Source: an uncultured Fimbriimonadaceae bacterium
GTDB lineage: Bacteria; Armatimonadota; Fimbriimonadia; Fimbriimonadales; Fimbriimonadaceae
DNA: 34,578 nucleotides
Direction: 5' to 3'
NCBI GenBank assembly: GCA_937961665.1
Contig: CALGMO010000078.1
Span: 1 to 34,578 of the forward strand
In this document: one piece after another, positions 1 through 34,578 of the stretch
Position numbering within the stretch: position 1 is the first letter of the stretch
Layout of the letters: every line of letters starts with the position of its first letter
Program-made: the position numbers and the translations under genes
Notes under the pieces: generated by a model
What the model was told of the DNA's origin: nothing
Seen by the model: only the letters and a program-made list of their open reading frames with translations
Databases searched by the model: none

Positions 1-1
1 C

Positions 2-1525
2 GACGACATCGCCAATCTGAAGAAGCTCGCCTCGACCTTCGAGAAGGAGCTGGCTTCGATGGGCGTGGACGTCGAGGCGATGAAGAAGGACCTCGGCGAC
101 CTGCAGGACCGCGTTGAGAAGCTCGAGAAGCGCAAGCCGGCCGTGGACATCCACGGCACCGTGGACCTGTTCACGCTGAACGGCTACAGCGACGACGACA
201 AGTTCGGTCTGACGGTCGACGGCCGCCCGGTCGGCGTCGGTCGCGGCGCGTACGACGGCGCTCCCGTCGGCGTGACCCGGGACTTCACCGTTCTGCACGA
301 GGGCGCTCTGACGTTCTCCGGCACGAACGAGGAGGGTCCGCAGTGGAAGGCCACCCTCGTCACGGGCAACACGCTCGGCACCTCCGCCCTGGGCGACCAG
401 GCGAACGGCGGCAGCGGCGCGTTCCTCGAGGGCGAGCAGACCATCTACCTGTACGACTTCAGCGTGAAGTTCGACACCAGCCTCGCTGGCCAGGCCTTCG
501 CCGCTGAGATCGGCCGCATCGGCTACCAGACCACCCCGCTGCTGTTCAAGCGGCAGGATCGCACGCCCTACTTCGAGAGCGAGCGCTGGGACAACGGCAA
601 CTGGATGTTCGACGGCGCGAACCTTGGCTTCGGCTTCGGCCCGGCCAAGCTGAACGCCTTCGCCGGCCGCGTGAGCGACAAGGTCGCCAGCAACGGCGAG
701 AAGATCCAGCCCATGCTGATCGGCACGCCCGAGGGTGCGTTCGAGATCGACCAGATGCTCGGCCTGAACCTGAGCGTTCCGGTTTCGGACAAGGCCGCGC
801 TGAACTTGGCCTACATCTGGCTGGACAGCAACCGCTCCGACTGGAGCTACAGCTCCTTCGAGACCGCGCCGGAGTTCAACCGGCTGGTCGTCTGGGGCGG
901 CGACCTCAAGGTCGACCTCTCGCCGATCACCGTCGAGGCTGGCTACGGCCGGACCGACGTGATGTACAACGAGGACACGGTCAACGACGAGGACAACACC
1001 GCCTGGTACGGCAAGCTCGGCTACGACGCCGGCAACTGGGGCGTCAAGGCCGGCTACAAGGAGGTCGAGGCCTACTACCTGGCTCCGGGAGACTGGGGCC
1101 GCGTGGGCTGGATCTACAACCCGACGGGCATCGAGGGCTACGACGCGAAGCTGTGGTTCAACCTCAGCGACGCGCTGAGCCTGAAGGCCACCGGCGAGTG
1201 GTACGAGGGCAAGGACGTCTACACGTTCCTTCCCGACGGCGACGAGCTGGAGCGCTACACGGTCGAGCTCGGCTACAAGCTGAACACCAGCTGGGATCTC
1301 ACTCTCGGTTGGGAGTACGTCGCCTACAAGCCGGAGTTCGGCAGCGACCTGAAGGCCAACTGGTACAGCCTCGGCCTGAAGTACGCGTTCAACGACAAGG
1401 CCAAGCTGTCGATCCTGTGGCAGATCAGCGACGTCGACGAGGACATGCTCGGCGGCGGCGGCGAGATGGGCTCGCCCGAGTACAAGGGCGGCCTGATCGC
1501 CACCCAGCTCAGCGTGAAGTTCTAA
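2..1525 (+). CDS. SLH-type outer-membrane porin-like protein, 5' end outside the window
   Basis: The reading frame is open at the left edge, so only the last 507 residues are visible. They begin with a charged heptad-like helix (about residues 1-45, with DLGDLQDRVEKLEKR near its end), then a long stretch of alternating aromatic/polar strands rich in G, Y, W, D and N, ending in LSVKF. A terminal phenylalanine is the usual signal for insertion of outer-membrane barrels by the BAM machinery. Helix followed by barrel is the layout of porins that carry an N-terminal SLH domain and anchor the outer membrane to the wall, as in cyanobacteria, Deinococcota and Armatimonadota. The SLH domain itself would lie upstream and is not seen, so that part is inference. 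Passive uptake of small solutes is the likely role. Several ATG codons, such as the one at position 59, are internal. Confidence 0.75.
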   Translation, partial: DDIANLKKLASTFEKELASMGVDVEAMKKDLGDLQDRVEKLEKRKPAVDIHGTVDLFTLNGYSDDDKFGLTVDGRPVGVGRGAYDGAPVGVTRDFTVLHEGALTFSGTNEEGPQWKATLVTGNTLGTSALGDQANGGSGAFLEGEQTIYLYDFSVKFDTSLAGQAFAAEIGRIGYQTTPLLFKRQDRTPYFESERWDNGNWMFDGANLGFGFGPAKLNAFAGRVSDKVASNGEKIQPMLIGTPEGAFEIDQMLGLNLSVPVSDKAALNLAYIWLDSNRSDWSYSSFETAPEFNRLVVWGGDLKVDLSPITVEAGYGRTDVMYNEDTVNDEDNTAWYGKLGYDAGNWGVKAGYKEVEAYYLAPGDWGRVGWIYNPTGIEGYDAKLWFNLSDALSLKATGEWYEGKDVYTFLPDGDELERYTVELGYKLNTSWDLTLGWEYVAYKPEFGSDLKANWYSLGLKYAFNDKAKLSILWQISDVDEDMLGGGGEMGSPEYKGGLIATQLSVKF

Positions 1526-1548
1526 GGGACTTTCCGCAGAGCGCGAAC

Positions 1549-1576
1549 GCGGGCCCCGGCGCAAGCCGGGGCCCGC
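1549..1576 (+). terminator. Perfect GC hairpin after the porin gene
   Basis: A 12-base arm (GCGGGCCCCGGC) is followed by a GCAA loop and its exact reverse complement, then TCTCTTTC. It starts 23 bases after the porin stop and sits between two convergent genes. The T-tract is imperfect, but the 12-bp all-GC stem with a GNRA tetraloop makes an intrinsic terminator likely. The stem could also serve the convergent CAP-domain gene from the other strand, although no T-run follows on that side. Confidence 0.75.
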
Positions 1577-1597
1577 TCTCTTTCGAACGGAGCGGCA

Positions 1598-2719
1598 TCA
1601 GCGCGCGGTGGCGAACGACCAATCCCTCTCCGCCGCCTTCCCGCCGATCCGCACCTTGAGCAGCACCCTGTACCGCCCGCCGGGAGAGAGCGGAGCGCGG
1701 GGGATCAGGAAGACCGCGCTGTCGAGGTGCGGATCGTTGCCGGGATGGTTGGCCAGGGTCGGTACCTCGGCACCTTGGGCATCGAGCAGCCTGGCCTCCA
1801 GAAGCTCCAGCTTCCCCTCGCCGAACCACGCGGCGACGATCGGGTAGCCGACCGGGCCGCGCAGCCCGTGGAGGTCCAAGGGGCTCGGCGTCTCCACGCC
1901 GTCCCACGAGACCGGCACGTCCCGCTCGCCGGGCGCCGGCGACAGGGCGAGCCCAGACTCGGAGGCGGATCCGAAGTTCAGGGTCAGGAAGGCGCCGGAC
2001 ACGCCCGCGCCCATCGGCGCCGCGCCGGGCTGGAGGAACGGCAGCCGGTGGTACGGGGCGTCGAACAGCTCCCGGACGAGGTCCGATCCGGGGCGCGCGC
2101 TGTAGCCGACGTCCTCCCACACGGATCCGGCGAAGCCGAACGCCATCGCCCGCTCGCGGGCCGTCCGCCCCGTGAAGCCGGGCAGGGACTGGTCCTGCGC
2201 GTGCCCGAAGGCGCGGTTGGCGGCCAGGAAGGCGGAGTGGCTCGCCGCGGCGGCGGCCAGCGAAGGCTCGTGCCAGAACTCCGGCAGCCCCAGCCGCCTT
2301 CGGATCTCGTTCACGCGGGCCACCGCGCCAACCTGCTCAGGGGTCGGTTCCGGCAGCCGCACCGCGGCCTCGGGGGAAACGTCGAAGGTCCATTCCTTCT
2401 CGGCCCGATAGCGGCCGTCGAACTCCACGACGCACCGGGCCGTATGCCTTCCGGCGGCCAAGGGGACCTCGGGCCGCCACACCACCGCGCCGGTTCGCTC
2501 GTCGTACCGTGCGGGAACCGGCAGCCCGTCCAGATGCAGCGACACGCCGGTGATCCGTGCTCCGCCATAGGGCGCCACGCGCCAGCCGACCTCGGCCTTC
2601 GCGTAGCGCACCACGCCCTGCGGAGTGGGCGGGTAGGCGCGGTACCCGAAGGCGGCGCACAGCGCGGCGGCCATCGCGGCGGCGAGTACCAGACCGGAGC
2701 GGATCGCGGGTCGCAGCAT
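1598..2719 (-). CDS. Exported CAP/SCP-domain protein
   Basis: 373 residues. The start is followed by an Arg-containing n-region and a hydrophobic Ala/Leu stretch (residues about 9-25), so it is probably exported. Residues about 40-115 look like an Ig-like beta domain. About 130-275 match the CAP (SCP/PR-1/CAP-family) fold: VNEIRRRLGLP at its start, then a helix with HSAFLAANRAFGHAQ, the VWEDVGY segment, and GAGVSG before a final beta strand. The FGHA histidine and the WED acidic residues are the expected CAP cavity residues. A C-terminal segment of about 100 residues beginning SPAPGERDVPVSW resembles another Ig-like domain. Bacterial CAP proteins are mostly uncharacterised secreted or wall-associated proteins, so no substrate is assigned. 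The gene is divergent from the GHL10-like gene and convergent with the porin. No clear promoter or Shine-Dalgarno site was recognised upstream. Confidence 0.8.
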   Translation of the reverse strand: MLRPAIRSGLVLAAAMAAALCAAFGYRAYPPTPQGVVRYAKAEVGWRVAPYGGARITGVSLHLDGLPVPARYDERTGAVVWRPEVPLAAGRHTARCVVEFDGRYRAEKEWTFDVSPEAAVRLPEPTPEQVGAVARVNEIRRRLGLPEFWHEPSLAAAAASHSAFLAANRAFGHAQDQSLPGFTGRTARERAMAFGFAGSVWEDVGYSARPGSDLVRELFDAPYHRLPFLQPGAAPMGAGVSGAFLTLNFGSASESGLALSPAPGERDVPVSWDGVETPSPLDLHGLRGPVGYPIVAAWFGEGKLELLEARLLDAQGAEVPTLANHPGNDPHLDSAVFLIPRAPLSPGGRYRVLLKVRIGGKAAERDWSFATAR

Positions 2720-2780
2720 GGTCCGTTTCCGTTGTTCCGCGACCGCCCGAGCCGCGCCCCGGCTGGAGTGCGGGGTGCTT

Positions 2781-2786
2781 CATAAT
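2781..2786 (+). promoter_or_regulatory. -10-like CATAAT, probable leaderless promoter
   Basis: CATAAT lies exactly six bases before the ATG at 2793, so transcription starting at the usual distance would begin at the A of the start codon. No Shine-Dalgarno sequence is present in between. The same hexamer and spacing occurs before purC. No good -35 box is visible. Confidence 0.5.
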
Positions 2787-2792
2787 CGGGCC

Positions 2793-4634
2793 ATGTTGGT
2801 CCAGGCCCTCGGCCTCGCGGCGGCAGTGTCGCTCGCGGAGGCCGACGCACCGAGCAAACCCTCCTACCCCACGATGCCGATCCGGATCGCACCGCGGCCG
2901 AGCCGCTTCCAGCTCGGCACGCCGTTCCCGAACCTCCCGCCGATCCTCCTCGACACCGAGGGCAACGGCTACGGGCTGGCGCAGCAGACGGCCAGGGCCC
3001 GACAGCTGCAGGCGCGCATCCTGTGGATCGACGCCACCGCCAACCTGGGGCGCGTGAACAGCAAGGAGAAGATCGACGATCTGGCCCGGCGCATCGCCGC
3101 CGCGGGCTTCAACACCGTCGCGTTCGACGTCAAGCCGATCGTCGGGAAGACGCTGTACCCCAGCCGGCTGGCCCCCAAGATGACCGAGTGGAGGGGCAAC
3201 CGCCTGCCCGAGGAGTTCGACCCGCTCGCGGCGATGGTGGAGGCTTGCCATCGGGAGGGCCTGAGCCTCTTCGTGAGCCTCAACGCGTTCAGCGAGGGTC
3301 ACCGCGACGTGGAGCAGGGACCCGCCTACCTGAAGCCCGAGTGGCAGACCGTGCTGTACGACATCGAGGGCTTCGTCCGCTCCTCGGCCGCCGGGCGCCC
3401 CGCCTTCCGCCTGATGGACCGGCCGAACGCGATGACCACCCTGGAAGACCAGCTGGCCGTGTTCACCGACCTCTCCCGCGTGCCCACCCGGCTCAACGGG
3501 GATTCGAAGGCGGCCGTGGTGGACGCCAAGGGGCTGGTGATCGCGCAGCTCGAGGGATCGGCGGTGCGCGGCCAGGCTCCGGCCATTCCGACGGGCGGCG
3601 GCATCCTGGTGGGAATCGGGCGCGGCGCCGAGTTCCTGAAGACCAGCGCGCGCGCCGGCGACCGGCTGTCCTTCGAGTGCAAGCCGGACTTCGTGCCGAT
3701 CACGCGCAGGCCTTGGCAGCAGGTTCCCGTGATGGTGAGCCCCCACAACCCCGAGGTCCGCCGGAGGGCCCTCGAGGTGCTCAGCGAGCTGCTGACGAAC
3801 TACGAGGTCGACGGCGTGCTGTACGACGACCGGCTGCGCTACTCGGGCCTGAACGGCGACTTCAGCGAGTGGGCGCGCACGGAGTTCGAGGCGCTCGTCG
3901 GAGAGAAGCTGCGGTGGCCCGACGACGTGTTCCGGTGGACGCTCCAGCCGGACCTGACGCGCGGCATCGTCCCCGGCAAGTGGTTCGACGCCTGGCTGGC
4001 CTTCCGCGCCCAAACGATCCGCAACTGGGTCGCCGAGGCCCGGGAGGTGGTGGAGCGGGTGCGGCCGTCGGCGCTGTTCGGCGTGTACGCCGGCTCGTGG
4101 TACGGCGAGTACGTGAACCTGGGCTCGAACTACGCCGCGACCACCGCGCAGGCCGGGTTCCGGTTCCTCACGCCGCAGTACCAGCAGACTGGGTTCGCCG
4201 ATCTCTTGGACGTGTTCATCGCCGGGTGCTACTATCCCTCGGCGACGATCGCCGAGGCCATGGAGGCCGCGCAGCCGACCGGAACGACCGTCGAGGCCGC
4301 CGGGCAGCTGGTGAACCGCCTGGTGGACGATCAGGCGTGGGTGTACGCCGGGCTGTCGATCGAGGCCCTGGGCGGCGACCGCGTCCGGCTCCAGCGCGCG
4401 CTGCAGGCCGCCGCCGCTTCGAGCCAGGGCGTAATGGTGTTCGACCTCTCGCACAATATCGACCGGGTGTGGGGCGTGTTCCAGCAGGCGTTCGCGGGCC
4501 CGAGGGTGAAGGCCCCGCACCAGGTGCCCGGGTTGCTCGCGGACGTTCGCCGAAGGAAGAAGCTGCTGCGGCAGGAGGGCGCGAAGGAGCCGGCGATCGT
4601 GATCAACGCCGGCGCGTCGGGCACGGGCCTCTAG
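2793..4634 (+). CDS. Exported GH10-like (GHL10/DUF187-type) protein with inserted beta domain
   Basis: 613 residues from the ATG at 2793, chosen because it lies six bases after CATAAT and opens with a short hydrophobic leader (MLVQALGLAAAVSLAEA). An in-frame ATG at 2718 exists but would add an Arg-rich, non-signal-like extension. The body is a TIM-barrel-like protein of the glycosyl-hydrolase-like 10 group: ILWIDATAN, IAAAGFNTVAFDVKP, a strand with LSLFVSLNAFSEG, then VMVSPHNPEVRRRALEVL and YEVDGVLYDDRLRYSG. Between the LNAFSEG strand and the VMVSPHNP strand about 150 residues are inserted, including AVVDAKGLVIAQLEG and IPTGGGILVGIGRGAEFL, which resemble part of phosphodiester-glycosidase (NAGPA/DUF2233) proteins. 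The role is probably hydrolysis of a glycan outside the cytoplasm; the substrate is unknown. The stop TAG shares a CTAG tetranucleotide with the stop of the convergent MgtC-like gene. Confidence 0.75.
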   Translation: MLVQALGLAAAVSLAEADAPSKPSYPTMPIRIAPRPSRFQLGTPFPNLPPILLDTEGNGYGLAQQTARARQLQARILWIDATANLGRVNSKEKIDDLARRIAAAGFNTVAFDVKPIVGKTLYPSRLAPKMTEWRGNRLPEEFDPLAAMVEACHREGLSLFVSLNAFSEGHRDVEQGPAYLKPEWQTVLYDIEGFVRSSAAGRPAFRLMDRPNAMTTLEDQLAVFTDLSRVPTRLNGDSKAAVVDAKGLVIAQLEGSAVRGQAPAIPTGGGILVGIGRGAEFLKTSARAGDRLSFECKPDFVPITRRPWQQVPVMVSPHNPEVRRRALEVLSELLTNYEVDGVLYDDRLRYSGLNGDFSEWARTEFEALVGEKLRWPDDVFRWTLQPDLTRGIVPGKWFDAWLAFRAQTIRNWVAEAREVVERVRPSALFGVYAGSWYGEYVNLGSNYAATTAQAGFRFLTPQYQQTGFADLLDVFIAGCYYPSATIAEAMEAAQPTGTTVEAAGQLVNRLVDDQAWVYAGLSIEALGGDRVRLQRALQAAAASSQGVMVFDLSHNIDRVWGVFQQAFAGPRVKAPHQVPGLLADVRRRKKLLRQEGAKEPAIVINAGASGTGL

Positions 4635-5293
4635 GGCTCGGCCTCCAACCGGGCGGACCGCACGCCGGGCACCCCCAGGGCGTCCTGAAGGGGCGGCTCC
4701 GCCGTGCCCTCGAAGCTCGCTCGGACGCGGAAGCCCTCGGGAACTGCTTCGGCCTGGAAGGTGCGGATCCGGCGACCGTTCCTCCGCCAGGTCCCGAGCA
4801 GGCGACCGATCGTCTCGGCATCGGGGGCGTCGGCCGCCACGACCGGAAGCGTCGACTCGGGCAGGATCCGACGCTCCAGGCGGTTCACCCACGCGAGCAC
4901 CACCAGCGCCAGCGCCGTCGCCGCGACCGCCACGGGAGCCATCCTGTCGCCGGCCGCCACCGCCATCGCGATGCCCGTCGTGGCCCACAGGCTGGCGGCC
5001 GTCGTCAGCCCCCGGATCTCCCTCCCCATGCGCAGGATCGCGCCCGCGCCGAGGAAGCCGACGCCCGTCACGATCTGCGCCGCCACCCTCGCGGGGTCTC
5101 CGCCGAGCCTTCGGCCAGCCTCGGTCAGCACCACCACGCCGAGCGCCAGCAGCATGTGCGTACGGATTCCCGCCGGCCGACCGTGGACCTCGCGCTGCCA
5201 GCCGATCGCTCCGGCGAGCAGGGCCGCGATCAGCATGCGACCGATCGTGGTGCCAGCCCCCGACCACGCCGCCGGGTCGAGCCAGCCGTCCAC
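4631..5293 (-). CDS. MgtC/SapB family membrane protein
   Basis: 220 residues with a GTG start. The N-terminal 140 residues contain four to five hydrophobic helices with family hallmarks: AALLAGAIGWQREVHGRPAG, RTHMLLALG, and the strongly conserved TGVGFLGAGAILR followed by RGLTTAASLW. The C-terminal 75 residues are soluble and ACT-like (RRIRTFQAEAVPEGFRVRASF). MgtC proteins affect magnesium and phosphate homeostasis and can modulate the F-type ATPase; the precise role here is unknown. The start lies four bases after the ASCH gene stop, and the end of that gene supplies a GAGGAG ribosome site, so the two are probably translated together. Confidence 0.88.
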   Translation of the reverse strand: MDGWLDPAAWSGAGTTIGRMLIAALLAGAIGWQREVHGRPAGIRTHMLLALGVVVLTEAGRRLGGDPARVAAQIVTGVGFLGAGAILRMGREIRGLTTAASLWATTGIAMAVAAGDRMAPVAVAATALALVVLAWVNRLERRILPESTLPVVAADAPDAETIGRLLGTWRRNGRRIRTFQAEAVPEGFRVRASFEGTAEPPLQDALGVPGVRSARLEAEP

Positions 5294-5297
5294 CGCC

Positions 5298-5645
5298 TCA
5301 CTCCTCGACGCGGGAGAAGTAGATCACCGTGACCGTGTGCTGGGGGGTGATCAAGTCTCCATAGATCCTGGTCATCGTGGCCAAGATGTCGTCCAGACTG
5401 CGGCTCTCGGGGCTCTCGCGCTCGATGTCGCGCGGGGAGAGCTCCTCCAGCTTCTTGACCTCCACGCGGTCCAGGATCGCGGCGAACAGCTTCCGCCTCA
5501 CGCCGAACCTCGGTCCGACCGTGACCCACACGAGCATGCCGGGCTTGTACTTGTCGGTCTTGTCGCCGAGCCTGACCGTCGCCGTCTTGCGGCCGTTGCG
5601 CAGCACCTCGCCATACAGGTCGGAGTAGAAGTTCAGGGCGTACAT
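5298..5645 (-). CDS. ASCH-domain protein
   Basis: 115 residues. The sequence shows the ASCH (PUA-like) beta-barrel pattern: ALNFYSDLYGEVLRNGRKTATVR near the start, with the family G-x-K-x-x-T-x-R signature (GRKTATVR at about 18-25), then KPGMLVWVTVG, and a terminal strand HTVTVIYFSRVEE. ASCH proteins are thought to bind RNA, and some hydrolyse N4-acetylcytidine; neither activity can be assigned from this sequence. The ATG at 5645 is divergent from the alpha/beta hydrolase gene, with only 46 bases between the two starts, so their promoters must overlap. TAAACT 15 bases upstream of the ATG could be its -10 element. Confidence 0.8.
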   Translation of the reverse strand: MYALNFYSDLYGEVLRNGRKTATVRLGDKTDKYKPGMLVWVTVGPRFGVRRKLFAAILDRVEVKKLEELSPRDIERESPESRSLDDILATMTRIYGDLITPQHTVTVIYFSRVEE

Positions 5646-5691
5646 CGCGGTTGTCCCGCTAGTTTAGCCCAACGTAGGGTAACAACGGCCC

Positions 5692-6621
5692 ATGGCGTGG
5701 ATTCTGGGGCTGGCCGCCGCCTACCTTCTGCTCCTGCTGCTGGTGGCGCGGCTGAGCCTCAGGCCGCTCCGCACCCCGCTGTTCCTCTCCCCGGGCTTCA
5801 TGGGCGTGCCACAGGAGGAGGTGGCTTTCGAGACGGAAGACGGGGTGACGCTGCGCGGGTGGTGGGTCGAGGGCCCTGCGGACGGTCCGGTGGCGCTGCT
5901 CGTCCACGGCTATCTGATGAACCGCTGCGAGCTGACGCCGATGGCCCCTTGGCTCCACCGCCTGGGGTTCTCCTGCCTGTTGCCCGACCTTCGGGCGCAC
6001 GGCCGAAGCGGGGGCCGACAGACGGGCCTGGGCTGGCTCGAGCGGAGGGACGTTCGGGCCGCGGCGGAGTGGATCCGATCGCGAAGGCCCGGCGCTAAGG
6101 TCGTGCTGGTCGGCAGCAGCATGGGCGCCGTCGCCTCCGCGTTCGCGCTGGCAGAGGACCCGGAGCTGGCGGACTGCGCCATCCTCGACAGCGCCTACTC
6201 GCGGCTCGCCGAGGCGATCCCGGGTTGGTGGGAGTTCCTGGCGGGCCGCTGGCTCCGGATCGTTCTGTCGCCCATGCTGCTCCTGGCTTGGCCGATGGCC
6301 GGCTTCAACCCGTTCCGCGTGGACGTGGCGAGGGCGTTGCGCGGCTTCGACGGCCGCCGGCTGCTGCTGGTGCACGGCGAGCGGGACGTGCTGGCGCCGC
6401 CGAGCCACGCCCGACGGAACGCGGCCGCCGCCCAGCCCCCGGCCACGATCCTGTGGATGCCGGACTGCGACCACAGCGAGGGACGTTGGCTCCATCCGAC
6501 CCGGTTTTATGACGGGGTTTTTGGCTTCCTGACCGCAAGGGGCATCCTGAAAACTACCGGCGCCTCCGACGATAGCACTGGTGGGTGGACGACCACGGAG
6601 GAGAGTCATGACCACGCTTGA
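5692..6621 (+). CDS. Membrane-anchored alpha/beta hydrolase
   Basis: 309 residues. An N-terminal hydrophobic helix (residues about 2-22, very Leu-rich) looks like an uncleaved anchor or signal. The rest is an alpha/beta-hydrolase fold of the serine-peptidase/esterase type: VHGYLMNR (oxyanion region, about 71), LPDLRAHGRSGG (about 98), nucleophile Ser143 in GSSMGAV, acid Asp in HGERDVLAPP and His in DCDHSEGRW. All triad members are present. The substrate is unknown. The last 14 bases overlap the start of the DUF433 gene, so the two are co-transcribed. TAGGGT lies 11 bases before the ATG and could be the -10 element. Confidence 0.85.
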   Translation: MAWILGLAAAYLLLLLLVARLSLRPLRTPLFLSPGFMGVPQEEVAFETEDGVTLRGWWVEGPADGPVALLVHGYLMNRCELTPMAPWLHRLGFSCLLPDLRAHGRSGGRQTGLGWLERRDVRAAAEWIRSRRPGAKVVLVGSSMGAVASAFALAEDPELADCAILDSAYSRLAEAIPGWWEFLAGRWLRIVLSPMLLLAWPMAGFNPFRVDVARALRGFDGRRLLLVHGERDVLAPPSHARRNAAAAQPPATILWMPDCDHSEGRWLHPTRFYDGVFGFLTARGILKTTGASDDSTGGWTTTEESHDHA

Positions 6622-7006
6622 GGTGAGCAGCCATATCCGCAAACTGGCCCTCCTGGCCGAGCGGGAGCCGAGAAGGGTGGCGGCGGCGCTGGATGCGCTG
6701 TGGGCGCTGCAACCCGGCCTCTTTCAGGACATGTTCTGCCTGGAGGCCGAGGAGGAGAACCCGGACTGCGCCGTGTTCCGGGACGCGAGGGGACAGGCGG
6801 TGGCGGGCCGCGCGAGGATTCCCGTGTGGGAGGTCGTGCGGACGTACCGCAGGGTGTGCGATCTGAACGTGCTCGCGCAGGAGTACCCGATGCTGTCGCA
6901 GGTCGAGCTGCTGGCGGCTCTGGAGTATTCGCACCGGCACCGCGAGGAGATCGACCGGCAGATCGACGCCTACGAGAACCGCCGGGTGGCGCTGCTGTCC
7001 GAGTGA
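6608..7006 (+). CDS. DUF433-domain protein
   Basis: 132 residues from the ATG at 6608, preceded by a good ribosome site (GGAGG, 7 bases away). Residues about 55-125 match DUF433: GRARIPVWEVVRTYRR, then LAQEYPMLSQVELLAALEYSHRHREEIDRQI. This is a small winged-helix-like domain often found in VapB-type antitoxins. The first 50 residues (EREPRRVAAALDALWALQP) form a predicted helical extension that I do not recognise. Antitoxins of this group normally precede a PIN-domain toxin, but the next gene is purC, so a classical toxin-antitoxin pair is not present here. It overlaps the upstream hydrolase by 14 bases. Confidence 0.7.
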   Translation: MTTLEVSSHIRKLALLAEREPRRVAAALDALWALQPGLFQDMFCLEAEEENPDCAVFRDARGQAVAGRARIPVWEVVRTYRRVCDLNVLAQEYPMLSQVELLAALEYSHRHREEIDRQIDAYENRRVALLSE

Positions 7007-7042
7007 CGCGTCCTCGCTGGGCGGTCCCGCGGGGAGCCTTGC

Positions 7043-7048
7043 CATAAT
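7043..7048 (+). promoter_or_regulatory. -10-like CATAAT, probable leaderless promoter of purC
   Basis: CATAAT is separated from the purC ATG by exactly six bases (CCCCGC), the same hexamer and spacing as before the gene at 2793. No Shine-Dalgarno sequence intervenes. This arrangement predicts transcription from the first base of the start codon. Confidence 0.55.
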
Positions 7049-7054
7049 CCCCGC

Positions 7055-7948
7055 ATGGATGCGTTGCTCTCGACCTGCCTTCCGGGATTGCCCGGGCCTC
7101 GAAGGGGCAAGGTCCGCGAGGTCTACGACTTGGGCCGGACCCTTCTGGTCGTGGCCACCGACCGGCTCTCCGCGTTCGACGTCGTGATGGCCAACGGCGT
7201 GCCGGACAAGGGCAAGCTGCTCACGCAGATGAGCAACTTCTGGTTCGAGCTGCTGAAGGACGTCTGCCCGAACCACCTGCTGGTCACCGAGAACGCGACC
7301 ATCCAGAAGAGCCTGCCCCAGCCTGCCCCGGAGCTGAACGGGCGAAGCGTGATCGTGCGCAAGGCGCGGCCTCTGCCCATCGAGTGCATCGCCAGGGGCT
7401 ACATCAGCGGATCGCTGTACAAGGACTACCGGCGCTACGGGGGCGACATCCATGGCCTGCGCCTTCCGGAGGGGCTGCGGGAGTCCGACCGCCTGCCCGA
7501 GCCCATCTTCACGCCCTCCACCAAGGCGCAGTCGGGCCACGACGAGAACATCTCGTTTCAGAAGGCTGTGGACCTGGTGGGCCGGGAGACGGCGGAGAAG
7601 GTGCGCGATTGGACGCTGGAGCTCTACCGCAGGGCTAGGGAGCACGCCCAAGGGTGCGGTCTGATTCTGGCCGACACGAAGTTCGAGTTCGGCGAGACCG
7701 ACGACGGCCTGATCTGGATCGACGAGGCCCTGACCCCGGACAGCTCGAGGTTCTGGGACGCCAGCCAATACCGTCCGGGCGGGCCCCAGCCCAGCTACGA
7801 CAAGCAGTTCGTGCGGGACTACCTGGAGCAGATCGGTTGGGACAAGCAGCCGCCCGGGCCGTCGCTGCCGGAATCGGTGATCCTGAAGACCCGCGAGAAG
7901 TACATCCAGGCCTTCGAGCGGATCACGGGCCGTCCGTTCGAGGGATGA
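7055..7948 (+). CDS. purC: Phosphoribosylaminoimidazole-succinocarboxamide synthase
   Basis: 297 residues, the length of the longer (yeast Ade1-like) SAICAR synthases. It joins CAIR and aspartate using ATP in purine biosynthesis. Recognisable segments are GKVREVYDLG (ATP-binding loop, about 14), ATDRLSAFDVVMANGVPDKG, then RKARPLPIECIARGYISGS and a C-terminal ILADTKFEFG / LIWIDEALTPDSSR. These cover both family signatures. The start is fixed by CATAAT six bases upstream. waaA begins 10 bases after the stop, so the two probably share a transcript although their pathways are unrelated. Confidence 0.95.
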   Translation: MDALLSTCLPGLPGPRRGKVREVYDLGRTLLVVATDRLSAFDVVMANGVPDKGKLLTQMSNFWFELLKDVCPNHLLVTENATIQKSLPQPAPELNGRSVIVRKARPLPIECIARGYISGSLYKDYRRYGGDIHGLRLPEGLRESDRLPEPIFTPSTKAQSGHDENISFQKAVDLVGRETAEKVRDWTLELYRRAREHAQGCGLILADTKFEFGETDDGLIWIDEALTPDSSRFWDASQYRPGGPQPSYDKQFVRDYLEQIGWDKQPPGPSLPESVILKTREKYIQAFERITGRPFEG

Positions 7949-7958
7949 GCCTCCTTCG

Positions 7959-9215
7959 ATGCGGGCGCTGTACAACCTGCTGCTGGTTCTCGCCTCCCCG
8001 CTGTGGATGGCCTGGATGCTGTCCCGCGCCCGCAAGCGGCGGGAGCTTCCGGTCTGGAGGGAGCGCTTCGGCCGCTACGACCTGCCCCAGAAGCGCGGCG
8101 GCCCGAGGATCTGGCTCCACGCGGTGAGCGTGGGCGAGGTGCTGGCCAGCCTGCCGATCCTGCGGGAGCTTCGGTCGCTCGCGCCGGATGCGGAGGTGGT
8201 CCTCAGCGTGACCACCAGCAGCGGCCACCGCACCGCCCGCGAGCGCGCCCAGGGATTGTTCGACCACCTGGTGTACTTTCCCCTCGATCTGCCGTGGGTC
8301 GTCCGAAGGGCTCTGGCCTCCGTCCAGCCCGACGTTCTGGTGCTGATGGAGACGGAGATCTGGATGAACCTGCTGGCGGAGGCCCGCCGGCGGGGCACGG
8401 CGACGGTAGTGGCGAACGGTCGGGTCAGCGGACGGAGCTTCCGGCGCTCGATGCGGTTCCGCCGGTTCTTCCGCTCTGCCTTGGCGAACCTGGACTGGGC
8501 CCTGATGCAGACGGAGGAGGACGCGCGGCGCATCCGAGAGCTCGGCGCGAGGAACGTCGCGGTGATCGGGAACTGCAAGTTCGATCAAGCCGTGGAGGGG
8601 CTGGAGGCCGACCCTCGCGAGTGGCGCAGGATTCTGGGTCTGCCCGAGGGCGTTCCCGCGGTGGTGATCGGCTCCACCCGGGGGCCGGACGAGGAGGACC
8701 TCGTGCTGGAGGCGCTGGGAAGGGTCGGCCTGAAGAGGCTCTGCGCCGTGCACGCCCCCCGGCACCTGGAGCGCGTGCCGGAGCTCTACCACAAGGCGCT
8801 CGGGCGCTTGGGCGAGGTCGCTCTGCGAAGCGAGGGGGGCGGGGCCGCCTACGTGATCCTCGATACCTACGGCGAGCTCTCCCAGGTGTACAGCGTCGCC
8901 GATGCGGTGGTGATCGGCGGCGGGTTCGGCGAGTACGGAGGGCAGAACCTGCTGCAGCCTCTCGCCCACGGCAAGCCGGTCCTGCACGGTCCGCACATGA
9001 GCAACTTCGCCGAGGTGGCCTCGGCCGCGGCGGCAGAGGGCGCCACCAGGGTCTGCGCGACCGCGGAGGAGCTCGCCTCCGCCCTCGAGGAGCTGCTCCG
9101 GGACGACGCGCTCCGGAGGAGAATGGGTGAGGCGGCCCGCCGGTTCGTGGGAGCGAACCTAGGGGCGAGCCGCCGCTACGCCGAGCGGATTCTGTCGGCG
9201 ATCAGACGAACTTGA
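7959..9215 (+). CDS. waaA: 3-deoxy-D-manno-octulosonic acid (Kdo) transferase
   Basis: 418 residues, normal length for GT30. The enzyme transfers Kdo from CMP-Kdo to lipid A precursor at the inner membrane. A hydrophobic N-terminal helix (about 2-21) anchors it. The first Rossmann domain carries WLHAVSVGEV with Glu60, the conserved Glu proposed as catalytic base, then SVTTSSGHRTARER and LVLMETEIWMN. The second domain has VIGSTRGPDEEDLVLEAL, HAPRHLERV, ILDTYGELSQVYSVADAVVIGGGFGEYGGQN and a glycine-rich nucleotide-binding region. No other lipid A gene is nearby. It follows purC by 10 bases without a strong ribosome site. The last 14 bases overlap the end of the convergent nitroreductase gene. 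Confidence 0.92.
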   Translation: MRALYNLLLVLASPLWMAWMLSRARKRRELPVWRERFGRYDLPQKRGGPRIWLHAVSVGEVLASLPILRELRSLAPDAEVVLSVTTSSGHRTARERAQGLFDHLVYFPLDLPWVVRRALASVQPDVLVLMETEIWMNLLAEARRRGTATVVANGRVSGRSFRRSMRFRRFFRSALANLDWALMQTEEDARRIRELGARNVAVIGNCKFDQAVEGLEADPREWRRILGLPEGVPAVVIGSTRGPDEEDLVLEALGRVGLKRLCAVHAPRHLERVPELYHKALGRLGEVALRSEGGGAAYVILDTYGELSQVYSVADAVVIGGGFGEYGGQNLLQPLAHGKPVLHGPHMSNFAEVASAAAAEGATRVCATAEELASALEELLRDDALRRRMGEAARRFVGANLGASRRYAERILSAIRRT

Positions 9216-9819
9216 CGAACCGGTCCAAGGGATGCCGATGGTGGGGGAAGCCCTCCTCGGCGGCCTCGCCCACGGCGACCAGCGCCGGAACGGTGGCGTG
9301 TTCCGGAATGCCCAGCAGCGCCTTCACGGCCGCGGGGTCGAAGCCGAGCATCGGCGAGCTGGCATAGCCGAACGCCGAGATCGCCAGCAGCAGGTAGCCG
9401 AGGAAGATGTACGTCTGACCCTGGGCCCACTGCTCCGCGGCCTCCTCGCCCATGTCCCCGAACACCTTGCGGATGGTCGCCTTCATGTTCTCGGCCTGCT
9501 CGGCGGACATGCCCGGGTGCACGAACTCGTCCATGTGCTCCAGAGCGTCCTTCATGTCGCTCCAGACCACGAGCACGGCGGGTGCGGATCCGACCTGCCT
9601 CTGGCCGTACGCGGCCTCTTGGAGCTTCGCCCTCAGCTCGGGGTCCCGCACCACCGTCACCCGCCACGGCTGGATGTTCCAAGCCGACGGAGCCAGTCCG
9701 GCGACCCGGAGGATCTCCCTCAGGTCCTCCTCCGGGATCGGTCGGGGCTGGTAGTCCCGAATCGAGCGGCGCCTCTCGGCGGCCTCCACAACGTTCAGCA
9801 GAGCCTTCTGTTCCACCAT
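9202..9819 (-). CDS. Nitroreductase-family flavoprotein
   Basis: 205 residues. The FMN-binding nitroreductase pattern is clear: RRSIRDYQPRPIPEEDL at about 17-33, SAWNIQPWRVTVV at about 45-58, a helix GQTYIFLGYLLLAISAFGYASSPM... at about 133-155 and GEAAEEGFPHHRHPLDRFVKF at the end. Such enzymes reduce nitro groups, quinones or other electrophiles with NAD(P)H; the substrate is not predictable. The gene lies 46 bases downstream of the GH2 gene on the same strand and may share its transcript. TAGGCT nine bases before the ATG may be an independent -10 element. Confidence 0.88.
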   Translation of the reverse strand: MVEQKALLNVVEAAERRRSIRDYQPRPIPEEDLREILRVAGLAPSAWNIQPWRVTVVRDPELRAKLQEAAYGQRQVGSAPAVLVVWSDMKDALEHMDEFVHPGMSAEQAENMKATIRKVFGDMGEEAAEQWAQGQTYIFLGYLLLAISAFGYASSPMLGFDPAAVKALLGIPEHATVPALVAVGEAAEEGFPHHRHPLDRFVKFV

Positions 9820-9865
9820 CGCAAGAAGAGCCTACGTACCGAGAGGCGGGATCGTTCGCAAGGGC

Positions 9866-12172
9866 TCACCCTCGCTCGGCGAGCACGCGCAGCAACCGGG
9901 CCAGCAGATCCGCGCCCGAGGGGTTCCGAGCCAGCCCGAACGGCTGCATGCCCAGTCCGCCGTCCGGTCGCAGCGTGGTGGCGATCATCACGCCGTCGCC
10001 GAAGCGGCACCGGGCGACGACTGGCGCCTCTGCGTAGGTGCGCGTGTCGATCCGCAGCATCAGGGGCTCGATCGTCGTGCCGACGGGAAGGTTGCGGCCG
10101 AGGGTCTCCACGTCCAGCACGCAGTCGGGGGACACGGCCCAGAAGCGCTCCCAGCGCTCGGCGATGCCCAGGGCCGACCAGAACGAGTCGTCCAGGAACT
10201 CGTAGGCGGCCTCCCTCCAGAACGGCGCCGGGGTGGTGCAGGGGCCGTCGGCCAGGCACAGGATGCGACGCCCCGCCGCCAGAGCTTCGGACACCCCGTG
10301 GCACCAGGCCGTCGTCAGCAGGCCGTCGCCGGGCTCGAGGCTGAGGCCCTCGAGGCGGCCCGAGGGGTCTTGGATCGTCCATCCGCCAAGGGCCTTCCAG
10401 TCGGGCCGGCGCACGATCTCGATCTCCCATGCGTTCGAGGCGCCCCCAACCTCGGCCTCCAGCCGGTAGCGGCCCTCCGTCCCCTCCGGCCAAGCCACCT
10501 CCGCGCCCTCCGCGGGGACGAACGGCTCGAAGGCTCTGGCAACGCCCCGGCCCTGCGCCACGACCTCCCCGTCGGGCCGACGGATGCGCCACTCCATCGC
10601 GAACCGGCCGCCCTCCGCCAAGCTCGCTCCGATCCTCCAGAAGGCGTTGCCCTCGCGGAACACGAACGGGTCGAGCCACCCGGGCCGATTCCCACCCTTG
10701 TGGAACGGCGGGCGGCGCGTGGGGATGAGGAACAGGCAGTCCTCGCCGTTCCACGGCAGGGTCTCTTCGGGAGAGAACCGGGCGTCCATCCAGTCGTCCA
10801 CGAACCCCGCGGTGGCGATCGGCGTGTCCCGCCATCCCGTCACCACGTAGCCGGCGATCGGCGCCCGCTCGCGCACGGCCTCGTGCACGGTCTTTCGGAT
10901 GAAGAGCGCCTTTCGCCGCGACGACTCCATCAGCCGACGGTGCCGACGATCCTCCTCAGGCAGGCAGAGGCGGCACTCGGCGAGGATGCGCGGCAGATCG
11001 TGCTGCCAGCGGACCCCTTGGTCGTTGAGCGCCGGGTCGGGGCTGCCCCAGTAGGGCCCCTCCCTGCGGAGCCGGGCCACGTCGCGGTGCACGTCGATGT
11101 CGCTGAACTCCCCCAAGAGCACCGGCATCGCTCGCCGCGCGCCCGGCAGCAGGCTGTCGAGCACCGGAGGATAGAAGGGCAGATCGCAATAAGGGTGGAA
11201 GTCGTAGAAGTCGCCGTACTCCCGCAGGTCTCCGCCGTACATCTCGGAGCCGCCGCTGTTGTCCTTGACGAGGGCCGCGCCCGTCAGGTCCTTGACCCGC
11301 TCGACCAGGCCGCGTCGGTATCCGTGCGGAGTGCCGTGCGACAGCTCGCAGCCCACGGTCCAGACCAGGATGTTCGGGTGGTGGCGGTATTGGAGCACGA
11401 TGCGCTCGATCTCCCGCGCGATGCTCGCAAGGCGGTCCGGTTCCGGCGACGGGTCCCACAGGGGCAGCTCGAGCCAGGCCTCCAGCCCTTCCTCGTGAAG
11501 GATCTCCAGGTGGCGGTGCGTCGGCACCCACAGGCAGAACTTGATCGTGTTGAACCCGAGGCTCTTGGCGATGCGCGCCTCGTGCCGGATCGTGGCCTCG
11601 CCGGGGTTGGTGTGGCCGACCTCGGGATACCATCCCCACGTCAGCACGCCGCGAAGGTAGAACGGCTCTCCGTCGACCCAGAGCCGGCTCCCGTCGGTCC
11701 GGACGCGGCACGGGGCGGGGGGAGGAGGCGTGGCCAGCGGGTCCTCCGGGCCGACGACCACCTCGACGGGCTGGTAGATGCCTCCGAACGTGTGGTAGAC
11801 GTAGGGCAGAAAGCCGCTGGCGACGTCGCGCACCGGGAACGTCGGCCCGCCGTTCTTGGTCACCCTCACCGCGACGTCCACGAACTCGCCCGGACGATCG
11901 GGCAAGCGGACGGAGAACGCGTCCCAGATCCCACGGTGGGTCGCCGCGTGCTCTCCGTCGAACTCGACCCTCGCCTCGTAGGACACGCCGTGGAACAAGA
12001 GCCACCCGCCGGAATCGGGCACGCGGCAGCGGGTGCGATAGACCGCCGGGCCCTCCCACCCGACGGGAACGTCTTGGCGCCAAGCGTGGGGCACGAGGAC
12101 GGGGCGAGGCCCTTCGCCGTAGTCGACGGTCCACTCGAGCAGCTCGTACGCGGGTCGATGGGTGGTGCCCAT
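9866..12172 (-). CDS. GH2-type glycoside hydrolase
   Basis: 768 residues with no signal peptide, so probably cytoplasmic. The ATG has a GGAGG ribosome site nine bases upstream. Residues about 5-140 form the GH2 sugar-binding jelly roll (VYRTRCRVP, WLLFHGVSYEARVEFDG, FGGIYQPVEVVV). The Ig-like middle domain seems reduced. A TIM barrel follows from about 165: DGEPFYLRGVLTWGW, RIAKSLGFNTIKFCLWVP, then YRHHPNILVWTVGCE with Glu276 as likely acid/base (the usual NE is CE here) and MPVLLGEFSD with Glu355 as candidate nucleophile. The last 250 residues form beta domains I do not recognise. Beta-galactosidase, beta-glucuronidase or another exo-activity is possible. The gene is divergent from the WD40 gene. 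Confidence 0.8.
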   Translation of the reverse strand: MGTTHRPAYELLEWTVDYGEGPRPVLVPHAWRQDVPVGWEGPAVYRTRCRVPDSGGWLLFHGVSYEARVEFDGEHAATHRGIWDAFSVRLPDRPGEFVDVAVRVTKNGGPTFPVRDVASGFLPYVYHTFGGIYQPVEVVVGPEDPLATPPPPAPCRVRTDGSRLWVDGEPFYLRGVLTWGWYPEVGHTNPGEATIRHEARIAKSLGFNTIKFCLWVPTHRHLEILHEEGLEAWLELPLWDPSPEPDRLASIAREIERIVLQYRHHPNILVWTVGCELSHGTPHGYRRGLVERVKDLTGAALVKDNSGGSEMYGGDLREYGDFYDFHPYCDLPFYPPVLDSLLPGARRAMPVLLGEFSDIDVHRDVARLRREGPYWGSPDPALNDQGVRWQHDLPRILAECRLCLPEEDRRHRRLMESSRRKALFIRKTVHEAVRERAPIAGYVVTGWRDTPIATAGFVDDWMDARFSPEETLPWNGEDCLFLIPTRRPPFHKGGNRPGWLDPFVFREGNAFWRIGASLAEGGRFAMEWRIRRPDGEVVAQGRGVARAFEPFVPAEGAEVAWPEGTEGRYRLEAEVGGASNAWEIEIVRRPDWKALGGWTIQDPSGRLEGLSLEPGDGLLTTAWCHGVSEALAAGRRILCLADGPCTTPAPFWREAAYEFLDDSFWSALGIAERWERFWAVSPDCVLDVETLGRNLPVGTTIEPLMLRIDTRTYAEAPVVARCRFGDGVMIATTLRPDGGLGMQPFGLARNPSGADLLARLLRVLAERG

Positions 12173-12284
12173 GGGTCTCGCCTCCAGTTTCGCACGTTTT
12201 GAGGCTCGTGGAAACCCGTGGAGCGAACCGTTCTCCGGGAACGAGCGTCTGTTCCTGTGAATTCACGGAGGAATCACCGCATCC

Positions 12285-13214
12285 ATGTTGCCCTTCGCGC
12301 TCGCCGCGGTCCTCGCGGCACCCGGATCCGACTCGCTTCCGATCGTCTCCACCCGCGTCGTTCCCAGCCTGCGTCCGCTGGCGATGGCCGCCGCTCCCAC
12401 CGGCCGACGGGTCGTGCTCACGCTGGAGGATCGGCGCACCGTCGTCATCGACGCCGCCACCCGCCAGGTGGCGATGACCCTGGACTCCCATCCCCTGCCG
12501 GCGCGAGCCGTCGCGTGGAGCCCCGACGGCCGCTGGATCGCCACGGGCGACGAGTCGGCGCGCGTGTTCCTGTTCGACGCCAAGACCGGCAAGCGTGTGC
12601 GCACGATCCGAGAGCACCAGCGGGCCATCCAGGCGCTCAGCTTCTCGCCCAAGGGCGATCTGCTCGCGAGCACCGGCGCCGACGACGCGGTGTTCGTGTT
12701 TTCCACGGAGACCGGCAAGAAGGTGGGCACCATCCTGGGGAAGGGGGCCAACGTGTACGGCGGGTGCTTCACGCCCTCGGGGTCGCTTCTCGTGGGCACG
12801 CTCTCGAACGGCGTGATGCTCTACCTTGCGAACGGCCAGCCCGTGGCGCAGCTGGGTGGGCACCCCGGGCAGGGGGCCTTCGGCTGCTTTCCGAACAAGG
12901 CCGGAACGCTGGGCGTGAGCGCCGGAAGGGACGGGATCGCGAGCCTCTGGGACCTGCGCAAGCGCACCCGGATCAACAGCCTGCGCGGCCATCAGGACTG
13001 GGTGACGGCGGCGGCGTTCGCTCCCTCGGGCGCGTACCTCGCCACCAGCTCCACCGACGGCACGGTGCGGTTCTGGAACCCGAAGAGCTTCCGTCAGATC
13101 GGCGTGTTGGAGAACCAGGCGCGGGACGGCTCTCCCCTCGCCTTTTCCGCCGACGGCGCCTTCCTGCTGACGGTGTCCGACCAGGGCTTCCTCCAGGTCA
13201 CCCAGTTGCGCTGA
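12285..13214 (+). CDS. Exported WD40-repeat protein
   Basis: 309 residues. It opens with MLPFALAAVLAAPGSDS, a short signal-peptide-like segment, so the propeller is probably periplasmic. About six to seven WD40 blades are visible; the clearest contain AVAWSPDGRWIATGDESARVF, ALSFSPKGDLLASTGADDAV, GIASLWDLRKR and FAPSGAYLATSSTDGTVRFW. Most terminal WD pairs are degenerate, but the GH...D spacing is kept. WD40 propellers act as protein-interaction platforms, so no enzymatic role is implied. A GGAGG site lies 13 bases before the ATG, longer than ideal. The 112 bases upstream, shared with the divergent GH2 gene, contain no convincing promoter. Confidence 0.8.
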   Translation: MLPFALAAVLAAPGSDSLPIVSTRVVPSLRPLAMAAAPTGRRVVLTLEDRRTVVIDAATRQVAMTLDSHPLPARAVAWSPDGRWIATGDESARVFLFDAKTGKRVRTIREHQRAIQALSFSPKGDLLASTGADDAVFVFSTETGKKVGTILGKGANVYGGCFTPSGSLLVGTLSNGVMLYLANGQPVAQLGGHPGQGAFGCFPNKAGTLGVSAGRDGIASLWDLRKRTRINSLRGHQDWVTAAAFAPSGAYLATSSTDGTVRFWNPKSFRQIGVLENQARDGSPLAFSADGAFLLTVSDQGFLQVTQLR

Positions 13215-13248
13215 GGCCGGAGCCTTGAGGCCGGGGCGGCCGTGGGTG

Positions 13249-13254
13249 TACAGT
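13249..13254 (+). promoter_or_regulatory. -10-like TACAGT before addB
   Basis: TACAGT is followed by seven bases (GGTACCC) and the ATG at 13262. There is no Shine-Dalgarno site between. The arrangement matches the other TANNNT-start pairs in the window and favours this ATG over the in-frame GTG at 13253, which overlaps the hexamer. Confidence 0.45.
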
Positions 13255-13261
13255 GGTACCC

Positions 13262-16030
13262 ATGGCCGTCCGAACCGTTGCCTTCGGTCGCGAGGCGATC
13301 CAGGCCCTCCGCGCGGCGATCGACGGCGCCAAGGCCGGGGATCGGTGCGCCGCGGTGACGGTCGCGGTCGGCTCCGTGCCCTGCGCGGTTCAGCTGCGGC
13401 GCGAGCTGGTCCGAGGCCACGCTCCCGAGGGGCCGGGGCTGTTCGGCGTGCGCCTCGCGACCCTGAGCAGCCTGGTGCGCCAGCTGGCGCCGCCCTGTCT
13501 GAACCCCTGCCCCCAGCCCGTGCGTTGGGCGGTGGCCCGGCGGCTGCTGCGCGACGATCCGGGGCCGTTCCGCGAGTGCGCCGGACACCCGGACCTCCCC
13601 GGGGCGCTCTTGAGGGCTTTCGACGCCCTCGACGCCTCGGACGCGCCCTCCGGGCCGCTCGAGGGACTCTGGAGGCGATACCGAGCGGAGATGGAGCGGT
13701 TCGGATTGGCGGATCCGAGCGCTCTGGCGAACGCGATCCCGGCCTCCATCCCGGATGGCTTGGGCCGGGTGGTCGTGTTCCTCCCGAAACGCCCGTCCGG
13801 GATCGAGCGCACGGTTCTCCAGAGTCTGGAGCAGGCGGGCGCGGAGCTGATCCTGGGCGCGACCGGCGATCCGGCGGCGGACGGCTGGCTTTCGGAGTGG
13901 TCGGGCGGCCCCCCGCCCGCCTGCCAAGTGCCCGCCGGGGACGCGATCCTCGCCTGCACCGACCCGGAGCAGGAGTGCCGCGAGGCGGTGCGCCGCGTCT
14001 GGGAGCATGCCCAGCAGGGGGTGCCGCTGGAGCGGCAGGCCATTCTGTTCCGTCGCCGCGACCCATACGCCCGGGTTGCGTTCCAGGTGCTGCGGGAGGC
14101 CGGCCTGCCGGCCTACGGCCGCGCCTACCAGCGGGTCTCCGATTCGGCGCTGGGAACGCTGCTGAGCGTCGCCCTGGACTTCGCCGAACACGGGTTCGAC
14201 GCCAACCGGCTGTTCGACTGGCTCGGCTCCCATCGGGCGAGGACGGATCAGGGGCGAGCGCCGGACGTCTCAGCTTGGAGGAGGTTGGTCCGCGAGATCG
14301 GGGTCGAGACGAACCTCGAGGCGCTGCTGGCCGGCCTCGGACGTCTCTCCTCGCCCGACGCCGCCGAGCTGGCCTCCCTTCTGGAGCGCTGGCGCCAGGC
14401 CGCGGAGGATCTGTTCGCGGCGACCGATCCCCTGCCTTGGAGCCGGCGCGTGAGCCGCCTCCTGGAGTGGGTGGACGAGCTGATGCCGGACGCGACGCTG
14501 CCCGAAGCCGAGCGCAGGCAGAAGGAGCGGTGGAGGGCCAGGGCGATCGAGCTGGAGTCGGTGGAGCCGGTCCAGCAGACCGTGGAAGGGCCAGAGTTCG
14601 CTTGGTTCGTCCGCCAGACGCTCCGGGGGGCGGGCCGCGCGCCGGGCCGCCTCGGAACGGGGGTGTTCGTCGGCACGTTCGAGGAAGCCCGCGGGATGGA
14701 TCTGGATGCCGTGTTCCTGCTGGGCGTCGTGGAGGGGGTCTGTCCGACGATCGTCCGCGGAGACCCGGTGCTGGGCCTCGTGCCCGGCGCGCTCCCGCCC
14801 GTTGAGGAGCAGGTGGCCCGCGAGCGAGAGCTGTACCTCTCGGCCCTAGGCTCCGGAGCGAGGAGGGTGGTGCTGTTCCCACGGGTGAGCCGCTTGGACG
14901 GCTCGTCGTGGCTCCCCTCCCGGTGGATCGGCGACGACCTGCGTTCCAAGGGCCTGGACACGGAGGCGTACGAGGATTCGCCGTCCTTCGAGGCGCGGAT
15001 CCGACAGGGCGGGTTCGCTTCCCCCGCCGAGGTGGACGCGGCTTGCTCCATCCCGCACGGTCGGGCCGAGGCTTGGAGCGTGCGTTGCCGCGAGCGGCTG
15101 TCCGACCAGCCGGGGCCGCACCTCGGCCTCGTGCGCCCGCTGCCGGAGATTCTGCGGAAGCCTCGGGCGGTGACGGAGGTCGGCGGTCTGGTCGCCTGCC
15201 CCCAGCGCTTCTTCCTCGGGAGCGTGCTCGGGGTCCGCGAGACCTTTCCCGCGGCCGACTGGAGGCCGGTGGATCCCAGGCGGCTGGGTTCCGCCATCCA
15301 CGGCGCCTTCGCGGATTTCTTTCGGAGCCTGTCGGACCGGTGGCCGGAGCGGTGGTCCGACGAGCACCGGGACCGTCTTCGGAGCCTCGTCCAAGGACGG
15401 CTGTCGGACCTGGAGCGGGATGGGTGGATCCGCCGCCGAGGTCTATGGAGCTATGAAGCCGAGCGTCTCCCGGAGCTGGCCGTTCGACTGCTGGAGGCCG
15501 AGGCCGAGGCTAGGGGTGGCGCGCAGCCCTTGGAGGCCCGGGTGGAGGTCCCGTTCGGAGCGCACGGCGCGGGAGTGAAGGTCGGGCCGCCGGGGGAGGA
15601 GCTGTTCCTCCAAGGACGCATCGACTTGCTCGAGGTGTTCGAGGACCGGCTGCTCGTGGTGGACCTCAAGACCGGAGGGTCCCGCCCGGATCCGATCCAG
15701 GTCCTGCTGTACCTGCGCGCCCTGGAAGCGACGGAACCCCGCAAGTCGCTGGGAGGGGCCTACCTCCTGCTGCAGGGGAACGAGGACAGCGTCGTTCCCG
15801 TTCCCTGGGATGCGGAGACCAAGGAGTCGGCCGATCAGCTGCTCGCCCGGCTCGTCCGGCTGGTCCGCGCCGGTTGGTTTCCGCTGACGCCCTCCGTAGG
15901 CGACGACCGGGAGAGCCAGTGCCGGTACTGCCCGTTCGACCGACTCTGTCCCTCGGACCGCATCGCCCTGCAGGAGGCCGCGATGGAGCACCTGGGCGAC
16001 ATCCTGAAGGAGGAACCGGAAGATGACTGA
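13262..16030 (+). CDS. addB: AddB-like subunit of ATP-dependent helicase/nuclease
   Basis: 922 residues. It is the partner of AddA in double-strand-break resection for RecA-dependent repair. The N-terminal and middle parts follow an inactive UvrD-like helicase fold: LATLSSLVRQLAP, AILFRRRDPYARVAFQVLREAG, GVFVGTFEEARGMDLDAVFLLG. I see no Walker A loop near the N-terminus. The C-terminal nuclease carries GSAIHGAFADF, LQGRIDLLEVFEDRLLVVDLKTG with Asp801 and Lys803 of the PD-(D/E)xK core, and four cysteines, Cys646 plus Cys887, Cys890 and Cys896 in CRYCPFDRLC, the iron-sulphur cluster that staples AddB nuclease domains. It overlaps addA by eight bases (ATGACTGA). At about 920 residues it is shorter than Bacillus AddB. 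Confidence 0.85.
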   Translation: MAVRTVAFGREAIQALRAAIDGAKAGDRCAAVTVAVGSVPCAVQLRRELVRGHAPEGPGLFGVRLATLSSLVRQLAPPCLNPCPQPVRWAVARRLLRDDPGPFRECAGHPDLPGALLRAFDALDASDAPSGPLEGLWRRYRAEMERFGLADPSALANAIPASIPDGLGRVVVFLPKRPSGIERTVLQSLEQAGAELILGATGDPAADGWLSEWSGGPPPACQVPAGDAILACTDPEQECREAVRRVWEHAQQGVPLERQAILFRRRDPYARVAFQVLREAGLPAYGRAYQRVSDSALGTLLSVALDFAEHGFDANRLFDWLGSHRARTDQGRAPDVSAWRRLVREIGVETNLEALLAGLGRLSSPDAAELASLLERWRQAAEDLFAATDPLPWSRRVSRLLEWVDELMPDATLPEAERRQKERWRARAIELESVEPVQQTVEGPEFAWFVRQTLRGAGRAPGRLGTGVFVGTFEEARGMDLDAVFLLGVVEGVCPTIVRGDPVLGLVPGALPPVEEQVARERELYLSALGSGARRVVLFPRVSRLDGSSWLPSRWIGDDLRSKGLDTEAYEDSPSFEARIRQGGFASPAEVDAACSIPHGRAEAWSVRCRERLSDQPGPHLGLVRPLPEILRKPRAVTEVGGLVACPQRFFLGSVLGVRETFPAADWRPVDPRRLGSAIHGAFADFFRSLSDRWPERWSDEHRDRLRSLVQGRLSDLERDGWIRRRGLWSYEAERLPELAVRLLEAEAEARGGAQPLEARVEVPFGAHGAGVKVGPPGEELFLQGRIDLLEVFEDRLLVVDLKTGGSRPDPIQVLLYLRALEATEPRKSLGGAYLLLQGNEDSVVPVPWDAETKESADQLLARLVRLVRAGWFPLTPSVGDDRESQCRYCPFDRLCPSDRIALQEAAMEHLGDILKEEPEDD

Positions 16031-19000
16031 ACCCGCCGACCGGTCCGCCCGCGAGGCCCTGGAGAGGGATCTGGACCGCTCGCTCTTCGTGAAGGCCGGG
16101 GCGGGCACGGGCAAGACGACGGCTCTGGTGCGCCGCATGCTGGCGGTGGTTCGCGCCGGCGGAAGCCTGGAGCGCACCGTCGCGATCACGTTCACCAAGA
16201 AGGCGGCGGCGGAGATGAAGGACCGGCTCCGGGCCGAGCTGCTGCGGCTGGTGTCCGGGGCGGCGGACGACGCCGATCGGGATCGCTACGCCCGCGCGTT
16301 GGCTGAGGTGGACGCTGCGCCGATCCAGACGATCCACAGCTTCGCCCAGAGCCTGCTGACCCGGTTTCCCATCGACGCGGGATTGCCTCCGATCCTTCAG
16401 GTGGAGGAGGAGACCGATCTCGAGGATGCGCTGGACCGATGGTGGCTCGAGACCAGCGATCGGCTGCTGGCTCGGCAGGACCTCCGCGAGGGGTGGGGCG
16501 CCCTGTTCGACCTGGGGGTCGCCGCGGACTTTGGGAGGGACCTCGCGGCCTTCTGCCTGAGGAACCCCCACGCCTCGGACGACCCGCAGGTTGCCGGCGC
16601 AGACGTGGCGGAGGCCGTCCAAGCGGTCCGAAGCGCGGCTGCGGAGTTCCTGCAGGCTTGGGACGCGGCGCGCCCCCGCCTCAAGAAGCCGTACCCGGAT
16701 TTCGAGGCCGGGGTGGAGCGCCTCCGAGCCTACGTCCGGGAACTCCCCGACGACCCCGGCCGCCTGCCCGAACGCCCGCCGAGGCTGAACCTCTCCGGGG
16801 TCTCCTCCGCGCTCAAGCCGCACTGGCAGGGATCGGTAGGCGTGAAGGAGGCGAGGGACGAGGTCGAGGCCTGTCTGGACCGCTTGGAGGGCGCTCTGCA
16901 ATGGCGGACCGTTCTGCCGGTCGTACGCGCGGTGGTGGAGGAGTCTCTGGCGTGGCGGAGGGCGCGGCTCGCACAGGGACGGCTGACGTTTCAGGACCTG
17001 CTGCTGGAGGCGGTCCGCCTGCTTCGGAAGAGGCCGGACGTGCTGGAGCAGGCCAGGGGTTCCTTCGACCGGGTGTTCGTGGACGAGTTCCAGGACACCG
17101 ACCCGCTGCAGGTGGAGCTGATCGCGCTGGTTGCGGGGGAGCTTTCGGGAGCCGCCCCGTGGGAGGACCAGCTCCGTTCGGCCAAGCCGGGCAAGCTGCT
17201 GTTCGTCGGCGACGCGAAGCAGTCCATCTATGCGTTCCGCGGCGCCGAGGTGGGCCTGTTCTACCGCGTGCAGGCGGTGTTTCCTTCGGAAGACGTTCTC
17301 GAGCTGAGCACGAACTTCCGGATCGCCCAGCCCACGCTCGACTGGATCAACGCCGTGTTCCCCGGGGTGCTGAGGGCCGAGGACCCGATCCCCTACGAGC
17401 CGATCGGATGCGGCCGAGCCGAGACGGCGGACGACCCGCCGATGGTGTTCCGTTTCGGCGGTCCGGTGAAGGCGGACGAGGACCCTCCCGGCGCGGAGTC
17501 GCTGGGCCTTCCCCCGTCTTCGCAGGGCGCCTCTCGGCTGAGGCGGGCGGAGGCGCGTTGGGCGGCCCGCTGCATCGCCTCCGCCGTGGCCGAGGGGCGC
17601 TTGGTTCGGGAGCGCGGCCAGCAGCCCCGGCCGGTGCGGTTCGGGGACGTCGCGGTGCTCCTGCCGACGCGAACGATCGAGCCGGTGCTGCTGCGGGAGT
17701 TCGATGCCCACGGCGTGCCGTACCGGGTCGAGAGCCAGACGGCGATGTTCGGCTCCCAGGAGTTCCGCGAGCTGGCCCTGTTCCTGCGCGCCGTGGACGA
17801 CCCCTCGGACGAGGTTGCTCTGGTCGGGGCGCTGAGGGGGCCGAGCTTCAGCCTGACCAACGACGACCTGGTCGAGTTCGTCTCCGGGCACGTCGACGGC
17901 TGGCGCACCCCGCCCGAGGCCGCCGCGGGTCCGGTCGGCGACGCACTGAGGGAACTAGAGGCCTTCCGGCGCGAGGCGAGGGGACTGGACGCCTCGGAGG
18001 TGCTCGCGGCGGCGATGAACCGGTTCGAGTGGATCGCCTCCTACGGAAGGAACCCGAGGCCGAGGGAGAGCTGGAACCGGCTCTGGACGCTGCTCGCCAT
18101 GGCCCGCGACCACGCGGAGCGCGGGCAGGGAGCGCTGAGGAGCTTCGTGGCGTTCTTGGAGGCGCAGGCGGAGGAGCGGGCGCGCGTGTCGGAGCCGATC
18201 GGCGCGGAGCTGGACGACGACGCCGTCCGCGTTCTCACCATCCATGCGGCCAAGGGGTTGGAGTTCCCGATGGTGTTGCTGGTGGGCATGGGATCCAAGC
18301 CGATGCCGGTCAGGGACCAGTTCGCCTGGGATCCGGAAGGCCGGCTCGTGGTGCGCGTGGGCAAGCGCCTCGCGTCGCCCGGGGCCGAGCTCGCCTTCGA
18401 GTTCTTGGAGGAGGCCTACGAGCTGGAGCGCAAGCGGCTCGCCTATGTTGCGGCGACGCGAACCATGGGACCGCTGTTGATCGGCATGGCCTGCCGAGAG
18501 AGGCAGCCCTCGATGGCCCGTCTCCTCCACGACGCTGCGAACGAGGCGGACCGGCTGCCGGAGCTCTGGGTGCCCGGCAGGCCGAGCGTTCCGCGCGCCG
18601 CCGTGCGCGAGCTGACGGACGAGGAGAGGGAGGCGGCCCTGGCGCGATTCGCGGAGGTTCGGAGAGTCGCCACGAGGCCGTTCCTCGCCTCTCCGACCTC
18701 GATCAGCAAGGCGATGCTAGGCGAGGGGCCCGGCTCCACCGAGGGGGACTTTCCCGAGGAGCCGTACGTGTGGGCCGATCGTCGGGCCAAGGCCGCCACC
18801 ACCGAGGGTCTGGCGGTGCACGCCACGCTCGAGCTGTACCGGCCCGGATGCGACCTGGACGCGCTGATCTGGGAGGCCTGCATGGCCGAGGGCGCACAGA
18901 ACGTGGAGGAGGTCGCGAGGATGGTGCGAGCGGGCCTCGACGAGCCAGAGATCCGCGCCGCGCTCGACGGAACGGTCCAGGCGTGGCGCGAGGCGTTCCT

Positions 19001-19328
19001 CTCGGCGTGGGTCGAGGGCTGGCTTCTGGAAGGGTACATGGACCTCCTCATCCGGCGCCCGGACGGCGAGTTCGTGGTTCTGGACTACAAGACCGACCGC
19101 GCCGACACCGAGGAGCGGATCCGGAACTCGATGCGGCACCACCGCATCCAGGGAGCCTGCTACGCCCTGATGCTCGAGCAGACGCTCGGGCGCCGTCCCG
19201 TGCGGGTCGAGTTCCGCTTCCTCCGACCGGATCCTCCCATCGTGCAGACGGTCGACGACCTGGACGAGGCGATCGGCGAGGTGCGATCCTTCCTCCGCGA
19301 CTGGGACGGAGCCGCGCCGTTCGCGTAG
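16023..19328 (+). CDS. addA: AddA-like UvrD-family helicase/nuclease
   Basis: 1101 residues. This is the motor subunit of the AddAB complex. Superfamily 1A motifs are intact: Walker A AGAGTGKT (25-32), AITFTKKAAAEMKDRL, QTIHSFAQSLLTRFP, Walker B with DEFQDTD (354-360), LFVGDAKQSIYAFRGA, LSTNFRI, VLTIHAAKGLEFPMVLLVG and KRLAYVAATRT. The C-terminal 200 residues are a second PD-(D/E)xK nuclease: GLAVHATLELYRPG, LEGYMDLLIRRPDGEFVVLDYKTD with Asp1021 and Lys1023, then IQGACYALMLEQ. Both subunits therefore keep nuclease cores, as in the AddAB class. The start overlaps the addB stop, so translation is coupled. A ribosome site (GGAGGAA) lies close before the ATG. Confidence 0.93.
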   Translation: MTEPADRSAREALERDLDRSLFVKAGAGTGKTTALVRRMLAVVRAGGSLERTVAITFTKKAAAEMKDRLRAELLRLVSGAADDADRDRYARALAEVDAAPIQTIHSFAQSLLTRFPIDAGLPPILQVEEETDLEDALDRWWLETSDRLLARQDLREGWGALFDLGVAADFGRDLAAFCLRNPHASDDPQVAGADVAEAVQAVRSAAAEFLQAWDAARPRLKKPYPDFEAGVERLRAYVRELPDDPGRLPERPPRLNLSGVSSALKPHWQGSVGVKEARDEVEACLDRLEGALQWRTVLPVVRAVVEESLAWRRARLAQGRLTFQDLLLEAVRLLRKRPDVLEQARGSFDRVFVDEFQDTDPLQVELIALVAGELSGAAPWEDQLRSAKPGKLLFVGDAKQSIYAFRGAEVGLFYRVQAVFPSEDVLELSTNFRIAQPTLDWINAVFPGVLRAEDPIPYEPIGCGRAETADDPPMVFRFGGPVKADEDPPGAESLGLPPSSQGASRLRRAEARWAARCIASAVAEGRLVRERGQQPRPVRFGDVAVLLPTRTIEPVLLREFDAHGVPYRVESQTAMFGSQEFRELALFLRAVDDPSDEVALVGALRGPSFSLTNDDLVEFVSGHVDGWRTPPEAAAGPVGDALRELEAFRREARGLDASEVLAAAMNRFEWIASYGRNPRPRESWNRLWTLLAMARDHAERGQGALRSFVAFLEAQAEERARVSEPIGAELDDDAVRVLTIHAAKGLEFPMVLLVGMGSKPMPVRDQFAWDPEGRLVVRVGKRLASPGAELAFEFLEEAYELERKRLAYVAATRTMGPLLIGMACRERQPSMARLLHDAANEADRLPELWVPGRPSVPRAAVRELTDEEREAALARFAEVRRVATRPFLASPTSISKAMLGEGPGSTEGDFPEEPYVWADRRAKAATTEGLAVHATLELYRPGCDLDALIWEACMAEGAQNVEEVARMVRAGLDEPEIRAALDGTVQAWREAFLSAWVEGWLLEGYMDLLIRRPDGEFVVLDYKTDRADTEERIRNSMRHHRIQGACYALMLEQTLGRRPVRVEFRFLRPDPPIVQTVDDLDEAIGEVRSFLRDWDGAAPFA

Positions 19329-19349
19329 AGAATCGGCCGTGCCAGGGGC

Positions 19350-19355
19350 TATGCT
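19350..19355 (+). promoter_or_regulatory. -10-like TATGCT before the GH95-like gene
   Basis: TATGCT is followed by seven bases (GGCGGCC) and the ATG at 19363, the same spacing as at addB. It overlaps an in-frame ATG at 19351, which makes 19363 the more likely start. No Shine-Dalgarno site is visible. Confidence 0.4.
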
Positions 19356-19362
19356 GGCGGCC

Positions 19363-21984
19363 ATGCTGCTGCCGCCCGTGGACGCGCCGCGAACGGACTT
19401 CTGGAGCGACCTCGATCGCTGCGACGTCGTCTGGACCTCGCCCAGCGAGGACGCCTCCGGGTCGATGCCGCTGGGCAACGGCGAGGTGGGCCTCAACCTG
19501 TGGGTCGAGCCGAGCGGCGACCTCGTCTTCTACGTGTCCCGGACGGACGCCTGGAGCGAGGCCTCGCGCTTGCTCAAGCTGGCTCGGGTGCGGGTGCGCC
19601 TCGAACCCTCGCCTCTCAAGCCGGTCGCGCCGTTCGAGCAGAGGCTGTCGCTCAAGGACGGTCGGGTCGAGGTGCGGATGGGCGGGTGGCGGTTCCGGGT
19701 GTTCGTGGACGCCTCCTCGCCGGTCGTCTACGTCGAGGGGAGAGGGGGCGACGCCGCGAGGGTGACGGCCACGGTCGAGAACTGGCGCACGGAGCCCCGC
19801 CGTCTGCAGGGCGAGGAGCTCCGGTCGAGCTGGACCATGCAGGACGCTCCGGAGAGCGTGCGCGTGCAGGAGAGCGCGGATCGGTTCGACGTGCGCAGCC
19901 CGGAAGCCGTAGTCTGGTGGCACCGCAACGAAACCTCCGTGGTCCCGTTCACCCTCCGCCACCAGGGCCTCGAGGCGGTCGCCGACTTGGCGAAAGACCC
20001 GATCCTGCACCGCACGTTCGGAGGCCGCCTGCGAGGAGAGGGGTTCTTCCGGGTCGGCAAGGACTCGCTGGAGACCGCCCAGCCAGTGCGGTCCTTCTGC
20101 CTCACCCTGGCGACGGCGTCGGAGCAAACGGCCTCGGTGGAGGAGTGGCTCGCGCGGCTTCCGGATCCTGTACCCGCGGAGCGGGCGCGTTCCCGCACCT
20201 CGCGGTGGTGGAGGGCCTTCTGGGAGAGGAGCCACATCTTCGTGGAACCGCGGTGGACCCTGCCGGAGAGTCCGCACGCGCTCCGGCTGGGAGTCGATTC
20301 GAACGGAAGCAGCCGCTTCGCCGGCGAGATCCGGGACGCGGTCGCGGCGCCCCGACCTCTGAGCGAGGCGGAGATCCGTCTGCTGGCGTCCAAGGGACCC
20401 GGCGAGTCTGGGGCCGCGACGCCCGAAGACATCCGCTTGGCGAACGGATTCACGGTGGCCGCCTGGATCCGCCCCGGCGAGGGAGAGTCCGGCAGAATCT
20501 TCGACAAGCTCACCGCGGGCGGCAGCGACGGCTTTCTGTTCGACGCGCACCCCGCCTTGGCGCTGCGTCTGATCGTGGGCCAACGCACGGTGCGCCTGGA
20601 CCGGTGCCTGACGGCCGGTCGGTGGACGCACGTGGCGGCGACCGCCTCCTCCGACGGCTCGCTGGCGATCTACGTCGACGGCGTGCGCAGGGCCTTCTCG
20701 GAGCCGCCGAGCGTCAGCCAGGCGTACCAGCTCCAGAGGTACATGGCGGCCTGTTCCGGCAGGGGTGCCTATCCGATCAAGTTCAACGGCTCCATCTTCA
20801 CCGTGGACCCGAAGCTCGCCGGGGGGCCGGACCTGAACCCCGACTGGCGCCGGTGGGGCGACTGCTACTGGTGGCAGAACACCCGCCTTCCTTACTTCGC
20901 GATGGTGGCGAGCGGCGACGCGGACCTCGCGGGGCCGCTGTTCGACCTGTACGAGCGGGTTCTGCCGCTGAGCGTGGCCCGCGCGAGAATCTACTACGGC
21001 GCGTCGGGCGTGTACTTCCCAGAGACGATGACCCCGTTCGGCACCTACGCCAACCGGGACTACGGCTGGGATCGGAATGGCAAGCAGCCCGGGGAGGTCG
21101 ATTCCCCTTGGTGGCGCTACGCCTGGCAGCAGGGGCTGGAGCTGACGTCGCTGATGCTGGACTTCCACGACCAGACGCTGGATCGCCGGTTCCTCGAGCG
21201 TCGCGTGCTGCCGATGGCCAGGGAGGTGCTCGCCTACTTCGATTCCCGCTTCCCGCGCGACCCCTCGGGACGCCTGAGGATCGAGCCGACGCAGGCCGTG
21301 GAGACCTACTGGAACGGGGTGGTGAACGACACCCCCACCGTGGCCGGGCTGCACGACGTCGTGGGGCGTCTTTCCCGGCTCCGGTTGCCCAAGGACTTGG
21401 CCGCGTTGGTGGCGCGCCTGCAGTCCGCGCTTCCGCCGTTGCCGGTGAGCGGAGATCGCATCGCGCCCGCGGAGAGATACGAACCGGTGCGCTCGAACGT
21501 CGAGAACCCCGAGCTGTACGCCATCTGGCCGTTCCGGCTGGCGGGCGTCTGCAGGCAGAACCTGTCCCTCGCGCGACGGACGTTCCTCAGAAGGATCGAG
21601 AAGGCGTCCGTCGGCTGGCAGTACGACGGCCAGTGCGCGGCCCTCAGCGGTCTGGCCGAGGAGGCGGGCCGCATCCTCCTGGGCAAGGTGGGCAACTCGC
21701 ACCCTGCGTTCCGCTTCCCTGCGATGTGGGGCCCGAACTACGACTGGCTGCCCGATCAGGACCACGGCAGCAACATCCTGCTGACCCTGCAGAACATGGT
21801 GCTGCAGCCCGTCGGCGACAAGATCCACCTGCTGCCCGCCTGGCCGACGGATTGGAACGTCCGCTTCCGCCTGAAGGCCCCGAAGCGCACCACCGTCGAG
21901 GGGGAGTTTCGCGACGGCAGGCTGCTGTGGCTGAAGGTGGAGCCGCCGGAGCGGGCCAAGGACGTGGTTCTGCCCCTCGGCTAG
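19363..21984 (+). CDS. DUF5703/GH95-like glycosidase with an inserted, permuted LamG domain
   Basis: 873 residues from the ATG at 19363; GTG 19339 and ATG 19351 are in-frame alternatives. No clear signal peptide. Residues about 20-290 match the DUF5703 N-terminal beta domain of GH95-like proteins: SGSMPLGNGEVGLNLWVE, FYVSRTDAWSEASRLLKLARV. The (alpha/alpha)6 catalytic part starts at about 280 (WWRAFWERSHIFVE) and resumes at about 455 with YQLQRYMAACSGRGAYPIKF, RRWGDCYWWQNTRLPYFAMV, ETMTPFG. Between them, about residues 300-447, lies a LamG/concanavalin-like domain in reversed order: LRLGVDSNGSSRFAGEI and PLSEAEIRLLA, normally its end, precede GFTVAAWIRPGEG and WTHVAATASSDGSLAIYVDG, normally its beginning. 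Retaining or inverting activity and substrate (fucosides in true GH95) are unknown. The stop shares CTAG with the convergent Gfo/Idh gene. Confidence 0.78.
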   Translation: MLLPPVDAPRTDFWSDLDRCDVVWTSPSEDASGSMPLGNGEVGLNLWVEPSGDLVFYVSRTDAWSEASRLLKLARVRVRLEPSPLKPVAPFEQRLSLKDGRVEVRMGGWRFRVFVDASSPVVYVEGRGGDAARVTATVENWRTEPRRLQGEELRSSWTMQDAPESVRVQESADRFDVRSPEAVVWWHRNETSVVPFTLRHQGLEAVADLAKDPILHRTFGGRLRGEGFFRVGKDSLETAQPVRSFCLTLATASEQTASVEEWLARLPDPVPAERARSRTSRWWRAFWERSHIFVEPRWTLPESPHALRLGVDSNGSSRFAGEIRDAVAAPRPLSEAEIRLLASKGPGESGAATPEDIRLANGFTVAAWIRPGEGESGRIFDKLTAGGSDGFLFDAHPALALRLIVGQRTVRLDRCLTAGRWTHVAATASSDGSLAIYVDGVRRAFSEPPSVSQAYQLQRYMAACSGRGAYPIKFNGSIFTVDPKLAGGPDLNPDWRRWGDCYWWQNTRLPYFAMVASGDADLAGPLFDLYERVLPLSVARARIYYGASGVYFPETMTPFGTYANRDYGWDRNGKQPGEVDSPWWRYAWQQGLELTSLMLDFHDQTLDRRFLERRVLPMAREVLAYFDSRFPRDPSGRLRIEPTQAVETYWNGVVNDTPTVAGLHDVVGRLSRLRLPKDLAALVARLQSALPPLPVSGDRIAPAERYEPVRSNVENPELYAIWPFRLAGVCRQNLSLARRTFLRRIEKASVGWQYDGQCAALSGLAEEAGRILLGKVGNSHPAFRFPAMWGPNYDWLPDQDHGSNILLTLQNMVLQPVGDKIHLLPAWPTDWNVRFRLKAPKRTTVEGEFRDGRLLWLKVEPPERAKDVVLPLG

Positions 21985-23105
21985 CCGGCCCAGGGATCGG
22001 CCGGGACGGAGGTCTCCAGCTCGACGGTCCGGCCCTCGGCGGCGGCCCGGAAGATCGCCTCGACGGCCTCGACGAAGTGCAGGCCCCTCGCCGCGTCGGC
22101 CACCGGGGCTCGGTCGTCCCGGATGCACTCCACCAGATGCAGGATGTCGCCGTACACGTGCACGTGGCCGCACTGTGGGTGGCGCCCTCTCGTGAACGGC
22201 ACCGAATCCAGCGGGCACTCCAGCCGCAAGGGATCCTTGCCGATCCGGTGGACCGTCGCGCCGATCGGCAGGATGTCGAGGTGGTTGAACGTCTCGGGGT
22301 CCGTCTGGACGGCGCCCTTGAGGCCGTGGATCCGCAGGAACCTGCTGCCCGGTGCCGTGTCGCACCACGCTTCCGGCAAGGTCGCGAACACGTTGCCCCC
22401 GAAGTCGAGCAGGGCGGCCGTGTTGTCGTGGCCGGTGACCTCGAACCGTTCGCCGTTCCACCGCCGCCAGTCGACGCACGTTCCCGAGAAAGCGGCCACG
22501 CGGCGCACCGGGCCAAGGAGGCACACCAGCGTCTGGAATCCGTACCCCCCGTGGTCCCTCAAGGGGCCGGCTTCGGCGCTGAAGAACCACGAAGGGTCGT
22601 TGGGGAACCCCACGTCGTCGTTGCCCCAACCCATCAGCGGCGGGACTCCGAGGAAGGGCTTGCCGATCTCCCCGTCGTCGATGACCCGCCGGATCTGGCG
22701 GTACATCGGCCAGAGGGCCTGGCCCGGAGCCGCGACCACCTTGAGCCCGCGGGCTTGGGCCTCGTCCCGGATCGCCCTCGCTTCGGCCACCGTGGGCGCC
22801 ATCGGCTTCTGCACGTACACGTGCCGTCCGGCGCGGATCGCCTTCAGGGCGTGCTCGGCGTGCAGGGCGTGCGGGACGATCACCAGCACGGCGTCGCACT
22901 CGGCGCGCTCGATCATCTCTCCGAAGTCCGGAAACCAAGCGGGCACGGCGTGCTCCTCGGCGGCCGCCCTGGCCCTCTCCGGGATGACGTCGCAGACCGC
23001 GACGACCTCCGCCACGTCCTGGAAGTCCGGTTGGTCCAGGTGGTGGAGGATCGTCTCCCTCGTCAGCGCGCCGCAACCGTCGATCGCCACTCGAACCTTC
23101 GCCAT
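21981..23105 (-). CDS. Gfo/Idh/MocA-family oxidoreductase
   Basis: 374 residues from the ATG at 23105; the longer in-frame option adds an Arg-rich non-homologous stretch. N-terminal Rossmann fold: VRVAIDGCGALTRETILHHL, with GCGALT in place of the usual GxGxxG, then VVAVCDVIPERARAAAEEH, and VIVPHALHAEHALKAIRAGRH. The catalytic-lysine motif is VYVQKPMA (Gln instead of Glu before Lys-Pro, a common variant). The second domain has RDHGGYGFQTLVCLLG in place of the common D-x-G-x-H-x-x-D, so the second catalytic His may be missing. Substrates of this family are mostly sugars, inositols or their acids with NAD(P). The gene stands 37 bases after the TSUP gene and has its own -10-like element. Confidence 0.88.
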   Translation of the reverse strand: MAKVRVAIDGCGALTRETILHHLDQPDFQDVAEVVAVCDVIPERARAAAEEHAVPAWFPDFGEMIERAECDAVLVIVPHALHAEHALKAIRAGRHVYVQKPMAPTVAEARAIRDEAQARGLKVVAAPGQALWPMYRQIRRVIDDGEIGKPFLGVPPLMGWGNDDVGFPNDPSWFFSAEAGPLRDHGGYGFQTLVCLLGPVRRVAAFSGTCVDWRRWNGERFEVTGHDNTAALLDFGGNVFATLPEAWCDTAPGSRFLRIHGLKGAVQTDPETFNHLDILPIGATVHRIGKDPLRLECPLDSVPFTRGRHPQCGHVHVYGDILHLVECIRDDRAPVADAARGLHFVEAVEAIFRAAAEGRTVELETSVPADPWAG

Positions 23106-23110
23106 GGCCC

Positions 23111-23116
23111 ATTGTG
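23111..23116 (-). promoter_or_regulatory. -10-like CACAAT before the Gfo/Idh gene
   Basis: On the minus strand CACAAT is followed by five bases (GGGCC) and the ATG. It resembles the CATAAT elements at purC and at 2793 but the spacing is one base shorter. No Shine-Dalgarno site is present, which is why the ATG at 23105 was taken as leaderless. Confidence 0.35.
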
Positions 23117-23142
23117 GCCGGTATCGGGCCGCCGCGCGCGCC

Positions 23143-23949
23143 TTAGCGCGAGAGGACCGTCGGGTCGCCCGTTCGTGCATGCGCCGGCTGCGGGCGCGCC
23201 GACCCCCGCACGTTGAAGACCGCCATCTTCAGGGCGATCGCGACCAGGACGACCGCGATCACGCGCTTGAGCTGGGCTCCCGAGAGCTTGCGGCCGACCA
23301 GCCAGGACCCGAGGAGCGCTCCGAGGGCGGTCGCCACCCCCGTCGACCCAAGCAGGGACGGGGCGAGGTTGGCCATGGACATGTGGCTCAGGAAGCCCGA
23401 CAGCGAGGCGAAGATCACCGTGAACGAGGCGCTGGCCGAGGCCTTCCGAGGGTCGACGCCGAGGGCCACCAGCGACGGGACGATGATGTTCCCCCCTCCG
23501 ACCCCCAGGAGGCCTCCGACGAAGCCCGCCAACGCGCCGACCAGCCCTCCCACGATCGTCTGGACCGTGCGGGAGGACGACTCCGCGCGGGCCCTCGGCT
23601 TGTAGAACAGCATCATGCCCGCCGCGAGCAGCAGGAACGCGACGAACAGCTCCAGGAGCGTCGTGCGGTCCAGACCTCGGCTGACCGCCACCCCCAGCGG
23701 CGAGAGCGCGACCGCGGCCGCGACCATCGGCAGCACCAGCCGCCAGACGACCAGCCCGTTCCGGACGAACGACACCGACGCCACGGACATCGCCACCGTG
23801 TTCAGCAGCAGGGCCGTCGCCATGGCGGTGTGGATGTCCACACCCAGGGCGACCAGGATCGGGATCAGGACGAAGGCCGCCCCGACGCCGGCCATCGTCA
23901 GGACCGTCGTGAAGACGAATGCGGCGACCGAGGCGACCAGAATCGTCAC
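23143..23949 (-). CDS. TSUP (TauE/SafE) family transporter
   Basis: 268 residues with a GTG start. Seven to eight hydrophobic helices in two homologous halves are visible, each beginning with a glycine-rich reentrant motif: AGVGAAFVLIPILVALGVD at about residue 20 and VGGLLGVGGGNIIVPSLVALGVD at about 143, the standard TSUP repeat. Family members export or import sulphite, sulphoacetate, taurine, thiosulphate or other organosulphur anions; the substrate cannot be read from sequence. The start lies four bases after the FmdE-like gene stop, so the two are almost certainly co-translated. Confidence 0.9.
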   Translation of the reverse strand: MTILVASVAAFVFTTVLTMAGVGAAFVLIPILVALGVDIHTAMATALLLNTVAMSVASVSFVRNGLVVWRLVLPMVAAAVALSPLGVAVSRGLDRTTLLELFVAFLLLAAGMMLFYKPRARAESSSRTVQTIVGGLVGALAGFVGGLLGVGGGNIIVPSLVALGVDPRKASASASFTVIFASLSGFLSHMSMANLAPSLLGSTGVATALGALLGSWLVGRKLSGAQLKRVIAVVLVAIALKMAVFNVRGSARPQPAHARTGDPTVLSR

Positions 23950-23953
23950 GGCG

Positions 23954-24586
23954 TCAGGCCCTCTTGGGATCGGGCATTCCCGAGAGCCTCTCGCTGCAGG
24001 GGATGCAGACCTTCTTGTCCCCCACGACGCGCAGGTAGGCCTGCACCGTCATCTCCCCGCACTCCTCGCAGACGGCGCTCGAGAACGTGTGTGGCTCCTT
24101 CGGCAGGTGCAGCTCGAACACCTCGCTCACCGTGAGCAGAGCGTCGTCCGGGGCACCCATCACGCGGTCGACGAGCGGCTGGACCACCTCCGGCGGCACC
24201 TTGGAGGCGGGCACGCCCTTCTCGCGGTAGTCCTTGAAGAACGAGGTCTCCTTGTTGGCCTTTATCGCCTCGGCCTTGGGAGCGACCCGCACGGCCCGGC
24301 CCGTGGCGACCTCGACCAGAGTCACGCCCCATTTGCCGTAGTGGAGCTTCCGGATGTTGCCCTTGCCGAAGGTGCAGCCGGTGATCGTCTGCACGCCGTC
24401 GGCGAAGCAGGTGGCGCAGTGGTTCTCGCCGAGCTCGACCAGGGCGACGAGCTCGCCGTCCTTGGCCCGCTCGACTCCCAGCTTGTTGAGGGCGGCGGCG
24501 CCGACGCGCAGACCCATGGGCATCGCGGGGCACTTGTGGCCGTGCAGCGCGAGGCCGTGTTCGTAGAAGTCCTTCGGTTCAACCAT
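23954..24586 (-). CDS. FmdE-like protein with C-terminal zinc-ribbon
   Basis: 210 residues from the ATG at 24586, chosen because AAGGA lies nine bases before it; a TTG at 24622 is in frame but would start inside the palindrome. The FmdE domain (about 1-150) has HGHKCPAMPMG (15-25), ELGENHCATCFADGVQTITGC with Cys57, Cys60 and Cys71, and FGKGNIRKLHYGKWG. The C-terminal 50 residues hold two CxxC pairs, Cys173/Cys176 and Cys194/Cys197, a treble-clef or ribbon-type zinc site. FmdE is named from the formylmethanofuran dehydrogenase operon of methanogens, but stand-alone bacterial copies have no established reaction. Nothing else here suggests methanogenesis-type C1 metabolism. It is translationally paired with a TSUP transporter, so involvement with a sulphur compound is a guess. 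Confidence 0.82.
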   Translation of the reverse strand: MVEPKDFYEHGLALHGHKCPAMPMGLRVGAAALNKLGVERAKDGELVALVELGENHCATCFADGVQTITGCTFGKGNIRKLHYGKWGVTLVEVATGRAVRVAPKAEAIKANKETSFFKDYREKGVPASKVPPEVVQPLVDRVMGAPDDALLTVSEVFELHLPKEPHTFSSAVCEECGEMTVQAYLRVVGDKKVCIPCSERLSGMPDPKRA

Positions 24587-24606
24587 TCTGGATCGTCCTT
24601 GGAGAC

Positions 24607-24622
24607 TTGGCAAAGTTGCCAA
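24607..24622. promoter_or_regulatory. Palindrome TTGGCAA-AG-TTGCCAA upstream of the FmdE-like gene
   Basis: Perfect 7-base arms are separated by two bases and lie 21-36 bases before the FmdE ATG. The position, between the gene and its presumed promoter, suits an operator for a dimeric repressor. It is too short and AT-rich, with no T-tract, for a terminator of the upstream pyruvyl transferase gene. The regulator is unknown. Confidence 0.45.
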
Positions 24623-24673
24623 TCTTCCGATGGGAGAGAGCCGCCGGTTGTCGCGAAGGGTTCGGGCAGATCC

Positions 24674-25981
24674 TCAGAACCCGCGTGGCGAGGTTCGGGG
24701 TGAGAGCGCCAAGGCTCTGCGAACGGCATCCCTGACGGATTGGCGCAGCTCCTCCGCGCGGGCCTCGAGCCGAGCGGCGAGCTCCTCCCGCCGTTCGATG
24801 GCGGCTTGGGCGAACGCGGCCGCACGGTCGCTGGCGTCGGGAGCGTCGAGATCGAAAACGGCTTCGGGCAGACCCCACAGCTGCGCCAGCCCGAAGTTCT
24901 TGGTGGCCTGGTAGGAGTCGGGGCAGAGCATGGCGCACGGGGTGCCCGACATCAGGGCGAACAGGATCGGATGGTAGGCGATGCTGAACGCCACGTCCGC
25001 GCGGGCGCAGGCCTCTACGGCGGACCGCACGGTGGGCACGCCGCTGGGCACGATCACCTCGACCCTGCCGGCAAGGCGGCTGCGCAGCGCCTCCCCGAGT
25101 CGCCGGTCCATGTGCGGCTTCTCCTCCAGGCCCTCGATCGGCGGGCGGTAGAGGCTGGGAACGATCTCGATGTCGGCGCCGATGGCGCGGGCGGCAGACT
25201 CGGCCAGAGCGGCGACGGCATCCAGGTGCGCCTCGAGCGGCCTGGGGTTGGACTCCGGCAGGTACCGGGGGTTCAGGGCCAGACGGGGTTGGGCGTTCGG
25301 CGTGCGGGCTCGCGGCGGGGGCTCCAGGAGCAGGCACTGGTCTCCCGACACGGTCACCCTCGCCGCGTCGGCCCCCGTCTCCTGGATCCAGCGCATGGAG
25401 CCAGCCTCTTCGCGCAGGTCGAACACCGAGCAGGCCTCCACGATCTCGCGGAACAGCCGCTTGGACCGCTCGGTGTGGAACGGACCGACGGTCTGTCCCA
25501 AGGCCGCTACCGGCACGCTGGCCTGTCGCGCCGCCTGACAGACGATCCAGGCGCCTTCCAGCAGGCCGAAGAGCTCGTTCAGGACCCCGCCCCCGCCCAG
25601 CACCACCAGATCCGCCGCGCGGACGGCCTGCAGGAGGCCATCGAGCTGGGGGTGGCCGGTGGACCGGCCGGAGCGGATGGCCTCCACCGCCCGGCTCCAA
25701 CGAACCTTGGGGCGAAGGCCTTTGCGTCTGTAGTTGGCCGCGTGCGCCAGGTAGCGCCACCCGTCGTGCGCGCTGACGCTGACGGCGGGCGCCCAGCCCC
25801 AGTCGTGGCCCTGCTCCAGGTGTGGCCCAAGGGCGAGCCGCAGGCGCTCCGGATCGTGCCCGAGGAACGTCACGCGGGTTCCCGGCGCTTGGCGGTCGAG
25901 CTCCCGGAGGAACCCCTCGATCATCGCCAAGTCGCCGAGGTTGTTGAAGCTGTTGCCGGTGACGTAGACGATGCGCCCCAT
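24674..25981 (-). CDS. Polysaccharide pyruvyl transferase family protein, CsaB-like
   Basis: 435 residues from the ATG at 25981, which has GGGAGGG six bases upstream; nine further codons upstream are in frame but unsupported. The fold is two Rossmann domains of the pyruvyl-transferase type: VYVTGNSFNNLGDLAMIEG at the N-terminus, LVVLGGGGVLNELFG at about 145, ALGQTVGPFH, DLREEAGSMRWI, then in the second half VSGDQCLLL, and RADVAFSIAYHPILFALMSGTPC. These are the marks of WcaK/CsaB proteins, which add a pyruvate ketal from phosphoenolpyruvate to wall or exopolysaccharide sugars. CsaB products are the ligands of SLH domains, which makes the porin-like gene at the left edge a plausible client. It follows the epimerase gene by 39 bases. 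Confidence 0.85.
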   Translation of the reverse strand: MGRIVYVTGNSFNNLGDLAMIEGFLRELDRQAPGTRVTFLGHDPERLRLALGPHLEQGHDWGWAPAVSVSAHDGWRYLAHAANYRRKGLRPKVRWSRAVEAIRSGRSTGHPQLDGLLQAVRAADLVVLGGGGVLNELFGLLEGAWIVCQAARQASVPVAALGQTVGPFHTERSKRLFREIVEACSVFDLREEAGSMRWIQETGADAARVTVSGDQCLLLEPPPRARTPNAQPRLALNPRYLPESNPRPLEAHLDAVAALAESAARAIGADIEIVPSLYRPPIEGLEEKPHMDRRLGEALRSRLAGRVEVIVPSGVPTVRSAVEACARADVAFSIAYHPILFALMSGTPCAMLCPDSYQATKNFGLAQLWGLPEAVFDLDAPDASDRAAAFAQAAIERREELAARLEARAEELRQSVRDAVRRALALSPRTSPRGF

Positions 25982-26020
25982 CGGGCCCTCCCGCCGCCAG
26001 CTTAGCACGCCGGCCGTCCG

Positions 26021-27220
26021 CTACAGCGCGCGGAGCCGGCGGATGCCCTCGAGGCACATCCTCGCGTGGTGGTAGGGGCACTCCCAAGGCCCGGCGCGCA
26101 GGCTGTTGGGGTTCAAGCGCAGGTCGCGCGTCTGGCTCTTGATCCAGTCGCCCCCCACGGGATCCGACACATGCTCCCGAACGAAGCGCCACACGCGGTG
26201 CGCGGCCTCGAGGAACCTCTCCTCGCCGGAGGCCTCGAAGGCGTCCAGGAAACCCACGATGGCCTCGGCCTGCGCCCACCATTCGACGTTCGTGTTCTTG
26301 GGAGTGTCCGGCGTGCCGGCGTACAGGAAGGCGCCCTCGGGGGTCAGGGCAACGCGGAGCACCCGGTCCGCGGTGCCGACGGCCGCCTGCCGTGTAGCGT
26401 CCGCTAAATTCGGATCGCCGTCCACTTCCGCCGCTCGGCGGAGGAGCCAGGCGGCCTCGATATCGTGGCCGTAGGACGCGTCGGCGGGAATCTCGGTCCA
26501 GTCCCGCTCGAAGAACTGGCGGAAGTGGCCGGTCCTGTCGTCGCGCATCCGCCCGAGCAGGATGCCGAGAGTCTGCCGATGAATCCCCGCCACCTCCGGC
26601 CGCCGGGTCTCGCGCAGCAGTTCGGTCCACGCCTCCAGCACGTGCAGGTGCGTGTTCATCGTCTTGGGGACGTTGGGCTCCTTGTCGCTCAGGCGAAAGT
26701 CGTCCAGCGCGCCCCAGTTCCGGGAGCAGCCCTCCAGGTAGCCCCCCAGCTCGCCGTCCCAGGCGTGGTTCTGTAGCAAGTCGAACACCGTTTGCGCGTG
26801 GCTCAGCGCGCCGGCCGCGCCACGGATGCGGCTGTACGCGGTGAGGCCGTACACCGCGAAGGCGTTGGCGTACGAGTGCTTGCGGTCGTCCACGGGTTCG
26901 CCGTGCGCGTCGACGCTCCAGTAGAACCCTCCGAACCGTTCGTCGGCGTGCCTCGAGAGAAGCACCTGGAAGGCGCGGTCGGCCGCCGCCGCAGCCCCTT
27001 CGGCCTGGGGATAGGCCGAAGCCACCGAGGAGAACGTCCAGAGGACCCGCGATGCCAACACGGTGGATCGGGGCTCGTTCCGCCGAAGGCCGTCGTGGGT
27101 GAGTCCGCCGGTCAGTCCGCCCGACTCGTCGTCGAACGCGTGGCGGACCCAGAACGGGACGATGTTGCCGAGGAGCTCCTGCTCCAGCTCGTCGGCCCAG
27201 GACTTTGGATCGGGAGTCAC
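26021..27220 (-). CDS. AGE-family epimerase, cellobiose 2-epimerase-like
   Basis: 399 residues with a GTG start, typical length. The (alpha/alpha)6 barrel of N-acylglucosamine 2-epimerases is recognisable throughout: VRHAFDDESGGL, ERFGGFYWSVDAHGEPVDDRKHSYANAFAVYGL, then the histidine motifs MNTHLHVLEAW, SYGHDIEAAWLL and PYHHARMCLEG. These three histidine-bearing motifs, together with WWAQAEAIVGFL, are the signature of cellobiose 2-epimerases, which convert a reducing-end glucose to mannose in beta-1,4 disaccharides without nucleotide. GlcNAc 2-epimerase is an alternative given the amino-sugar context. CAGAAT lies six bases before the GTG and may be a private promoter downstream of the broken GT30 gene. 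Confidence 0.88.
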   Translation of the reverse strand: MTPDPKSWADELEQELLGNIVPFWVRHAFDDESGGLTGGLTHDGLRRNEPRSTVLASRVLWTFSSVASAYPQAEGAAAAADRAFQVLLSRHADERFGGFYWSVDAHGEPVDDRKHSYANAFAVYGLTAYSRIRGAAGALSHAQTVFDLLQNHAWDGELGGYLEGCSRNWGALDDFRLSDKEPNVPKTMNTHLHVLEAWTELLRETRRPEVAGIHRQTLGILLGRMRDDRTGHFRQFFERDWTEIPADASYGHDIEAAWLLRRAAEVDGDPNLADATRQAAVGTADRVLRVALTPEGAFLYAGTPDTPKNTNVEWWAQAEAIVGFLDAFEASGEERFLEAAHRVWRFVREHVSDPVGGDWIKSQTRDLRLNPNSLRAGPWECPYHHARMCLEGIRRLRAL

Positions 27221-27226
27221 GCGGGC

Positions 27227-27232
27227 ATTCTG
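27227..27232 (-). promoter_or_regulatory. -10-like CAGAAT before the epimerase gene
   Basis: On the minus strand CAGAAT is followed by six bases (GCCCGC) and the GTG start, the same spacing as the two CATAAT elements. It lies within 5 bases of the end of the GT30 pseudogene. GAGGG just upstream could alternatively be a distant ribosome site for an operon transcript. Confidence 0.3.
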
Positions 27233-27235
27233 CCC

Positions 27236-28513
27236 TCAATCGGAGGTCGCCCGCCAGAAGCGACCGAAGGCCTCCCCCTGGGAGCGGGCCAGATCCCTGC
27301 ATCGGCGTCCCGCCGATCGGTCGGCCAGCCAGTCCCTCCATGCCTGGGCGAGCTCCTCCGGGGTCCGCACCACCCGAAGGACGCCTTCCTGGGCGGCGGC
27401 ATCGGCCAGCGGGCGCTGCTGCTCCAGCTCGGGGCCCATCGCCATGGGCACGCCGGCGGCGAGGGCCTCGGCAGGCGTATGCCCGCCCAGCGCTGGATCG
27501 AACGACCCTCCGACGAACGCGACGTCCGCCGCGGCGTACAGCCTGCTCAGTTCGCCTACGGTGTCCACCACCACGGCGTCCGCCTCGCCCGAACCGGGAT
27601 CGGACCACCGCCGCGCCCTCAACCCCGACCGCTCCAACGCTTGGATCAGCTCCCCGCTGCGCTCCACCCTCCTCGGCGCGATGGCAAGCAACCGGTCGGG
27701 AAGCCCGAGCCGCAGAAACGCCTCCAAAACGACCGGCTCGTCGGAAGGGTGCGTGCTGCCTGCGACGACCACGGCGGTGGACGGCCGAGCGCCCAGCCGA
27801 GCTCAGAGGACCGAGCGAAGTTCCGCCAGCTCCTCGTCCGACGGCACCGCGCAGCCGAGGCTCGGCCCCACCAGGACGATGCGCTCCGGCGGGACGCCGA
27901 GGCGAACCAACCGGTCGGCCTGCTCCCGGTCGGGCACTCCCCAGCGGCGAACCGCGCGCATCCGCCATCTGTCCCAGGGCCGCCAACGGGAGATCCGTCT
28001 CTCGTCCTCTTCGGTCAGGAACGCGTCCACGACCTCGACGGGGATGCCGAGCGCCCAGCACCAAAAGGCGAGGTGATGCTGCTCGTTGCGGCGGATCAGC
28101 CAAACGCGCCGAGGAGTGTAGCGGGCCAGACAGAACAGAGCGGAGGGCAGCGACGCGAACGGAGCCCACCCGGCAGCCGCTCCCCCTCGCGGGGGCAGGG
28201 CCCCTGCGTCCCTCGTGCCCGCCAGCACGGCCCGGCTCGGGGCCGGTTGCGCCGTCTGCTCGGCGGCCAGCCATGCTGCCCGCGTCTCGCCCGTCCAGTT
28301 GCCAACGATCAGCAGGTCGACCGGCGTGCGGCGCCATGGTAGCAGGAGGGCGCGGCGGAGCAGCAAGCCCCTTTGGCCACGCCGGCCCGCTCGGAGCACG
28401 GAACGGACGACCAGCACCGGCGACGCGACGGCCTGCCAGCCTGCGTAGGCCAGGTAGGCCGCCCAATCCGCCCAGCAGGGCCGCTCAGCGCACTTTCCGG
28501 ACCCTGGCGGCAA
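27236..28513 (-). pseudogene. Second GT30 (Kdo-transferase-like) gene with one in-frame TGA
   Basis: Reading from 28513 gives 236 codons, then TGA at 27805-27803, then 188 more codons in the same frame to the normal stop. The total of about 425 codons equals intact GT30 proteins (the waaA copy here has 418). The first part has a hydrophobic N-terminal helix, LLIVGNWTGETRAAW (Glu76 at the position of the WaaA catalytic Glu) and a final LVRLGVPPERIVLVGPS. The second part has VVVAGSTHPSDEPVVLEAF, VVVDTVGELSRLYAAADV and LGGHTPAEALAAGVPMAMGPE, the nucleotide-binding half. The MET-E-IW motif of true WaaA is not conserved, so it is a divergent paralogue. The start is unclear: TTG 28513 overlaps the PIG-L gene by 29 bases, and no ATG/GTG is better placed. 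The second half could start at GTG 27772 but lacks a ribosome site. Confidence 0.75.
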
Positions 28514-29333
28514 CGTCCTCTTGGAAGCGACGGATGAAGCCGAGCACGAACTCCAGCGGATCGAGGCTCGGATCCTCGAGCAGCGGCGTCATGTCCATCG
28601 CGAAGCTCAGCTGGTTGGTCTTGTCCGTGCCGTGGGACGCGAAGTAGGTTGCGTGGGCGAAGCGCCTTCCGGTGGTCGCCAGGTCGTAGCGCTTGCCGCC
28701 ACAGATCTGGCTGTCGAACACGCCGAGCAGAGCCGCCGCCAGGTTCGGATGGGCCGACAGGTCGAATCCCACCTTGTCCGCGTCGGTCATCCAGTCCAGG
28801 TCGCGCCACACCTCGCAGCCGTACAGTTTCTTGGGCTGGACCTCTCGGGGCAGCTCGCGGATCGCCTGGATGGTCTTCAGGGCCACTCCGACGTGGGTGT
28901 CGTGCTTGTCCGCAAGGTTGTGCGTGTACACCACCTCGGGCCTGCAGGCCGACAGGATGTTCTTGAGGTCCTCGATCGGGCCGCGCGCCGAGCCGTCCTT
29001 GACCGCCGAGCTCGGGTAGTCGAGCAGGAACTGGGCGCCGTACTCGCCGACGAACGCGGCCTTCTTCTGCTCGACGCGCCGCACGGCCTGCATCTGCTCG
29101 TCGGTGTACGAAGCGTACAGATCGTCGCGGGGGCTCCCCGCCCCGTTCGTCACGACGACGCCGCAGAACCACCGGTCCGGGTTTCCGAAGCAGGCCAGGA
29201 TGCCGTCGTAGGCCATGATCTCGATGTCGTCCTGGTGCGCGGATACGGCCAGGTGCGTCGTGCGCGCCAGCGCGGCGCTCTCCTCCATCCCGTCGGGGAT
29301 GTACAGCTCGGCTTGGGGCATGGTCAGTCTCAT
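28485..29333 (-). CDS. PIG-L (LmbE-like) family deacetylase
   Basis: 282 residues from the ATG at 29333, fixed by AAGGAGA seven bases upstream and by a four-base ATGA overlap with the ROK gene. The zinc-site motif AHQDD (32-36) is the family's AHxDD, and the third ligand is in HDTH (144-147) inside YTHNLADKHDTHVGV. VVVTNGAGSPRDD is the usual second strand and loop. LmbE/PIG-L enzymes remove N-acetyl groups from GlcNAc conjugates (GlcNAc-PI, mycothiol and bacillithiol precursors, chitooligosaccharides). A sugar-kinase-fold protein upstream suggests an amino-sugar substrate. Confidence 0.9.
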   Translation of the reverse strand: MRLTMPQAELYIPDGMEESAALARTTHLAVSAHQDDIEIMAYDGILACFGNPDRWFCGVVVTNGAGSPRDDLYASYTDEQMQAVRRVEQKKAAFVGEYGAQFLLDYPSSAVKDGSARGPIEDLKNILSACRPEVVYTHNLADKHDTHVGVALKTIQAIRELPREVQPKKLYGCEVWRDLDWMTDADKVGFDLSAHPNLAAALLGVFDSQICGGKRYDLATTGRRFAHATYFASHGTDKTNQLSFAMDMTPLLEDPSLDPLEFVLGFIRRFQEDVAARVRKVR

Positions 29334-30760
29334 GGGTTGTTCTCCTTCGCGGGGAGCGCGGGCAGGCTCGCGGCGGCCACGGCCTGACCCACCCTGCGCG
29401 TGGTCTCGTCCGGGAGCTGGACGTTGATCGTCTGGGCGAGCTGCGGGAACTCCGCGCCCAGCACCTCCTGCGCCTTGCGGATGAGGATCGGCCCGCCTTT
29501 GCCGGAGGTCACGCGGCCGAGCACCAGCAGGTGGCGGATCGGATAGAAGCAGGCGTAGTGGGCGATGGCGTAGCCGAGGTACACGCCGATGGTCTCCCAG
29601 ATCCGCACGGCGCGCTCGTCGTCGGCCTCCAGGCGCCGCTGCACCGTCTTGAGCTTCTCGGCGAGCGGAGCGTCCTCGGGCAGGCGGATGCCGACCTGAT
29701 CGGCCAGGCGGAACACGGCCTGCTGCGTGAGGTACTGCACCCCGCAACCGGTGTCTCCCGACCACTCGTCCGCGGGCGAGTCGGGCCGGTAGTCGATCGG
29801 CGCGAAGGCCAGCTCGTTCAGCCATCCGGTGATGTTCCCCTCGCGGTTCACGTAGCCGACGGCCTCGCTGCTGCCCATGGCGACGCCGAGCACCGAGTGG
29901 GCGTTCATGGACATCGCTCCCGCGAGCGCGGTCACGTCTCCGTCGTTGGCCACCTCGATGGGCACGCCCATCTCCCGGCCGATGTCCAGGAAGATGCTCC
30001 GGACGCGGTGGTACTGCTCCTTGGGCACACCCCGGAACAGCGAGGCGACCATCGGCCGGTTGTTCACGATCACGCCGGCCGAGGAGCCTCCGATGGCGTC
30101 GAGACGAGGCAGGTGCTCGGCGGCCGACCGGATCCCTGCGAGGATCTCGTCATAGTGGTACTGGGGGTCGGAGTGTCCGCGAGGGTCCCAGACGACCTCT
30201 TCGGAATAGACCGTCTCGCCGTCGATCACCGCGGCGGCCTTGCGGTCGCTCGCGCCCAGGTCGAAGCCTACGCGGCAACCCTCCAAATGGCGGCCGATCG
30301 GCATCGAGGTCTCGCACGCGGCGGGCACCTCCTCCGGCGCGCAGTGGGCGACGGTGAACGGCTTCTCATAAACCGTTTCGCCCATGAACTCCCAGTCGAA
30401 ACGGCGCTCCCCCTGGGGGCTGTAGACCGCGGCGATGTGGTCGGCGACGGCCTTGGGGCCGCCGATCGTCACCTTCCAACCTCCCTTCTGCCACAGGAGG
30501 AACTTGACCAGCCGCTCCACGAACGGCAGGTTCATCGCGGACTCCGGGTGGTCCTCCGGCAGCAGCACGGCCTCGAACAACGAGCGGGTGCCGTCGGCCC
30601 GCTCCAAGCCGATCTTGAGAGGGACGGCCCGTCCGGTGGATTGGGCGAGCTTCGCGAAGGACGCGTTGGCCAGCACCGCGGGGCGGAACTCCGGGTCGAG
30701 GGGCGGGGCCACGGCGGGTTTGCCCAGATCGGCGAGTCGTTTCAAGGCGTCGTTCGGCAT
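29330..30760 (-). CDS. Divergent ROK-family protein with a long N-terminal domain
   Basis: 476 residues; ROK kinases usually have about 300. The ATG has GGGAG eight bases upstream. Residues 1-160 are an alpha/beta domain I do not recognise (NLPFVERLVKFLLWQKGGWKV). From 163 the ROK fold follows: VGFDLGASDRKAAAVIDG (phosphate-1 loop, Asp167), AIGGSSAGVIVNNRPM, VANDGDVTALAGAM with Asp273 at the catalytic-base position, and LGVAMGSSEAVGYVN. The canonical zinc motif (GH...CxCGxxGCxE) is reduced to GDTGCGVQYL with one Cys and no GH. It may be a sugar kinase that no longer uses zinc or a non-catalytic sugar sensor. It is translationally coupled to the PIG-L gene by ATGA. Confidence 0.75.
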   Translation of the reverse strand: MPNDALKRLADLGKPAVAPPLDPEFRPAVLANASFAKLAQSTGRAVPLKIGLERADGTRSLFEAVLLPEDHPESAMNLPFVERLVKFLLWQKGGWKVTIGGPKAVADHIAAVYSPQGERRFDWEFMGETVYEKPFTVAHCAPEEVPAACETSMPIGRHLEGCRVGFDLGASDRKAAAVIDGETVYSEEVVWDPRGHSDPQYHYDEILAGIRSAAEHLPRLDAIGGSSAGVIVNNRPMVASLFRGVPKEQYHRVRSIFLDIGREMGVPIEVANDGDVTALAGAMSMNAHSVLGVAMGSSEAVGYVNREGNITGWLNELAFAPIDYRPDSPADEWSGDTGCGVQYLTQQAVFRLADQVGIRLPEDAPLAEKLKTVQRRLEADDERAVRIWETIGVYLGYAIAHYACFYPIRHLLVLGRVTSGKGGPILIRKAQEVLGAEFPQLAQTINVQLPDETTRRVGQAVAAASLPALPAKENNP

Positions 30761-30827
30761 GGTCGATGCTCCCGTTCTCGGTTCGTTGCCCTTAGGTACC
30801 CCAAGGATCGGAGCGCCGTGTTCTGGC

Positions 30828-30986
30828 TCACCTCCCGTCCATCAGGTTGAACACGATCGCGCCGATGACGCCGGGCACCCAGCCGACGATCGTGAGGGCC
30901 GTGACGATCACGATCGGCCCGCAGCCCTTGTCCAGCACCGCCAGCGGCGGCAGGATGACGCACAGAATCGCCCTCAGGCATCCCAT
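30828..30986 (-). CDS. PMP3/YqaE (UPF0057) family small membrane protein
   Basis: 52 residues. MGCLRAILCVILPPLAVLDK at the start is the family signature (helix one with the ILPPLAV turn), then a short loop GCGP, then a second helix IVIVTALTIVGWVPGVIGAI ending VFNLMDGR. The start is fixed by an excellent ribosome site nine bases upstream. These proteolipid-like peptides sit in the cytoplasmic membrane and influence membrane potential or stress tolerance in yeast and plants; bacterial roles are poorly known. It is divergent from ileS and lies 67 bases upstream of the ROK gene. Confidence 0.92.
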   Translation of the reverse strand: MGCLRAILCVILPPLAVLDKGCGPIVIVTALTIVGWVPGVIGAIVFNLMDGR

Positions 30987-30995
30987 CGTTCCTTT

Positions 30996-31002
30996 CCTCC
31001 TT
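30996..31002 (-). promoter_or_regulatory. Strong Shine-Dalgarno site of the PMP3-type gene
   Basis: AAGGAGG on the minus strand, nine bases before the ATG at 30986. It is the best match to the 16S anti-Shine-Dalgarno in the window and decides the start of this short gene, while several neighbouring genes have none. Confidence 0.8.
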
Positions 31003-31056
31003 AGGGGCATACGCCGGAGGGCGCCCGCAGGTTCGGGCCGCCGGAGGTCGGAGGGG

Positions 31057-31062
31057 TACACT
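31057..31062 (+). promoter_or_regulatory. -10-like TACACT before ileS
   Basis: TACACT is followed by nine bases and the ileS ATG, predicting a leader of only about three bases. A GGAGG lies further upstream at 31042-31046, too far before the ATG and ahead of the hexamer, so it would not be in such a transcript. Confidence 0.35.
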
Positions 31063-31071
31063 CGGGCTCCG

Positions 31072-33828
31072 ATGGATCTGCGGAGCACCCTGAACCTGCC
31101 CGATTCCGGCTTCACCATCCCGATGAAGGCGAATCTCCCCCAGCTGGAGCCGCAGATCCAGGCCGAGTGGGAGGAGCGGGGGATCTACCACGAGATCCAG
31201 CGGGCGCGCGCCAACGCGCCGACCTACGTGCTCCACGACGGTCCGCCCTACACGAACAGCCCGATCCACATCGGCACCGCGATGAACAAGGTCCTGAAGG
31301 ACTTCGTGGTCAAGTCGCGCACCATGATGGGCTTCCGGGCGCCCTATGTGCCGGGGTACGACAACCACGGCCTGCCGATCGAGCAGACCGTTCTCCGGGA
31401 GTTCCACGCGCGCAAGGAGACGCCCGACGTCGCGACGCTGCGCAGGGCCTGCCGGGAGCACGCCGCCAAGTACGTCGGGGTGCAGACCTCGCAGTTCAAG
31501 CGGCTCGGGGTCTTCGGCCTGTGGGAGAAGCCCTACACCACGATGGACTTCCGCTACGAGGCCGAGATCGTGCGCGTGTTCAAGCGCATGGTGGAGGGCG
31601 GCTACGTGTACAAGGGCCTGCGGCCCACCCTCTGGAGCCCGACCAGCCGCACCGCGCTGGCGGACACCGAGATCGTGTACCAGGACCACACCAGCAAGGC
31701 GATCTACGTGCGCTTCCCCCTGCTGCACGACCACAACGGCTTCGCGCAGGGTCTGAAGAACGTGTACGCGGTGATCTGGACCACCACCCCTTGGACGATC
31801 CCCGCGAACCTCGCCGTCGCGTTCCACCCGAACCTGGAGTACGTCCTCGCGCAGGTGGGCGACGACGTGTACATCGTGCTGGGCGAGCTCCTGCCCCGCG
31901 TGGCAGAAGAGTGCGGATGGAAGGACCCCAAGGTCCTCCGCACCGAGCTGGGCGTCAGCTTCGAGGGTTCCAAGTTCAAGCACCCGATCTTCGACCGCGA
32001 GTCGCTGGCCGTGATGGCCGAGTACGTCACCACGGAGGACGGAACCGGCGTGGTGCACACCGCTCCCGGCCACGGACGGGAGGACTTCCAGACCGGGCTG
32101 CAGTACGGTCTGCCGATCCTCTGCCCGGTCGACGAGGCGGGCGTGCTGACCGAGGAGGCGGGCGAGTTCGCGGGCGTGAGCTACAAGGACTGCGACCGGG
32201 TGGTGGTCGAGCGGCTCCGCGAGGTCGGAAACCTGCTCGACGTGCGGGACCACGTGCACTCGTACCCCTATGCGGAGCGCGACGGCCAGCCCGTCATCTT
32301 CCGCGCGACGGAGCAGTGGTTCGTCGCCATCGACCACCAGGACCTCCGCGAGCGCATGCTGCGGGAGATCGGGAAGGTCCGCTGGGTTCCCGCGAACGGC
32401 CAGAACCGCATCGAGGCGATGGTGCGCAACCGGCCCGACTGGTGCGTCTCCCGCCAGCGCCCGTGGGGAGTCGGCATCCCGATCTTCTACGGAGCCCGAA
32501 GCCGCAAGCCGGTCATGGACCCGGAGGCCATCGAGTGCGTGGCGAGGCTCATCGAGCGAGAGGGCTCCGACGCGTGGTTCGTCAAGGATCCGAAGGAGAT
32601 CCTTCCGCCGGGCTACCGGCATCCGGACACGGGCGAGACGGAGTTCACCAAGGAGACCGACGTCCTGGACGTCTGGTTCGACAGCGGCGCCACGTCGCTC
32701 TGCGTGCTGGAGGGCAACGTCGAGCCGGACTGGAAGGAGCCTTGGCCGGCGGACCTGTACCTCGAGGGTTCCGACCAGCACCGGGGATGGTTCAACACCT
32801 CGCTGATCATCGCCACCGCCGTGCGCGGCCAGGCGCCCTACCGGGAGGTGCTGACCCACGGGTTCGTGCTCGACGACCAGATGCGCAAGATGTCCAAGCG
32901 CCTGGGCAACATCGTCGACCCGGTGGACGCCTCCAACCGGTACGGCGCCGACGTCCTGCGCTACTGGGTTGCGAGCGTCGACTTCACGAACGACGTGCCT
33001 TGCTCCGACCGCCTGCTGCAGCAGTTCGGCGAGAACTACCGGAGGGTGCGCAACACCCTGAGGTTCCTGCTCGCGAACCTGTACGACTACGAGCCGGCGA
33101 TGGCCCCGGAGAAGCTCCTGGAGCTCGACGAGTGGGCGGTGGAGCAGGCCGACCTCCTCGTCGCCGACTGCGTGGAGGCCTACCGCTCGCACCAGTTCCC
33201 CAAGGTGATCGGGGCGATCCACAACTTCTGCGTGCAGGAGATGTCGTCGTTCTACCTGGACGCGATCAAGGACAGGATGTACTGCGACGGCAAGGACTGG
33301 CCCTCGCGCCGAAGCGGGCAAGCCGCCTGCTGGCACGTGCTGGTTCGGCTGGCCAAGCTCGTCGCGCCGATCCTGTGCCACACCGCCGAGGAGGTGTGGG
33401 GGCGCATTCCCGGCGTGGAGGGAAGCGTCCACGTGCAGACGTTCGACGTTCCGAGCGCGGAGAGACTGGCCGAGATCGAAGCCAGCCCGCTGCAGACGCG
33501 CTTCGCGGCGCTGCTGGGAGAGCGGGCGGACCTGTTCGCGGCCTTCGAGGCTTGGAAGCGGGAGAACGGCCAGGCGGACAGCCAGGACGTGATCGCGGAG
33601 ATCTCGCAGGAGGGGGACACGCTGGCGTTCCTCCGCAGCTTCAGCACGGAGGAGCTGGCGCTGTACTTCAAGGTCAGCTGGGTCGAGCTGTCGGAGGGGC
33701 CGGAGCGCTACGGGTTCCGGATGAGCGACTACCCGAAGTGCGAGCGAAGCCGCCTCCGCCGCCCGGACGTCCGGCAGGTTGGGGGCGTGTGGCTCTCGGA
33801 GCGCGACCGGAGGGTGCTCGGCCTTTGA
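31072..33828 (+). CDS. ileS: Isoleucyl-tRNA synthetase
   Basis: 918 residues, standard for bacterial-type IleRS. The opening TLNLPDSGFTIPMKANLPQLEP is characteristic. HIGH motif HIGTAMNK (from 66), then PGYDNHGLPIEQTVLRE of the bacterial subtype; the editing domain contains TTTPWTIPANLAVAFHP and DGTGVVHTAPGHGREDF; SDQHRGWFNTSLI and KMSKR (606-610) complete the active site. The tRNA-binding helical domain follows. At the C-terminus the four-Cys zinc finger is degenerate: only the first Cys of CERS is left, with Ser, Ser and Asp where the others are expected. lspA overlaps the stop codon (TTGA). Confidence 0.97.
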   Translation: MDLRSTLNLPDSGFTIPMKANLPQLEPQIQAEWEERGIYHEIQRARANAPTYVLHDGPPYTNSPIHIGTAMNKVLKDFVVKSRTMMGFRAPYVPGYDNHGLPIEQTVLREFHARKETPDVATLRRACREHAAKYVGVQTSQFKRLGVFGLWEKPYTTMDFRYEAEIVRVFKRMVEGGYVYKGLRPTLWSPTSRTALADTEIVYQDHTSKAIYVRFPLLHDHNGFAQGLKNVYAVIWTTTPWTIPANLAVAFHPNLEYVLAQVGDDVYIVLGELLPRVAEECGWKDPKVLRTELGVSFEGSKFKHPIFDRESLAVMAEYVTTEDGTGVVHTAPGHGREDFQTGLQYGLPILCPVDEAGVLTEEAGEFAGVSYKDCDRVVVERLREVGNLLDVRDHVHSYPYAERDGQPVIFRATEQWFVAIDHQDLRERMLREIGKVRWVPANGQNRIEAMVRNRPDWCVSRQRPWGVGIPIFYGARSRKPVMDPEAIECVARLIEREGSDAWFVKDPKEILPPGYRHPDTGETEFTKETDVLDVWFDSGATSLCVLEGNVEPDWKEPWPADLYLEGSDQHRGWFNTSLIIATAVRGQAPYREVLTHGFVLDDQMRKMSKRLGNIVDPVDASNRYGADVLRYWVASVDFTNDVPCSDRLLQQFGENYRRVRNTLRFLLANLYDYEPAMAPEKLLELDEWAVEQADLLVADCVEAYRSHQFPKVIGAIHNFCVQEMSSFYLDAIKDRMYCDGKDWPSRRSGQAACWHVLVRLAKLVAPILCHTAEEVWGRIPGVEGSVHVQTFDVPSAERLAEIEASPLQTRFAALLGERADLFAAFEAWKRENGQADSQDVIAEISQEGDTLAFLRSFSTEELALYFKVSWVELSEGPERYGFRMSDYPKCERSRLRRPDVRQVGGVWLSERDRRVLGL

Positions 33829-34340
33829 GTCCGCACCGAGCGCTCTTTCTGGGCACCGTCCTCGCGTCGGTGGCGGTCGACCAAGCGGTCAAGTTCTGGG
33901 TGCGGTCCGCCCTGATTCCGGCGGAGTCCCTGCACCTGCCCTGGCCCGGGGTGTTCGAGATCACGCTGGCCTACAACCGCGGCGTGGCGTTCGGGATGCT
34001 GCAGGGGTTCGGGGTGTACCTGTTCCCGATCGCGCTGGCCATCTGCGTCGGCGCCTTCGTGTACAGCGAGCGGCACCCGCACGAGCCCCGCGCGTCCCAC
34101 CTCGCTCTGGCCCTGGTGGCCGGGGGAGCCATCGGCAACCTGATCGACCGCGTGGCCCTGGGAAAGGTCACGGACATGTTCTGGTTCCGGCTGATCGACT
34201 TCCCGGTGTTCAATGTGGCCGACAGCTGCATCACGGTCGGCACGATCCTCCTCCTGTGGCGCGGGTACCGCTCCAGCCTGGGGCACGCGGAGACGAGACC
34301 GCCGGCCGAGCGGGCCCAGGATGCTCCGCCGGGCGACTGA
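33825..34340 (+). CDS. lspA: Lipoprotein signal peptidase (signal peptidase II)
   Basis: 171 residues with a TTG start overlapping the ileS stop as TTGA, and GGAGG about ten bases upstream. This start is needed to include the first membrane helix (LFLGTVLASVAVDQAVKFW). Four membrane helices and all LspA boxes are present: VDQAVKFWV, YNRGVAFGML, GGAIGNLIDRVALGKVTDMF with catalytic Asp117 and FNVADSCITVG with catalytic Asp133. The enzyme removes signal peptides from diacylglyceryl-modified prolipoproteins. The ileS-lspA order is common in bacteria. The end is nine bases from the convergent gene at the right edge. Confidence 0.95.
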   Translation: MSPHRALFLGTVLASVAVDQAVKFWVRSALIPAESLHLPWPGVFEITLAYNRGVAFGMLQGFGVYLFPIALAICVGAFVYSERHPHEPRASHLALALVAGGAIGNLIDRVALGKVTDMFWFRLIDFPVFNVADSCITVGTILLLWRGYRSSLGHAETRPPAERAQDAPPGD

Positions 34341-34349
34341 GGCGGACTC

Positions 34350-34578
34350 TCAGGCCGCGTCGCGGTCTCCGCGAAGCGCCCGGAGAACCTCGGGGTCGTA
34401 GCGGCCGGGGTCCTCGCGCAGGCTCCGGCCGCCGTCGCTGGCCACCGACTCGACGACGGCCAGAACCCGAGCCAGGAGCGGGGGCGCCTGGCCCTCCTCG
34501 GGAGGGTCGTCGGCCCGGCCGTCCCACGTCTCGAGCGAAGGCAGAAGCAGCCGGAACTCCTCCGCGCGGCGCATGGCC
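34350..34578 (-). CDS. Unrecognised protein, 5' end at or beyond the window edge
   Basis: Seventy-four codons are visible from an ATG at 34574, but the frame stays open to the last base, so the true start may be outside. The piece is charged and mostly helical (EEFRLLLPSL, PPLLARVLAVVESV, DPEVLRALRG) with no motif I recognise. It is convergent with lspA. Codon composition is like its neighbours. No function can be given. Confidence 0.45.
   Translation of the reverse strand, partial: AMRRAEEFRLLLPSLETWDGRADDPPEEGQAPPLLARVLAVVESVASDGGRSLREDPGRYDPEVLRALRGDRDAA

Follow-up and report, generated by a model that had tools for sequence, protein, structure and literature searches.

The best-described relatives of the enzyme studied here are the two solved members of glycoside hydrolase family GH139. 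BT0984 (PDB 9hyq), a 2-O-methyl-alpha-L-fucosidase of rhamnogalacturonan II (RG-II), is the sole GH139 enzyme with a known substrate, the 2-O-methyl-L-fucoside of RG-II; the second, SDT91673.1 (9hmb), showed no activity on the substrates tested, the same glycans (PMC12282258). The account of these structures mentions neither LamG nor an insertion (PMC12282258). Our protein shares the three-domain fold of both across its whole enzyme part; unlike it, neither BT0984 nor SDT91673.1 carries a LamG insert.

The inserted domain itself resembles the LamG_3/Concanavalin A-like domains (PF13385, e.g. 4qvs), with which it has a profile and conserved positions in common and a similar predicted fold. Those domains run in the ordinary order, whereas the insert appears permuted, its cut lying near position 108 of the 151 in the profile. 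There are known precedents for permuted jelly rolls in general. Concanavalin A, set against other legume lectins, is a circular permutation in a jelly-roll lectin, like that proposed for the insert; in Concanavalin A the change is post-translational, whereas here it would be encoded in the gene. Circular permutation is mostly recognised only through structure comparison. The literature searched contained no account of a circularly permuted LamG domain and no paper mentioning DUF5703.

Host enzyme and site of the insert

The window, the whole stretch of DNA analysed, comprises 34,578 nucleotides of contig CALGMO010000078.1 from an uncultured Fimbriimonadaceae bacterium. An open reading frame at 19339..21984 (+ strand) encodes a protein of 881 aa, which the reading frame, Pfam, phmmer and a structure model together describe as a GH139-type glycoside hydrolase. 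The start codon listed is GTG, with an ATG at residue 5 as the alternative. An N-terminal beta-sandwich domain, DUF5703_N (PF18961), occupies residues 31-300 (19429..20238, +; Pfam E 2.1e-75), and the GH139 (alpha/alpha)6 toroid with its C-terminal beta domain occupies residues 459-878 (20713..21972, +; phmmer alignment to 9hyq at 458-879; Pfam Glyco_hydro_95_cat E 4.4e-6).

A phmmer search of the PDB with the host protein matched 9hmb (E 2.4e-109) and 9hyq (3e-101), each annotated as a DUF5703 protein. Residues 23-881 were modelled with AlphaFold2 (pLDDT 91.2, pTM 0.90), and the model superposed on 9hmb with Z 44.0 (694 residues aligned, 1.9 A, 40% identity) and on 9hyq with Z 42.6; GH95 enzymes came next, at Z of about 30. 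Because the best structural match is GH139 and GH95 enzymes only follow it, the host belongs to GH139, and the label "GH95-like" given to it in the earlier, sequence-only reading is correct as a description of the fold but not of the family. The Glyco_hydro_95_cat score, 26.3 bits, lies below the curated Pfam cut-off of 27.

By alignment, residues Q513-N514 (20875..20880, +) correspond to Q411-N412 of BT0984, the proposed catalytic base, and E655 (21301..21303, +) to E561, the proposed catalytic acid (roles from PMC12282258); W683, D723 and W403 correspond to W760, D806 and W506 in the host. Equivalents of all six BT0984 residues were kept in 27 of 27 insert-bearing GH139 proteins of the first set, so the host is probably catalytically competent.

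Neither the window gene (positions 19339-19400) nor that of a genus-mate encodes a clear signal peptide (MLAAMLLPPVDA.. and MLAGVTPIAPPP.., respectively); an apparent signal peptide is present in two more distant relatives (L003 and L010). Directly upstream, at 13253-19328, lie overlapping genes for a PD-(D/E)XK nuclease and a UvrD-type helicase/nuclease, which are AddB/AddA-like. The GH139 start codon falls 10 bases past the helicase stop codon.

Two sets of comparisons establish that the roughly 150-residue insert, which occupies residues ~304-455 (20248..20703, +), is genuine. Alignments of 9hyq and 9hmb to the window protein by phmmer covered residues ~30-304 and 458-879 and skipped what lies between, with the gap on 9hyq falling between its residues 321 and 353. 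A genus-mate (G002) has a 26-aa loop, ERSFVFADPPNRAGDAPSVSRAYQLQ, in place of the insert, and its flanks are 71-77% identical to those of the window protein. In the model, the insert is flanked on its N-terminal side by a helix (280-297) and then a short strand (299-303), and on its C-terminal side by another helix (459-474). In GH139, a small strand between helices alpha2 and alpha3 (beta17) becomes part of the C-terminal beta domain, and helix alpha3 itself is located between the two domains (PMC12282258). By our own assignment on the model, the insertion point would lie between beta17 and alpha3. We envisage a single, complete LamG-type jelly roll inserted in the beta17-alpha3 loop of an inverting GH139-type exo-glycosidase, the catalytic set of which is intact.

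Order of the LamG segments

The LamG-type motifs were found where the sequence-only reading had placed them, at residues 309-455 of the reading frame, with the part that ordinarily ends the domain coming first. Segment A (LRLGVDSNG..FAGEI..PLSEAEIRLLA; residues 313-351; 20275..20391, +) corresponds to the C-terminal part of an ordinary LamG domain (profile part A, 64.2 bits; PF13385 positions ~110-150). A short linker (residues 352-368; 20392..20442, +), placed from the alignment of 27 inserts, connects what was once the C-terminal part to what was once the N-terminal part. Segment B (GFTVAAWI..GRIFDK.TAGGSDGFLFD..RLIVG..GRWTHVAAT..YVDG; residues 369-451; 20443..20691, +) corresponds to the N-terminal and central part (profile part B, 122.6 bits; PF13385 6-105). 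The earlier reading spoke of two swapped halves; the swap holds, but the parts are unequal, about 39 residues and then about 83, joined by a linker of 15-17 residues.

The PF13385 profile (LamG_3/Laminin_G_3) scored the window protein at 64.1 bits, against a curated cut-off of 27.6, and matched it in two stretches, the better of which pairs residues 358-454 with positions 6-105 of the 151 in the profile. The collinear order of the profile is not that of the insert, in which positions ~110-150 come first and ~5-106 second. Homologues display each stretch separately: the best in L071 covers 110-149 and lies in segment A, and the best in L038 covers 6-108 and lies in segment B. No complete, standard-order LamG domain was detected by Pfam elsewhere in the window protein.

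The same A-then-B order was found in all 27 sequences of the first set, with the consensus LRIGxDSxGGxxFxGxI...LSxxEI for A and GFTxxAWIxP...GRIFDKxTxGGxDGFLFDTxPGxxLRLIVG...WxHVAATxD...YxDG for B. A rotation test was made with a profile built solely from 15 ordinary-order LamG domains of the same phylum, which had been found with the insert profile; 68 permuted domains were turned four residues at a time, and each rotation was scored as one collinear alignment. Rotation raised the score in 68 of 68, by 6.1 to 47.6 bits (mean +27.6), for domains which are homologues and hence non-independent but which come from several host settings. The optimum, with roughly the first 40 residues shifted to the end, fell at the A/B junction or in the linker in nearly all cases, and slightly earlier in a few. 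As a leave-one-out control, the ordinary domains were treated likewise: zero rotation was best in 13 of 15, and the other two were within 0.3 bit of it, with one end residue wrapping. Given the shared order in 27 sequences and the gain on rotation in every domain, the order of the insert is far beyond chance.

The residues that are nearly invariant in the permuted domains are nearly invariant in the ordinary ones as well (permuted/ordinary: in B, R 100/100%, D 98/100%, D 100/100% and R 100/100%; in A, D 94/86% and G 100/100%). Solved relatives have B before A, as in 4qvs (B 71-162, A 194-222) and pappalysin-2, and no solved structure in the PDB was found to match the profile of the permuted domain with A ahead of B. 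A candidate precedent, domain 4 of AbnA (5hon; alignment range starting at model residue 22), was set aside when it proved collinear with the ordinary-order profile.

Errors of assembly or of interpretation were also considered. Chimeric assembly or misassembly is ruled out, since dozens of independent genomes, drawn from several phyla, show the same order. A tandem LamG array misread as a permuted domain was likewise rejected: in GH139 the sequence flanking A-B on both sides has neither the space for the missing parts nor any match to them, and elsewhere A directly follows a signal-like sequence (L149) or the protein ends after B (L154 and L157).

Structure prediction, as called for in the sequence-only reading, returned one confident domain for the insert alone (AlphaFold2 with 18 aligned sequences; pLDDT 91.4, pTM 0.88), and the insert was a single confident domain in the whole-protein model too. 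The top PDB matches of the insert model by Foldseek were pentraxins, and VIA-align matched it to LG domains of agrin, neurexin and laminin and to PTX3 at Z 7-8.5, values that are modest (below 9). This alignment, which respects chain order, covered model residues ~55-159 and omitted the first ~50, that is, segment A; on the predicted fold, such an omission is the outcome expected when an order-respecting aligner meets a permuted domain. Pentraxins (PTX3 and the neuronal pentraxins) are animal proteins of ordinary order, unlike the insert, and the ordinary-order bacterial relatives are collinear with them, LRIGADSDG standing opposite LQIGQEKNG.

A competing explanation is that two independent, partial LamG-like pieces, for example the tail of one lost domain and the head of another, adjoin without forming a single domain. 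In its favour, Pfam reports two separate stretches, and the linker varies widely across the 27 inserts, being close to absent in some and about 80 residues long in others. Yet the isolated insert is predicted with confidence as one domain; A and B always occur together, in the same order and with nothing beyond, including in a protein of 171 aa and at protein ends; and their conserved residues jointly complete the set of a single LamG domain. Purifying selection acts on both segments: between G000 and G001, dN/dS was about 0.22 for A and 0.24 for B, as compared to 0.40 for the linker and 0.08 for the catalytic part. The LamG domain is thus under constraint, weaker than that on the enzyme part, and the linker is the fastest-changing part of the insert (47% identity to G001). 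We regard the adjoining of independent pieces as highly improbable. A single LamG domain in circularly permuted order, as the sequence-only reading proposed, is very probably the correct description, being backed by the rotation test, the residues conserved in both orders, the single-domain model and the sequential alignment that leaves A out.

Settings, spread and origin of the permuted domain

Profiles for A, B and two parts of the host were used to survey the settings of the domain on fetched loci. Permuted A-B occurred mostly in GH139, but also at the N-terminus of GH95 enzymes, just past a signal-like sequence (L149 and L150), and at the C-terminus of GH95-type enzymes, two of which stop only a few residues after B (L154 and L157; L158 is alike). 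It was also C-terminal in enzymes without a Pfam match (L138, L142, L151, L152, L155 and L156, with L146 partial). The first six of this last group form a family of proteins ~880-950 aa long; no Pfam family covers their first ~570 residues, which by look only are probably an uncharacterised alpha/alpha-type enzyme.

A stand-alone copy was found at L088:1936-2451 (G027:C4), a protein of 171 aa with nothing else but a hydrophobic start. It is 41-44% identical to GH139 inserts from the same family-level group, and its genome also has an insert-free GH139 (L014); it is possibly a split-off domain. That it is the relic of a decayed GH139 gene was discounted, as no remnant of a GH139 core lies within about 2 kb. 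Because the permuted LamG occurs at N-termini, at C-termini and alone, it counts as an independent module and did not arise merely as a consequence of the GH139 loop.

The ordinary B-A order was found N-terminal in GH95 enzymes (L121, L122, L124, L126, L128 and L131-L134) and in other GH95/DUF5703-like proteins (L123, L125, L127 and L129). The LamG domains of the former are close relatives of the window's domain, from the same phylum and partly from the same genomes; unlike it, they are in ordinary order, N-terminal and not inserted. Both orders of the subfamily were present in each of four genomes (G216, G067, G088 and G089). One lectin-like domain thus exists in both orders within shared genomes and one class of enzymes, and in inserted, N-terminal, C-terminal and stand-alone versions, which amounts to a natural experiment on the origin, spread and retained function of permuted domains. 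A routine profile scan breaks a domain of this kind into two partial matches, so that permuted forms are under-reported.

The sequence-only reading had suggested that permutation is what let the domain insert in a loop, and that the insert might sit over the active site as a carbohydrate-binding module. If the permutation were an adaptation to the GH139 loop and the domain an active-site lid, one would understand why the permuted order is the only one at this loop in the sequences examined. However, the permuted form is found equally at N-termini, at C-termini (where the protein stops directly behind the final strand) and alone, which leaves permutation unsupported as the means of insertion; the termini of an ordinary LamG domain are adjacent too, and insertion therefore requires no permutation. 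The insert is also missing in close GH139 relatives, and the beta17-alpha3 position assigned from the model does not by itself suggest a lid. We consider adaptation to the loop together with a lid improbable, though the domain may conceivably lie over the active site, and treat it as a mobile module.

A scan of the collection, seeded with host patterns only, compared DUF5703 proteins with and without the insert, as the earlier reading had proposed. The insert was present in five phyla (Armatimonadota, 3/8; Verrucomicrobiota, 8/11; Planctomycetota, 3/8; Lentisphaerota, 1/1; Kiritimatiellota, 1/1) and in 0 of 17 Bacteroidota. On a host tree built by a quick method with the insert columns removed, and having some long branches, presence or absence of the insert required 11 changes, at least 8 of them forced by well-supported branches. 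Within GH139, at least 8 gains or losses of the insert must therefore have occurred while the catalytic residues were retained, gains and losses being indistinguishable, a pattern that also tells against a lid fitted to this loop.

On a LamG tree with ordinary-order outgroups, order required 4 changes, 2 of them forced. A single clade of all permuted domains was neither demonstrated nor clearly rejected, with an AU p of 0.15, and of 0.02 without L138, the latter for a grouping picked after seeing the tree. We would put it at a little under an even chance that LamG in these bacteria switched order more than once, by repeated permutation or by reversion of the GH95 N-terminal clade, and that the permuted form is mobile and able to leave its host as a separate protein.

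A likely order of events can be sketched. Long permuted members (L035-L038, L142 and L154) retain a whole LamG N-region between A and B, like the middle of a tandem array, which suggests that an ordinary LamG was first duplicated in tandem and the outer parts were then lost. In the window's copy, the N-region between A and B has been lost. A LamG domain normally closes with a hairpin and a short helix; in the permuted form these would come first, the chain having been opened in the loop before LRxGxDSxG. The permuted domain would then have spread as a module: into GH139, to the N-terminus of GH95, to the C-terminus of GH95-type and unnamed enzymes, and to an existence alone. In one GH139 gene (L040, near locus position 6342), an in-frame stop codon just past the LamG insert divides the gene into two reading frames in the same frame; the stop is either a real mutation or a sequencing error.

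Role of the domain

There is about an even chance, in our judgement, that the domain is an accessory ligand- or glycan-binding module, indifferent to its position in the protein, which would hold the enzyme on its substrate. LamG domains can also serve in protein-protein contacts or stability. The main rival is a structural or oligomerisation element instead of a binding module: conservation is highest in RxDK and LDTxPG, motifs that are common to both orders and could be structural. Against this stands the movement of the module among hosts and positions, which is the behaviour of accessory binding modules, and we think a purely structural role somewhat unlikely.

If the accessory module does bind a ligand, a possible Ca2+ or glycan site would be formed by the GxDSxGG loop of A together with the DK..GGxDG..LD motif of B. 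Acidic loop positions are conserved in permuted and ordinary domains, and one loop is collinear with pentraxins; the putative Ca2+ site is drawn by analogy with these. In CRP, two Ca2+ ions are bound by Asp60, Asn61 and the loop residues Glu138, Gln139, Asp140, Glu147 and Gln150 (PMC6503050).

As a separate observation on domain content, three relatives of the host enzyme without the insert (L057, L060 and L069) have GH139 fused to N-terminal esterase domains (GDSL-like lipase; SASA).
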